A model generated the notes under the pieces. That model saw nothing but the letters and a program-made list of their open reading frames with translations. It did not search any database and was not told the DNA's origin. From assembly GCA_900319035.1 (NCBI GenBank), contig ONMU01000006.1:1-53018 (forward strand): a stretch of 53,018 nucleotides of DNA. The letters are read 5' to 3'. The number at the start of each line of letters is the position of its first letter. Position 1 is the stretch's first letter. Positions 1 through 53,018 of this stretch are shown here, piece by piece. The translations under genes and the position numbers were made by a program. This DNA is from an uncultured Bacteroidales bacterium (GTDB lineage: Bacteria > Bacteroidota > Bacteroidia > Bacteroidales > Paludibacteraceae).

Positions 1-19
1 TACTTCTTGATTTCGGGTG

Positions 20-51
20 CAAAGATACTACTTTTTTCCCACATCTACAAG
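20..51 (-). promoter_or_regulatory. Promoter for a leftward gene off the window
   Basis: On the minus strand a CTTG (-33 element) is followed after exactly 20 bp by TATCTTTG (-7 element), then GCACCC. This fits the Bacteroidota housekeeping promoter pattern and resembles the other promoters in this window. The gene it drives lies left of position 1. Confidence 0.6.
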
Positions 52-101
52 TATACGATATTTTTTTCTACCTAAGTGTCTACTTTTTCGATAGCATCAT
101 A

Positions 102-815
102 GTGATTCTGGCATTATCTTCGTGCTGTAATTCTAGTACGCTTGAAAATGCAAATTGGAACGATTCTGTAATAATTGATGAATTGCGACAAATAAATGCA
201 TCTATTTCAAATGATACGCTTGTTTTTCCATTGAAGGCTAATTTCTTTAGTGAGTGGCAGGAACAATCGGAAAAATATGGTTCATTGCATAAAAATGCAG
301 TTATTGACAGCCTTTATCAATTAGTTTTTGGGCATTATTACTATCCGGATACAAATAAATACGCCTATTTCGTCCTTCCGTTGAGTGTAGAGATAAATAT
401 ATACAATAGGAATTTCAATGATACAACAGGAAGGTATAACTTATCTAATTTAAAATATAAATTAATGTTAGCATCAAAGGGTAATTATATCCCGCATTTA
501 GATACTCTTAAACCCGTTCTGTATCTTTTTGATAATAAATACAAAACGCTTTCCGAATATCTGGGTGGAATATCTTCTGATGTGGGCGATGATATTATAT
601 ACGATAATGTGCATGATTTGGAGCAACATATTGAAGTCAACTATGGTCATTGGGGAGGATATTGGCATTTTGAATCTATGCCAATCATAGAAGCACTATG
701 CATATTTAACAATGGTGTATTGGTCTTTTTACGTGATACATGGAATTCCGGTATAGATGTTTTTATTCCTTATGGAACCAATGAGTTTATTGAAGTTAGT
801 AATTGGATAGAATAA
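102..815 (+). CDS. Lipoprotein-like protein of unknown function, possibly 5'-truncated
   Basis: I do not recognise the family. The frame starts at a GTG and begins MILALSSCCNSS, where LSSC resembles a lipobox, so the product may be a surface or periplasmic lipoprotein. The n-region is far too short and has no positive charge. The same frame stays open upstream to the edge of the window without an ATG, across the outward promoter at 20-51. I therefore infer that the true 5' end was lost, or that the gene uses a rare start codon. The body is acidic and aromatic-rich with no membrane segment after the start. Codon use is much more AT-rich than in the genes from 6.9 to 14.4 kb, which suggests foreign origin or decay. 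Confidence 0.5.
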   Translation: MILALSSCCNSSTLENANWNDSVIIDELRQINASISNDTLVFPLKANFFSEWQEQSEKYGSLHKNAVIDSLYQLVFGHYYYPDTNKYAYFVLPLSVEINIYNRNFNDTTGRYNLSNLKYKLMLASKGNYIPHLDTLKPVLYLFDNKYKTLSEYLGGISSDVGDDIIYDNVHDLEQHIEVNYGHWGGYWHFESMPIIEALCIFNNGVLVFLRDTWNSGIDVFIPYGTNEFIEVSNWIE

Positions 816-852
816 ATATTTCAGGACAAGGCAACTTACTTCATAACTCATA

Positions 853-895
853 CAAAAAAAAACAGCGGTGATACCAAAGGGTATTTCCGCTGTTT
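853..895 (-). terminator. Rho-independent terminator after tRNA-His
   Basis: Read on the minus strand, AACAGCGG pairs with CCGCTGTT, with an inner AATACC/GGTAT stem around a CTTT loop, followed by a run of at least seven T. It lies directly after the tRNA 3' end and fits as its terminator. Confidence 0.85.
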
Positions 896-898
896 TCG

Positions 899-972
899 GG
901 TGGAATGTGGGGCTCGAACCCACGACACTCGGAACCACAATCCGATGCTCTGCCAACTGAGCTAAGACCACC
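899..972 (-). tRNA. tRNA-His (GTG)
   Basis: The minus strand folds as a cloverleaf. The D arm runs from GCTC to GAGC, the anticodon stem TCGGA/TCCGA encloses loop TTGTGGT with anticodon GTG, and the T arm is GTGGG TTCGAGC CCCAC. The extra 5' G (-1, position 972) opposite C73 (899) is the histidine identity element. CCA is not encoded. The acceptor stem as read has two adjacent mismatches, T5-T68 and C6-T67. The gene has its own promoter at 1049-1080 and its own terminator, so it is a separate transcription unit downstream of folK. Confidence 0.93.
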
Positions 973-992
973 ATGCGCGAACTTCGTTCGCA

Positions 993-1020
993 TTTGAAAT
1001 TTGAGATTTGAAATTTGATA
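993..1020. repeat. Heptanucleotide array, TTTGAAA family
   Basis: Four 7-bp units (TTTGAAA, TTTGAGA, TTTGAAA, TTTGATA) lie between the tRNA-His promoter and the tRNA, so they would be in the transcribed leader. The same family, in reverse complement, lies inside the last glycosyltransferase gene at 52004-52024. Confidence 0.8.
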
Positions 1021-1048
1021 TTTTTACCTCATTTTTCAAAAGCGGGTG

Positions 1049-1080
1049 CAAAGGTACTGCTTTTTTTTGACATGTGCAAA
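1049..1080 (-). promoter_or_regulatory. Promoter of tRNA-His
   Basis: On the minus strand TTTG at 1077-1080 and TACCTTTG at 1049-1056 are separated by 20 bp containing eight A in a row. A 36-bp stretch covering most of this promoter (1039-1074) is identical to the dnaA promoter at 21892-21927. Confidence 0.8.
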
Positions 1081-1103
1081 TAATTTGGCAAAAAAATGCA
1101 AAA

Positions 1104-1523
1104 TTAGTGCATTATTTCTGCTAAAGGTACCTTTACGAAGTCTCTTTCTTGCCAAAAACGATGTGGAAGGGTTAGTTCCGGAGAGTCCATGAAAAGTTCT
1201 TTTTTGTCGTTATCAAAGACTCGAATAAGGTCGATGTCGATGCTGCGATCACTATAGTGTCCGTCCTGCGATTTGTGATTTCGACCTAAGGAGCGTTCGA
1301 TGGTTTGGGTGAGGTGGAGGACATCCAAAGGCTTTTTATCGGTCTCAAGGGCACAACAGAGGTTACAGAAGTCGTTTGCGGAGGTGAAGCCCCATGGTTT
1401 GGAATAATAAAAGGAAGAACAGCGGAGGACGGAACCGATCCGCTGCTCTATGAGTTGGAGGGCGGAACGAAGGGTTGATTCGCGGTCACCGAGATTAGAG
1501 CCTAAGGAAAGGTAGTAGAGCAT
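1104..1523 (-). CDS. folK: 2-amino-4-hydroxy-6-hydroxymethyldihydropteridine pyrophosphokinase
   Basis: HPPK transfers pyrophosphate from ATP to 6-hydroxymethyl-dihydropterin, the step before dihydropteroate synthase in cytoplasmic folate synthesis. At 139 residues it has the compact size of a stand-alone enzyme. The N-terminal SLGSNLGDR (6-14), LGR (79-81), DRSIDIDLI (92-100, whose two aspartates are the expected Mg-ATP ligands) and LTLPH (117-121) are the family signatures, followed by the R-D pair at 127-128. It lies downstream of cvpA but is separated by 193 bp of repeats, and a heptanucleotide array ends five bases before its start codon. No other folate genes are in the window. Confidence 0.95.
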   Translation of the reverse strand: MLYYLSLGSNLGDRESTLRSALQLIEQRIGSVLRCSSFYYSKPWGFTSANDFCNLCCALETDKKPLDVLHLTQTIERSLGRNHKSQDGHYSDRSIDIDLIRVFDNDKKELFMDSPELTLPHRFWQERDFVKVPLAEIMH

Positions 1524-1527
1524 TGAG

Positions 1528-1555
1528 AATTAAAAATTAAAAATTAAGAATTATT
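1528..1555. repeat. Heptanucleotide array, AATTAAA family, 5' of folK
   Basis: Units AATTAAA, AATTAAA, AATTAAG and AATTATT lie immediately upstream of the folK start codon, in its presumed 5' leader. Confidence 0.8.
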
Positions 1556-1635
1556 GTTCGCGCAAATATGCGCGAAAAATGAAAAATGCTTTTTAATTAT
1601 AGGCTGAAAATCAGAGGGAATAGGGTTCATCTCTC

Positions 1636-1690
1636 GATAATGGACCGACAATGGACCGACAATGGACCGATAATGGACCGATAATGTCTG
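1636..1690. repeat. 11-bp tandem repeat
   Basis: Five units of GATAATGGACC or GACAATGGACC follow each other, the last degenerate, in the gap between cvpA and folK. The repeat differs from the 7-bp arrays in period. With the array at 1528-1555 it fills much of the gap, and I see no gene there. Confidence 0.85.
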
Positions 1691-1716
1691 GGAATTTTGG
1701 GTTAGTTGTGGTGGTG

Positions 1717-2199
1717 TTAGTGGTGGTGGTCGATGTAGTGGAGGGCTTGGACGCAATAGGGGTAGATCTTCGAGGTTTGGATGACTTTTGAATTGGATTT
1801 CCAATGGAACGAGCGGTCGGAAAGCTCCATGACATAGACAGCCAAGAGGATGACGAGGCTGAGTTTAAGGATGCCGGCGAGACCTCCAAGGAGACGGTTA
1901 ACCCAGCCCAGATGGATTGCATGAAGCAGTTTGGAGAGGAGCGAACCGAGGATCGATAAGACGATGGCAATCCCCAGAAAGACAAGGATATATGCCACAA
2001 TATCGCACACTTCGGATTTCCACGCGAACTGCTTAAGCAACCACGCTGAGAAGGGAGGAGCGAACATTCGCGAGCCCAATACTCCGAGGATCACGACAGC
2101 AAGGCCGATCACCTCGGAGATAAATCCTCGCATGAGACCTCTGACGAGGCCTGCGAGTAAGGGCACGAGAATTAATATATCTAACCAGTTAAGACTCAT
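1717..2199 (-). CDS. CvpA family inner-membrane protein
   Basis: A 160-residue hydrophobic protein beginning with NWLDILILVPLLAGLVRGLM, which matches the N-terminus of the CvpA (colicin V production) family. About four membrane helices are visible (roughly 5-25, 28-48, 62-85 and 98-122). In proteobacteria CvpA is linked to envelope stress and colicin V production; its role in Bacteroidota is unclear. The start overlaps the stop of the DUF5689 gene in a TAATG junction, so the two are probably translationally coupled. The C-terminus ends in three histidines encoded by a short GTG-rich repeat, which suggests that the end of the gene was extended by repeat growth. Confidence 0.85.
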   Translation of the reverse strand: MSLNWLDILILVPLLAGLVRGLMRGFISEVIGLAVVILGVLGSRMFAPPFSAWLLKQFAWKSEVCDIVAYILVFLGIAIVLSILGSLLSKLLHAIHLGWVNRLLGGLAGILKLSLVILLAVYVMELSDRSFHWKSNSKVIQTSKIYPYCVQALHYIDHHH

Positions 2200-3473
2200 T
2201 ATAAACTCGGATCATATTCAACAGGAATCCAAGGCTGTCCCTCTGCGTTCTTGAGCTCGATATCCGAAATACCGTAGCCCGGGATACCACGCGGTGTAAT
2301 CGCCCATTTGAGCTTATAGCCCTTGGTGTTGTCACCTTTGTCGGTAGAAGACTGCGGGAAGTCTCCTGCATTATCCATATAGAAGCCGAGGATACCCGAG
2401 ACGGTACCTTTGTAGTCCTTGCAGCCCACAACTGCTTTGGTGGGGTCAGCTGATGCTCCCGGCAGATAATAGTGAGCGTACTTAGCGTACTCAGAGGAGG
2501 AGCAAAGGAGCACCTTACCGGAGTTATCGGTTATGACGCGGCTTTGCGGGAAACCGATGTTACCGGTAGTGGGGGCAAAGACATTGATCTCGCTATGCGA
2601 TTTACCGTCACCCGGATCCGGATCACCCGCTACGCAGTCCAAGAGGTCACCACGGTCGTTATACTGACCGTTGAACCAGACGTTCTTGAGGCGGATGAGC
2701 ATACCGTCCTGAATACGTACTCTCTGCATACCAGTATTCGTGACCTCCGGAGCTTCTTCGATCACGGTGTACAAGTCTGCCAAGTCATTAGGTTCGTAGT
2801 ACACCAAAGCGCTTGGATCGGGTGCGCCGATGAGCGTAACGGCATTACGGAAGACAGCACTGGGGATACGTCCCGGCTCCCAGCCCACTTTTTCGTCTGC
2901 ATGGCTTGCAGTCGTTTTGTCGTTATAGACCGGAATAGCGAGTTGCGGTTGATTAGCATAACGTCCGATAGCCAAACCGTTACAACGGATGAGGATCTCC
3001 TGTCCGAGTTGGTACAGACCTCCTGCGGAACCCATATCAAGGGATATACGCAAGGTCTGCTGACGGTCGGGATCGAAAGCTACGCCTGTTTTCCAATCTT
3101 TCGTTTGCTGAATGACGATCGATTTATAGTAGTTTCCGGCATAGTCATCTGTCGTGACGCGTCCACGGATATAGATACCGGGACCGTTGGTCGGCAGGGT
3201 GTCGATAGAGAAGAGCCAGATATCCGGATATTTGGAATCGTTGGCACGTTTACGATAATGGGTTGAGTCCGAAGCAAAATTACCTTTACCCGGGTCCATG
3301 AACTTAGCAAGGAACTCGTTGATGTTGTACAACTGTCCGTCCTTGATGATGTCTTCCACCTGTGCGTTGGAAAGCAGTACGTCTTCCTCTTTGAGTTTCT
3401 TAGGTTCACAGGAAGTCATGAAAAGTACGAATGTACAAAGTACAAAGTACAGTATTGATTTAGTTGTCTTCAT
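2199..3473 (-). CDS. DUF5689 domain lipoprotein
   Basis: A 424-residue protein with a lipoprotein signal peptide ending in the lipobox FMTSC (Cys22). Residues about 35-240 match my memory of DUF5689, including an IRGRVTTDDYAGNYYKS stretch and a GQEILIRCNGLAIGRY stretch typical of the OB-like fold of this family. It would be anchored in the outer membrane and probably exposed. It starts only five bases after the TonB-dependent receptor gene, so the pair likely forms one uptake or surface-binding unit; the ligand is unknown. The codons for residues 7-17 of the signal peptide consist of the 7-bp array at 3425-3453. Confidence 0.85.
   Translation of the reverse strand: MKTTKSILYFVLCTFVLFMTSCEPKKLKEEDVLLSNAQVEDIIKDGQLYNINEFLAKFMDPGKGNFASDSTHYRKRANDSKYPDIWLFSIDTLPTNGPGIYIRGRVTTDDYAGNYYKSIVIQQTKDWKTGVAFDPDRQQTLRISLDMGSAGGLYQLGQEILIRCNGLAIGRYANQPQLAIPVYNDKTTASHADEKVGWEPGRIPSAVFRNAVTLIGAPDPSALVYYEPNDLADLYTVIEEAPEVTNTGMQRVRIQDGMLIRLKNVWFNGQYNDRGDLLDCVAGDPDPGDGKSHSEINVFAPTTGNIGFPQSRVITDNSGKVLLCSSSEYAKYAHYYLPGASADPTKAVVGCKDYKGTVSGILGFYMDNAGDFPQSSTDKGDNTKGYKLKWAITPRGIPGYGISDIELKNAEGQPWIPVEYDPSL
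3425..3453. repeat. Heptanucleotide array, GTACAAA family, inside a signal peptide
   Basis: Units GTACGAAT (8 bp), GTACAAA, GTACAAA and GTACAGT encode, on the minus strand, the hydrophobic core of the lipoprotein signal peptide of the DUF5689 protein. Confidence 0.75.
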
Positions 3474-3478
3474 AGAGC

Positions 3479-6400
3479 TTAGAATTTATACGTTACAGTA
3501 AGGAAGAAGTTAACACCCCACGCGTAGTAGTACTTGGAGGGGAATTTCCAAGCGTTGGCGCTGATAGCCGAGTTCTGGTAGTCTTTCTCGCCCTGTTTTA
3601 CGACACGCGGGAGACGAGCTTGCTGGTAGCCGCCGGTCTTGAAATGCGTGTTGTTGGTGATGTTGGTCACGCTGAGGTTGAGAGAGAGAGACTGACGTTT
3701 CGGCAGGTAGATCAGTTTGCCGACGGATACATCGATGAGGAAGCGGTTGAGCGGGTTGTTAGCCTGCAGTTTCTCTTGCTCGCTCATGATGTTATACGGA
3801 TATTTGAGTACCGGAACTCCGTTCTTATCCAGCGCAGCATTGTCGTAGATTGCGTTTCCGTTGTCATCCATACTTACGCGGAGCGCCTGTCCGTCGGTGG
3901 TCTCGATAGCGTTGGCATACGAGTCACCAAACCAACCGTTCACGCGGGTACCATCGGTACGAACGCCGGTGAAGAGACCTTGCATACGACGGCTCGGAGC
4001 CACGGAGAGGTAGTTCCAATCATGGTAGTTGACGGTAATGTCCGCAAACCACATCTTCGGGTGGAAGAACGAGAGCTTGAGACTTGCGTTGACTTGCGGA
4101 CCGGTTGCTACGCGAACGCCCTTGAGGAGCACCTTATCGGTAGTCTCAAAGACCAGACCTTTCGGGTTAGCAGCAGATACAATGGTCATATCTTCCGCCA
4201 ACGGCATTCCGTTCTCAGCCGAGGTAACGGCTGTCGGGTTGCTGGTATAGCGGTAGTCGCCGACAGAAGCCACACCGGTTAAGGTGAAGTAAGTACCCAT
4301 CTTGACAGATACGGCAGCCTCACCGCCGAAGTAACGTTTGTTGATGCCTGTGATCGCCTGATTGACGAACGTACGGGCATCATCGTCGTAGTAACCGTTG
4401 AGCTCTGTGCCATTCGAAGAAAGTGTGGTGAATGCGGTGATACGACCACGAACAATCGGATAGTTGAACTCGTACGTGAGGTCTGCAGAAAAGACATTCT
4501 CGGATGCTGCGTAGAAGTCTTTGAGGTTCTTAGCCTTGTCGTGCTTGTAGATATTCTCTACAACGCGGTCATGTACACGCTGCGAGATATACGCATCACG
4601 TGCATAAGGAGAACGACTTTCATCAAGAACATTAATTTTTATACGATTTCTACCATTAATTTTAAATGTTACACCAAATTTAGCCGCATAATCTAAGAAA
4701 TGGTGGGCGTCACCATAGTAGCGTGTGCCGGCTTTCACATGGTTCTCCAGATTTGCAAAACCGAGTTTGGAGAGTCTGTCGTACTCGGATTGACCGAAGT
4801 AGTACTCCGGATGCAACTCCTTATTATTCGGATCAGCAGCCAACTGCGTAGCGGAGGAGTAAGTCAGGAACCAAGCACGTCCGTTGAGCATCTTTGTTGT
4901 ACGCTGGAACATGTTATACTCCAGACCAACGGCATAGTTTAAATCGATCGAGTTGAAACTCCATTCGTTCTGGAACCATGCTTTTGCTTTCGCCATGTTG
5001 ATGGTATAGTCGTAGCCGAAACGGTTGCCACGGGTGATGCGTTTGTCGTAGTTCGAAGCAATCTCGTTCTCACGTACTTTGTTGATCTCACTTTGGCTGA
5101 ACCCAGTGTTGGAAGCCATCTCCTTGAGGTCACGCTCAGCGAAAGCATCGATATCAATCCATTGTTTAGCGCCGAGCAGATCGTCCATAGTCTTATAGTG
5201 AAAACCTTGCGAAGCCTTGAGCTCAACACCTAACGTCATTTTGAGAAGGTCGTATTTGGTGTTCACATAGTTGAGCGAAGCCATCTCTTCTTGCAGGTCG
5301 TTATGACGACGCTCCAAGAAATAACGAGCAGCTCCATTGGGGTTCGTGTGGTTGTTGGCGTAGTTAGCCGCATAGATGTTATCCCAATCTATCTGCGTCG
5401 TTTTGTTGTCACGCGCTTTCCAGAGATCTACGAGATGGTTGTATTGCTCCTTATTGATAGACGGACCGATGAGGTTTCCATCGTTTCCTTCAAAGGCGTT
5501 CGATGCAGCAAACGGATTGCCGTTCATATCCTCGCCGACGAACAGACCCCACGGATAGTGGTTACCTTTCTCGTCGAAGAGCTGTCCGGCAGAAGTAGTC
5601 TCGTTCGGGTTCGCGATCTGACCGTCCCACATAGCGGAAGGCAGGTTGCGGTAGTAGTCCGGACGAGGATCGGGAGCGTTGTAGAAGTTGAGAGCAGAGT
5701 TGGAGTAGAGCGAGTAGTGGTATCCGGCTGCTACTTTGATCTTCTGCGCATCGTCGATCTTGAACTCAAAAGCGGCGATGAGGGTCGGGTCATAGGACTT
5801 GACGATACGGCTGTTACGCACTTTACCGTTCTGGTAGCCCCAATAGGGGTTATAGTTGTTCGAACCGGTGAGGTCGTACACCTCCTGCGTCACGGCTGCG
5901 TTCTGACCACGCTCGGTGGGGGCACCAAAAGTGATCAGTTTGAGACGTGCTCTATCCCAGATCTTCTCTGCGGAAACGAAGTAACCGAGTGAGTAGTACT
6001 TGATACCTTCTCCGATGATACCTTTGTTGTCGATATACGGCGAGAAGCGGTACGCGAGTTGTGCTACTACAGCCCATCCGTTCTTCATGACGCCGGAAGC
6101 GTATGTCGCGTTCAGACGCACTTTGTAGTTACGGTTCGTACCGGCAGCTCCAACTTTCCAACCCTGTGCATAACGGCTTGCTCCCATGAGGTAGTTGGTC
6201 GATTGACCGATACCACCAAAGGTGAAGTTGGTAGCCTCCATGGGGTTGAGTACCTCTTTGTAGCGGCTTGCATCGTTCAGACCTCCCATAGCGGAGTAGT
6301 TGAAGTTACCGCGTTCCTGCGAGTTAAAGGGCAGACCCTCGATGTAGTAGTTCTCAACGTTCGACTGATAACCACGATTGCGGTAACGCGCTGTGGACCA

Positions 6401-6847
6401 AGCGAATGAGGTTGCTGAGTTGAAGACATCGGTGGAAGCCGAAGCCGAGGAAGCTTGCGCTTGTGAGCGTCCTTCATCGTCGCTCATCTCCTCTTCGGTC
6501 AGGTTGAGAAGGATCTCTCCCTGTGTCTGCGAGACGATATCCTGCTGCAAGGTGATTGCAGCCAGCTCGTTCACGTGATCGGCTTTGAGGTTGATCAACT
6601 CCAGACCGGTTACGTAACCGTCTGCTTCAATAACCACCTCTTCGTCCATCGACTCCAAGTAGAGTAGTGAGAACTCACCGGAAGCGTTGGTCGTTGTAGA
6701 GATGTTCTGGTTCGCCAATGTGATCTTGGCTCCCACGATAGGAGTCTGAGTCGCCTCGTCGATCACACGACCCTTGAGCGATGTCTGTGCCAACGCAGCA
6801 ATGCTGAGCGAAAGCATAAACACCAGTGATAAGAGTTTGTTTCTCAT
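3479..6847 (-). CDS. TonB-dependent receptor with carboxypeptidase-regulatory-like N-terminus
   Basis: A 1122-residue outer-membrane receptor. A signal peptide (1-20, cleaved after ALA) is followed by a CarboxypepD_reg-like domain (about 22-105, GRVIDEATQTPIVGAKITL). Next come a plug-like region around 150-210 (RYRNRGYQSNVENYYIEGLP) and a long beta-barrel ending in the aromatic FFLTVTYKF, as expected for Bam recognition. It lacks the usual SusC signature and its partner is a DUF5689 lipoprotein rather than SusD, so it belongs to the DUF5689-linked receptor type whose substrate I cannot name. The gap upstream holds a palindromic 8-bp repeat (6886-6917) that may be its operator. A stretch at about 4612-4700 is strikingly AT-rich compared with the rest of the gene. 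Confidence 0.9.
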   Translation of the reverse strand: MRNKLLSLVFMLSLSIAALAQTSLKGRVIDEATQTPIVGAKITLANQNISTTTNASGEFSLLYLESMDEEVVIEADGYVTGLELINLKADHVNELAAITLQQDIVSQTQGEILLNLTEEEMSDDEGRSQAQASSASASTDVFNSATSFAWSTARYRNRGYQSNVENYYIEGLPFNSQERGNFNYSAMGGLNDASRYKEVLNPMEATNFTFGGIGQSTNYLMGASRYAQGWKVGAAGTNRNYKVRLNATYASGVMKNGWAVVAQLAYRFSPYIDNKGIIGEGIKYYSLGYFVSAEKIWDRARLKLITFGAPTERGQNAAVTQEVYDLTGSNNYNPYWGYQNGKVRNSRIVKSYDPTLIAAFEFKIDDAQKIKVAAGYHYSLYSNSALNFYNAPDPRPDYYRNLPSAMWDGQIANPNETTSAGQLFDEKGNHYPWGLFVGEDMNGNPFAASNAFEGNDGNLIGPSINKEQYNHLVDLWKARDNKTTQIDWDNIYAANYANNHTNPNGAARYFLERRHNDLQEEMASLNYVNTKYDLLKMTLGVELKASQGFHYKTMDDLLGAKQWIDIDAFAERDLKEMASNTGFSQSEINKVRENEIASNYDKRITRGNRFGYDYTINMAKAKAWFQNEWSFNSIDLNYAVGLEYNMFQRTTKMLNGRAWFLTYSSATQLAADPNNKELHPEYYFGQSEYDRLSKLGFANLENHVKAGTRYYGDAHHFLDYAAKFGVTFKINGRNRIKINVLDESRSPYARDAYISQRVHDRVVENIYKHDKAKNLKDFYAASENVFSADLTYEFNYPIVRGRITAFTTLSSNGTELNGYYDDDARTFVNQAITGINKRYFGGEAAVSVKMGTYFTLTGVASVGDYRYTSNPTAVTSAENGMPLAEDMTIVSAANPKGLVFETTDKVLLKGVRVATGPQVNASLKLSFFHPKMWFADITVNYHDWNYLSVAPSRRMQGLFTGVRTDGTRVNGWFGDSYANAIETTDGQALRVSMDDNGNAIYDNAALDKNGVPVLKYPYNIMSEQEKLQANNPLNRFLIDVSVGKLIYLPKRQSLSLNLSVTNITNNTHFKTGGYQQARLPRVVKQGEKDYQNSAISANAWKFPSKYYYAWGVNFFLTVTYKF

Positions 6848-6885
6848 AACGATTGTTTGTTTTATAGTATTAAATTTATTTGTTT

Positions 6886-6917
6886 TCGTAATAACGTAAT
6901 TACGTGATTACGTAATC
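6886..6917. promoter_or_regulatory. Tandem 8-bp palindromic repeat upstream of the receptor gene
   Basis: Four units of the form ACGTAATN follow each other (tCGTAATA, ACGTAATT, ACGTGATT, ACGTAATC). They create two adjacent perfect palindromes, ACGTAATTACGT (6894-6905) and GATTACGTAATC (6906-6917). They lie about 40-70 bases before the receptor start, in the 79-bp gap after asnS. The arrangement looks like an operator for a dimeric regulator; this is inference. Confidence 0.5.
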
Positions 6918-6926
6918 CCGATTGCC

Positions 6927-8324
6927 TTAAAACTCAGCGCTTTTCGGAGTACGCGGGAAGGGGATGACGTCACGGATGTTCTGCATTCCGGTTACGAAGA
7001 GCATGAGACGCTCGAAGCCGAGTCCGAAACCTGCGTGAGGAGCCGAACCGAAACGACGGGTATCGAGGTACCACCACATATCCTTCATCGGGATATGACG
7101 ACGCTCGATCTCTTCGTTGAGCAGGTCGAGTGACTCTTCACGCACCGAACCGCCGATGATCTCACCGATCTGCGGGAAGAGTACGTCGGTACCCTGAACG
7201 GTCTTTCCGTCCTCGTTGATCTTCATATAGAAAGCTTTGATATCCTTCGGATAGTCGGTCATGATGACGGGTTTGCCGAAATGTTCCTCTACGAGGAAAC
7301 GCTCGTGCTCGGAAGCCAAGTCATCGCCCCAATTGCAGGGGAACTCAAATTTCTTGCCGTTCTTGATAGCCTCTTGGAGGATGTTGATACCCTCGGTATA
7401 AGGCAGACGAACGAACTCGGTATCTACGACCGATTTGAGTCGCTCGATGAGCCCTTTATCCACGAACTGATTGAGGAACTCGAGATCGTCCATACAATGG
7501 TCGAGTGCCCAACGAACGCAGAACTTGATGAAGTCCTCTTCGAGGTCCATGAGTTCGTCTTTCTGGATAAACGCCACTTCGGGTTCGATCATCCAGAACT
7601 CCGCAAGGTGACGCGGGGTATTGCTGTTCTCGGCACGGAAGGTCGGACCGAAGGTGTAGATCTTACCGAGCGCCATCGCTCCAAGTTCGCCTTCGAGCTG
7701 TCCGCTGACGGTCAGCGCTGCCATCTTGCCGAAGAAATCGTCGGAGTAGTCGATCTGTCCGTCGTCGGTTTTCTTGAGGTTATAGAGGTTCTTGGTCGTC
7801 ACTTGGAACATCTGTCCTGCTCCCTCGCAGTCGGAAGCTGTGATGAGCGGCGTGTGGAAGTAGAAATAGCCGTGCTCGTGGAAATAGGTGTGGATCGCCA
7901 TTGCCATGTTATGACGGATGCGGAAAACGGCTCCAAAAGTGTTGGTACGCGGACGGAGATGTGCGACTGTGCGCAGGAACTCCATGCTCAGTCCTTTTTT
8001 CTGCAGCGGATATTTCTCCGGATCGGCGGTACCATATACCTCCAGATCGGTTAACTGGATCTCCACTGCCTGACCTGCTCCTTGGCTCTCCACGAGGATA
8101 CCGGTAGCGGAGATACAGGAACCGGTAGTTACGGGTTTGAGACGTTCTTCGTCAAACTTAGCGAGATCGACCACAATCTGGATGTTCTTGATCGTCGAAC
8201 CGTCATTGAGGGCAATAAACGATACTTGTTTGTTACCACGACGGCTACGAACCCATCCTCTCACATTGATCTCTGCGCCAAAGTCGGTGCGTTTTAAGGC
8301 GTCTATGATTACTGTTCTTTGCAT
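6927..8324 (-). CDS. asnS: Asparagine--tRNA ligase
   Basis: A class IIb aminoacyl-tRNA synthetase of 465 residues, which charges tRNA-Asn in the cytoplasm. The N-terminal OB anticodon-binding domain (about 17-100) contains [20 protein letters not shown]. Motif 2 is [20 protein letters not shown] (229-248), the asparagine-type form, and motif 3 is [10 protein letters not shown] near the C-terminus, followed by [10 protein letters not shown]. The length is normal and all motifs are intact. It lies between dnaB and the receptor gene on the same strand; the gap to dnaB is filled by a 7-bp array. Confidence 0.97.
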
Positions 8325-8330
8325 GTATTC

Positions 8331-8376
8331 AATGAATAATTATTAATGAATAATGAATATTTTTAATTTTTAATTT
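8331..8376. repeat. Heptanucleotide arrays between asnS and dnaB
   Basis: Four units of the AATGAAT type (AATGAAT, AATTATT, AATGAAT, AATGAAT) are followed by TTTTTAA-type units. Together they fill nearly the whole 53-bp space between the dnaB stop and the asnS start. Confidence 0.75.
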
Positions 8377-8377
8377 C

Positions 8378-9952
8378 TCAAAAGGCGGGGGCGATATTCT
8401 CGCCTAAGCCGTTATAGGTAGCTCCGTCGGGACTCATCTGTTGTCCGAAGGAGACAGCGCCTATGGAGCTGTTCATGCTCGACTGAATGGAGACACTCTC
8501 TCCGGGTTGCGCCATCGGCATCATCTCATCGGCATCGATGGCTTCGTCCTCGTTTTGGAACTTCGCGTACTTACCGCGGAAGCGAAGCCAGATGGAGTCG
8601 GTAGCACCATTACGGTGTTTAGCGACGATGATCTGTGCCAAACCGCGGAGGTCTTTACCGGTCTTGTCATCGTTATAGAGGTGGTAGTACTCGGGTCGGT
8701 GGATGAAGCAGACCATATCGGCATCCTGCTCGATGGCACCGGACTCACGGAGGTCAGAGAGCTGCGGCGTCTTGCCTTCCACACCCTGACGGGACTCTAC
8801 ACCACGGTTGAGCTGCGAGAGGGCGATGATCGGTATATCCAACTCTTTTGCCAAGGCTTTGAGGCTTCGGGAGATGATGGATACCTCTTGCTCACGGCTA
8901 CCGAAGGACGAACCTTGTGCGTTCATGAGCTGCAGGTAGTCGATGATGATAAGCCGAATGCCGTGCTCGCGAACAAGTTTACGCGCTTTGGAGCGGAGCT
9001 CGAAGATCGAGAGAGAAGGGGTGTCGTCCAAATAGAGCGGCGCACCTTTCATGATGTTGATCTTCGTGTTGAGACGACGAGCGTCTTCTTTGGTCATCTT
9101 ACCGGTCTTGATCTTATCGCCTTCGAGTTCGCAGACGTTCATGATCAGACGGTTGACGAGCTGTACGTTACTCATCTCCAATGAGAAGATAGCTACCGGA
9201 ATCTTACGATCTACGGCTATGTTCTTCGCCATAGAGAGGACGAAAGCGGTCTTACCCATAGCAGGGCGGGCAGCTATGATGACGAGGTCAGGTGTCTGCC
9301 AGCCTGATGTGATCTTATCCAACGCATGGAAGCCCGAGGGAATACCGGAGATGGAACCGTCGTTCTTGGAAGCTTTCTCCATGCGGGCGAACGCTTCTTC
9401 GATGACAGGGTCTATCTGCGTCACGTCGCGTTTTTGGGAGCGTTGGCTGATCTCGAAGATGCCTGCTTCGGCTTCCTGCATCAGTTCCTCGATGTCCTGT
9501 GTCTCATCAAATCCTTTCTCTTCTATCTGTGCCGCCATGGCGATGAGGTCACGAGCGGTAGCTTTCTGCGCGATGATCTGCGCATGATAGCGTAAGTGTG
9601 CCGCAGACGCCACACGTCTGGTGAGGTCGGCTATATAGACGGCTCCACCGGCTTTCTCGAGCGTACCAAGGCTACGCAGTTTCTCACCCACGGACAGAAG
9701 GTCGATGGGTTGATCTTTGCTGGCAAGCTCACGGATCGCTTCATAGACCAGACGGTTCTGATCTTTATAGAAGACCTCCGGACGGAGCAGGTCGGCTACG
9801 GAGCCGTACGCATCTTTCTCAATCATGAGCGCACCGAGCACGGAGTCTTCCAACTCCTGTGCCTGAGGGGGCAGTTTGCCCATCTCGTTCGCGCCCACTT
9901 TGATGATGGTGGTCTGCGGGGTTCGTTTGTTATTTTTGTTTGCTACTGCCAT
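8378..9952 (-). CDS. dnaB: Replicative DNA helicase DnaB
   Basis: The hexameric 5'-3' helicase that unwinds the chromosomal fork. The protein has 524 residues, with an N-terminal DnaB domain (about 28-130) and a RecA-like C-terminal domain. Walker A is ARPAMGKTAF (228-237), then FSLEMS (256-261) and Walker B IIIDYLQL (335-342); the arginine-finger region RESGAIEQDADM is present. No intein interrupts the P-loop. The C-terminal tail of about 45 residues is low in complexity, rich in Met, Ser and Gln. The start overlaps the end of meaB by 23 bp, so the two are probably co-transcribed. Confidence 0.97.
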   Translation of the reverse strand: MAVANKNNKRTPQTTIIKVGANEMGKLPPQAQELEDSVLGALMIEKDAYGSVADLLRPEVFYKDQNRLVYEAIRELASKDQPIDLLSVGEKLRSLGTLEKAGGAVYIADLTRRVASAAHLRYHAQIIAQKATARDLIAMAAQIEEKGFDETQDIEELMQEAEAGIFEISQRSQKRDVTQIDPVIEEAFARMEKASKNDGSISGIPSGFHALDKITSGWQTPDLVIIAARPAMGKTAFVLSMAKNIAVDRKIPVAIFSLEMSNVQLVNRLIMNVCELEGDKIKTGKMTKEDARRLNTKINIMKGAPLYLDDTPSLSIFELRSKARKLVREHGIRLIIIDYLQLMNAQGSSFGSREQEVSIISRSLKALAKELDIPIIALSQLNRGVESRQGVEGKTPQLSDLRESGAIEQDADMVCFIHRPEYYHLYNDDKTGKDLRGLAQIIVAKHRNGATDSIWLRFRGKYAKFQNEDEAIDADEMMPMAQPGESVSIQSSMNSSIGAVSFGQQMSPDGATYNGLGENIAPAF

Positions 9953-11027
9953 ATGCAGTCAGTAAGTTATGTGCAGCGATGAAACTGCTTATCTCGTTGT
10001 TTAATACTTGTCGTTCCGCTACTTCGATGCGGTGCTCCATAGCTTCGTTCTTATAGAAGCCGTCAAGGAGGGCTTGGTTGATGGTCTCGTACATCCAGTA
10101 TTTGGCTTGCTCGGTACGATGGGCATCGAAATAGCCGTTCTGTTTGGTGAAAGCGATGTATTTCTCGATGTTGTCCCATACTTCCATGACGCCGGTATGA
10201 TCGATAGAGGAGCAGCAGATCGCTTCGGGACTCCATCCTGACTCAGAGGGCGGAAAGAGCATGAGTGCGTTCTTGAAGCTCACACGCGCGGCGCGCGCAC
10301 GTTCTATATTATTACCGTCGCATTTGTTGATGGCTATACCGTCTGCCATCTCCATGATGCCGCGTTTGATACCCTGTAACTCATCGCCTGTTCCGGTCAC
10401 TTGGAGGAGCAGGAAATAATCGACCATCGAGTGAGCCGCTGTCTCGGATTGTCCGACGCCGACGGTCTCTAAGAGGATCGTGTCGAACCCTGCTGCTTCG
10501 CAAAGGACGATCGTCTCGCGGGTCTTACGAGCCACACCACCGAGTGAACCGGCAGACGGACTCGGACGGATGAACGCGTTCGATTTGACGGACAGCTCGT
10601 TCATACGGGTCTTGTCGCCGAGGATCGATCCTTTGCTGCGTTCGGAGGAGGGGTCGATGGCGAGTACCGCCAGTTTCTTGCCGTGGTCGCAGAGCTCGCT
10701 GCCGAGTGCTTCGATGAAGGTCGATTTGCCTGCTCCGGGTACGCCGGTGATGCCCACACGGATAGAGTTGCCTGCAAAAGGCAGACAGAGCTCAATCACT
10801 TTCTGTGCGATCTCCTGATCAGCCAGCAGGTTGCTCTCGACGAGTGTGACAGCCTGACTGAGGATCGTCATGTCGCCGCGACGGATGCCCTCGAAATACT
10901 CTTCGGGGGTCAGTACTGTCTTCTTGCGGCGGAAAGTGGCATACGGATTGACGGAAGGCAGGTTTTGAACGCCTGCATTCACTGTCAATCCTTTATATTC
11001 CGCACTATTCTCCGGATGTTCCATCAC
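9930..11027 (-). CDS. meaB: Methylmalonyl-CoA mutase-associated GTPase (MeaB/ArgK family)
   Basis: A G3E GTPase that protects and loads B12 into methylmalonyl-CoA mutase, a step of the succinate-propionate pathway common in Bacteroidales. The 365 residues contain Walker A GVPGAGKST (95-103), a Mg-binding region with IDPSSERSKGSILGDKTRM, ETVGVGQSE (187-195) and the guanine motif NKCD (234-237). The mutase genes themselves are not in the window. The 3' end overlaps dnaB. Confidence 0.94.
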   Translation of the reverse strand: MMEHPENSAEYKGLTVNAGVQNLPSVNPYATFRRKKTVLTPEEYFEGIRRGDMTILSQAVTLVESNLLADQEIAQKVIELCLPFAGNSIRVGITGVPGAGKSTFIEALGSELCDHGKKLAVLAIDPSSERSKGSILGDKTRMNELSVKSNAFIRPSPSAGSLGGVARKTRETIVLCEAAGFDTILLETVGVGQSETAAHSMVDYFLLLQVTGTGDELQGIKRGIMEMADGIAINKCDGNNIERARAARVSFKNALMLFPPSESGWSPEAICCSSIDHTGVMEVWDNIEKYIAFTKQNGYFDAHRTEQAKYWMYETINQALLDGFYKNEAMEHRIEVAERQVLNNEISSFIAAHNLLTAYGSSKQK

Positions 11028-11048
11028 AATTATGTACGATTTACAGAT

Positions 11049-12128
11049 TTATTCCACGATCCAGTAAACGGTTACTTGTTTCTTGGAGTGCTCGTAGTCA
11101 TTGCTGATGATCTGCAGATGACGGCTATATGCTCCCGGCTCCATCTCTTTGGCGTTGATCTCTACCGTCACAGCGCCTTTCTTACCCGATTTGATGGGTT
11201 TCGGAGCTTTGATACGGAGGTTGCTGTCCTCGCAATATACACGGTGTACATCCAGCGGGTTAACACCGGTGTTCTTGATCGGGAACGAAGCTTTGAGGGT
11301 CTTGCCTGCAGCTACTTTACCGAGGTCGATCTCATTCGGGATCTCGAGAATCGGAGCCTGCTGTTTGTCTTCGGGAGTGAGTGCGCTGAAGTCCTCAACG
11401 ATCTCAGCTTTGATGATCAGTTTATAGGTCTCGCTGATCTCTTTCTTACCGTCCACTACGACGTAAGCGTAAGCCTCTACCGGTCCGTAGAGCTTGGTGT
11501 TACGGGTGTCGATAGCGAAGATGAACTTACCGATCTCGTTGGGTTTCGGGGCAGCGAGAGACGCCTGACTGATGAGGTATGCGTCAGCGGCGTTGGTAGC
11601 GAGTTCAACAGCGTGCTCCTCTTTGGTGAGGTTAGCGTACTCGAGTTCACCGTTCTTGGTCTCACCTTTCTTGATGACGCCGAGATCAAGGGTCTTGGTC
11701 TTCATGCTCAGAGCGCCCACAGCTACGGTATAGCGGTTAACGGGTTTAGCCTGCTTCGGGATGACCTCACCTTTGATGAACACTTTCTTGGTAGCCTCGC
11801 TGGCATTGGAAGTGATGGTGACGGTTTTCTGGAAACGACCCGGACGTCCGTTGGGGTTATAGGTCACGGTGATGGAACCGGTCTGACCGGGCTCTACCGG
11901 CTCTTTGGTCCATGTCGGTGTGGTACAACCGCAGCTTGCACGTACGTTGCTCAGTACGAGCGGAGCCATTCCTTCGTTCTTGAAATTGAATACTACAGAC
12001 ACGCGTCCGTCCTCTTCGTGGATCTTACCGAAGTCATGTTCGGTTTTCTCGAAGGTAATGACCGGATCTTGTGCCATCATGGCTACTGCAACCAGAGCCA
12101 TGCAGAGAGTACTAAAAATCTTTTTCAT
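11049..12128 (-). CDS. DUF1573 domain protein, exported
   Basis: A 359-residue protein with a signal peptide (1-19, AMMAQ). The first DUF1573 domain spans about 25-115, with TEHDFGKIHEEDG and the CGC motif at 66-68 (RASCGCTTPTW). A middle Ig-like segment follows, then a second, more diverged beta-sandwich (about 262-359) lacking the CGC cysteines. The family is common and often multi-copy in Bacteroidales. It has an ASH/MSP-like fold and is probably a periplasmic adhesion or assembly module, but no function is established. It lies between rel and meaB on the same strand. Confidence 0.87.
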   Translation of the reverse strand: MKKIFSTLCMALVAVAMMAQDPVITFEKTEHDFGKIHEEDGRVSVVFNFKNEGMAPLVLSNVRASCGCTTPTWTKEPVEPGQTGSITVTYNPNGRPGRFQKTVTITSNASEATKKVFIKGEVIPKQAKPVNRYTVAVGALSMKTKTLDLGVIKKGETKNGELEYANLTKEEHAVELATNAADAYLISQASLAAPKPNEIGKFIFAIDTRNTKLYGPVEAYAYVVVDGKKEISETYKLIIKAEIVEDFSALTPEDKQQAPILEIPNEIDLGKVAAGKTLKASFPIKNTGVNPLDVHRVYCEDSNLRIKAPKPIKSGKKGAVTVEINAKEMEPGAYSRHLQIISNDYEHSKKQVTVYWIVE

Positions 12129-12164
12129 ATGCTTTGTTTTTGTTTTTTTATAAAATTTGCAATT

Positions 12165-14429
12165 TTATCCTTCAACTACGACTCGCTTGACCTCTTTGAT
12201 GTCATCTATCTTACGGATCGCCTTGAGCAGGTCATCGAGTTCGGAACGGTCATAGACGTATATCTCCATCGTTCCTTTGAAGATACCATCTTCGCTGGAG
12301 ATGTTGATGGCGCGCATGTTGATATGGAAATCCGTTGTGATGGCTTGCAGCACGTGGATGAACACGCCAAACTTATCTATACCTTTCAGCTCGATGGTCT
12401 CCACGAAGGACTGCAAACGGTGGGTGTTCCAAGTCGCTGAGTAGATGCGCTTTCCGTAACTGGTCTTGAGCAGGTTCGCCTCCGGACAGTCGATCTTATG
12501 GATGTGCATCAGTCCGTTCTCGTCCATGTAACCTAAGACCTCGTCTCCCGGTATCGGTCGGCAGCAATGACTGAGCACGAATTTCTTACCTAACTCATCA
12601 TCGGTCAGCACTACCGCGTTCGCACCTTTCTTCTTGGGCTTCTCTTTCGCTTCATCATTAGACGCCGCAGGCGTATCATTGAGCGGCTTAGCCGCGCTCA
12701 TTTTATCATTCTTTCCAAGGAACGGGATATACGATCTCCAACCTCGTTTCGGGAAGACGATCTCATGGATATTATCCAGACGGATAGCTCCCTGTCCGAC
12801 CTCGGAGTAGAGTTGCGAAGGCTGCGTCATGTTATAGAAGCTCAATAACCGTGCCAAAGCCATATCGTGGTTTGCCGAGAGCTCGCTGTCCATCGCGATC
12901 GCGTCTTCCACTAAGCGCTCTCCGTGTTTGATGTATTTTCTCTCCTCGCGGCGGAAATAGAGGGTCAAGCCGTTACGCGCTTTGGCGGTTGTCACCATCT
13001 CGAACCATTCCTTTTGCGGATGCTGGCTGTTGGAGGTGAGGATCTCTATCTGGTCACCGCCCTTGAGTCGGTAGGATAGGGGAACGAGCGTGTGGTTGAC
13101 CTTAGCGCCTATACAGTGTTCGCCTATCTCCGAGTGCAGCATGAACGCAAAATCGAGTGCCGTGGAGCCTAATGGCATCGTCTTGATCTCGCCCTTCGGG
13201 GTGAAGACGAAGACCTCTTGCGCAAACAGGTTCAGCTTGAAGGTACCAAGGAACTCCATGGCATCTTTCTCGGGATGCGCTAATATATCTTTGATCTCGC
13301 GGAGCCATTTATCGAGCTCGCTGTCGTCGGATTCTCCGGTTTTGTATTTCCAGTGCGCGGCGTAACCACGTTCGGCTATCTCGTTCATTCGGTCGGTACG
13401 TATCTGCACTTCGATCCATTCTCCGTTGCCGCCCATGACGGTCACGTGCAGCGCCTCGTAGCCGTTCGCTTTCGGCATCGAGATCCAATCCCGTATACGT
13501 TCCGGGTGAGGACGGTACATCTCCGTGATAGCGGAGTAGATCATCCAACACTGGTCTTTCTCGCTCATCGACTCGTTGGGCGTGAAGATGATTCGTACCG
13601 CCAACAGGTCGTACACATCTTCAAAGGCACATTGCTGCCTCATCATCTTCTTCCAGACCGAATAGACGGATTTGATGCGCGCTTTGATGGTGTATTCGTA
13701 CCCCATGCTGGTCAGTCGCTCGCGGATAGGATCCGCAAACTGCTCAAAGCTCTCCATCTGATGCGCCTTTACCGCTTCTAACTTATCGTGTATCTCCTGC
13801 CATGTGTCGGGGTGCTCGTATTTGAAACTGAGGTCTTCGAGCTCCGTCTTGATGGGGAATAGACCCAGACGATGTGCCAAGGGAGCGTAGATATACTGCG
13901 TCTCTCCGGCGATCTTGTATTGCTTGTTCTTGGGCTGTGCACCAAGGGTACGCATGTTGTGTAACCGATCGGCAATCTTCACGAGCACTACCCGTATATC
14001 ATCGCTGATGGTCAGCAGCAGTTTGCGGAAGTTCTCCGCTTGCTCGGAAGCTTGGTCGCCAAACACACCGCCGCTGATCTTCGTCAGACCGCTGACTATC
14101 TGGGCAATCTTATCGCCGAACAGACCTGCTATATCCTCCACCGTGTAATCGGTATCCTCCACCACATCGTGCAGCAACGCCGAGCATATACTCGTGCTGC
14201 CTAATCCGATCTCGCGAACGCATATGCGCGCGACAGCAAGGGGGTGCATCATATACGGTTCTCCGCTCAAGCGGCGAACACCATAGTGCGCCTGATTTGC
14301 AAACTTGAACGCGTGCGTGATAAGCTCCACTTTCTGACGGTGGGGAGTATGGGCATAGTCGTCTAACAACGCCTCAAACTCGCGTTGGATCATCTGCTCT
14401 TCTTCGGGTGTAAATTCACTTTTTTGCAT
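12165..14429 (-). CDS. Bifunctional (p)ppGpp synthetase/hydrolase, RelA/SpoT family
   Basis: Makes and degrades the stringent-response alarmone. Counting from the chosen start, the HD hydrolase domain carries an intact HDVVED (87-92). The synthetase domain follows (KARIKSVYSVWKKM, then YEALHVTVMGGNGEWIEVQI), with a TGS domain (VFVFTPKGEIKTMPLGSTA), a Zn/helical region with CCRPIPGD, and a C-terminal ACT domain. Both catalytic halves look functional. I start at the ATG at 14429 (MQKSEFTPEEEQ, 754 residues). A frame extended to 14492 would have to be read through the -7 promoter element at 14462-14469, so those extra 21 residues lie upstream of transcription. This promoter faces away from the 14795 gene. 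Confidence 0.94.
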   Translation of the reverse strand: MQKSEFTPEEEQMIQREFEALLDDYAHTPHRQKVELITHAFKFANQAHYGVRRLSGEPYMMHPLAVARICVREIGLGSTSICSALLHDVVEDTDYTVEDIAGLFGDKIAQIVSGLTKISGGVFGDQASEQAENFRKLLLTISDDIRVVLVKIADRLHNMRTLGAQPKNKQYKIAGETQYIYAPLAHRLGLFPIKTELEDLSFKYEHPDTWQEIHDKLEAVKAHQMESFEQFADPIRERLTSMGYEYTIKARIKSVYSVWKKMMRQQCAFEDVYDLLAVRIIFTPNESMSEKDQCWMIYSAITEMYRPHPERIRDWISMPKANGYEALHVTVMGGNGEWIEVQIRTDRMNEIAERGYAAHWKYKTGESDDSELDKWLREIKDILAHPEKDAMEFLGTFKLNLFAQEVFVFTPKGEIKTMPLGSTALDFAFMLHSEIGEHCIGAKVNHTLVPLSYRLKGGDQIEILTSNSQHPQKEWFEMVTTAKARNGLTLYFRREERKYIKHGERLVEDAIAMDSELSANHDMALARLLSFYNMTQPSQLYSEVGQGAIRLDNIHEIVFPKRGWRSYIPFLGKNDKMSAAKPLNDTPAASNDEAKEKPKKKGANAVVLTDDELGKKFVLSHCCRPIPGDEVLGYMDENGLMHIHKIDCPEANLLKTSYGKRIYSATWNTHRLQSFVETIELKGIDKFGVFIHVLQAITTDFHINMRAINISSEDGIFKGTMEIYVYDRSELDDLLKAIRKIDDIKEVKRVVVEG

Positions 14430-14461
14430 GCTCGTTGTGCATAGATAGTCAAAATCGGGTA

Positions 14462-14493
14462 CAAAGGTACAACAAAAATTGCACATATGCAAA
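14462..14493 (-). promoter_or_regulatory. Promoter of the Rel gene
   Basis: On the minus strand TTTG (14490-14493) and TACCTTTG (14462-14469) are separated by 20 bp. The -33 side continues as TTTGCATATGTGCA, the same dyad-like extension seen at the promoters of the amidase and ATP-binding genes. Confidence 0.85.
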
Positions 14494-14632
14494 TAAAAAC
14501 GGATTTTTTTGTAAAAAATAGAATTTATTCTATTATTTTAAGCACTATGGGTATGTGGGAGCTTGCTCACAAACATGCTCATAGCGATTAAAATAGAGGG
14601 CTTGCCCTTTTTACAAAAAATCCGTTTATTTG
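14490..14632. repeat. 143-bp imperfect inverted repeat
   Basis: The outer arms (14490-14517 and 14608-14632) are near-perfect inverted copies of CAAATAAACGGATTTTTTG followed by TAAAAA. Inside, CTATTATTTTAA (14530-14541) faces TTAAAATAGAGG (14588-14599), CTATG (14545-14549) faces CATAG (14580-14584), and GAGCTTGCTC (14559-14568) forms the tip. The whole segment can fold into one long interrupted hairpin. It overlaps the -33 element of the Rel promoter. No ORF lies here. Confidence 0.7.
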
Positions 14633-14655
14633 TATATATCCGGCAGGATGCGACT

Positions 14656-14703
14656 GTACGTTCGAGGTGGGACGGCGGAGCCGTGTCGGTGCCCTCGAAG
14701 TAC
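14656..14703. repeat. Strong hairpin in the rel/14795 divergent gap
   Basis: GTAC plus TTCGAGG pairs with CCTCGAA plus GTAC, and the inner ACGGCGGAGCCGT forms a tip stem. It lies between the long inverted repeat and the rightward promoter. The 365-bp gap 14430-14794 thus holds two promoters, two inverted repeats and a short CAACGAC repeat at about 14711-14724, but no gene. Confidence 0.7.
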
Positions 14704-14743
14704 CACCGCCCAACGACAAACGACAAAAAAAAATAATTTTTTT

Positions 14744-14775
14744 CTTGCATATATCAAAAAATTGTAGTACCTTTG
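14744..14775 (+). promoter_or_regulatory. Promoter of the 104-residue protein gene
   Basis: CTTG (14744-14747) continues as CATATATC. TACCTTTG (14768-14775) follows after 20 bp, then GCAGC. Transcription would start about 12 bases before the ATG at 14795. Confidence 0.82.
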
Positions 14776-14794
14776 CAGCAAAATCTCTACTATC

Positions 14795-15109
14795 ATGGAA
14801 CAAAAAGTCAAACTGCAAATCAAGCACGGTCGCTGTCATTGGACCGTATATACCCGTGGAGAATGGGAATACGACGAACCCATAGAGCAAGAGTATAAAT
14901 TAGGAGACCAACTGAAGATGTTCGGTTTCTATGACTACCGAATCACCGAAATTACCGACAATCATATCGTTATTGAGTTCAATGATGATAAGCATATCCT
15001 CACGCATGAAAAACCGGTGTACATCGTCACCGAGATCGAAGGTCGCGAATGGTCCGACGGCTGTGTCTATGACGGAGAAGACTATTCGACGGAGATATCA
15101 TGGTTGTAA
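14795..15109 (+). CDS. Small protein of unknown function
   Basis: A 104-residue acidic protein without signal peptide or membrane segment, rich in Glu, Asp, Tyr and Trp (for example HGRCHWTVYTRGEWEYDE). It is probably cytoplasmic and beta-rich. I do not recognise a family. It has one of the best-matching promoters in the window, with a very short leader, so it is likely well expressed. It is followed after 48 bp by the secreted four-repeat protein gene, with which it may share a transcript. Confidence 0.75.
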   Translation: MEQKVKLQIKHGRCHWTVYTRGEWEYDEPIEQEYKLGDQLKMFGFYDYRITEITDNHIVIEFNDDKHILTHEKPVYIVTEIEGREWSDGCVYDGEDYSTEISWL

Positions 15110-15157
15110 TATATTAAAATGTGTCAAATTGCTTTGAAATACTAAAATCTGAATTAT

Positions 15158-17398
15158 ATGAAAAAATTCCTATGTTTTGCCCTGTTGGTATGGGGCGTGG
15201 TAGCGGTTCACTCGCAAGTATGGCTCACCGACGTATTGGAGGCAAAGGCGCTAGACTCCTCCAAGGAAGTGAAAACCTATCCGTCTACGATTGATGAGGA
15301 TCAAGGAGCGGGTTTTTGCCACCTCTATCAAGTCAATGCGGCCATCTCTATGGGCACTTGGATCCCGAAGAGTATAGCCTATAACCTGGAGGGGAAGTAC
15401 GACAAACTCAGTTTCTGGGTAGGTGGAGATTATTGTAGCGGCTGTAAGAGAGACGCGGTATCGGTGTTGCGCATCCAAGGCGATGGCAATACGCTGTACG
15501 ACGAACCCGTTCGATATTACGATGCACCGAATTTCATTGTCGTGGATGTGAAAGGAGTGCATGAACTGAAGATAGACCTGATTGTCTTTGATAGCGATGT
15601 CACGATGGCGAAAGTGCAATTATGGAAGGAGGGCGAGACGGTGGTGGCTCCTGAGTTGCCGTATCAGCCACCTAAGCGCAAAGTCAAACTGGTGGAAGAA
15701 ATATTCCCGTACTACACCCCCGGGTCCATTACCGCTATCCGCAAGCCGCTGGAGAAGAAACCCTATTACAGCCCCTACCATAAGACCGACTGTATGGACA
15801 GTTTCAATATAGGATGGAAAGAGTACTATAGCGGTCTGGTAATGCATACGCATGAAGGACTAATCAATTCCACTTCAGCGAATTCCTATTTCTGGCTCAA
15901 TAAGCAGTATAAGAAGATCTCCTTCATCGTCGGACCGAATAACAACAATAGTTCCAAAGCGACGGCCTGGCTCGTCGTATACGGCGATAAGCACAAGATC
16001 CTCTATGAGGGCATCGTTCGTCAGACCGACCTGCCGCGGCAAGTGGTGGTGGATGTGTCCGGACAGAACATGATCGCCTTCGGCGTTGAACTGCGCTCGG
16101 CGGCTTTCCTCGGGCAAATCACTTTCGGTTGCGTCGATATCTATGCTTATCCGGAGGAAGATCTGGCTGATGTGCCGGAAGAAGGAGTTCTCAATCCCAA
16201 TAAGGAGAAGCTCGCCAAACTGCCTTCGCCTTGTTCGCTGATGAAGAATGTCAAACCCTTCTCCATTCGCGGCAAGGGCGATGCGAATGCGGTTCGTTTC
16301 ACAGGAGAGTCGAAGCATATCACGTTCTCCATGGGCGGCGAGAAGTTCACCGAAGGATTTATCATGACGACGGGAACTACCTTCCTCGGCGATCAGATTG
16401 ATTCCTATTTCCTATTCGATCTGGCGGGAGAGTTTGACTATATCTCCTTCTACTTGGGTATGCTCACCAAACGCCGTACGCTGGACGATGACCGCATTCA
16501 GGTCTATGCGGATGACAGTCTGGTCTTGGATACGCTTGTGCATTGTTTCTGGCCTAACCAGTATTTCGAGGTGCCTATCCATAAGTGCCGTACGCTCAAG
16601 TTTGTCAAGGGCGGACACGGTTCGAATAAAGATTGCTATGTCTGCGTAGCGGATATCGCCCTCTATCGCGGCAAACCGGTGAAGCACAATCTATTCGTGC
16701 ATAACCGCCCGGAGTGTCCCGAAGAAGCGGACCTGATTGATTTGTGCGGTAGTCCGTACTTCCACTATGTAGGACGCTATCTGTCCACCTTGACGGATTT
16801 CGATTTCAATGACTGTTTCCATCCGGGTGGCACGGTACGTTACTATTTCCCGATGAAGGACGGTTCGAAGATCTATAAGGGTGTTATGCTGGAAGCGAAT
16901 ATGCCGCTTGGACTGGAAGATGTCACCTTTACCGACGCCGCGCTGATGTTCATGATGGGTGCCGGAAGTGCCATCGGTGCATCGGATGTCAGTGCTTATA
17001 CAGGTACCTCAGCCGGAGGCGGTCTGGCGGGACAGATAGGTATACTCCACCTGATGAATAACCAGAATGGCGGACAAGCCTCTGTCGTCTCTTTCAACCC
17101 CTTTGGCGAATACCAGACCTGTACCTTCTCTATCGCGAACCAGAGCGAATACTGGGACGATATGGATATGTTGCTCAATCTCGGTGAACGCGAGGACCAT
17201 CATTTCAAACTCAATGTATTTGCCGACCATCTTCTCGTCAAGCAAATAGAGGTATACAACAAGATGGAACCCCAAACCTTCACCGTACCTATTTATAATT
17301 GTCACTCCTTGACCTTCTGGCTGGAGCCAGGTCCGACTCGTTCCGGATCATTCATCCTCTATGACATGAAGGTCAGCAAAAAACCGATAGAGAAATAA
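15158..17398 (+). CDS. Secreted protein with four NPCBM-like beta-sandwich repeats
   Basis: A 746-residue exported protein (signal peptide 1-19, ending AVHSQ). Four related units are visible, each with a core like YDKLSFWVG, a short strand with a YGD- or GDG-type turn, a VVVDV or FEVPI strand and a closing strand with VxLW, VDIYAY, IALYRG or YDMKV. They fall at about 35-165, 210-335, 380-510 and 560-745. The pattern resembles NPCBM-like carbohydrate-binding domains, but I cannot assign a Pfam family with certainty. No catalytic motif is seen. The next gene, an SGNH esterase, starts 19 bp downstream, so the pair may act on the same extracellular polysaccharide. Confidence 0.72.
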   Translation: MKKFLCFALLVWGVVAVHSQVWLTDVLEAKALDSSKEVKTYPSTIDEDQGAGFCHLYQVNAAISMGTWIPKSIAYNLEGKYDKLSFWVGGDYCSGCKRDAVSVLRIQGDGNTLYDEPVRYYDAPNFIVVDVKGVHELKIDLIVFDSDVTMAKVQLWKEGETVVAPELPYQPPKRKVKLVEEIFPYYTPGSITAIRKPLEKKPYYSPYHKTDCMDSFNIGWKEYYSGLVMHTHEGLINSTSANSYFWLNKQYKKISFIVGPNNNNSSKATAWLVVYGDKHKILYEGIVRQTDLPRQVVVDVSGQNMIAFGVELRSAAFLGQITFGCVDIYAYPEEDLADVPEEGVLNPNKEKLAKLPSPCSLMKNVKPFSIRGKGDANAVRFTGESKHITFSMGGEKFTEGFIMTTGTTFLGDQIDSYFLFDLAGEFDYISFYLGMLTKRRTLDDDRIQVYADDSLVLDTLVHCFWPNQYFEVPIHKCRTLKFVKGGHGSNKDCYVCVADIALYRGKPVKHNLFVHNRPECPEEADLIDLCGSPYFHYVGRYLSTLTDFDFNDCFHPGGTVRYYFPMKDGSKIYKGVMLEANMPLGLEDVTFTDAALMFMMGAGSAIGASDVSAYTGTSAGGGLAGQIGILHLMNNQNGGQASVVSFNPFGEYQTCTFSIANQSEYWDDMDMLLNLGEREDHHFKLNVFADHLLVKQIEVYNKMEPQTFTVPIYNCHSLTFWLEPGPTRSGSFILYDMKVSKKPIEK

Positions 17399-17417
17399 AC
17401 AATTTAAATAATTTACA

Positions 17418-19301
17418 ATGAGAAAATTCTTTTCGCTATTTGCAGCAATGCTGCTGTGCCTGCCGATGATGCAGGGAGCAATCAAAGTACACACAATCGG
17501 CGATTCGACGATGGCTGAGTATGACGAGAGTACCACCGACAAACGAGGGTGGGGCATGTATCTTGGTTCGTTCTTCGATCCGCAGTTTGTGACCGTTAAT
17601 AACCGTGGCAAATCGGGAGCTGACACCCGTGGTTTCTACTCAGGAGCCGCTTATTGGCCTTCCGTCAAGAGCCAGATGAGTGAAGGAGACTATCTGCTTA
17701 TTCAGTTTGCGCATAATGATGAGGGCAACGACAGCAACCTCTCCGGTTTGGATAACCGTGAGTATGCCGCTTATTGCGAGACGAAAGGTCTGCCTGCTCC
17801 GACGGATGCACGTGGTACGAACCCGCAGACTACATATCGCGAGTACCTGCGTCTATTTATTGATGAAGCGCGCGCATTGGGCGTGACGCCTGTGCTCGTT
17901 GGACCGATCTGCCGTGCGTATTTCAGCGGAAACAATATCACTCGTAAGGGTCAACATGACCTTGGCGATAAGTTTGCGAAGATAGAAAACGGCGAACTCA
18001 AGCAGAACCAAAGCGTGCCTGCGGATGATCTGTCGATGAGTTATGTGGAGGCGATGCGTGTGGTGGCTGCCGAGAAGAACGTGCCGTTTATTGACCTGAC
18101 GGAAGCTACGAGAGTGCTCTATCTCTCCTATGGAGAGAGCGCGTGTCTGAGTCAGCTTTTCTGCACGGGTGACAAGACGCATACTAACGCCATGGGCGGC
18201 AACCTCGTGGCTCGTTCGGCGGCTCAGCTGCTGAAGAACACGGGAATCCTTGCGGACTATATTGACGTGCCGACAGACATTACCGCTAATCCTGCGTCTA
18301 TCAATATCGGCGAGGTTTATTGCTCTGTGCCGCAGAACAAAGAGTTCCTGCTGACCGGTTATGGTTTGGATCCTGCTCACGGAACGGTTAGGCTGCGTGC
18401 GACTGCGAACTTGCAGATCTCGCTTGACAAAGAGTACTACGCTTCGACCGCACAGGCTTCGTATGAAGGCGGTTCGATGTTCCAAAAAGTGTTTATCCGC
18501 GCTAATTATACAACCGGCGGATTCCATTATGACACCGTTTATGCGACTACGGGTGACCATGTGATCGCTTTGCCGGTGAGTGCTACGGCTATCTCGCTGG
18601 ACGGCGGAGCTGCCGTCAGTGCGTTCTGGGCTATCGGTGCCAAACCCGTTCCTGATCCCGTGGTAGAAGGACCGATAAGCGCCGAGTTCAGCATGAGTCA
18701 GATGGCTTGTATCGATTATAACGCATCGAAGAACTATTTCGTCGATGGCGACTCTACGACGATCGTCTTGGCGCGTTTCCATAACTCCGCCGATGGCTCC
18801 GCACGTACGCCGTGGCCTGCAGGTGAGATAGACGAGAACGCCAACCGTTACCTCGATTTCGCGATCACCGCTCCGTCTGCTATGGAGGTACGTATCACCC
18901 GTATCGCCATGGAGATAACTGCCGACGGTACTTCGACCATGTGTTATCATCTCAATACCGGTTTCGGCGATGCCTTCACCGACGTGACTACCATCGCCGA
19001 GAAGCGTAATATGCCGTCCCGCGTGATCGAGCACGTGGATCTGACGCCGTCGCTGACCGTTCCTGCCGGTGAGACGCTTCACGTCCGCATCCTGCCGTGG
19101 CATGACTACGGCGAGGTGAAGGACAGCAAGTATATCGGTCTGCGTAATGTGAAGATCGAAGGCATGGCGTTTGATCCCGAGCAAGGCGTTGAGGAGGTGA
19201 AAGGGGATAAGATGCCATGTACCAAGGTGCTTGAGAACGGCGTGCTGTATTTGATGCACCAAGGGACGAAGTACAATGTGCAAGGCGTGAGAGTATTATA
19301 A
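17418..19301 (+). CDS. Rhamnogalacturonan acetylesterase-like SGNH hydrolase
   Basis: A 627-residue exported enzyme (signal peptide about 1-20) with an N-terminal SGNH/GDSL domain of the CE12 type. Block I is TIGDSTMAEY (nucleophile Ser), block II contains RGKSGADTRGF, block III is FAHNDEGN, and the Asp/His pair is in GDKTHTNAMGGN. It probably removes acetyl groups from pectic rhamnogalacturonan or a similar glycan. After residue about 290 come an Ig-like spacer and a beta-sandwich (about 415-585). The end (KVLENGVLYLMHQGTKYNVQG) resembles C-terminal modules common on secreted Bacteroidales proteins. No other pectin genes are present. A terminator follows at 19369-19396. Confidence 0.85.
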   Translation: MRKFFSLFAAMLLCLPMMQGAIKVHTIGDSTMAEYDESTTDKRGWGMYLGSFFDPQFVTVNNRGKSGADTRGFYSGAAYWPSVKSQMSEGDYLLIQFAHNDEGNDSNLSGLDNREYAAYCETKGLPAPTDARGTNPQTTYREYLRLFIDEARALGVTPVLVGPICRAYFSGNNITRKGQHDLGDKFAKIENGELKQNQSVPADDLSMSYVEAMRVVAAEKNVPFIDLTEATRVLYLSYGESACLSQLFCTGDKTHTNAMGGNLVARSAAQLLKNTGILADYIDVPTDITANPASINIGEVYCSVPQNKEFLLTGYGLDPAHGTVRLRATANLQISLDKEYYASTAQASYEGGSMFQKVFIRANYTTGGFHYDTVYATTGDHVIALPVSATAISLDGGAAVSAFWAIGAKPVPDPVVEGPISAEFSMSQMACIDYNASKNYFVDGDSTTIVLARFHNSADGSARTPWPAGEIDENANRYLDFAITAPSAMEVRITRIAMEITADGTSTMCYHLNTGFGDAFTDVTTIAEKRNMPSRVIEHVDLTPSLTVPAGETLHVRILPWHDYGEVKDSKYIGLRNVKIEGMAFDPEQGVEEVKGDKMPCTKVLENGVLYLMHQGTKYNVQGVRVL

Positions 19302-19368
19302 ATACGAAGGACTCTACCGCTTCGCGGGATTTCCGATTTACGCGGCGGACAATCGTCCATTCAAGAAT

Positions 19369-19396
19369 AAGCGCACCCGTGAGGATGCGCTTTTTC
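19369..19396 (+). terminator. Rho-independent terminator after the esterase gene
   Basis: AAGCGCA and TGCGCTT form the stem around a 10-base loop, followed by a T run. It ends the esterase transcript before the repeats and the amidase promoter. Confidence 0.8.
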
Positions 19397-19480
19397 TTCC
19401 TTCGTACATAAATTGTACATCTTACATTCTTCCTTCTTACATAAATTTTTCATCTTACATTGTTCCTTCGTACATTTTTT
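19396..19480. repeat. 33-bp tandem repeat
   Basis: Two 33-bp units (19396-19428, 19429-19461) and a partial third begin with NTTCCTTCNTACAT and contain CATCTTACATT. They fill the space between the esterase terminator and the amidase promoter. Confidence 0.85.
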
Positions 19481-19500
19481 TGGCGATTTTTCGCTTTTTA

Positions 19501-19532
19501 TTTGCATATATGCAAAAAAAAGTGTACCTTTG
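19501..19532 (+). promoter_or_regulatory. Promoter of the amidase gene
   Basis: TTTG (19501-19504), extended as TTTGCATATATGCA (a perfect TGCATATATGCA palindrome), is followed after 20 bp by TACCTTTG (19525-19532) and GCAGCC. Confidence 0.87.
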
Positions 19533-19558
19533 CAGCCGATTTTTAAATTAGGAGTAGT

Positions 19559-20662
19559 ATGCAGAAATGTTTCTATATAATAATGGCATTGTTGATGAGC
19601 TGGACGGTGTGGGCGGAGAAGCCATATACTGTTGTGCTTGACGCAGGTCATGGAGGTAAGGATCCCGGAGCTGTCGGGAAGTTCTCCAAGGAGAAAGATC
19701 TGAACCTCTCGCTTGTGCTCAAGATGGGTGAGCTCATCGCGGAGCGCTACCCCGATGTCAAAGTGGTATATACCCGTTCGACCGATGTGTTCATTCCCCT
19801 GCAGACTCGTGCGGACATAGCTAACAAAGCGAATGCCGACCTGTTCATCTCTATCCATACCAACTCTGCTGAATCGAAAGCTCCGAGCGGTGTGGAGACG
19901 TTCATCCTTGGTACCGACCGTATGGAGGCGAACCTCGATGTGGCGATGCGTGAGAACGCTGTGATGAAGTTGGAGTCCGACTACAAAACAACCTATCAGG
20001 GTTTTGACCCGAACTCGATAGACTCATATATCATGTTCGAGTTGATGCAGAATAGCTACATGGATCAGTCCCTGCGTTTTGCGGAGCAGGTACAGCAGCG
20101 GTTTGTGGGGCACCTGAACCGTTCCGACCGAGGCGTCAGACAAGCAGCATTCTGGGTGTTGCTCAAGACGGCGTGTCCTTCGATCCTTTTTGAAATGGGA
20201 TTTATCTCGAATCCCGAGGAAGAGCGGTTCTTGAATAAGCCTGCTTCGATGGCGCAGATGGCGAATGCGTTGGTGAACGCTTTCGGCGCATATACCCACA
20301 AACAGGCGGTGAGGAAAGAAGCGAGTGAAAAGAATTCAGAAGTCAGAAGTCAGAGTTCAGATACTCAGAATTCAGATGTCAGAATTCAGAATTCAGATAC
20401 CCTGAAGACTGATACTCCAACGACAAACGACCAACGACAGCCCTTACATGGACCATTGTTTGCTATTCAGATTTGTGCGTCCAAGACGCCGCTGAAACCC
20501 AATGACCCGCAGCTCAAAGGGCAGGTTTGCGAATGTATGAAAGTAGGAGAATGGTATAAATACTACACCGCAGCCGATCCTGACCGTGCGAAAGTGATGG
20601 AGGCTCGCAAGAAACTGCTGTCCCTCTTCCCCGATTGCTGGATCATAAAAGTGGAAAGGTGA
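19559..20662 (+). CDS. N-acetylmuramoyl-L-alanine amidase (Amidase_3) with SPOR-like C-terminus
   Basis: A zinc amidase that cleaves the amide bond between MurNAc and the stem peptide, used in daughter-cell separation and peptidoglycan turnover in the periplasm. A signal peptide (1-19) precedes the Amidase_3 domain. The zinc ligands are visible at His31 (DAGHGGKDPGA), Glu45 and His100 (ISIHTNSA), and the catalytic Glu is at 212 (FEMGFISN). Residues about 259-292 are a linker built from two 7-bp DNA arrays. After it comes a short domain (FAIQICASKTPL to DCWIIKVER) that looks like a divergent SPOR domain. It has its own promoter; an MCE protein gene follows. Confidence 0.93.
   Translation: MQKCFYIIMALLMSWTVWAEKPYTVVLDAGHGGKDPGAVGKFSKEKDLNLSLVLKMGELIAERYPDVKVVYTRSTDVFIPLQTRADIANKANADLFISIHTNSAESKAPSGVETFILGTDRMEANLDVAMRENAVMKLESDYKTTYQGFDPNSIDSYIMFELMQNSYMDQSLRFAEQVQQRFVGHLNRSDRGVRQAAFWVLLKTACPSILFEMGFISNPEEERFLNKPASMAQMANALVNAFGAYTHKQAVRKEASEKNSEVRSQSSDTQNSDVRIQNSDTLKTDTPTTNDQRQPLHGPLFAIQICASKTPLKPNDPQLKGQVCECMKVGEWYKYYTAADPDRAKVMEARKKLLSLFPDCWIIKVER
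20335..20437. repeat. Heptanucleotide arrays inside the amidase gene
   Basis: Nine exact-length 7-bp units of the NTTCAGA family (20335-20397) are followed by three units of CCAACGA/CAAACGA (20417-20437). Both are read in frame as the linker between the catalytic and C-terminal domains. The TCAGAAT family recurs at 29261-29383 and 31152-31228, and the CAACGAC family near 14711. Confidence 0.85.
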
Positions 20663-20668
20663 AAGATG

Positions 20669-20696
20669 TTAATTATTAATTGTTAATTATTCATTA
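20669..20696. repeat. Heptanucleotide array, TTAATTA family, ending 2 bp before a start codon
   Basis: Units TTAATTA, TTAATTG, TTAATTA and TTCATTA end two bases before the ATG of the MCE gene, so they occupy its ribosome-binding region. Confidence 0.8.
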
Positions 20697-20698
20697 AA

Positions 20699-21613
20699 AT
20701 GAAATATACACGAGAAATAAAAGTGGGTGTACTCGCAATCATTTGCGTGTTCCTGTTGTTTTATGGGTTTAATTTTCTCAAAGGCGTGAATATCTTCTCG
20801 CCGACCAACAGTTATCATGGCGTCTATACGAACCTCCATGGTTTGGAAGAACAGGCGTCGGTGTTTATCATGGGGCATAAAGTGGGACAGGTGGATCGGC
20901 TCCATTATGATTTCACCAAAGATAGTGCTTTTACCGTGGATATCTCTATCCGCAAGGATATTGTTCTGCCCGAGGGCACGAGTCTGGCTCTCCGTGCAGA
21001 CGGACTGTTAGGCGGCATGGCGCTGGAACTGTTGTTCCCCGAGGATGCGACCGAGAAACTGCAGCAACAGGCGCTGATAGCTCATGGAGCAACCCTTCCG
21101 ACGGTGTATCTCCCGGGTATCGTAGAGAACCTGCAGAACGAGTTGATTGCCAAGATCGCGAATGCGGTGGAGCAGGTAGATACGCTCGTGGCGCAGCTGA
21201 ACGGTCAGTTGGAAGGCGATCATCTCAAATCGACCTTGGCGAACGTAGATCGTATATCCGGCGACCTGACCGATGTGTCGGGTGACTTGCGGCGAATCAT
21301 GAACACGCAGGTACCCGGTATCGTTAACAATGCCGACACCGCTATCGCTAATCTCAATACGGTCATTGCGGACATCAAAGCAGCTGATCTCAAAGCCACG
21401 GTAGCTCGTGTGGACACCGCTATCGGTGGCGTGAACGCCGTGATTGCGGACGTACGTGCGCAGAAAGGTACGCTCGGTCAGTTGATCTATAATAAATCGC
21501 TTTACAACCATGTCGATGCAACCGTCATCTCCGCCGACTCTCTGCTGACCGACATCAAGGCACACCCCAAACGCTATGTACACTTCTCAGTCTTTGGAAA
21601 AAAAGATAAATAA
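20699..21613 (+). CDS. MlaD/MCE family protein
   Basis: A 304-residue protein with an N-terminal membrane anchor (about 9-29) and an MCE domain (about 38-115: YHGVYTNLHGLEEQASVFIMGHKVGQVDRL, then LALRADGLLGGMALELLF). It probably forms a periplasmic ring for phospholipid transport between inner and outer membranes. The C-terminal half is an amphipathic helical region with repeated DRISGDL- and TAIANLNTVIADIKA-like segments, as in other MlaD-type proteins. The partner ATPase and permease are not adjacent, which is common in Bacteroidales. It probably shares the amidase transcript and ends before the terminator at 21682-21727. Confidence 0.9.
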   Translation: MKYTREIKVGVLAIICVFLLFYGFNFLKGVNIFSPTNSYHGVYTNLHGLEEQASVFIMGHKVGQVDRLHYDFTKDSAFTVDISIRKDIVLPEGTSLALRADGLLGGMALELLFPEDATEKLQQQALIAHGATLPTVYLPGIVENLQNELIAKIANAVEQVDTLVAQLNGQLEGDHLKSTLANVDRISGDLTDVSGDLRRIMNTQVPGIVNNADTAIANLNTVIADIKAADLKATVARVDTAIGGVNAVIADVRAQKGTLGQLIYNKSLYNHVDATVISADSLLTDIKAHPKRYVHFSVFGKKDK

Positions 21614-21681
21614 GTGTTCCACAGACGCAAAAAACAACATTCTGCTATTTGTAGATTTTCTAAATTAATACTTTTTTTTAG

Positions 21682-21727
21682 AACTCGTAACCCCCCGAAA
21701 ATGCAGGAGTTACGAGTTTTTTTATCA
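21682..21727 (+). terminator. Rho-independent terminator after the MCE gene
   Basis: AACTCGTAAC and GTTACGAGTT form a perfect 10-bp stem around CCCCCGAAAATGCAGGA, followed by a run of T. An A- or T-rich run on both sides would also allow action on the minus strand. Confidence 0.88.
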
Positions 21728-21733
21728 AAAAAA

Positions 21734-21792
21734 TGCAATAAGGTATTGCAAAAATCAAACATGCTATAAATCAACATGTTAGATGTTGATAA
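21734..21792. promoter_or_regulatory. Inverted repeats and a DnaA-box-like site upstream of dnaA
   Basis: TGCAATA-AGG-TATTGCA (21734-21750) and TCAACAT-GTTAG-ATGTTGA (21771-21789) are perfect inverted repeats. The second overlaps TGTTGATAA (21784-21792), which is TTATCAACA on the minus strand, one mismatch from the DnaA-box consensus. Together with the dnaA promoter these account for the 356-bp gap 21614-21969; no gene is seen. They could be dnaA autoregulatory sites or part of an origin. Confidence 0.45.
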
Positions 21793-21885
21793 CTTAGTTA
21801 AAGTGCTGAAAATGAGAGATTTATTTGTAAGTGCCTAAAAATGCGCTAATTAGGGTCGGTTTTAAAAATGGCGATGAGGTGCAAA

Positions 21886-21917
21886 TTTGGTCATGTCAAA
21901 AAAAAGCAGTACCTTTG
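21886..21917 (+). promoter_or_regulatory. Promoter of dnaA
   Basis: TTTG (21886-21889) and TACCTTTG (21910-21917) are separated by 20 bp with eight A in a row. The block 21892-21927 is identical over 36 bp to the tRNA-His promoter block. Confidence 0.85.
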
Positions 21918-21969
21918 CACCCGCTTTCGTTAAAAACGGGAGTTAGAAAAGCGATAAAAATAGAACAAA

Positions 21970-23346
21970 ATGATGCAACCGATACAACAACAATGGGCTC
22001 AGTGTCAGACCATCTTGGCTGATAACTTGACAGCGAGTGCGTACCAGACATGGTTCGCGCCCATTGTACCTCTGCAATACGCGGAGGGCGTGCTCGTGTT
22101 GCAGGTGAAATCGCAGTTCGTAGCGGAGTACATCGAGGAGAACTATATCCCTCTTCTCTCGGCTGCTATCTATCGCGTGTTCGGACAGGGTACGAGGTTA
22201 GAGTACCGCGTGCTGATTGATTCAGCCTCAGGCGCAGGTACGAGTCTTCCGTCCGCGGGCGCACCCGCACGTACCTTTAATCAGTATGGGGTGAGTCATC
22301 CGGCGGCTGTGTCCAACGACGATCTGCCCAAACTGAACGAACTCTATACCTTCGATTCGTTCATCGCCGGTGAGCCGAACAAACTTGCCCGTACGGCAGG
22401 TCTGGCTGTGGCTAAGCAACCCGGATATACAGCTTTCAACCCGCTCTTTATCTACGGAGGCAGCGGAGTAGGAAAGACCCACTTGGCTTGCGCCATCGGT
22501 CATCAGGCGCTTGCGCTCAACCCGCAGGCACGCGTGTTATACGTATCGGCGAACACCTTTAAGTTGCAGTTCCAAGACGCGCGTAAGGAGAACCGGATAC
22601 CTGATTTCCTCAATTTCTATCAGTCGGTGGATGTGCTCATCGTCGATGATATCCAGTATTTCGCAGGATTGAAAGGTACGCAAGATACGTTCTTCCATAT
22701 CTTCAACTACCTGCAGCAGAGCCGTAAGCAGTTGATCCTGACTTGTGATCGTCCGCCGGTGGAGCTCAAGGACATCGAGGAGCGTCTGTTGACCCGTTTC
22801 AAATGGGGTCTGTCTGCAGAGATCGCTCGTCCGGACTATCTGTTGCGTAAGAATATTCTGCTCAGCAAGATGCGTCGTGACGGCATCATGCTCTCGGACG
22901 AGATCGTGGATTTCATTGCGATGAACGTACGCGAGTCGGTTCGTGACTTGGAAGGCATCCTTGCATCGCTCTTGGCGCACTCTACGCTGACCGATCGGGA
23001 GATCGACCTTCCGTTGGCAGAGCAAGTGGTGAGTCATATCGTGGCTATGCAGCCTCAGACGACAACCGTGGACGATGTGCTGCATGCTGTCTCGCAGCAC
23101 TATAACATCCCAGAGAAAGCCCTTGTGGCGCAGAACCGCTCGAAGGACATCGCTTTGGCGCGTCACGTAGCCGCGTACCTCAGTAAACAACTGACCGATA
23201 GTTCCCTCACCGAGATCGGTTTCCGTATGGGACGACGGACACACGCTACTATCTTGCACTCGATTGATTATGTGCGTGATACCATGGAGTTCGATCCCGT
23301 TCTTCGTCAGCACGTAGCACAACTGCAGTCCGCTTTACAGCATTAA
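21970..23346 (+). CDS. dnaA: Chromosomal replication initiator DnaA
   Basis: The AAA+ initiator that binds DnaA boxes and melts the origin. The 458 residues show domain I (about 5-70, QQQWAQCQTILADNL, then ASAYQTWFAPI), a short linker, and the AAA+ domain with Walker A GGSGVGKT (163-170) and a Walker B containing VLIVDDIQYF. The C-terminal DNA-binding domain carries MGRRTHATILHSIDYV, the family signature. The distance from promoter to ATG is about 50 bases. The helicase gene begins 12 bp after its stop, so the AddAB-type pair may be co-transcribed with dnaA. Confidence 0.97.
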   Translation: MMQPIQQQWAQCQTILADNLTASAYQTWFAPIVPLQYAEGVLVLQVKSQFVAEYIEENYIPLLSAAIYRVFGQGTRLEYRVLIDSASGAGTSLPSAGAPARTFNQYGVSHPAAVSNDDLPKLNELYTFDSFIAGEPNKLARTAGLAVAKQPGYTAFNPLFIYGGSGVGKTHLACAIGHQALALNPQARVLYVSANTFKLQFQDARKENRIPDFLNFYQSVDVLIVDDIQYFAGLKGTQDTFFHIFNYLQQSRKQLILTCDRPPVELKDIEERLLTRFKWGLSAEIARPDYLLRKNILLSKMRRDGIMLSDEIVDFIAMNVRESVRDLEGILASLLAHSTLTDREIDLPLAEQVVSHIVAMQPQTTTVDDVLHAVSQHYNIPEKALVAQNRSKDIALARHVAAYLSKQLTDSSLTEIGFRMGRRTHATILHSIDYVRDTMEFDPVLRQHVAQLQSALQH

Positions 23347-23357
23347 TTGATACACCA

Positions 23358-26300
23358 TTGATAGACGTTCGACACCCGTTAAATGTCTGCCGTGCTTCCG
23401 CAGGAACCGGTAAGACATATACCTTGGCAGCCTACTATGTGGGGTTGCTGCTTTCCGGTGAGGACTACCGTTCTATCCTTGCCGTCACCTTTACCAACAA
23501 AGCTACTGCCGAGATGAGCGAACGTATCATCGCGTATCTGTATGGTATCTCGCAGGGCACAGAGCCTGCTTTTTTATTACGCGCGCGTGATTTCATGCTG
23601 CGTGACGCCGATGCGCCGGATGAGCTCTTGGCGCAGAGGGCAGGGGACTGTTTTCGGAAGATGCTCTTGGATTACGACAACATGCATATCCGTACCATCG
23701 ACTCGTTCCTGCAGACCCTCTTGGACGGTTTGGCGAGTGTGCTGCAGATGAGTGCAGGGCTGTCCATCGAGCTGGATCTGGATCATGTGATCCGGCAAGC
23801 CGTGGATCAGCTGCTGACAACCAACATGACGCCTTCCGACCGAACGATCCTCGAGGACTATATGCGTCTCAAGCTCGATCAGGAGTCCCATTGGGATGTG
23901 CGGCAGAGTCTCTGTATGATGGCGAAAGAGCTGTACAACGAGTCGGTGCAGATGCTGGATGCCGAGGGACGGATCCTCTTTGATGCGGCGTCTATCGCGC
24001 GTCGCCGACAAGCCGTGGAGCAGCAGTGGAGAGACTGCCCTGAGTTAGCGGAACTCAAGTCGCTGCTTGCCCGTTGTAACCCCGAGCCCTATAACCGCTA
24101 TACGAAAACGGCTTACGAACGTCTCTTGCAGAGTGTGGAGCACCCCGAGCAGCTGGCTGCCAAAGATCGTTTCAGAGGCGTGAGCGACAAGAGCTGCAAT
24201 GCCGACGAGATGGCTCAAGCTACCGAACTCGCAGCCCGCGTAGGACGGATATACAACACCCTTCAGCTCACCGTCCGTTTCAGTCGGGACATGGAGCTCA
24301 TGGCATCCCTGCAGAAACTGATACAGCGTAACTTAGAGGAAGCCAACTGCGATCTGTTAGCGCGTACGGCGAACCTGCTGAGCAATGCCCTCAAAGCCGG
24401 AGACGCCGATTTCATCTTGGAGAAAGCCGGTATCCGTTACCGCCATATCCTCATGGATGAGTTTCAGGACACGAGTCGTCTGCAATGGTCGGTGATCAAC
24501 CGTCTGGTGCAGGATGTGTTGGCCGGTGAGGGACACACGATGCTCGTGGTGGGCGATATTAAGCAGTCTATCTACCGCTGGCGAAACGGAGATTGGAAAA
24601 TCATGTCCTCCCTCGGAACGGACGAGGCGCATTACGGGGCGCAGATCAACCGTGCCTTCCCGAACCTCACCCGTAACTACCGCAGCAGCGAGCAGGTGGT
24701 GAACTTCAACCTCTCGCTTTTTAAACATATCATGGCGCATTACCCTTATGAGGAGGAGCAGGAACTGATCCATGCTATCTATGACGAGGGCTTCACGCCC
24801 GAGACGCTGGACGCGTTCTATCAATCCGATAAGAAACGAGGCGGATATGTCCGTTTTCGTGCGTTCCCCAAGGGCACCAAGGAGGAGTTGGCGTTCGATA
24901 TGTTTGACCGGATGGAGGCGCTCTTGGCGAAAGGTGCCGAACCCTCCGACATGATGATCCTCGTGCGTGAGAAGAAAGAGGCGGCGCTTATCACCGACCT
25001 CAAGACACAACTCTCTGAGGAGCAGTACCCCCTTCTGACGGCAGCACCGATGGTCTCGTCGGATAGTTTTCTGTTGGAGGCTTCGGAAGATGTGCAGACC
25101 CTCATTGCGGGACTGAAGATCCTTGTTCGGAACGATGAGGTAGCTGCGCAGTGGATAGCTATGCGAACGGGCAAACCCGAACTCATCGAGCAGATCAAGA
25201 GCTGTGTCTCTGCCCGTACGCCTCTCTACGAGGCTGTCTGCGAACTGATGCGACTGCTGCTGACCGATGCCGACGGACAGTACCACGGTACCGAGACGGC
25301 GTATGTCAATAACCTCCTCGACCGTACCCGTGAATATGTCAGCTCGTACGGCAGCCGTATGGAGGATTTTCTCGTCTATTGGGACGACACCATGCATCTG
25401 AAACCGATCCCTGCTTCGTCCACCGATGCGATCCGTATTCTGACCGTGCATGCTTCCAAGGGCTTGCAGGCACAGACACTCTTCGTGCCTTTCTGCACGT
25501 GGACCAAAGAGGCAGGCAGACATCCGCAGAAGATATGGTGCGAAGTGGCGGAAGGCATAGGCGGCAATGACTATGTCCCTGTGCCCGACGGCGCAGAGAT
25601 GGCGGAGTCCGCTTACAGACCGGTCTATGACTCCGAGCACCTGAACATGCGCATTGATAACATCAACATGCTCTACGTGGCACTCACCCGTGCCGAGGAT
25701 AATCTCTATGTCTCCACCTCGTACCCCGTCACCTCCAAAGGCGTCATGGGCACCTGCAATCATGTGGGACGGTATATCATGGATTATCTCGAAGCCGACG
25801 AGTACGAAGCGGGAACACCTGTCATTAAAGAACAAAGGACAAAGGACGAAGGACAAAGGACAGAGGAGGCAGAGATCTGGGCGAACAGCGACCAAGTGCG
25901 GTTCGTGCAGTCTCAGGAAGGTGCGCTCTACACCGATTATGGTGAGGAGGCGTACCGGCGTGTAGCTCGTATGGAAGAGGGAACGCTCTGTCATGAGATC
26001 TTCGCGCATCTAAGCAAAGCCGATGAGTTGGAACAGGTGCTCGATGATTTTGCTACGCGCGGTGAGATAGCTTCTTCGGAACAGCGGAACGAACTGCGCA
26101 CGCTTATCTCCTCAGCGTGGAGAGGCAATGACGAGATGCGGGATTGGTTCACGGCGCCTTGGCAACTCAAACTCGAGCAAGCCATCTATATCGACCGGCG
26201 TGAACTCCGTCCCGACCGTGTGATGATCAATCCCGATACCCACGAAGCCATCGTGCTGGACTATAAGTTCGGTCAATGGGAAGACAAATATATCCAACAA

Positions 26301-26402
26301 GTGCAGGACTACAAAGAGGCACTGCGTCGTATGGGCTACAACCCTGTGCGAGGCTACCTCTGGTTCGCGCGACAAAACAAACTGGTAGAAGTCCATGGAT
26401 AG
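23358..26402 (+). CDS. AddA-type UvrD-like helicase/nuclease
   Basis: A 1014-residue superfamily 1 helicase with a C-terminal nuclease domain, resembling the AddA subunit of AddAB, which processes double-strand breaks for RecA. Walker A is ASAGTGKT (13-20), then VTFTNKATAEM, DEFQDTSRLQW (about 366) and motif VI-like MLYVALTRAEDNLYV. The C-terminal nuclease motif is RPDRVMI followed by VLDYKFG (about 969) and a YKEAL helix. No ATG is available in frame near the conserved start; TTG at 23358 is the likely start. A 7-bp array (25832-25866) encodes part of a linker just before the nuclease region. It overlaps the next gene by 8 bp. Confidence 0.9.
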   Translation: MIDVRHPLNVCRASAGTGKTYTLAAYYVGLLLSGEDYRSILAVTFTNKATAEMSERIIAYLYGISQGTEPAFLLRARDFMLRDADAPDELLAQRAGDCFRKMLLDYDNMHIRTIDSFLQTLLDGLASVLQMSAGLSIELDLDHVIRQAVDQLLTTNMTPSDRTILEDYMRLKLDQESHWDVRQSLCMMAKELYNESVQMLDAEGRILFDAASIARRRQAVEQQWRDCPELAELKSLLARCNPEPYNRYTKTAYERLLQSVEHPEQLAAKDRFRGVSDKSCNADEMAQATELAARVGRIYNTLQLTVRFSRDMELMASLQKLIQRNLEEANCDLLARTANLLSNALKAGDADFILEKAGIRYRHILMDEFQDTSRLQWSVINRLVQDVLAGEGHTMLVVGDIKQSIYRWRNGDWKIMSSLGTDEAHYGAQINRAFPNLTRNYRSSEQVVNFNLSLFKHIMAHYPYEEEQELIHAIYDEGFTPETLDAFYQSDKKRGGYVRFRAFPKGTKEELAFDMFDRMEALLAKGAEPSDMMILVREKKEAALITDLKTQLSEEQYPLLTAAPMVSSDSFLLEASEDVQTLIAGLKILVRNDEVAAQWIAMRTGKPELIEQIKSCVSARTPLYEAVCELMRLLLTDADGQYHGTETAYVNNLLDRTREYVSSYGSRMEDFLVYWDDTMHLKPIPASSTDAIRILTVHASKGLQAQTLFVPFCTWTKEAGRHPQKIWCEVAEGIGGNDYVPVPDGAEMAESAYRPVYDSEHLNMRIDNINMLYVALTRAEDNLYVSTSYPVTSKGVMGTCNHVGRYIMDYLEADEYEAGTPVIKEQRTKDEGQRTEEAEIWANSDQVRFVQSQEGALYTDYGEEAYRRVARMEEGTLCHEIFAHLSKADELEQVLDDFATRGEIASSEQRNELRTLISSAWRGNDEMRDWFTAPWQLKLEQAIYIDRRELRPDRVMINPDTHEAIVLDYKFGQWEDKYIQQVQDYKEALRRMGYNPVRGYLWFARQNKLVEVHG
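25832..25866. repeat. Heptanucleotide array, ACAAAGG family, inside the AddA-type gene
   Basis: Five 7-bp units (ACAAAGG, ACAAAGG, ACGAAGG, ACAAAGG, ACAGAGG) are read as QRTKDEGQRTEE-like residues in an interdomain linker. Confidence 0.85.
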
Positions 26403-29217
26403 TTTCTTGCAACAAACAGCCCGCTCCATCATCGAGACGATCCCTTGGGAGCAACTGAGCCGCACGACCTTGGTGCTGCCCTCTCATCGTGCCGGTCTGG
26501 TGCTCAAGGACGAACTGCTGCGGCTGCAACAGGAGCGTCATGCGCAAGCCGTATGGGCACCGCAGGTACAGACCCTGCCGCAGTTGCAGGACGCACTCAG
26601 TCCCCTCTATGCCGAGGACGAGCTGTTCACTATCGTGCGGCTCTATCAGATATACCGCACCCTCGAGACCGATCCGGGCAAACAGATGTCGCTCGATCTC
26701 TTTTATAACTGGGGCAGGCAGATGGTGGCGGATTTCACGAATATAGACGCTTCGATGCCCGCTTCCGAGGTGGAGAATTTCTTTGCGAACACGGTAGCTG
26801 CGCATGAGTTGAGCCGTTGGCAGTTGGATCCCGAGACGGAGGAACGGCTTCGTTCGCTCGTCAATCCGCAGGCTTCTACGGCTACCCATGACTCCGTTAG
26901 GCATCAGTACGAGCTGCTCTGGAGGCAGTTGTACGACTTGTATAAGACCTTGCGCGAACAGATGGAGGCGGAGCAAAAAGGGTACCCCGGAATGCGCCAA
27001 CGTGCCGTCATTGAGCATTGGAACGATGAGAGCACGCAAGCCCTCGTGGCAGGACGGACGTATATCTTCGTCGGTTTCAATTATCTGCTGCCGGTGGAGA
27101 GGGAACTGATGACCCTGCTGCGCGATGCCGGACAGGCGCAGTTCTATTGGGACTTCGTGCCCGATTTCCAAACGAACGAGAAAGCCTTCTCCTTCGCTCA
27201 GATGAACAGCGCTATCTTAGGTAGTGCCAATGATCCTACACCATTAAACATTAAACATTCAACATTAAACATTATATCCTGTTCTTCCCGTGAGGCGCAA
27301 GCGCAATACGTCCATCGGTGGTTGCAGGAGAACTACACCGCCCATGGGCAGAAAGTGGGAGTTGTCATTTGTGACGAGACGATGTTGGAGCCGGTGATCT
27401 ACACCCTGCCTGCTATCACGCTGGAAGGCGATACCGAGCCCGAGCCGGTGAATATCACCAAAGGCTTCCCGCTGCGGAACACTGCCGTCTATGCCCGTGT
27501 CCTGTCTTGGCTCTCCGACCGTCAGAACGGCGATGCGGACGATCTCGTCACCACCGATCTCATTGATCGCCTGATAGCCGAGACTCTCAACACTCAACAC
27601 TCACCTCTCACCTCTCACCTCTCACCTCTCACCTCTCACCTCTCACCTCTCACCTCTCAACTAACATGGCAGGAACTGCTGATCTTGGAGTCTGAGTACC
27701 AAGTGCGGAAGATCGTTCATCAGATGCGTCTGTTGGTGGAGACCGGTCTGGGAGTGCCGTTTACTCTCAGGCTGCTGAGGCTGCTGATGAGAAGAACGAT
27801 GGAGAGCGTCACGATGCCGTTTCATGGTGAACCCGTGACGGATATTCAGGTCATGGGTGTGCTGGAGACACGACTGTTGGATTTTGATCGGTTGCTGCTC
27901 CTCAACGTGGAGGAAGGTGTCATCCCACAACGGCAGACCGACTGCTCGTTTATACCGTTCTATCTGCGCAAAGCGTGGCATATGCAGACACCCGACGAAC
28001 GGGCTACGGTCTATGCCTATAACTTCTTTAGGCTCCTGAGCCGTGCCGGGGAAACGACGATCCTCTATTCCTCGGCAGACACCTCAGACGGCGGAAGGGG
28101 AATGTCCCGTTTTGTGATGCAGCTGCTCTATTCGTCGGAGTTCGAGATCATCCGTCAGACGCTGCAGGAATCTGCAGTCCTGACACCAATGGATACCTTC
28201 GACGCACCGCTGAAGACCGACTCGCTGTTCTCTATGCTGAAGACCGAGAACGGGGTGCTTCTGCGTTCGGACGGCAGACGGTACAGGCTCTCACCCAGCG
28301 CACTCAATACCTATATATCCTGCCCGCGTAGTTTTCAGTTGCAGTACATCCTCGGACTCTGTCCGCAGGAGGAGGAAGAGGTGCTCTTTGCAGCCAACAC
28401 CCTCGGTTCGTTTGTGCATCATGCGATGGAGTTTATCTACCGTACTTATATGCATTGTGACAACCGTCAGCCGGTGCGTGTCACACCCGAAGCGATTGAA
28501 GCCGTTCGGACGGACGAGACGAAGATGCAGGCAGCGCTCATGGCGGCGTACGAGGCAATGAACGAAGAGCGCGCCGTTCGGCAACCTTCTGCCGAACCCT
28601 ATATACCCGAGTTCCACACAGGGGAGAATGTGATCATCAAGGGCTATGTCTCTAATATCTTGGAGCGTGACCGTGAGGACGCCAAGACGGGGCTGCAGAT
28701 CTATCTTCTTGAGCAGGAACGTACGTTCCCTGTGCGTATCGAGGGAGTCGGGGAACTGCTTACCGGTGGTACCATCGACCGGCTTGATATATACGGTCCT
28801 CCGGGCAATGAGCGGCTGCGTGTGGTGGATTACAAATCCGGTTCGTATAACGACACTACGCACGCTAAGAAAATGGCATCCTCGTGGGAGGAGATGATGG
28901 TGGGTGAAGAGAAAGGCTACGTGCGTCAGACCTTGATCTACAGTCAGGCTGTCATGACCCATGACCGTACGGGGCTGCCGATCGAGCCGAACCTCTATTT
29001 CTGCCGACGCAAACTGACGGACATAGAGACTACTATCGATGTGGAGGGCGAGACCGTTCGGGACTACCGTTCGATCGAGCAGCCTTTCATGGATGCGCTG
29101 CAGACAGAGATTCAGCAACTCTTGCAAGCTACCGATTTCCCGCAATGCGAACCCGAACAGTGTCCTTCGTTCTGTCCCTTCTTCGCCCTCTGCGGCCGCA
29201 AACCCTCTGAATTCTGA
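26395..29217 (+). CDS. AddB-type PD-(D/E)XK nuclease family protein
   Basis: A 940-residue partner of the preceding helicase, likely the AddB-like subunit of a recombination nuclease. The N-terminal half has a degenerate helicase fold (TTLVLPSHRAGLVLKDEL instead of a P-loop; later YIFVGFNYLLPVERELM). The C-terminal nuclease domain begins with YRLSPSALNTYISCPRSF and contains GGTIDRLDIYG and VVDYKSGSYN (about 809-818, catalytic D and K), ending near CPFFALCGRKP. Cysteines around 638 and 925-935 could form the Fe-S cluster known from AddB proteins. Two 7-bp arrays are read in frame: CATTAAA (27242-27276) and CCTCTCA (27583-27659). A change of one unit would shift the frame. Confidence 0.88.
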   Translation: MDSFLQQTARSIIETIPWEQLSRTTLVLPSHRAGLVLKDELLRLQQERHAQAVWAPQVQTLPQLQDALSPLYAEDELFTIVRLYQIYRTLETDPGKQMSLDLFYNWGRQMVADFTNIDASMPASEVENFFANTVAAHELSRWQLDPETEERLRSLVNPQASTATHDSVRHQYELLWRQLYDLYKTLREQMEAEQKGYPGMRQRAVIEHWNDESTQALVAGRTYIFVGFNYLLPVERELMTLLRDAGQAQFYWDFVPDFQTNEKAFSFAQMNSAILGSANDPTPLNIKHSTLNIISCSSREAQAQYVHRWLQENYTAHGQKVGVVICDETMLEPVIYTLPAITLEGDTEPEPVNITKGFPLRNTAVYARVLSWLSDRQNGDADDLVTTDLIDRLIAETLNTQHSPLTSHLSPLTSHLSPLTSQLTWQELLILESEYQVRKIVHQMRLLVETGLGVPFTLRLLRLLMRRTMESVTMPFHGEPVTDIQVMGVLETRLLDFDRLLLLNVEEGVIPQRQTDCSFIPFYLRKAWHMQTPDERATVYAYNFFRLLSRAGETTILYSSADTSDGGRGMSRFVMQLLYSSEFEIIRQTLQESAVLTPMDTFDAPLKTDSLFSMLKTENGVLLRSDGRRYRLSPSALNTYISCPRSFQLQYILGLCPQEEEEVLFAANTLGSFVHHAMEFIYRTYMHCDNRQPVRVTPEAIEAVRTDETKMQAALMAAYEAMNEERAVRQPSAEPYIPEFHTGENVIIKGYVSNILERDREDAKTGLQIYLLEQERTFPVRIEGVGELLTGGTIDRLDIYGPPGNERLRVVDYKSGSYNDTTHAKKMASSWEEMMVGEEKGYVRQTLIYSQAVMTHDRTGLPIEPNLYFCRRKLTDIETTIDVEGETVRDYRSIEQPFMDALQTEIQQLLQATDFPQCEPEQCPSFCPFFALCGRKPSEF
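27242..27276. repeat. Heptanucleotide array, CATTAAA family, inside the AddB-type gene
   Basis: Five units (CATTAAA, CATTAAA, CATTCAA, CATTAAA, CATTATA) are read as LNIKHSTLNI. Only the third unit is in the frame where CATTAAA would give CAT-TAA; that unit is the one changed to CATTCAA. Confidence 0.85.
27583..27659. repeat. Heptanucleotide array, CCTCTCA family, inside the AddB-type gene
   Basis: Eleven units of exactly 7 bp: ACTCTCA, two ACACTCA and eight perfect CCTCTCA. They are read as the seven-residue repeat SPLTSHL. This is the most uniform array in the window. Confidence 0.9.
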
Positions 29218-29227
29218 GAATTCGCTC

Positions 29228-29383
29228 TGCAAATAATCGTTCGAGCGAAGCGAGATAAGAATACTGAATTCTGAATTCTGAATTCTGAAATCTGAAATCT
29301 GAAATCTGCATACGGCGAAGCAGATCGTTCGACCGGAGGGAGATAAGAAATCTGAAATCTGAAATCTGAATACTGAATTCTTA
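29228..29383. repeat. Intergenic ATTCTGA/AATCTGA arrays with a duplicated flank
   Basis: Seven 7-bp units at 29261-29309 (ATACTGA, three ATTCTGA, three AATCTGA-type) and five more at 29349-29383. Each array is preceded by a copy of ATCGTTCGA followed by a purine-rich block ending GAGATAAGAA, so a longer unit was duplicated and diverged. They lie in the 204-bp gap before the HPr-kinase-like gene; no gene is seen there. Confidence 0.8.
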
Positions 29384-29391
29384 AAAAAATG

Positions 29392-29419
29392 TTAATTATT
29401 AATTATTAATTATTAATTG
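29392..29419. repeat. Heptanucleotide array, TTAATTA family, ending 2 bp before a start codon
   Basis: Units TTAATTA (three times) and TTAATTG end two bases before the ATG at 29422, the same family and placement as at 20669-20696. Confidence 0.85.
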
Positions 29420-29421
29420 TC

Positions 29422-30291
29422 ATGTCTCATTACCAAGTAGGCGACCATATTTTCGCTATCGAAGCTACCGAGGAGCAGTTAGCACAACTGCCTAACTATG
29501 CTCCTTTCCGTATATCCACCGATGCCTCTCCGCTCTTTACTATCCGTGTGAAGGACGAAGCTATCCCTTCGTCGGACAACTGGGAACATGTCTATACCGA
29601 CCGTTCGGACGAAGACATGCCGCGTATTGAGATGTACCGCCTTGCGGGGCAGTGGTTGTTCCGCGTCTCGATGTCTCGGGAAGGGGAGATCGTGTGTGCG
29701 ATGCGTTGCTCGGAGGATTGGAGCGAAGTGTCGCTTTTCATGCATCCGTCCTATGTGCGTTTTGCTATCGATAATGCCGCAATGCTCGTCTATGCGTTTG
29801 CTACGGTAGGACGCAAGACCCTCCTTTTTCATTCGTCCGTCACCGTGCGTGAAGGGCTCGCTTATATGTTCCTCGGTCATTCGGGAACGGGTAAGAGCAC
29901 ACATTCGCAGCAATGGAAAGCAGCTTTTCCGGAGGTGGAACTGCTCAATGATGATAATCCTGCCGTGCGCATCATGGACGATCGGACTGTGCGCGTCTAT
30001 GGTACCCCTTGGAGCGGTAAGACGCCTTGTTACAAAGCGTCCTCGGCACCCGTGGCAGCACTCGTTCAGTTGGCGCAAGCACCTCAGAATAGCATCACTC
30101 GGCTGCGTATGTCGCAGGCATACCCCTTCATCCTTGCGTCCGTCAGCGGACTCAAGGTACTGCCTAAGATGATGGATCAGATCTACGAATCCATCGCCCT
30201 GCTCTTGGAACTCTGTCCTGTCTATAAACTGGAATGTCTCCCTAACCCTGATGCGGCACGGGTTTGTTACGAGGAAATCAACAGAGAGTAG
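29422..30291 (+). CDS. HPr-kinase-like P-loop protein
   Basis: A 289-residue cytoplasmic protein with a PEPCK/HprK-type fold. The P-loop is GHSGTGKST (about 151-159), followed by LLNDDNPAVRI and VRVYGTPWSGK, the region that in HPr kinases holds the Asp/nucleotide contacts. The N-terminal 120 residues are a beta-rich domain of unknown role. Stand-alone proteins of this type in Bacteroidales are of unknown substrate; some relatives occur with ribosomal peptide modification clusters, but no such genes are near. It begins directly after a 7-bp array and ends 60 bp before a copy of structured element B. Confidence 0.75.
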   Translation: MSHYQVGDHIFAIEATEEQLAQLPNYAPFRISTDASPLFTIRVKDEAIPSSDNWEHVYTDRSDEDMPRIEMYRLAGQWLFRVSMSREGEIVCAMRCSEDWSEVSLFMHPSYVRFAIDNAAMLVYAFATVGRKTLLFHSSVTVREGLAYMFLGHSGTGKSTHSQQWKAAFPEVELLNDDNPAVRIMDDRTVRVYGTPWSGKTPCYKASSAPVAALVQLAQAPQNSITRLRMSQAYPFILASVSGLKVLPKMMDQIYESIALLLELCPVYKLECLPNPDAARVCYEEINRE

Positions 30292-30350
30292 TATTTACGG
30301 TTTACGTGGTTTTCAATCGTCAATTATTCTCAATTATTACTACCCGTATG

Positions 30351-30530
30351 GCATTTTCGGAATTTTTTGTCATTTTTGTGAGGATTCTATCAGTGTCAAT
30401 TTATTGGTACTGATAAGTGGAATGGGGGAGAAAGCTATCTGTATGTTATACATACAAGTAGATTTATCAGCAATTACACTAAGTTGCATTAAGCAACTGT
30501 AGAATCCGTATTTTTCTTTATTTTTTTTGA
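30351..30530. repeat. Structured element B, copy 1
   Basis: The 5' flank GCATTTTCGGAATTTTTTG (30351-30369) and the T-rich 3' flank (30509-30530) enclose a folded core. The closing stem is GGATTCTA (30382-30389) with TAGAATCC (30500-30507). Inside are ATCAGT/ACTGAT (30389-30394/30409-30414), GTATGT-TAT-ACATAC (30441-30455) and GTTGC-ATTAA-GCAAC (30483-30497). It lies between two convergent genes. Copies 2 and 3 are at 32269 and 52468. Confidence 0.75.
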
Positions 30531-30564
30531 TTATTAAATATTACTGATGCGTTAACTTTCATCG

Positions 30565-31887
30565 TCAAATCGTCAATCTCTCGAAGGTATTGGCCTTCGT
30601 CTTGTCGTACGGACAACTGACTTTGATATAGTTCTCCGTGAACCCGAACATCAGTCCGTCTTTGTGCGTGCTTTCCCAAAGAACCGTCGCCTCGTAGCCC
30701 TCGTGCTCGCGGTAGAAAGCCTCGGTCTTACGGGCTGAGATAGCATGCAGCTCTTTGCTGCGGCGCTCACGCTCTTTCTGCGGAACAACCGTCAGATCCA
30801 TCTCTAACATACGTGTGTTCGCGCGTTCTGAATAGGTGAAGACATGCAACTGACTCACCGGCAACTGCTCTATGAAATCCACATAGTCGCGCCAGCATTC
30901 TTCCGTCTCTCCGCGTACGCCTACCATACAATCGACACCGATGAATGCATGTGGCATCACGCGCTTGATATGCGCTACGCGTTCCGCGAACAACTCCCGT
31001 GTGTAACGCCTGCCCATGATCTTCAGCACCTCGTTGCTGCCGCTCTGGAGAGGAATATGAAAATGCGGTGCGAAATGTTTGCTATTCGCTACAAAATCAA
31101 TGATTTCATCGCTCAGCAAGTTCGGCTCACAACTACTAATCCGTATCCGATAATCTGAATTCTGACTTCTGACATCTAAATTCTGACTTCTTACATCTGA
31201 ATTCTGAATTCTGACATCTGATATCTCATCCAGCGCCTTCAGCAGATCGATGAACCGTTCGTTGGTGCTTCGTCCAAAATCACCGATGTTCACTCCGCTC
31301 AGAATGAGCTCCTTAGCTCCGCCCTTCAGCGCCTCCTGCGCCTCTTTGACAACCGATGCGATGGACGGGTTGCGGCTCTTACCGCGTGCTAGCGGGATCG
31401 TGCAGTACGAGCAGAAATAGTTGCATCCGTCCTGCACCTTCAAAAAGCACCGCGTTCGGTCATCCTTGCTGTACGCCCCATGAAAATCCTCCACCTCGCG
31501 TATAGGGGAAATCCGAATCTTCGAATCTTCAAATTTTCGAATCTTCAAATCTTCTAATCTCTTGACGAACTCCGGCAAATGGAACTTCTCATCTTGTCCC
31601 AAAACGAAATCCACGCCCTCAATCTGGGCTATCTCGCCCGGCTTGAGCTGCGCGTAACAACCCGTCACGATCAGTATCGCCTTCGGGTTCTGCCTCCTAA
31701 TACGATGAATAGCTTGCCGATCTTTATGATCCGCAGTATCGGTTACAGAACACGTATTGATGATACATATATCCGCCTCCTCGCCCTGTTTGGCACGAGT
31801 ATGTCCGCGCTCCAGCAATGCCTTGCCCAGCGCACTGCTCTCCGCAAAATTCAGTTTGCAGCCTAATGTGGTGAAAGCTATTTTCAT
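30565..31887 (-). CDS. mtaB: tRNA (N6-L-threonylcarbamoyladenosine(37)-C2)-methylthiotransferase MtaB
   Basis: A radical SAM methylthiotransferase that turns t6A37 into ms2t6A37 in tRNAs reading ANN codons. The N-terminal domain begins TLGCKLNFAES and has Cys residues in INTCSVTD and VTGCYAQL for the auxiliary cluster. The radical SAM triad is in GCNYFCSYCTIPLARG. A TRAM-like domain ends the 440 residues. Two in-frame repeat arrays are unusual: an 8-bp array before the radical SAM domain (31512-31559) and a 7-bp array of eleven units within it (31152-31228), just before the conserved RISSxEPNLL segment. The promoter leaves only about eight bases between the -7 element and the ATG. Confidence 0.94.
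   Translation of the reverse strand: MKIAFTTLGCKLNFAESSALGKALLERGHTRAKQGEEADICIINTCSVTDTADHKDRQAIHRIRRQNPKAILIVTGCYAQLKPGEIAQIEGVDFVLGQDEKFHLPEFVKRLEDLKIRKFEDSKIRISPIREVEDFHGAYSKDDRTRCFLKVQDGCNYFCSYCTIPLARGKSRNPSIASVVKEAQEALKGGAKELILSGVNIGDFGRSTNERFIDLLKALDEISDVRIQNSDVRSQNLDVRSQNSDYRIRISSCEPNLLSDEIIDFVANSKHFAPHFHIPLQSGSNEVLKIMGRRYTRELFAERVAHIKRVMPHAFIGVDCMVGVRGETEECWRDYVDFIEQLPVSQLHVFTYSERANTRMLEMDLTVVPQKERERRSKELHAISARKTEAFYREHEGYEATVLWESTHKDGLMFGFTENYIKVSCPYDKTKANTFERLTI
31152..31228. repeat. Heptanucleotide array, ATTCTGA family, inside mtaB
   Basis: Eleven consecutive 7-bp units of the NNTCTGA type add about 26 residues (SDVRIQN-like on the coding strand) within the radical SAM domain. 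Confidence 0.88.
31512..31559. repeat. 8-bp array TTCGAATC/TTCAAATC inside mtaB
   Basis: Six 8-bp units (TCCGAATC, TTCGAATC, TTCAAATT, TTCGAATC, TTCAAATC, TTCTAATC) encode the LEDLKIRKFEDSKIRIS linker on the minus strand. Confidence 0.85.
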
Positions 31888-31895
31888 TCTGGCTG

Positions 31896-31927
31896 CAAAA
31901 TTACAAAAAAAGATTCAAATACACAAG
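31896..31927 (-). promoter_or_regulatory. Promoter of mtaB
   Basis: On the minus strand CTTG (31924-31927) and TAATTTTG (31896-31903) are 20 bp apart, followed by GCAGCC. The spacing implies a nearly leaderless mRNA. Confidence 0.7.
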
Positions 31928-31983
31928 GATTTGAGTGATAAAAATCAAATTTACTTGAATTTTTAGCTCCAAAACCTTGTTAT

Positions 31984-32258
31984 GTGCAGCATCGCTGCAC
32001 TGTAATTTCGGAGGGTCCCGCTGGGAGGACCGACGTTACGAATTTATTCAAAGTCTAAAGCTTCGCGGAATAAAAATACGATGGTTGTCGTATTTTCGCG
32101 AAGCAATGTTTTCTTATACGGAGTGAAACGACGTGTTTTCTTAAAAGGTGGTAGTCCGTCATTGCCGGTATCGAACAACCCACAGGCAATGACAGGGGCA
32201 ATGATCTGGGTAAGATAAAACTTATCGTTTGTAGCTTGAACCGGTGACAATCTGTCGC
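31984..32258. other. Cluster of hairpins in the mtaB/32697 gap
   Basis: The 809-bp gap 31888-32696 has no convincing gene. It holds, in order: GTGCAGC-ATC-GCTGCAC (31984-32000); GGTCC/GGACC (32014-32031) within a longer GTAA/TTAC stem; CTTCGCG/CGCGAAG enclosing AAATACGA/TCGTATTT (32061-32103); GTCATTGCC/GGCAATGAC (32158-32193); GATAA-AAC-TTATC near 32213; and GGTGACA/TGTCGCC near 32243-32258. Element B copy 2 and a promoter follow. Confidence 0.6.
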
Positions 32259-32268
32259 CAATTGCCGA

Positions 32269-32445
32269 GCATTTTCGTAATTTTTTGGCATTTTTTGACA
32301 TCAAATAGAAATGTCATCTTGGATGAGAGGATTTGTTAGTAGCGGATTAGTGAAAGCTTGTTTTCGAGTAAGCCGGTAGTAACAAAGACTAAGAAGAACT
32401 AAAAGTTCTATTTCTATTTGATGATTTTTCTCTAATCTTTTTTGA
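32269..32445. repeat. Structured element B, copy 2
   Basis: The flank GCATTTTCGTAATTTTTTG (32269-32287) is followed by a perfect 14-bp closing stem, CATCAAATAGAAAT (32299-32312) with ATTTCTATTTGATG (32410-32423). Inside are CATC-TTG-GATG (32315-32325), TTGTTA/TAACAA extended by further pairs, GCTT/AAGC and AGAAC-TAAAA-GTTCT (32395-32409). A T-rich flank closes it. It lies upstream of the ATP-binding gene. Confidence 0.8.
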
Positions 32446-32583
32446 TTACCTAACCCCCAAAAACTATAATCGCTATAATCGACTTATCATTGCTATAATT
32501 TTCCGAATCCATCCATTCAATCCCTTCGAAACTGCCCAAAAGTCCTGCAAAAATAAAATATTTCTCACTTTTCTCTCCATATA

Positions 32584-32615
32584 TTTGCATATATGAAAAT
32601 TTTTTCGTACCTTTG
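32584..32615 (+). promoter_or_regulatory. Promoter of the AlbA/Schlafen-type gene
   Basis: TTTG (32584-32587), extended as TTTGCATATATG, is followed after 20 bp by TACCTTTG (32608-32615) and GCAGCC. Confidence 0.87.
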
Positions 32616-32696
32616 CAGCCGGATTTCTAGTGCGTGTATGTGCACATACGTGTACGTACAAGCAAACACCGCAAATAACAACAAACCCAACGCGCA

Positions 32697-34199
32697 ATGA
32701 ACAATCAGGATATCGATTTTAGCAATCTCTCCGCTTATCGGGAAGGAAACCAATTGGAGGCAAAGAAAGCCACCAAAGGGTTGCCGAATTCTATCTGGGA
32801 GACGTACTCATCGTTTGCAAACACAGACGGTGGGTTGATTCTGCTGGGTGTGGAAGAGGCGAAGGATCATGCGTTGCATGCGGTGCATCTGGACGATCCG
32901 GAAGCACTGATTCGGGATTTCTGGAACACCATCAACAATCCGCAGAAAGTGAGCCTGAACATCCTGACGGACAGCATGGTGCGTACGCAAGAGGTGGACG
33001 GAGAGACGATAATCGTCATCGTAGTGCCTCGTGCTGAGCGAGAGTTGCGACCCATCTACGTGGGACTGGATCCCGTCAAGGGTACGTTCCGTCGCAATCA
33101 TGAAGGCGACTACCATTGTACGCGTGAACAGGTGTCGGCTATGTTCCGTGACGCGGCTCAGGTGAGCATCGACAAGAAGGTGCTGACGTACATGGACAAG
33201 TCGGTGTTTTGTCAGGATAGCATCAACGACTACCGCATCCTGTTCAATGCCAAGCACCCGAACCATGCGTGGACGAAGCTGGATGATGAACTGTTCCTGC
33301 GTCGGATCGGTGCGATGGGTGTGGATACAGAGACGAAGACGGTGCATCCTACGATTGCAGGACTGCTGATGTTTGGGTACGAATACGAGATTGTGCGTGA
33401 GTTCTCGCAGTATTTCCTGGATTATCAGGAGCGGATGGATCCGTCGATTCGATGGACGCACCGTGTGATCTCGTCGTCTGGGGACTGGAGCGGTAACCTG
33501 TTCGACTTCTATTTCCGGATCATCAACCGGCTGACGAGTGATCTGCCGGTGCCGTTTAAGTTGGTGAATAATGAGCGGGACGACGATACGCCATTGCATG
33601 AGACGGTGCGTGAGGCGCTGCTGAATGCGTTGGTGCATGCGGACTATTATGGTCGCATGGGAACGGTGATCATCAAGAGTCCGGAGACGCTGTCGTTTGC
33701 CAATTCGGGGGACATGCGTATCAGTCTGGCTATGGCGATGGAGGGAGGCTTCTCCGATCCACGTAACGCAACGCTAATGAAGATGTTCGGGATGATTGGG
33801 GTAGGTGAGCGTGCCGGAAGTGGCGTGCCGAATATCATCGCGACATGGGAGAACGAGACGCAGCATCGTCCGTCGTACAAGATTATGTACTCCCCGGAAC
33901 GTGTGATGTGTACAATTTTTGTCGCTGGTTCCGGCGATAAAATGGTGGAAGCCGGCGATAAACCGGTGATAAATGAGGTTTCCAGCGATAAATCCGGCGA
34001 TAAAGTGGCAAAATCCGGCGATAAACGACAGGTTATATTGGCGTATCTGGCTCAACATCCGAATTCAAGGAATGCTGAGATTGCAGCAGAACTAGGTTTG
34101 AGTGTGTCACAAACGCGTGATTATTTGAACGGACTGGTGGCTGCCGGATTGGTGGAAGAGTCAGGGGCTAATAAGAACCGGAAGTATAGCACGAAGTAA
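32697..34199 (+). CDS. AlbA_2/Schlafen-type ATP-binding protein with winged helix
   Basis: A 500-residue cytoplasmic protein of the type often annotated as ATP-binding protein or putative transcriptional regulator. The N-terminal AlbA_2 domain (about 8-125) contains YREGNQLEAKKA and SFANTDGGLILLGVEE. A GHKL-like HATPase_c_4 domain (about 290-385) has REALLNALVHADYY and GERAGSGVPNII. The C-terminus (435-500) is a winged helix (NAEIAAELGLSVSQTRDYL). Between them lies a linker with repeated GDK residues from a codon-phased DNA repeat. A role in regulation or defence has been suggested for relatives; none is proven here. It has its own promoter and stands directly before the polysaccharide region. 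Confidence 0.85.
   Translation: MNNQDIDFSNLSAYREGNQLEAKKATKGLPNSIWETYSSFANTDGGLILLGVEEAKDHALHAVHLDDPEALIRDFWNTINNPQKVSLNILTDSMVRTQEVDGETIIVIVVPRAERELRPIYVGLDPVKGTFRRNHEGDYHCTREQVSAMFRDAAQVSIDKKVLTYMDKSVFCQDSINDYRILFNAKHPNHAWTKLDDELFLRRIGAMGVDTETKTVHPTIAGLLMFGYEYEIVREFSQYFLDYQERMDPSIRWTHRVISSSGDWSGNLFDFYFRIINRLTSDLPVPFKLVNNERDDDTPLHETVREALLNALVHADYYGRMGTVIIKSPETLSFANSGDMRISLAMAMEGGFSDPRNATLMKMFGMIGVGERAGSGVPNIIATWENETQHRPSYKIMYSPERVMCTIFVAGSGDKMVEAGDKPVINEVSSDKSGDKVAKSGDKRQVILAYLAQHPNSRNAEIAAELGLSVSQTRDYLNGLVAAGLVEESGANKNRKYSTK
33928..34026. repeat. Codon-phased GGCGATAAA repeat
   Basis: Six copies of GCGATAAA or GTGATAAA, irregularly spaced in multiples of three, encode SGDK, AGDK and similar motifs in the linker before the winged helix. 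Such GDK-rich linkers are, to my knowledge, common in this protein type. Confidence 0.75.
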
Positions 34200-34350
34200 T
34201 TCTTTTCTATCAAAAACTGGCAGAAAACAAGGATTTTAAAGTTAAACATGAAAGATAAAAGACAAAAATCCATCGTAACTCCCTGTAAATAAGCGGTGAT
34301 CGTTCTCGTTTGGAAACCAAAGAAAAGAAAAAGAAAAACAAACCACCATC

Positions 34351-34384
34351 CATATGGTCCCGGAACCCCGCAAGACGGAACTCG
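34351..34384 (+). pseudogene. Remnant 5' end of a GxxExxY gene
   Basis: These 34 bases are identical to 34887-34920 near the start of the intact GxxExxY gene (residues MVPEPRKTEL). After them the reading frame runs into a stop within five codons. The remnant stands before element A copy 1 just as the intact gene stands before copy 2, which points to a tandem duplication followed by deletion. The rest of 34200-34410 has no gene that I can support. Confidence 0.75.
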
Positions 34385-34410
34385 CACCCAATGAACATTG
34401 ACATCTTGTA

Positions 34411-34835
34411 AATCAAAAACACGGAATCAGCAACGCTATCGCGTTTTACGTAATAGTTCCTTAATCTACTTGTGAACAAGTTCCCAGATAGCTTAATGAC
34501 CTATTCTGCTAAGCACCAACGATCAATCATTGTTGCTTGATTCCTCACGAAAACGCGCTACGTTTACAAAAAAGCGCTACGCTTTCAAAAACGGCTATGC
34601 AGCGTGCAGGTAATAAAGAAAAATTATTACGCCATACGTTGAAAATGTTTTTGATCATTTTTGTGAGTGCAACGAGTTTTTGTAAGCAGCCGACAGTGCT
34701 CATGTTTGGGCAATGTCGAAGCGAAAATGGTTATTAAGGGCGATGTGAGCTCGCTCACGATCGCATTAAGAAGCATTTACGCTCAAGGCCGCGTAGGCCA
34801 ATAGCCATGCGGACGTTGGCTGCGCGTTTTTGATT
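34411..34835. repeat. Structured element A, copy 1
   Basis: A 425-bp element ending 30 bases before the GxxExxY start codon. Its ends are inverted repeats, AATCAAAAACACG and CGCGTTTTTGATT. Inside are a long stem GGAATCAGCAAC/GTTGCTTGATTCC with one bulged T, hairpin CTAT/ATAG (34436-34456), tandem CGCTACGNTT blocks (34556-34600), a CGACA/TGTCG hairpin (34690-34718) and GTGAGC-TC-GCTCAC (34745-34758). A conserved 3' block (34771-34835) includes GGCCGCGTAGGCC. No ORF of note. Confidence 0.8.
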
Positions 34836-34865
34836 TACTACTTTACTACTAACAATATAACTGAA

Positions 34866-35312
34866 ATGCAAGATAAGACAACAATACATATGGTCCCGGA
34901 ACCCCGCAAGACGGAACTCGTCAATGCCACCTATGGCATTGTGGGAGCGATGATAGAGGTATATAAGAACCTCGGGGCCGGCTTGCCGGAGTATATCTAC
35001 CAAGAGGCACTCTTCACGGAACTGCAGGCCAACGGCTTTACTGCGCATAAGGAGTTGGAGTATCATCCCATTTACAAGGGCAAACCTCTCAATGCATATC
35101 TTAAAATGGATTTGGTGGTAGAGACACCTATTGGCAATGTGATTGTGGAATGTAAGGCATTGACGGCGCTCACTGAACGGGAGCACTATCAAACCTTCGG
35201 GTATCTGCGCGGAACGGGATGGCCTATGGCGATACTTGTTAACTTTGGTGCCAGCCCACGTGCACAGATAGAACGATTTTATAATGATAACAACACCATC
35301 GCGGTGTTTTAA
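34866..35312 (+). CDS. GxxExxY protein (PD-(D/E)XK-like)
   Basis: A 148-residue protein of the GxxExxY family, named for the motif seen here as GLPEYIY. The core shows the nuclease-like pattern of an Asp in LKMDLVV and E-x-K in IVECKAL, then a Gln/Tyr helix (HYQTFGYL) and ILVNFG. These resemble PD-(D/E)XK enzymes, but no activity has been established to my knowledge. I start at the ATG at 34866, since an earlier TTG-type start at 34830 would lie within the end of element A. It sits between the two copies of element A and just before the polysaccharide operon, with an identical remnant of its 5' end at 34351. Confidence 0.85.
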   Translation: MQDKTTIHMVPEPRKTELVNATYGIVGAMIEVYKNLGAGLPEYIYQEALFTELQANGFTAHKELEYHPIYKGKPLNAYLKMDLVVETPIGNVIVECKALTALTEREHYQTFGYLRGTGWPMAILVNFGASPRAQIERFYNDNNTIAVF

Positions 35313-35502
35313 TAAATGTTTTTGACCGTTTTTTGAATTGTTTTTATAAAGCGGTTGAATATATAGAAAATATATTGTGATATCGAATGACGTGAATATG
35401 GAAACTTGTTTATGAAAGACAAGTCATACGATAACACATGAACCCAAAGGGTTAACCGCTGAGTGTTTGGTTAACTCATAAAGAATAAAACGAAAGGAGA
35501 TA

Positions 35503-35955
35503 AATCAAAAACACGGAATCAACAGTTACTTGTCGTAACTTAGTGGATTTGCTTGCTAACCTACTTGTGAGCCAGCTTCCAGATAGCTTACTAACCAACT
35601 CCACTTAACAGCACCGATAAATCGTTCCTGTTAGATTCCTCGCAAAAACGCACTACGTTTACAAAAAAGCGCTACGCTTTCAAAAACGACTATGCTATGC
35701 AACGTGCAGATAATAAAGAAAAATTATTACGCCATACGTTGAGAATGTTTTTGATAGTGGAATGCAATGAAACGCTTTTTTGTGAGTGCAACGAGTTTTT
35801 GTAAGCAGCCGACAGTGCACATGTTTGGGCAATGTCGGAGCAGAAATGACAATTAGGCTGTCTAGGAGTCTTGCTCATAAGCAGACTAAATGGCATTTAC
35901 GCTCAAGGCCGCGTAGGCCAATAGCCATGCGGACGTAGGCTGCGCGTTTTTGATT
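35503..35955. repeat. Structured element A, copy 2
   Basis: A 453-bp second copy, ending 27 bases before the Wzt start. The ends are the same inverted repeats as in copy 1. The long stem is here GGAATCAACAG/CTGTTAGATTCC with a bulged A, the next hairpin is GTTAC-TTGTC-GTAAC (35525-35539), then AGTGGA/TCCACT, CGAT-AA-ATCG and the shared CGACA/TGTCG hairpin. The variable 3' hairpin is GTCT/AGAC plus GAG/CTC (35860-35886). The last 65 bp are almost identical to copy 1. Upstream, 35313-35502 holds only short inverted repeats such as AACCCAAAGGGTT; I found no TAnnTTTG promoter there. Confidence 0.8.
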
Positions 35956-35982
35956 AAAAAATAAACAGAAAAATATATAACA

Positions 35983-37278
35983 ATGAGTACAGCAATAGAA
36001 TTCAACCACGTATCCAAGCAATACCGCCTCGGCCTGGTCTCCACCAAGACCCTGTCCCACGATATCCGCCGCTTTTGGATCACCAACGTCCTTGGCAAGG
36101 AGGATCCGTATCTTAAGATCGGCGAGACCAACGACCGTGCATCGAAGGGCAACTCTGACTACGTCTGGGCGCTGCGCGACATCGATTTCAAGGTCGAGCA
36201 AGGCGACGTCGTCGGCATCATCGGCAAGAACGGTGCCGGCAAATCGACCCTCTTGAAACTCCTGAGCCGCGTCACCGGTCCTACTACCGGCACTATCCGT
36301 GCCCATGGCCGTATTGGCTCCCTCTTGGAAGTCGGTACGGGCTTCCATGGCGAGATGACGGGAAGGGAGAATATCTTCATGAACGGCGCCATCCTCGGCA
36401 TGACGCGTAATGAGATCCAAGCCAAGCTGGACGAGATCATTGATTTCTCCGGCTGTGAGAGATATATTGACACCCCTGTGAAGCGTTATTCCTCCGGTAT
36501 GACTGTCCGTCTGGGCTTCGCCGTAGCAGCCTTCCTCGAACCCGAGATCCTCGTCGTGGACGAAGTCCTCGCCGTCGGCGATGCCGAGTTTCAAAAGAAA
36601 GCCATCGGCAAGATGAAAGACGTTTCCCAAGGGCAAGGCCGCACCGTCCTCTTCGTTAGTCATAATATGGGATCCATCAGACAGTTGTGTACAAGAGGAG
36701 TATTGCTGAAGAATGGAATGATCGATTTTATGGGTGATGTAAATGATACAGTTTCCAGATATATGGTAGCAAATATCGGCGATGTAGATTCCGATATTGT
36801 GAATAGACCGGATAAGATTGGCAATAAGAAGGTCGAGATAACGAATATTGCGTTCAAGCGAGCCAATGGGGAATATATCACGGAAGCGTTCATGGGTGAA
36901 CCGCTGGAGATTGAGTTCAAGTATCGTGTGAATGATCCGACTGCAGACTTATCAAAGATGATTGTGGCTGTAAGCTTCTGCGATGCTTACGGCAATGATT
37001 TAGTAGAGTGGGTATCGGATGAGATGCATCAAGACTTCGGGAAGTTAAATAAGAAAGAAGGTTCATTCTTCCTGAAGATTCCGAACTTGTACCTTCGTTC
37101 GCAGATGTACTATATGTCGTATCAAGTCTCGCTAAATAGCACTGCTCCGGAAGATTTCTGTGACAAACTGACGAATGCCACCGCGTTACTTGTGATGTCG
37201 AAAGGCTTTTTTACAGATGATATTCAAGTAGCACGTCGTGGGTATCAAGCATTGATGCCGGCAGCGTTTGCTATATAG
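35983..37278 (+). CDS. Wzt-type polysaccharide ABC exporter, ATPase subunit
   Basis: The cytoplasmic ATPase of an ABC exporter for O-antigen- or capsule-like chains. The 431 residues contain Walker A GKNGAGKST (about 83-91), the family block VGTGFHGEMTGRENIFMNG, signature YSSGMTVRLGFA and Walker B ILVVDEVLAVGD. A C-terminal beta-sandwich (about 270-420) is of the Wzt substrate-recognition type, which in known systems binds the capped non-reducing end. The permease Wzm, normally adjacent, is absent. Base use changes sharply at about 36660, from GC-rich ATPase codons to AT-rich codons like the rest of the locus. It is the first gene of the glycan operon, directly after element A copy 2. Confidence 0.92.
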   Translation: MSTAIEFNHVSKQYRLGLVSTKTLSHDIRRFWITNVLGKEDPYLKIGETNDRASKGNSDYVWALRDIDFKVEQGDVVGIIGKNGAGKSTLLKLLSRVTGPTTGTIRAHGRIGSLLEVGTGFHGEMTGRENIFMNGAILGMTRNEIQAKLDEIIDFSGCERYIDTPVKRYSSGMTVRLGFAVAAFLEPEILVVDEVLAVGDAEFQKKAIGKMKDVSQGQGRTVLFVSHNMGSIRQLCTRGVLLKNGMIDFMGDVNDTVSRYMVANIGDVDSDIVNRPDKIGNKKVEITNIAFKRANGEYITEAFMGEPLEIEFKYRVNDPTADLSKMIVAVSFCDAYGNDLVEWVSDEMHQDFGKLNKKEGSFFLKIPNLYLRSQMYYMSYQVSLNSTAPEDFCDKLTNATALLVMSKGFFTDDIQVARRGYQALMPAAFAI

Positions 37279-37299
37279 TTGATAATAAACCGCATCATT

Positions 37300-38226
37300 A
37301 TGGGAAAAGATGTAATACATATTTTGATGGCATGTGACAGAAATTATGCTCCATTCTATGGGGTGTTGCTTACATCGCTGTTTATAAATAATCGAGAAAG
37401 CCAATTTCATATTCATTGGATAACGGATGATACGATACCTCAGAAAGTGAAGGATAAATTCATCCGATTGGTGAGCAACAATCAATCGGAATTATCAATT
37501 TACAAAATAGATAAGAGCAAGGTGACTGATTTTCCGCAATACGGACACATTAATTATGCGGCTTATTATAACTTAAAAATCGCTGATATCTTACCACAAG
37601 ACGTGCGTCGCATTATCTACATGGATGGTGATATGATAGTAGATGGAGATCTCCGTCCGTTATGGGAGATGGATTTGAAAGGCAATGCATGTGGTATGGT
37701 TTGGGCTCCGGACTGGAATGAACCTTCTATTTTTGAGCGGTTAGGTTATGACCCCAAGTATGGCTATTATAACAACGGCACAATGCTTTATGATTTAGAT
37801 TATCTCCGAGAGATTCATTATTCAGAAAAGGCATTGGAGTATGTAAATACTGCGAAACATAATTTAGGTATGATGGATCAAGATGTGGCGAATGCTTTGC
37901 TATACGACAAGATTCTTCGTTTGCCTCTGCAATATAATTTTCAGAGTAAATTCTTTTGGAAATCCTTTTGGGTAAATCATAGTGAGGATTTTAAGAAAGA
38001 ACTTTTAGAAGCCGCTCAGCATCCTATTATCATCCATTATTCCGATAAGCGCAAACCATGGCAAATAGAAAACATTAATAGACCATATACTAAACTATGG
38101 TATAAGTATTATTGGAAATCCTCATGGTGGTGTCTTCTACGAATCGGTTCGATAAGGGATTGGGCTAAGCGAATCCTAAAACCATGGAAGACGATAGATA
38201 ATATAACGGAAGAGGCAAAATTTTGA
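37300..38226 (+). CDS. Glycosyltransferase family 8
   Basis: A 308-residue retaining glycosyltransferase of the GT8/LgtC type, which transfers galactose or glucose from the UDP-sugar. HILMACDRNYAPFYGVLLTSL begins the nucleotide-binding fold, the metal-binding DxD is in YMDGDMIVDGD, and NNGTMLYD and MMDQDVANAL are conserved family blocks; HYSDKRKPW carries the late His. I start at the ATG at 37300 because the frame upstream of it offers only a TTG within seven codons. Confidence 0.9.
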   Translation: MGKDVIHILMACDRNYAPFYGVLLTSLFINNRESQFHIHWITDDTIPQKVKDKFIRLVSNNQSELSIYKIDKSKVTDFPQYGHINYAAYYNLKIADILPQDVRRIIYMDGDMIVDGDLRPLWEMDLKGNACGMVWAPDWNEPSIFERLGYDPKYGYYNNGTMLYDLDYLREIHYSEKALEYVNTAKHNLGMMDQDVANALLYDKILRLPLQYNFQSKFFWKSFWVNHSEDFKKELLEAAQHPIIIHYSDKRKPWQIENINRPYTKLWYKYYWKSSWWCLLRIGSIRDWAKRILKPWKTIDNITEEAKF

Positions 38227-38235
38227 AAGAAAAAA

Positions 38236-39276
38236 ATGCTTAAATTATCATTTATATTACCCTGTTATAATGTGGCGCCTTATATCGGACGATGCATCGA
38301 ATCGATAGAGGCGCAGGATATTCCGCAAATGGAGTATGAGGTGATATGCGTAGATGATTGCTCGAAGGATAACACGGTGGAGGTGATTAAGGAGTATCAG
38401 AAGCGGTATCCGAATATCAGATTGATTTGCCACACGGAAAATAAGACTGCCGGAGGAGCGAGGAATACCGGGATAGATGCAGCGCAAGGAGAGTATATAT
38501 GGTGTGTAGATCCGGATGATAGCATACGTTCAAAAGTTATAGGAGTTTTGATATCCAAGGCGGAGATGATGAATTTGGATATACTGCTATTCAATCTTTC
38601 CATGAAGAAAGAGAATGGTCAACAAACAAAAGAATCAATAATTCATAAGTCGCATAATCGAACTTTTACGGGAAAAGAGTATATTGAGCAGCAATGTGCA
38701 CCAAGGTATATATATAATGTGGCCTTTCATACATGTTGTTTATACAAGCGTGAATTCTTGAATAGCAAATCGATACGATATCCCGAGATACGTGCCGCAC
38801 AAGATGTAGTGTTTGTGTGGAGCTCGATGTTTAACGCGCAAAGGGTGAGTGCGAAGGATACGGTATGCTATAACGTAATACGTCGACCTAATTCAACGAC
38901 AGGTAGCAAGGGATGCATGGCGGCACGCGCTATCTTATCGCAGAGTTTGTTATTTGCGTATGAAATCCATGCATTGCGCGATAAAAACAAAGACTTGGGT
39001 ACAATCGTTACCAATAGCATCAACCAAGCGATAGGCTATGCTTTGAATACAGATTCGCGAAATATATTATACACCACCAAACAAAATCAAAAAGAGTTTT
39101 ATAAATCGTTGCAACAGAACAAAGAAAAGATAAATGTATTGCATTCTTACATGAATCGTAAGACGAAGCGGATATTTGCATATAATATACCGTACATTTT
39201 ATGGCAATGTAAAGTATGGGCATATAGAATCATAAATAATGTTAAGCAACGTGAATCTATATCGTACGAAAAATGA
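38236..39276 (+). CDS. Glycosyltransferase family 2
   Basis: A 346-residue GT-A enzyme: LSFILPCYNVAPYIGRCIESI at the start, VICVDDCSKDNT, then ARNTGIDAAQGEYIWCVDPDD with the metal-binding DPDD. The acceptor is unknown. It is cytoplasmic or membrane-associated and begins nine bases after the GT8 gene. Its stop overlaps the next start by 4 bp (ATGA). Confidence 0.9.
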   Translation: MLKLSFILPCYNVAPYIGRCIESIEAQDIPQMEYEVICVDDCSKDNTVEVIKEYQKRYPNIRLICHTENKTAGGARNTGIDAAQGEYIWCVDPDDSIRSKVIGVLISKAEMMNLDILLFNLSMKKENGQQTKESIIHKSHNRTFTGKEYIEQQCAPRYIYNVAFHTCCLYKREFLNSKSIRYPEIRAAQDVVFVWSSMFNAQRVSAKDTVCYNVIRRPNSTTGSKGCMAARAILSQSLLFAYEIHALRDKNKDLGTIVTNSINQAIGYALNTDSRNILYTTKQNQKEFYKSLQQNKEKINVLHSYMNRKTKRIFAYNIPYILWQCKVWAYRIINNVKQRESISYEK

Positions 39277-39989
39277 CCAATATCAAAAAAATAGTAAGTA
39301 GAATTCTCTACAAATGGACAAAACTTCGTTTGCGACCTATTCGTGTATTGTGTTTTCATCAAGTGAGTGATCAATTTGATGAAGAAGGAATGTACGCACA
39401 AGACTGGATATCAACTTCAGATTTCAAGGATATTGTACTTCGTTTTGTAGAGAAAGGATATAAGTTTATTTCATTATCAGAAGCGTTTGATAGATTGAGG
39501 CATGATACATTCCGTTGTAAAAAGTATGTGGTGCTTACGGCTGATGACGGATGGGCATCGTTAAAAAATATCCTACCTTGGTTAAATGAACAGCGCATAC
39601 CAGTTACGCTATTTTTGAATCCTGCATTTTTTGATGGTAAGCATTATCGCATTAAGAATGGGGAGAAGTATTTAACGGCAGAGGAAGTGCAGAATTTGCA
39701 TAAGCTGTATCCATTATTAACAATCGGATCTCATGGTTGGGAACATGTGTCAGCACCACTATTGTCGGAGGTAGATTTTAATGAGAATGTAGATAAATCC
39801 GTAGAGGTTTTAAGTAAGTTGCCGAACTATATCCCATATTTTGCTTATACCTGGGGGTGGCATACAGACGACACAGATAAAATACTGATCGATAAAGGAA
39901 TGGTGATTGTGAATATGAAAGGACGTAAGAACTATCAATCGCATTATGCGTTAGATCGTGAAGAACTAAATTTGAATTTAGAGATATGA
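39273..39989 (+). CDS. Polysaccharide deacetylase family protein
   Basis: A 238-residue NodB-like protein. The usual TFDDG is represented by TADDGW (residues 88-93), and the metal-binding His pair is in SHGWEHV. After FHQVSD at the N-terminus it follows the normal fold, but the C-terminus is short and the last catalytic motif is not clear. It probably deacetylates an amino sugar of the glycan or a lipid-linked intermediate. It overlaps both neighbours by 4 bp. Confidence 0.82.
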   Translation: MTNIKKIVSRILYKWTKLRLRPIRVLCFHQVSDQFDEEGMYAQDWISTSDFKDIVLRFVEKGYKFISLSEAFDRLRHDTFRCKKYVVLTADDGWASLKNILPWLNEQRIPVTLFLNPAFFDGKHYRIKNGEKYLTAEEVQNLHKLYPLLTIGSHGWEHVSAPLLSEVDFNENVDKSVEVLSKLPNYIPYFAYTWGWHTDDTDKILIDKGMVIVNMKGRKNYQSHYALDREELNLNLEI

Positions 39990-40990
39990 CAATATCAGTA
40001 GTAATTGCGACATATAACGGAGAGAAGTTCCTTAGAGAGCAGTTGGATTCTGTTCTTGCGCAGACTTTGATGCCGAATGAGATTATCGTTTCGGACGATG
40101 GTTCCACAGATGGCACGTGGGCTATATTGGAAGAATATAAGACGCGCTATCCGAAATTGTTCCGAATATATAAGAATGAGGGAGCGCATGATCCGCATGC
40201 TAATTTCCGATATGCATTTCAATATGTGAATTGTGATTTGGTAGCTCCTTGTGATCAGGATGATATATGGATGCCAGAGAAATTGGAGCGAAGCGTAGAA
40301 GGAATGAAAGATAATGTTTCGTTTGTTTTCTGCCAAGAATTGAAACGCAATGAAAACGGAGAAGAAGAGCCATTATTTCATACAATGCCTCCAATATATA
40401 AGAACATCCTGGGGAATGTAATAGCCGGACATATCATCGTATGTAGAAAGGAATTGTTAAATGTATTCTCTGTGGCTCCCGAAATAGCATTCGATTGGGG
40501 ATTGACATTATGTGCTGCGGCGGATAATACCGGTATCGGTATAGAATACGTAGGTTGCGTATGGCGTCGGCATGAAGATGTAGTAACATCTGCTTTTTCA
40601 GACCATAATCCTCTTAAGATTGAAAAAATCAATAAGTGGAGAAAACTAATTCGAACGTTATGGTTGCTGATGCGAGGTGTATATAGTAAAGTAATGGCTC
40701 ATCGATTGCATCAAGTGTCTAATGTTATTACATGGCGGATAGAGAACCGAGTCGCTGAAATAAATGATAATGAATTTGATGTATTAAAAACTTGCCAACG
40801 ATTTGTTGTTGATATGGAGAAGCAATCGTTGCTATCCATGATACGTGCGTGCTATTTATATTCTAAGATAATCAAGAATCTAGCCGAGTACAGGGATGCA
40901 TCGATACGGAAAAAGATAGGTATGGCATCGTATGCCTTCTGCTATCCGGCAATGTGGTGGTACGACTACCATATTTATGAAGCGCTATAA
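39986..40990 (+). CDS. Glycosyltransferase family 2 (rhamnosyltransferase-like)
   Basis: A 334-residue GT-A enzyme starting MTISVVIATYNGEKFLREQLDSVLAQT, with SDDGSTDGT and PCDQDDIWMPEKL. The CDQDD form and the QLDSVLAQ helix are typical of rhamnosyltransferase-like GT2 proteins, but the donor sugar cannot be decided. It overlaps the deacetylase gene by 4 bp. Confidence 0.9.
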   Translation: MTISVVIATYNGEKFLREQLDSVLAQTLMPNEIIVSDDGSTDGTWAILEEYKTRYPKLFRIYKNEGAHDPHANFRYAFQYVNCDLVAPCDQDDIWMPEKLERSVEGMKDNVSFVFCQELKRNENGEEEPLFHTMPPIYKNILGNVIAGHIIVCRKELLNVFSVAPEIAFDWGLTLCAAADNTGIGIEYVGCVWRRHEDVVTSAFSDHNPLKIEKINKWRKLIRTLWLLMRGVYSKVMAHRLHQVSNVITWRIENRVAEINDNEFDVLKTCQRFVVDMEKQSLLSMIRACYLYSKIIKNLAEYRDASIRKKIGMASYAFCYPAMWWYDYHIYEAL

Positions 40991-40999
40991 AATTGAATT

Positions 41000-41974
41000 A
41001 TGAAAACACCGATATTGTTAATTACATTTAATCGTCCTGACCACGTAAGACGAGTTTTGACGGAGATACGTAAGCAACAGCCTACGGAGTTGTATGTATG
41101 CCAGGATGGCGCACGAGAGGGGAATGAGAACGACCGAATCAAAGTACAAGAAGTTAGAAATGTCATAAAGGAATTGGTTGATTGGCCATGCGAGTTATAT
41201 ACGCTCTACCAGAAGCAGAACCTCGGTTGTGGTCCCGGTCCGCAAGCGGGTATTACATGGTTCTTTGAGAACGTGGAGCATGGAATTGTAATGGAAGACG
41301 ACTGTCTTCCGCATCCGGATTTCTTTGGATATTGCGAAGAGTTATTGGAGCGGTACAAAAACAATCCTCAAGTGCGATTCATCAATGCTACCTTATATGA
41401 TGATAGTTGGCATTGTGATAAATCGTATGGATTTAGTCATTATATGATTACCGGAGCATGGGCAGCATGGCGTAGCACATGGCAAGGGTTTGACTTGGAT
41501 TTGCGCGGATTAAATGCATGGAAGTTCAGAAAACAGGTGCTGCAATTAACGAAAAATAGGGTAGAGGCTAATTGGTGGTATTCCAAAGTGTTGGAGATAC
41601 AGCATGATACCAACAAAAAGAGCTATTGGGATTATCAGATGCAGATCCATTTGTTTGAAACCAATGCTATCACTATTCATCCTGCTGTGAATCTGATATC
41701 GAATATTGGATTTGATGAAGCCGGAACACATACATGGAGCGATGATGGCAGAGGCAATAGACCAATATATGGAATTTTACCATTAGAGCATCCGGACGAT
41801 ATAATAGTTGATCTCGAAAAGGATAAAAAGGCTATCTGGGCGCATAAAGGAAGTGGGAGTTTATTTAAATCAATTATCTCTTGTCTCTATACGACTTTGT
41901 ATTACTCAAACGGAATAGGGCATAAGCTATTAATGCGATATAAAAAGATTAAAAGTCATGAGGAATCCTATTAG
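41000..41974 (+). CDS. Nucleotide-diphospho-sugar transferase-like protein, paralogue 1
   Basis: A 324-residue GT-A fold protein beginning MKTPILLITFNRPDHVRRVL. The blocks NLGCGPGPQAGITWFFE, GIVMEDDCLPHPDFF (with EDD as the metal site) and WAAWRSTW relate it to GnT-I-like or hemolysin-associated sugar transferases. It is clearly paralogous to the gene at 44602: both contain NLGCGPGP, PHPDFFGYCEELLE and a late HTWD/S region with GILPL.H. The substrate is unknown. It overlaps the acyltransferase gene by 17 bp. Confidence 0.85.
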   Translation: MKTPILLITFNRPDHVRRVLTEIRKQQPTELYVCQDGAREGNENDRIKVQEVRNVIKELVDWPCELYTLYQKQNLGCGPGPQAGITWFFENVEHGIVMEDDCLPHPDFFGYCEELLERYKNNPQVRFINATLYDDSWHCDKSYGFSHYMITGAWAAWRSTWQGFDLDLRGLNAWKFRKQVLQLTKNRVEANWWYSKVLEIQHDTNKKSYWDYQMQIHLFETNAITIHPAVNLISNIGFDEAGTHTWSDDGRGNRPIYGILPLEHPDDIIVDLEKDKKAIWAHKGSGSLFKSIISCLYTTLYYSNGIGHKLLMRYKKIKSHEESY

Positions 41975-42560
41975 GCAATATTTTTTGCGCAAGAAGCAGC
42001 GTGAGTTGCAGCTACGCTATATGAATGTTGGTGCAGGTACAATCCTGCAAAGACGTGACTGCTTAGATTTACGGTTGACTCCGGAAGATCGTAAGTATGT
42101 AACGATTGGAGAGCGCGGTATAATCAAGGCGCAGTTCACGTTTGAGTCGCAACAAGGCGAGGTGTACATAGGAGATAACACCCATATTGGCGGTGCGCAG
42201 TTTATTTGTCGAACACGAATAGATATAGGCAATGATGTGATGATGGCATGGGGTATTACGCTGTATGATCATGATAGCCATAGTACGAACTGGGAGTATC
42301 GAAAGCTAGATAATGAGCAATGCTATAAGGACTTATTAGAGACCGGAAATAACATTGCGCATAAAGATTGGTCGCATGTGAATAGTGCTCCGATCAAGAT
42401 AGAGGATAAGGTGTGGATTGGCATGGATGCGCTGATATTGAAGGGTGTGACGATAGGTGAAGGAAGTGTGGTAGCTGCACGAAGCGTGGTGACGAAAGAT
42501 GTGCCTCCGTACTCGTTGGTCGCTGGCAATCCTGCACGAGTGATAAAATCGCTAAAATAA
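41958..42560 (+). CDS. Left-handed beta-helix acyltransferase, paralogue 1
   Basis: A 200-residue hexapeptide-repeat O-acetyltransferase of the WcaF/maltose-acetyltransferase type. Hexapeptide rungs run from about 60 (VYIGDNTHIGGAQFICRTRIDIGNDVMM) to the C-terminus (VWIGMDALILKGVTIGEGSVVAARSVVTKDV), with the insertion loop carrying the expected His (YDHDSHSTNW). The end VAGNPARVIKSLK is typical. It probably acetylates the repeat unit using acetyl-CoA. Confidence 0.9.
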   Translation: MRNPIRQYFLRKKQRELQLRYMNVGAGTILQRRDCLDLRLTPEDRKYVTIGERGIIKAQFTFESQQGEVYIGDNTHIGGAQFICRTRIDIGNDVMMAWGITLYDHDSHSTNWEYRKLDNEQCYKDLLETGNNIAHKDWSHVNSAPIKIEDKVWIGMDALILKGVTIGEGSVVAARSVVTKDVPPYSLVAGNPARVIKSLK

Positions 42561-42566
42561 GAGACT

Positions 42567-43460
42567 ATGAAGATACTGATTATAGGAAGCAAAGGTTTTA
42601 TCGGTTCGCATTTGGTGCGGTACTTCGATAAACAGCATGAGGTTTGGCAATGCGATGTGGTGACGGACTATACGACACAGCACTATATGCAGATTGATGC
42701 ATCCAACTCGGATTTCAATGCTGTGTTTGAATCGCAAAGTTATGATGTGTGTGTCAATTGCAGCGGAGCAGCGAGTGTGCCTGATTCGTTGAAACATCCA
42801 TATCGTGATTTTTTGCTGAACACCGCGAATGTGTATTCGATACTGAATGCGATACATACACATTGTCCCAAATGTAAGTTCATTAACCTATCCAGTGCAG
42901 CGGTATATGGAAATCCGCAAACGTTGCCGGTTACGGAGTCGGCTCAGTTAGCACCCATGTCTCCATATGGCAGACACAAAGCGATGGCTGAGGCTATATG
43001 CAAGGAGTTTGCAGAAGAGTTTGGTGTTCCGACTTGTTCGCTGCGTATCTTCTCCGCGTTCGGCAACGGATTACGCAAGCAGATTTTCTGGGATATGAAC
43101 CGCAAAATGACGGATACGGCTGAGGCTATGTTCTATGGCACGGGAGATGAGTCGCGAGACTTCATACATATACAAGATATTGCACAGGTGGTGGATCTGG
43201 TGATGAAGAACGCAGCCTTCAGAGGCGAAGTCATCAATGTAGCCAACGGAGAGGCTATCGCGATACGAGATGCCGTTAATCTGTTTGCGAGATTGAAGGG
43301 GTATAAGGGACAGATTGTCTTCAACGGTACGGTGCGTGAAGGTGATCCGCGATTCTGGAAAGCCGATATCCATATCTTGAAGGAGTGGGGGTATAAGCAG
43401 ACTGTAACATTAGAACAAGGATTAAATGACTATATCAAATGGGCAGAAGAAAACGCATAG
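42567..43460 (+). CDS. NAD-dependent epimerase/dehydratase
   Basis: A 297-residue extended SDR enzyme. The Rossmann glycine motif is in IIGSKGFIGSH, the serine of the active site in NLSSAAVYG, and the catalytic Tyr/Lys in SPYGRHKAMAE. It probably makes a modified nucleotide sugar for the locus; epimerase, dehydratase or reductase cannot be separated from sequence alone. It overlaps the following glycosyltransferase by 22 bp. Confidence 0.9.
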   Translation: MKILIIGSKGFIGSHLVRYFDKQHEVWQCDVVTDYTTQHYMQIDASNSDFNAVFESQSYDVCVNCSGAASVPDSLKHPYRDFLLNTANVYSILNAIHTHCPKCKFINLSSAAVYGNPQTLPVTESAQLAPMSPYGRHKAMAEAICKEFAEEFGVPTCSLRIFSAFGNGLRKQIFWDMNRKMTDTAEAMFYGTGDESRDFIHIQDIAQVVDLVMKNAAFRGEVINVANGEAIAIRDAVNLFARLKGYKGQIVFNGTVREGDPRFWKADIHILKEWGYKQTVTLEQGLNDYIKWAEENA

Positions 43461-44578
43461 GAATCTTTTTTAGCTACAATACCAACTGGATTGGTGGCAC
43501 ATACTATTGGCTCAACTGGGTCAATGCGTTGAACACGTTGCCGGATGCAGAGAAACCGGAGATAGTGATTCTAAGCAATAAAAAAGATTTTCGTTTCGTA
43601 CAAACAGAAACGGGTTATCCGTATTTAGTGTATTATCCATACAAAGAAGGATTATCATTATGGCAGAAGATGCTCAATGTAGTTCCTATACGTATGAATG
43701 GTAAGCGAAAGTTCTTTAATCGGATTAATGTGGAGGTAGATGCATTGATGCCTTGCGAAATCGGGGTGTCAGAAGCGAATCCCATACCAGATAGCAAACG
43801 TATCAATTGGTTCCCTGATTTTCAGTTTGCTCATCTGCCTGAGTTCTACACTCCCGAAAAATATGTAGAAGCAAGGAAACATTCTTTAGAAGCGGCATAT
43901 TTGTCAAATAAGTTGATGTTGAGCAGCGAAGATGCAGCGCGTGATTTTCATCGATTATTCCCTGATTCGAAAGCGAAGGTGTATGTGCAACATTTCACAG
44001 TGACACATCCGGACTTCTCCATGCTCGATACAGATGAGGTAATGCGCAAGCATGGAATAGATAGGCCCTATTTCTATTCTCCAAATCAGTATTGGGCACA
44101 TAAGAATCATCCGGTAGTAATCGATGCAGTAGCGGAATTGGTAAAGCGAGGGCATAAAGATGTGCTTGTGTTGTTTTCCGGAAAGGAATGGGATGACAGG
44201 AATCCGGATTATGTGCCGTCGTTGAAGCAGAAGGTAAATGATTTGCAATTAGAGGATAATATCCGGTTTTTAGGATTCTTGGATCGGAAGGAGCAGTTGT
44301 TGATTATGCAACAAGCGGAAGCGGTTATTCAACCGTCGTTGTTTGAAGGGTGGAGTACGGTGATTGAGGATGCTCGTGCATTAAATAAATTCGTGATAGC
44401 ATCAGATTTGGATGTAAATAAGGAACAATTACAGACTAATGTGCGATTCTTTGAACGTCGTTCGGAAAAAGCATTGGCTGATGCTATAGAGCAAGGGCAG
44501 TTTGGTGTAGTACCACAATCGTATAACCAATATCGCGAAGCGCAGGCACGTGCTTTTTTGAAGATGATAGAAGACTGA
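43439..44578 (+). CDS. Glycosyltransferase family 4-like (GT-B)
   Basis: A 379-residue GT-B enzyme. The N-terminal half starts IGIFFSYNTNWIGGTYYWLNWV, and the C-terminal donor domain has YFYSPNQYWAHKNHPVVIDAV, LGFLDRKEQLLIMQQAEAVIQPSLFEGWSTVIEDARAL-type blocks with the E-x7-E pattern. It resembles mannosyl- or rhamnosyltransferases, but the donor is uncertain. It begins within the epimerase gene. Confidence 0.88.
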   Translation: MGRRKRIGIFFSYNTNWIGGTYYWLNWVNALNTLPDAEKPEIVILSNKKDFRFVQTETGYPYLVYYPYKEGLSLWQKMLNVVPIRMNGKRKFFNRINVEVDALMPCEIGVSEANPIPDSKRINWFPDFQFAHLPEFYTPEKYVEARKHSLEAAYLSNKLMLSSEDAARDFHRLFPDSKAKVYVQHFTVTHPDFSMLDTDEVMRKHGIDRPYFYSPNQYWAHKNHPVVIDAVAELVKRGHKDVLVLFSGKEWDDRNPDYVPSLKQKVNDLQLEDNIRFLGFLDRKEQLLIMQQAEAVIQPSLFEGWSTVIEDARALNKFVIASDLDVNKEQLQTNVRFFERRSEKALADAIEQGQFGVVPQSYNQYREAQARAFLKMIED

Positions 44579-44601
44579 AAGAAAAAGGGTATAAATCATT
44601 T

Positions 44602-45570
44602 ATGACAACACCGGTATTACTCATATGCTATAATCGCCCCATCCACACAATGCATGTATTGGATAGAATCATGGAGCAACATCCTAAAGATTTGTATGTA
44701 TTTCAGGATGCTCCTAGAGACTACAGCAATGAGCAGTTGGTGAGTTTGTGTGAGAAAGTGCGGTTGATAGTAGTGCAAGCAGTAGAAGGATCGGAAACAA
44801 AGTTGCACTATATGCAACCGGAGCACAATTTAGGATGTGGCCCAGGACCTATGACTGCGTTGAACTGGTTCTTTGAGAACAATGAGATGGGGATAATCTT
44901 GGAGGACGATACAGTTCCGCATCCGGATTTCTTCGGGTACTGCGAGGAGTTGTTGGAGAAATACAAGGATGAAGAATCGGTACGAGCAATCGGTTCGATG
45001 CATTTAGATACAAGAAAATTCGGAGACGGAAGTTATTACTTCTCAATGATGAATCGTACTTTATGCGCTTGGGCGACATGGAGAAGAGCGTGGAAAGATT
45101 TTGATCTCTATCACCGTGACGTGACGCGCGAGCACTTGAATAAGATTTTGAAAGATTATTATGGCTGTAGTCTGCGCATGCGGGAGTATTGGTGTGAGAA
45201 ATTAGCTGAAGTGCAGAAGGATGCATATTATCATACGAGTTGGGATATGCAGTTTTGGATCTCTATATGGTTGCATCGCGGAAAAGGGATTATGCCGAAT
45301 GCAAATCTGTGTACCAATATAGGATTTGATGGTTCCGGAGTTCATACGTGGGATTCGAGTAGCTCCGGAGCAAACAGACCAACCCAAGGCATATTACCAT
45401 TGGTACATCCAAAGGATACGCGTATTAACCGAGAGGCAGATGCTCGTTTTCAGGCTATCTATTTCGAACCATGGAATTATGGGCTGCAGGGACTAAAGAG
45501 GTTGCCATATCGGATTAATTGTCGGCTTAAGCGATTGTTGGGGCATGAGGGGAGCTGGATTAAGAGATAA
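44602..45570 (+). CDS. Nucleotide-diphospho-sugar transferase-like protein, paralogue 2
   Basis: A 322-residue homologue of the 41000 gene, starting MTTPVLLICYNRPIHTMHVL, with NLGCGPGPMTALNWFFE, GIILEDDTVPHPDFF and CAWATWRRAW. The shared blocks but different C-termini suggest an older duplication with different acceptors or donors. Confidence 0.85.
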   Translation: MTTPVLLICYNRPIHTMHVLDRIMEQHPKDLYVFQDAPRDYSNEQLVSLCEKVRLIVVQAVEGSETKLHYMQPEHNLGCGPGPMTALNWFFENNEMGIILEDDTVPHPDFFGYCEELLEKYKDEESVRAIGSMHLDTRKFGDGSYYFSMMNRTLCAWATWRRAWKDFDLYHRDVTREHLNKILKDYYGCSLRMREYWCEKLAEVQKDAYYHTSWDMQFWISIWLHRGKGIMPNANLCTNIGFDGSGVHTWDSSSSGANRPTQGILPLVHPKDTRINREADARFQAIYFEPWNYGLQGLKRLPYRINCRLKRLLGHEGSWIKR

Positions 45571-45590
45571 TGAATCAAAGAATTTAGTGT

Positions 45591-46481
45591 ATGAAACTAT
45601 CTATTATAACAATCAATTACAATAATGCGGAGGGACTTGAACGTACTCTTAATTCCGTATTGGCTCAAACCTATGAGGGGATTGAGCATATCATCGTGGA
45701 TGGAGGTTCTACTGATGGATCAGTCGACGTAATTAAGAGATACGTTCAGAAAGTGGAAAGTGGAAAGTGGAAGGTGGAAAGTGTCATTTGGTCGAGTGAG
45801 AAGGATAAGGGAATATATGATGGGATGAATAAAGGGGTGAAGAAGGCGACGGGGAATTTTGTGTGGATCCTAAATTCGGGTGATTGCGCTGCGGCTCCGG
45901 ATGTAGTGGAGAGGATGATGGGAATCCTATCGGAGACGGAAAGTGGAAAGTGGAAAGTGGAAAGTGGGATTGATATATTGTTGGGGAATATTATTCATGT
46001 ATATCCGGGAAGGAAAGTGGACGGTGGAAAGCGGAAAGTGGAAAGCGGAAAGCCACAACTGAGAGAGATTGGATTGAGTATGCTAACATTTTATAGCGGA
46101 ACGATACCACATGATGCGGCATTTGTCAGGAGAGAACTGTTTGAGAAGTTCGGATACTTTGATGAGAAGATGAAGATTTGTGCAGATTGGAAGTTGTATC
46201 TCGATATGATTGCATTGGGCGGAGTACAGCCATGGTATGTGAATATTGATGTAGTGCTGTTTGATATGAGTGGGGTAAGCAATACCAATAACGAGTTGAG
46301 GTTGGCTGAACGAAAAATGTATATCAAACAAGTGTTGCCGGCCTCGGTGTTGAGAGACTATGATGCGTACGCGGCACCGATACATCAATACCAGCGTCTC
46401 AAAAAACATCATTTGTGGGGGCTGGTGTACTTCGTTGAGCGGGTCTTATTTAAGTTAGAAAAATGGGGCGTTTTAAGATGA
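45591..46481 (+). CDS. Glycosyltransferase family 2 carrying three heptanucleotide arrays
   Basis: A 296-residue GT-A enzyme of the WcaA/colanic-acid type. LSIITINYNNAEGLERTLNSV and DGGSTDGSVDVIKRY are normal, as are SEKDKGIYDGMNKGVKKATG and WILNSGDCAAAPDVV. Three segments, near residues 53-64, 116-127 and 140-155, are written in repeated GTGGAAA units (KVESGKWKVES and variants). They lie in loops between the conserved blocks, so the enzyme may tolerate them. It overlaps the next gene by 4 bp. Confidence 0.9.
   Translation: MKLSIITINYNNAEGLERTLNSVLAQTYEGIEHIIVDGGSTDGSVDVIKRYVQKVESGKWKVESVIWSSEKDKGIYDGMNKGVKKATGNFVWILNSGDCAAAPDVVERMMGILSETESGKWKVESGIDILLGNIIHVYPGRKVDGGKRKVESGKPQLREIGLSMLTFYSGTIPHDAAFVRRELFEKFGYFDEKMKICADWKLYLDMIALGGVQPWYVNIDVVLFDMSGVSNTNNELRLAERKMYIKQVLPASVLRDYDAYAAPIHQYQRLKKHHLWGLVYFVERVLFKLEKWGVLR
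45753..46051. repeat. Three GTGGAAA heptanucleotide arrays within one gene
   Basis: Arrays at 45753-45783 (four units and a partial), 45936-45970 (five) and 46010-46051 (six, some GCGGAAA) are separated by conserved coding sequence. All are stop-free in the coding orientation. Confidence 0.88.
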
Positions 46482-47611
46482 TTACTCGCAAAGAACTATA
46501 TAATATGTTCGGTTGGCGGACGAAACGCCATTTGGTAGTTATCGAGTCAGATGACTGGGGAACGATACGTATGCCTTCAAGAGAGGTGTATGAGGAGTTT
46601 ATTCGTCGTGGAATACGTGTGGATCGAGATCCGTATTGCCGATATGATAATCTTGCTACGAAGCATGACTTGGAGAACTTGTTTGAAGTACTGCAATCGG
46701 TAAAAGATAAGAATGGTCATCCCGCGGTGATAACGGCTAATACGCTGTCCGCTAATCCGGTATTCGATAAGATTAAGAAAAGTGAGTTTACGCATTACTA
46801 TTTCGAACCGTTTACCGAGACATTGAAATGTGATGCAGCGCATGCAGATGCGTATGAGATGTTGAAAGAGGGAATGAACGCAGGAGTATTCCATCCGCAA
46901 AGTCACGGACGGGAACATCTGTACGTCAAAAAATGGTTACAGACGCTGCGCAGTGGCGATAAGGTGACACGTACAGCATTTGATTTAGGAACATGGGGAT
47001 TGACAGCTCATGTAGATCCATCTATTCATGAGTATTATATGGGAGCATTTAATTCTAGTGAGGATGCGGATATACGGGATTTTGAAATCATTATAGACGA
47101 TGCGTTGCGCATGTTCAAGGATATCTTCGGGTTTGATAGCAAGTCATTTACGCCTACTACGTATGAGTGGAGTCCTAAGATTGAGCCGTGTTTAGTAGCG
47201 CATGGGGTGAGGTATATTCAAAGTACGTTCCAGCAGAAGATACCAATCGGTGATGATAAGGGAGTAAAAGTAACCTATCGAGGTTTCCAAGGGACGAAGA
47301 CTAAGGCGGGTTTGATACGACTTCATCGGAATTGCTTCTTTGAACCATCAACTAGAAAGAATTTTGATTGGTATAGTGATTGTTTGAAGCGGATTGAGAT
47401 TGCATTTAAGTGGGGGAAGGCGGCTAATATCTGTGCACATCGATTGAATTTTATCGGCTCGATAGATAGCAAGAATACGGATAGAACATTACCAGAGTTT
47501 AAGCGACTATTGCTAGAGATAGTAAAACGTTGGCCGGATGTGGAATTTGTAACATCCGATCAATTAGGAGAGATAATAGAAAATTCAGGACAGCACTTAT
47601 GGAAAATTTGA
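46478..47611 (+). CDS. Polysaccharide deacetylase-like protein
   Basis: A 377-residue protein with a NodB-like barrel. HLVVIESDDWGTIRMPS replaces the usual TFDDG block, HPQSHGREHL carries the metal-binding His pair, and ANICAHRLNFIGS is a late motif. The long insert with FTPTTYEWSPK is unlike short NodB proteins, so the substrate is probably different from that of the 39273 gene. I start at the ATG at 46478, which overlaps the preceding stop as ATGA; a start 15 bases upstream is possible. Confidence 0.78.
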   Translation: MITRKELYNMFGWRTKRHLVVIESDDWGTIRMPSREVYEEFIRRGIRVDRDPYCRYDNLATKHDLENLFEVLQSVKDKNGHPAVITANTLSANPVFDKIKKSEFTHYYFEPFTETLKCDAAHADAYEMLKEGMNAGVFHPQSHGREHLYVKKWLQTLRSGDKVTRTAFDLGTWGLTAHVDPSIHEYYMGAFNSSEDADIRDFEIIIDDALRMFKDIFGFDSKSFTPTTYEWSPKIEPCLVAHGVRYIQSTFQQKIPIGDDKGVKVTYRGFQGTKTKAGLIRLHRNCFFEPSTRKNFDWYSDCLKRIEIAFKWGKAANICAHRLNFIGSIDSKNTDRTLPEFKRLLLEIVKRWPDVEFVTSDQLGEIIENSGQHLWKI

Positions 47612-48567
47612 AATTATCAATCATAATACCCGTATATAACGTCGAGAAGTACCTGGCTAAGTGTCTAGACTCTATTCTTGTGAATAATCATTTCGCAGGA
47701 CAAATGGTGTGCGTGAATGATGGTAGTACAGATGGAAGTGCGGCTATTTTGGATGAATATAAGAAGAAATATCCGAATATAGAAGTTATTACACAACAAA
47801 ATTCCGGATTGAGTGCTGCTCGTAATGCCGGAATAAAGGCAGCAAAGGGTGAGTTTATCTGCTTTGTGGATAGTGATGATTTTTGGGAGAAAAATGTGCT
47901 ATCAGACTTGATGGCACAGATAGAACGGGATAACTTAGATGTGTTGCGGTTCAACTATCAAAATGTTAATGAACGTAATGAGGTGTTTAGTCCTAATAAG
48001 GATCCTAAACGCGATGTTGATTTTAGCGAAATTGTAACCGATGGCGAAATATTTCTTAACGACCGACTTGGCCCGGCATGCTATGCAGTGATGTTTGTCG
48101 TAAAGCGCGAGTTGTTAAATGATTGTATTTTTAGAGAAGGAATATATTTCGAAGATGTAGAGTGGACTCCTAGGATGTTACTGAAAGCGAAGAGGGTAGC
48201 GAGTACAAAGAAAGTGGTTTATAACTATTTATGGAGGACAGGTTCTATAACGTTACCTACAGAACCAACTAAGCGCAAGAAAGTAATAGAGGATAAGATA
48301 CGATTGCTTCGTGGTTTTAAAGAGCAGAGTAAAAAAGTTAAAGATGCTAAATGGTTTACATGGATGACAAGTTTTACGGCTATGACAGTTTTGGGAATGT
48401 TAACCAAATTGACATTATCTGAACGGAATATCTATATTAAAAAACTGAAAGCGTTAAATATTTTTCCGTTATCAACCTATAGGGCTAACAAGAGTAGTCG
48501 ATGGAAGATTCGGATTGCTAATTGTTCGCCTAGTATGTATTGTACATTAATAAGTTTACGAAAATGA
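47599..48567 (+). CDS. Glycosyltransferase family 2
   Basis: A 322-residue GT-A enzyme: [55 protein letters not shown] and [10 protein letters not shown] are all canonical. I start at the ATG at 47599 (MENLKLSII), since the longer frame runs through the end of the preceding gene. The end overlaps the next gene by 4 bp. Confidence 0.92.
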
Positions 48568-49091
48568 GAAAGTTTTGGTTAATAATTTATTATGGTTTCG
48601 CGCAGCACTTGCCGAAATCAACAAAGCCTGTATTTGGCAAATTGGCCAAGAAGATACGTTTTGCGTGTGCAGTTCATCTGTTCGCAGAGTGTAAAGGAAA
48701 GGATATTAACATCGAACAAGGCGCCTATTTCGGAAACGGAAAGAATTTCCATGTGTTAGGCAATGCCGGACTTGGACGTAACTTTGCTTGTCATAACCGG
48801 ATAGTGACGATACATGGCGGATTGATGATGGGGGAGGATGTGCTATTCCAAGGAGGTGGACATCGTTTTGACAATCCTGATGTGATTATTGGTTCAGAAG
48901 GGAACTTGTCGGATTCACCATTAGAGATAGGATGTGATGTATGGATTGGAGCACGTGCTATCATCCTTCCCGGTTGCACACACATAGGGGCGCACAGTAT
49001 AATTGGTGCAGGATCAGTCGTAACTAAGGACATACCTGACTACGCCATTGTAGGAGGCAATCCGGCTAAAATTATAAAAATGAGGAAGTAA
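48564..49091 (+). CDS. Left-handed beta-helix acyltransferase, paralogue 2
   Basis: A 175-residue hexapeptide-repeat acyltransferase. Rungs such as [55 protein letters not shown] and the end [13 protein letters not shown] are typical of serine- or sugar-O-acetyltransferases. I start at the ATG at 48564 (ATGA overlap). The catalytic His could be in [10 protein letters not shown]. Confidence 0.9.
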
Positions 49092-49162
49092 TCGTACATA
49101 GTATTCGATAAGAAATAATTTGGCAAGTGATGGAAAGAAGAAAGAAGTAAAAGATAAACGTT

Positions 49163-50350
49163 ATGAAAGATATTAAGAATCACAAACATATCGTCTTTTG
49201 TGGCGATAATATGAATGCATTGGGCTTAATCAGGAGTCTTGGAGAAAAAGACTTAAACCCAATAGTAGTGAATTATGTCCCCCATCCGTATTTAATAAAT
49301 CATAGTAAGTACGCGAAGATCTTTTATCAAATGGAATCTCCAGAGGCTGCATTAGACTTTATAAAGGAAAAATGGGGCAATGAGCTAGAGAAACCATTTA
49401 TCTACACGATGGATGAATATACCACCATGTTACTGAACCAACACTATGATGATCTGATAAATAAATTTTACTTTTTTAATTGTGGTAAAGCAGGTGCATT
49501 AACTTATTATCAGGACAAAAAGAACCTATGTGATTTAGCCGAGCAATGCGGTATACCACAGCCTAAAGGAGAGGTTCTCAAGAAAGGAGAACTCCCTAAA
49601 ACTTTGCGTTATCCTGTGCTAACCAAAGTGACTCTTTCAATCAAAGGCGCATGGAAAGATGATGTCTTTATTTGTCAAAATGAAGAAGAACTAAAAAAGG
49701 CATATAAGCGTATCAAGGCAGACGAGTTGCTTGTGCAAGAATATATAGAAAAGAAGAATGAATTGTGTATAGACGGTTTCAGTATCAACGGTGGAGAATA
49801 TACCTTCTTTTCCTATACATCGGAATACATCCGTATGAGTAAACAGAGTTTTGGAAACTATATGCGGTTTATTCCATACGAAAATCAAGAGGTGAAAGAC
49901 AAATTAGCCGAAATTCTAAAACGTACGCATTATACTGGATTGTTCGATGCAGAATGTTTGATAGGCAAGGATGGCGAGTTGTATTTCTTAGAAATCAACT
50001 TCCGCAATTCAGCATGGGGTTATGCATATACGTACGGAGGAATAAACTTGCCATATTACTGGGCAAAATGCACGATAGAAGGACCGGATGGAATGAAAGA
50101 TTGTCATTATCGAAAAGAGCCTTTCACAGCGATGGCGGAATTAGCAGATTTAAGTTCTATTGCTCACATGTCGGATGTGTCATATCGTACATGGTTCCAT
50201 CAATTTAGAGAATGCGATTGCCCCTATTACTATAACCCTAATGACAAAAAGCCATTTTACAATGCAATGTGGTATAAAGTAAAAACGGCTGTAAAACATA
50301 AAGTATTGTCATTATTTGGAAAGTATAAATATAGTGAACATAATTTGTAG
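49163..50350 (+). CDS. ATP-grasp ligase-like protein
   Basis: A 395-residue ATP-grasp protein with an N-terminal pre-grasp Rossmann domain (HIVFCGDNMNALGLIRSLG). The ATP-binding lysines are in YPVLTKVTLSIKGAWKDDVF; LLVQEYIEKKNELCIDGFS is followed by LFDAECLIGKDGELYFLEINFRNS with the Mg-binding Glu and Asn. Relatives join a carboxylate to an amine with ATP. Position next to a KamA-like aminomutase suggests an amino-acyl ligase for glycan decoration, but a carbamoyl-phosphate-synthase-like or other role cannot be excluded. A 71-bp gap without a visible promoter precedes it. Confidence 0.85.
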   Translation: MKDIKNHKHIVFCGDNMNALGLIRSLGEKDLNPIVVNYVPHPYLINHSKYAKIFYQMESPEAALDFIKEKWGNELEKPFIYTMDEYTTMLLNQHYDDLINKFYFFNCGKAGALTYYQDKKNLCDLAEQCGIPQPKGEVLKKGELPKTLRYPVLTKVTLSIKGAWKDDVFICQNEEELKKAYKRIKADELLVQEYIEKKNELCIDGFSINGGEYTFFSYTSEYIRMSKQSFGNYMRFIPYENQEVKDKLAEILKRTHYTGLFDAECLIGKDGELYFLEINFRNSAWGYAYTYGGINLPYYWAKCTIEGPDGMKDCHYRKEPFTAMAELADLSSIAHMSDVSYRTWFHQFRECDCPYYYNPNDKKPFYNAMWYKVKTAVKHKVLSLFGKYKYSEHNL

Positions 50351-50353
50351 AAG

Positions 50354-51427
50354 ATGTATGTAAATAGAAAAATAGAGTTTCCGCAGCGTATGACGAAGTT
50401 CTTGCAGCGGAGATTGGAAGAAGTGAAGGCGCAGTACGGAGAAGACTCTCCGCAGTACCGTTCGTTGGCATTGCAGTACATTTACAATGACCATGAGGAC
50501 GGACCTACGGCAGAACATAATGCCAAGCACTATGAGGCCGGAGTGCAAGTGGATGGAGGTAAAAACGTAGAGCGACTATACCAGCATCACTGTTGTATAG
50601 AAGTGGCTTTTAATTGTCTTTCCAATTGCCGTTATTGCTTGCGTAGTAACTATGATCGGTTTACATTAACCGAGGAGCAGATGGATGCCAACGTAGCATA
50701 CCTACGTTCGATAGAAGCCGATGAGGTGCTGCTGACCGGAGGTGATCCGTTGCTCAATCTGCGTCGTCTGCGTATCTTCACGGATAAGATTGTGGAGGGC
50801 GTTCCGACGATGCGTATTATCCGTATTGCGACGCGTGTGTTTACCCAAGATCCGGCAGTTCTGTCGGAAGATGTGGTGACATTCTTGGCAAAGTTAAAAG
50901 AACGCATTCGCGTGGAAGTTGCTACCCAAATTAATTCAGCAGTGGAACTGCAATGTCCGGAAGTGCGTGAAGCATTTGAGAAAGTGTTGGCTTTAGGTGT
51001 TCCCGTCTATTCCCAGAACGTGTTCCTTAAAGGTGTGAACGATACCTCGGAACAACTGATTGATTTGTATCACGAGATGCGTATGATAGGTATTGAGGCA
51101 CATTACCTGTTCCATTGTATTCCGATGCGTGGTATTCACCACATGCGTCCGTCAGTAGATAAGATGATCTATTGCTATGAGCAATTGGTGAATGCCGGTC
51201 ATATTACAGGTCGTTGCAAACCGATATTGGCTATCATGAGTCAGATAGGTAAGATCACGCTGACTCCGTATAACTATCGCAAACTCGATAACGGTTATGT
51301 GCAATTGCGTAGCAGTTATAAGTACGAGGATCGTATGGCATATAACCCGAATTGGAAGTTACCGGAAGATGCGTTTGTGGATGAAGAAGGCTATTTGTGC
51401 ATAAACTATTTAGACGGAGAAGATTAA
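50354..51427 (+). CDS. KamA-family radical SAM enzyme lacking the lysine-binding aspartates
   Basis: A 357-residue radical SAM protein. The cluster triad is C-x3-C-x2-C in CLSNCRYCLR, and VLLTGGDPLLN, YSQNVFLKGVND and a HYLFHC block match lysine 2,3-aminomutases. The region that in clostridial aminomutase is DAPGGGGK (with the PLP lysine) is IMSQIGK here, so a lysine is kept but the aspartate is lost, and the CD of YQCDL is CI. Those two aspartates bind the side chain of lysine in the known enzyme. I infer an aminomutase-like enzyme with another amino acid substrate, or a different reaction. Confidence 0.85.
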   Translation: MYVNRKIEFPQRMTKFLQRRLEEVKAQYGEDSPQYRSLALQYIYNDHEDGPTAEHNAKHYEAGVQVDGGKNVERLYQHHCCIEVAFNCLSNCRYCLRSNYDRFTLTEEQMDANVAYLRSIEADEVLLTGGDPLLNLRRLRIFTDKIVEGVPTMRIIRIATRVFTQDPAVLSEDVVTFLAKLKERIRVEVATQINSAVELQCPEVREAFEKVLALGVPVYSQNVFLKGVNDTSEQLIDLYHEMRMIGIEAHYLFHCIPMRGIHHMRPSVDKMIYCYEQLVNAGHITGRCKPILAIMSQIGKITLTPYNYRKLDNGYVQLRSSYKYEDRMAYNPNWKLPEDAFVDEEGYLCINYLDGED

Positions 51428-52239
51428 TGATACCTCATATTATTCACTATTGTTGGTTCGGCGGAAATCCGCTGCCGGAGTTAGAGCAGAAATGCTTGGC
51501 TTCTTGGCATGAGCACATGCCTGATTGGGAGTATAAGAAATGGGATGAAGGTAATTTCGACATCGCTGCGGCTCCGCTTTATGTGCGACAAGCATACGAA
51601 GCACGCAAATTTGCGTTCGTTTCGGACTACGTCCGTCTATGGGCGTTGGAGAAGTTCGGAGGGTTGTATATGGATGTGGACTTTATGGTTTTTCGTCCGT
51701 TCGATGACCTAATGGACAAGTATCCCGCTTTTGTCGGCTACGAAGGCTCCAAACGTCAGCCGGTCATGCAAGGTGTCCTCGCTTCTGAACCTCATGGTGC
51801 GTGGGTGCGGGATATGTTATCGACTTATGACAACCGCTCTTTCATCAAACCCGATGGCTCGCTTGATCTTACACCCAACACCGCCTATTTCACCGATCGT
51901 CTCGAATCGCAAGGTTTTGTCGCAGATGGAGTTGAGAAGGATGTGTGGGTAAAGAATGAGAGAGTTAGTGAGTTAGAGATAAAGGAAAAACAAATTTCCA
52001 TTGTCAAATCTCAAATCTCAAATTTAGAAGAACCGATGTTCTTCTTACACGTCTTCCCCGTCCACTATTTCTGTCCAAGTTTAACTACAGGCGAAAACAT
52101 ACGGAATGAGGAGACCTACTGCGAGCATAAGGGAGAAAGTTCCTGGGCACAGCAGACATGGAAGGGTAGGGTGATGCGCATGTTGAGTCCCAAATGGAAA
52201 ACCCGAATCATCAAACTCAAACGCAAGATCTTGGGGTAG
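51427..52239 (+). CDS. DXD-type glycosyltransferase (capsular polysaccharide synthesis)
   Basis: A 270-residue enzyme of the Gly_transf_sug type: IPHIIHYCWFGGNPLPELEQ, then FAFVSDYVRLWALEKFGGLYMDVDFMVFRPFD with the DVD metal site. It probably adds the last sugars or caps. It overlaps the preceding stop in TAATG. A 21-bp array of TCAAATC units (52004-52024) encodes KSQISNLE near residues 193-200. Codon use is closer to the housekeeping genes than that of the middle of the locus. It is the last gene of the operon. Confidence 0.88.
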   Translation: MIPHIIHYCWFGGNPLPELEQKCLASWHEHMPDWEYKKWDEGNFDIAAAPLYVRQAYEARKFAFVSDYVRLWALEKFGGLYMDVDFMVFRPFDDLMDKYPAFVGYEGSKRQPVMQGVLASEPHGAWVRDMLSTYDNRSFIKPDGSLDLTPNTAYFTDRLESQGFVADGVEKDVWVKNERVSELEIKEKQISIVKSQISNLEEPMFFLHVFPVHYFCPSLTTGENIRNEETYCEHKGESSWAQQTWKGRVMRMLSPKWKTRIIKLKRKILG

Positions 52240-52330
52240 TGTATAGTGTATGATGCGCTTCGCGCAATGTATTATGTGTGATGTATATTTAGAGCGTCGC
52301 AGACCATACATTATACATTTATACATTATA
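52239..52330. repeat. Short GTGTATA and CATTATA arrays
   Basis: Two GTGTATA/GTGTATG units follow the glycosyltransferase stop, and CATTATA, CATTTATA, CATTATA units lie at 52309-52330. They belong to the 7-bp family of repeats, with one 8-bp unit. Confidence 0.6.
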
Positions 52331-52353
52331 CATGTTTTGGTTACCTCCAATAT

Positions 52354-52645
52354 GCTATTTTCGTCATTTTTTGATATTTTCGCCTGGAGAAGCCAATTGA
52401 CTTTTGGCTTCGAAAAGGGTAAGCGTCCGGGGAGGACTGGCTGACCGAGAGTGATAGCAGTTACATCCATTTTCGGAATTTTTTGATATTTTCGCCATTA
52501 AATAACAATGACATCTTGGATGTGGAGATTCATTGTGGATTGGCTATCTAAAAGCTTGTTTTTAAGTAGGCAATACAAAATGAAGATTCAAGGTACGGCA
52601 AGTACTATTGTTATTTAATGTTATTTTTCTTTATAATTTTTTTTG
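52354..52645. repeat. Structured element B, copy 3, with an extra upstream flank
   Basis: A second 5' flank (52354-52384) precedes GAAGCCAA/TTGGCTTC and GTCC/GGAC hairpins. The full element follows at 52468-52645: flank CATTTTCGGAATTTTTTG, closing stem CATTAAATAACAAT (52496-52509) with ATTGTTATTTAATG (52607-52620), CATC-TTG-GATG, a long inner stem, GTAC-GGCAA-GTAC (52593-52605) and a T-rich flank. The 491-bp gap 52240-52730 has no gene. Confidence 0.8.
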
Positions 52646-52675
52646 TGTAACTAAATATCAACGTCAAACATTTCT

Positions 52676-52710
52676 ATACAAAAATGCGCAGAGGACTTAA
52701 TCCCCTGCGC
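52676..52710 (-). terminator. Rho-independent terminator of the 52731 gene
   Basis: On the minus strand GCGCAGGGGA pairs with TCCTCTGCGC around TTAAG, followed by ATTTTTG. It ends the leftward transcript of the unknown gene. Confidence 0.85.
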
Positions 52711-52730
52711 TCTCGTTAAACGTTCATTCG

Positions 52731-53018
52731 TTAGCCGTTGTGCTCGACGTCGTACTCCTCTTTCTCCAGTTTCCAGAGGAAAGACTTCATGGTCTTTTTG
52801 CCGTTGGGAGCGTCTTTCTGCGCCGCGAAAGCGATTTGGTCGGCACTCATCATACTCAGATCTTTGGCACGTACTGCCACAGCCGATGCAATCGCGCTGA
52901 ATCGGTTACGTACCCGAACTTCGTCCGTCGTAACAGGCGTGGAACGCTGCACTTTCTTGCGCATGTACAAGCGGTTACAGTTAGGGTTCTCGGTAGCCGC
53001 TGTTCGGTGCGTGCCAAG
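52731..53018 (-). CDS. Small basic protein of unknown function, 5' end outside the window
   Basis: The last 95 residues of a protein whose frame stays open to the window edge. It is rich in Lys, Arg and Ala; it contains YMRKKVQRSTPV, IASAVAVRAKDL and DAPNGKKTMKSFLWKLE. I recall similar short Bacteroidales proteins of unknown role but cannot name a family. An internal TTG or ATG near 52968 is possible as start, but the open frame and even composition upstream favour a longer protein. It ends before a good terminator. Confidence 0.7.
   Translation of the reverse strand, partial: LGTHRTAATENPNCNRLYMRKKVQRSTPVTTDEVRVRNRFSAIASAVAVRAKDLSMMSADQIAFAAQKDAPNGKKTMKSFLWKLEKEEYDVEHNG

Follow-up and report, generated by a model that had tools for sequence, protein, structure and literature searches.

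REP elements are linked to the Y1/HUH protein RAYT (TnpAREP), and their units are palindromes of 20–40 bp. To our knowledge, the known transposases fall into few enzyme classes, namely DDE, HUH, tyrosine, serine and Cas1-type enzymes. REPIN-RAYT systems combine inverted pairs of structured intergenic DNA units and their gene-less dispersal with one small nuclease gene beside them. MITEs and insertion sequences are characterized by terminal inverted repeats, target-site duplications and gene-less copies produced by internal deletion. For IS1549 and IS1634 of the IS1634 family, long and variable duplications of 8–514 bp are on record (PMC2266710); the 23S rRNA intervening sequences with an S23 ORF are presented as small selfish elements with one small ORF (PMC4990558). 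For the family GxxExxY (TIGR04256, PF13366, PDDEXK_3), no paper giving it a function was found in open-licence PMC text, and one paper there mentions GxxExxY as the neighbour of a CRISPR-like RT.

The locus analysed here lies in a window of 53,018 bases (bases 1–53018 of a 118-kb contig from a 2.48-Mb draft genome) and resembles several of these systems. It shares with REPIN-RAYT the inverted pairs, the gene-less dispersal and the adjacent nuclease gene. However, a RAYT (Y1 HUH) gene flanked by repeats is absent, the flanked gene being a PF13366 member, so that a PD-(D/E)XK protein takes the place of the Y1/HUH enzyme; moreover, the units are cloverleafs of about 140 nt instead of short palindromes, and the elements end in terminal repeats and carry duplicated target sites. 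Target-site duplications, terminal inverted repeats and gene-less internal-deletion copies are features shared with MITEs and insertion sequences, and the long variable duplications with the IS1634 family. In contrast to both, there is no recognised transposase, the subterminal modules are cloverleafs, and GxxExxY is the only recognised gene. Unlike the 23S rRNA intervening sequences, the elements are mostly intergenic (only six of 118 modules overlap a called ORF by more than half, the other 112 staying below this limit), their ORF belongs to a different family, and the window contains no rRNA match. No description of the element was found among the titles and abstract openings of the open-licence PMC papers retrieved for IS1549/IS1634, for MITEs of Bacteroidales, for REPINs, for PDDEXK/cruciform and for intervening sequences of rRNA.

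In the window, copy 1 is followed by the GxxExxY gene, a right-type module, copy 2 and the Wzt gene, in this order (Table 1). Copy 1 (about 34410–34840) and copy 2 (about 35502–35955) are 79% identical, are both bounded by AAATCAAAAAC/GTTTTTGATT(T) in our reading of the sequence, and end 27–30 bases upstream of ATG 34866 (GxxExxY) and ATG 35983 (Wzt). A sequence-only reading had described two copies with the same terminal inverted repeat at this distance from the two start codons, which is confirmed. Judged by eye, the motif TAA-Y-C-R-AAAA is common to the outward flanks of module matches. Outside the window, another GxxExxY gene from the clade of the window's gene lies beside an element (C29, 108876–109226).

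Table 1. Features of the locus and further modules in the window, with their positions, strands and supporting evidence (R1 and R2, first and second module model).
Feature	Position	Strand	Evidence
Single weaker module	14504..14632	-	R1 E 6e-5; R2 52.2 bits
Single cloverleaf module	30371..30516	-	R1 139.2 bits (seed sequence); R2 125.6 bits
Single weaker module	32290..32430	-	R2 46.7 bits, E 1e-6; absent from R1 list
34-bp repeat of first GxxExxY codons (34888–34921), upstream of copy 1	34351..34384	+	sequence reading
Left terminal inverted repeat, copy 1, GTAAATCAAAAAC	34408..34420	+	sequence reading
Copy 1 left cloverleaf module	34414..34555	+	R1 126 bits, E 1e-23 (R1 seed sequence); R2 114.6 bits
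Copy 1 right cloverleaf module, inverted	34675..34832	-	R1 64.2 bits, E 8e-11, outside R1 seed; R2 100.6 bits
Right terminal inverted repeat, copy 1, GTTTTTGATTTAC on + strand	34826..34838	-	sequence reading
GxxExxY gene (148 aa; family of PD-(D/E)XK nucleases), candidate mobility protein	34866..35312	+	PF13366 97.6 bits; TIGR04256 101.1 bits
Right-type cloverleaf module directly after GxxExxY stop codon	35339..35469	-	R1 E 4.5e-4; R2 56.9 bits, E 1e-8
Left terminal inverted repeat, copy 2, AAATCAAAAAC	35502..35512	+	sequence reading
Copy 2 left cloverleaf module	35506..35650	+	R1 152.5 bits (R1 seed sequence); R2 133 bits
Copy 2 right cloverleaf module, inverted, 30 bases before Wzt start codon	35794..35952	-	R1 78.1 bits, E 1e-13, outside R1 seed; R2 109.3 bits
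Single weaker module	52487..52629	-	R1 E 2e-4; R2 55.9 bits

The block 34340–36720 was compared with C28 101910–104358 of genome G345 and C19 25726–27932 of genome G007. Pieces of it, comprising the elements and GxxExxY, recur in these two other species with 78–89% identity, and the first 740 or so bases of Wzt are kept with them (87–88%). For most of the polysaccharide cluster beyond the Wzt start, matches in G345 and G007 are weaker or missing. The block with the Wzt start thus looks as if it were a recombination boundary for the swapping of polysaccharide clusters. The 34-bp repeat upstream of copy 1 may be what is left of an older, truncated GxxExxY gene copy, and a similar remnant is found in G345 and G007. 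The right-type module that follows the GxxExxY gene (window 35334–35462) is missing in G007 at C19 26497–26502, which reflects either a near-precise deletion or an unoccupied site. Upstream of the block, at 32697–34199, lies a Schlafen/AlbA-type gene with a helix-turn-helix; PADLOC reports a pAgo-model match of 33.8 bits for it, and inspection by eye showed consecutive coding repeats resembling GGCGATAAA within it, near 33930–34030.

Each copy consists of two cloverleaf modules that are inverted relative to each other. Folding of single copies and alignment of 14 left modules yielded an architecture of a closing stem, a short hairpin, a long central helix with single mismatches, and a third hairpin. 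A profile made from left modules only detects right modules on the opposite strand (window 35914–35795, E 2e-9). With this structure fixed, 84.5% of the cells in the 14 left modules pair and double changes occur at 29 of 46 pairs, a count that was reached in none of 500 shuffles; the covariation score is 0.391, compared to 0.184 ± 0.014 for shuffled and at most 0.105 for slid alignments. The number of further pair types was not in excess of the shuffles (217/500). One search round extended the set to 71 distinct modules, in an alignment that was fitted to the model and is hence biased towards it: 84% of the cells pair, double changes occur in every one of the 46 pairs, and the covariation score rises to 0.618 (0.183 ± 0.007 shuffled, 0.058–0.094 slid). 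The earlier observation that the stems are kept with other bases therefore holds, and the covariation extends to the wider alignment.

The pairing scheme that had been proposed along with this observation stands in part. On the + strand of copy 1, AGCAAC/GTTGCT is indeed the minimum-energy fold (−30.1 kcal/mol, versus −27.8 with the AACGC/GCGTT hairpin forced). On the complementary, better-folding strand, the minimum is the cloverleaf (−35.1 kcal/mol, versus −32.4 with the AGCAAC/GTTGCT stem forced); AGCAAC/GTTGCT was consequently rejected as the outer stem of copy 1, the cloverleaf being preferred because covariation supports it. The first hairpin of copy 2 is AGTTAC/GTAACT, and CTGTT pairs with a later TAACAG. 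Few letters are conserved outside of the pairs, namely the apex AGCAAGCTC (module strand), which Paludibacteraceae-type loci share with the other loci, and the A-tracts that flank the module on either side (outer 128/137, inner 131/137, interior control 3; the model includes these columns). Where modules neighbour each other within 1.5 kb, the arrangement is +- in 39 cases, -- in 19, -+ in 10 and ++ in 5, and 23 of the 39 +- neighbours are spaced by 100–200 bp.

Of the 101 genomes of the genus, 47 contain modules according to model R1, which has 25 matches on several contigs of the window's own genome. With model R2, three of 295 genomes from the order proved to contain modules, namely that of the window, a second one from its genus, and G311 from another family. 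Since the order-wide search scored 10 candidates per genome, absence elsewhere is weak evidence. The modules of G311 also form inverted pairs; at L187–L189 they have a different flank motif, which is AAGAT-GAAAAATGGA in several of them. Among 12 genomes chosen via their GxxExxY relatives, nine contain modules, with 1 to 23 each. Close relatives of the window's GxxExxY gene in named records stem mostly from MAGs titled 'Bacteroidales' or 'Paludibacteraceae', many of them from the rumen. In blastn searches, copy 1 found no match in phages and copy 2 none in plasmids.

The protein encoded between the two copies belongs to TIGR04256, for which the curated cut-off is 35 bits. Its predicted structure has a pLDDT of 94.7. 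In a Foldseek search with this model, Cas4 SSO0001 from Sulfolobus ranked best (E 2e-4), followed by archaeal Hjc, a Holliday-junction resolvase (E 2e-3), with R2 retrotransposon proteins ranking lower. The TM-scores, by query length, are about 0.50 for Cas4 SSO0001 and 0.38–0.41 for Hjc; because these values are modest, the likeness is one of fold class and not of close relation, and a sequence search of the PDB found no relative below E 0.17. The fold contains the PD-(D/E)XK active-site residues D...E-x-K. D82, K97, Q109 and Y113 are kept in all 59 GxxExxY sequences and E95 in 58 of them; the motif Q-x3-Y formed by Q109 and Y113 is presumably Cas4-like. PADLOC assigned no family to the protein. 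In fold class and type of active site, GxxExxY is thus a predicted PD-(D/E)XK nuclease of the Cas4/Hjc type. The dN/dS values of 0.037–0.047 with respect to five close orthologues (five more were saturated) indicate that the gene is under purifying selection.

The 101 genomes of the genus contain 85 PF13366 matches, 80 of which were fetched with their flanks. A module lies within 700 bp in 35 of the 46 loci scoring at most 112 bits, but in only one of the 34 that score higher. Of these 35 low-scoring loci, 33 show a + module to the left or a - module to the right, and 11 show both; other orientations occur in a few module-linked loci, among them L147 and L156. As this score split was noticed from the data, a tree is the better test. 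In a tree of 78 genes, 35 of 36 module-linked genes fall into one clade of 46 (support 100/96), and 10 label changes are needed, compared to 26.2 in shuffles (0/500), although near-copies aid such clustering. Counted by genome, modules are present in 26 of 29 genomes with the low-scoring clade versus 21 of 72 without it (p 2e-8), whereas the high-scoring clade shows no association (9/23 versus 38/78, p 0.48). Conversely, 21 of the 47 module-bearing genomes, many of which are incomplete MAGs, have no low-scoring GxxExxY match, and 3 of the 29 genomes with that clade have no module.

A collection of named genomes provided 80 relatives from the best 150 of 169 matches; they were searched with a model trained on the window's genus only. 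Among these best matches, 40 of 44 close relatives and 23 of 36 distant ones have a module no more than 700 bp away, and a + module on the left occurs together with a - module on the right in 14 close and 11 distant ones. Non-canonical orientations amount to 7 (left -) and 15 (right +) of 44 in the close group and to 2 and 1, respectively, of 36 in the distant group. The module-linked clade spans Paludibacteraceae and Prevotellaceae. Gene trees and neighbourhoods together establish that the association between GxxExxY and the modules is clade-specific; other members of the family are not tied to modules.

Evidence for movement comes from relatives outside the window's genus. The isolate Hallella mizrahii LKV-178-WT-2A contains three GxxExxY-bearing copies and many gene-less matches. 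Two of the gene-bearing copies, located in different surroundings, share 97.8% identity over 1051 bp. The frame of 149 codons is intact in two of the three (L287 and L255/L288); because the frame of L289 is broken and L288 lacks the outer left end, L287 is the only one with both ends and an intact gene. The ends of this first type are CCTGACTTC...GAAGTCAGG. Terminal inverted repeats are present in the form of CCTGACTTC/GAAGTCAGG and of GGCGCACTGGATATTTTCCGTGG, as is GTAAATCAAAAAC in copy 1 of the window. Six of 12 Hallella copies having both ends show target-site duplications above a null of 132 mismatched pairs, whose maximum score was 9. The lengths are 97 bp (94 identical; L287), 56 bp (51 identical), 34, 20, 16 and 10 bp; a seventh copy, L319, scores the same as the null maximum, apparently with an indel. 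The search for empty sites used five insertions, whose flanks, joined around a single copy of the target, were compared with 60 genomes of the genus, including Hallella's own. An empty site was found in G444 (C18 2352–2770), with 91% identity across the junction and the 34-bp target present once; the other four sites were not covered whole in the 60 genomes.

A second type of terminus, CACTGGATATTTTCCGTGG, is carried by Hallella and by Prevotella RUG753. The two genomes contain 67 such sites, of which the analysis covered those that form pairs no more than 2.6 kb apart in the fetched loci. Duplications of 7–11 bp with a score of at least 7 (reached by 3.75% of 240 null pairs) were detected in nine of 16 delimited elements, three of the nine sharing one flank. 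In genomes G395 and G403 (L349–L358, L369–L398) both terminus types are found on one cloverleaf/GxxExxY family, and in L352 and L358 the first type sits inside longer flanks. With respect to the origin of gene-less copies, one from RUG753 (L252) joins base 4011 to base 4354 of the gene-bearing L254, and the gene-less Hallella copy L318 retains both ends of the GxxExxY gene; as judged from these junctions, gene-less copies arise from gene-bearing ones by internal deletion. L327 and L328 of Hallella mizrahii are copies of 296/297 bp that seem to have arisen by recombination between the left and the right module, with the loss of most of both cloverleafs.

The genome comparisons thus demonstrate mobility of the element family in Hallella. 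In the window's own genus, no pair exceeded the duplication null (one of 44 reaches 15, the null maximum among 250), and the window pairs, which score 3, 4 and 8, have no significant target-site duplication. The window copies are old, as their identity of 79% indicates, and their mobility is therefore deduced from relatives. The alternative offered by the sequence-only reading, a mobile structured element carrying GxxExxY, accordingly agrees with the clade-specific link, the duplications in relatives and the empty site.

The two copies are probably gene-less members of a family of Bacteroidales transposable elements that flank a GxxExxY gene, and it appears rather probable that GxxExxY drives the mobility of these elements. 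A complete element would consist of a terminal repeat, a cloverleaf, the GxxExxY gene, an inverted cloverleaf and a terminal repeat, with a length of about 0.8–1.1 kb; loss of the gene would leave shorter copies, mostly of 0.2–0.8 kb. GxxExxY may recognise the cloverleafs, extruded as cruciforms or present as a single strand, by means of the conserved apex GAGCTTGCTC on the better-folding strand and the A-tracts on both sides, and may cut at the terminal repeats. Two nicks whose spacing varies could then open the target, and fill-in during repair would create the duplications of 7–97 bp. Gene-less copies would be moved in trans, by analogy to what is proposed for REPIN-RAYT. The existence of two termini (CCTGACTTC with 10–97 bp and CACTGGATATTTTCCGTGG with 7–11 bp) suggests more than one reaction or enzyme. 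It is an evenly balanced question whether this amounts to a new class of DNA transposon, whose sole protein would be a single-domain PD-(D/E)XK, junction-resolvase-like nuclease acting on cloverleaf inverted ends and producing variable duplications of up to about 100 bp.

It is unlikely, albeit worth serious consideration, that the element is instead moved in trans by an unrelated transposase, for example of the DDE type, and that GxxExxY and the cloverleafs are passengers or have another role such as end protection. The gene-bearing copy of Prevotella RUG753, with its perfect terminal repeat of 23 bp and target duplications of 7–8 bp, resembles a classical DDE insertion sequence, and the record of IS1549 and IS1634 offers a precedent for long variable duplications. 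Furthermore, short copies without full modules still show duplications (56 bp for L328 and 8 bp for L394, a copy of 195 bp); the modules may therefore be dispensable for insertion, or were lost later. However, 28 delimited elements contain 26 frames of at least 60 aa, and a Pfam scan of ten of these matched PF13366 alone and no DDE, HUH, tyrosine or serine transposase. In the draft assembly of Hallella, 22 of 24 CCTGACTTCNTCA sites are ends of these elements, and while the termini vary between genomes, GxxExxY and the modules stay together.

We consider it quite improbable that the modules act as RNA, be it as outward-reading 3' ends, as terminators or insulators, or as a scaffold RNA bound by GxxExxY. 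The complementary strand, which reads from the inside to the outside of the element and ends in a T run, has the better fold in 66 of 67 modules under RNA parameters (mean −50.7 versus −40.9 kcal/mol). Its mismatches are purine-purine, as those of the module strand are pyrimidine-pyrimidine (336 YY versus 29 RR). A CUUG tetraloop, which is a stable structure, can form at its apex GAGCUUGCUC, and terminator-like sites end at 34824 and 35944 (six sites found versus 2.0 ± 1.4 in shuffles). On the other hand, DNA parameters give an equal strand bias (67/67), and the A-tracts flank the modules on both sides. G-U accounts for 2.2% of the module-strand pairs and A-C, which is G-U on the other strand, for about 4%, one T-G position (41/69) being excluded; such shares are low for RNA. 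Searched with Rfam 15, the window has no structured-RNA match at gathering score except a tRNA elsewhere (898–971, called tRNA-His by ARAGORN), and at E ≤ 5 just two weak, unrelated matches to a microRNA and a snoRNA, far below gathering. The bias towards the outward strand shows a strand preference, which is consistent with single-stranded DNA as well as with RNA. Because the two ends are inverted, their preferred strands are opposite strands, and this would suit DNA ends better than one transcript.

That the copies are a leader RNA governing read-through into the polysaccharide operon is hardly credible: copy 2 does end 27 bases before the Wzt gene, elements lie just before a Wzt-like start in four genomes (G000, G007, G046 and G029, by eye) and the block is kept between species up to the first part of Wzt, but many copies lie elsewhere, with 70 tandem, 18 convergent and 12 divergent placements among 100 intergenic matches with both neighbours called, and relatives transpose. 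As a general function, this leader role, which had been put forward as the first interpretation, does not find support; of the placements expected, the association with GxxExxY was found, together with many matches outside leaders. A local effect of the element on the Wzt operon may exist and is conceivable because of the placement before Wzt in the four genomes.

The cloverleaf ends, which are kept largely as base pairing, clearly exemplify selection acting on the structure of a nucleic acid. Should GxxExxY prove to be a mere passenger, the elements would still constitute a MITE group of rumen and gut Bacteroidales that is undescribed in the literature searched. If, however, GxxExxY is the mobility protein, a mobile family with only a PD-(D/E)XK enzyme would add a class of transposases, the GxxExxY family would gain a function, and the Cas4/Hjc-type fold would be linked to mobility.
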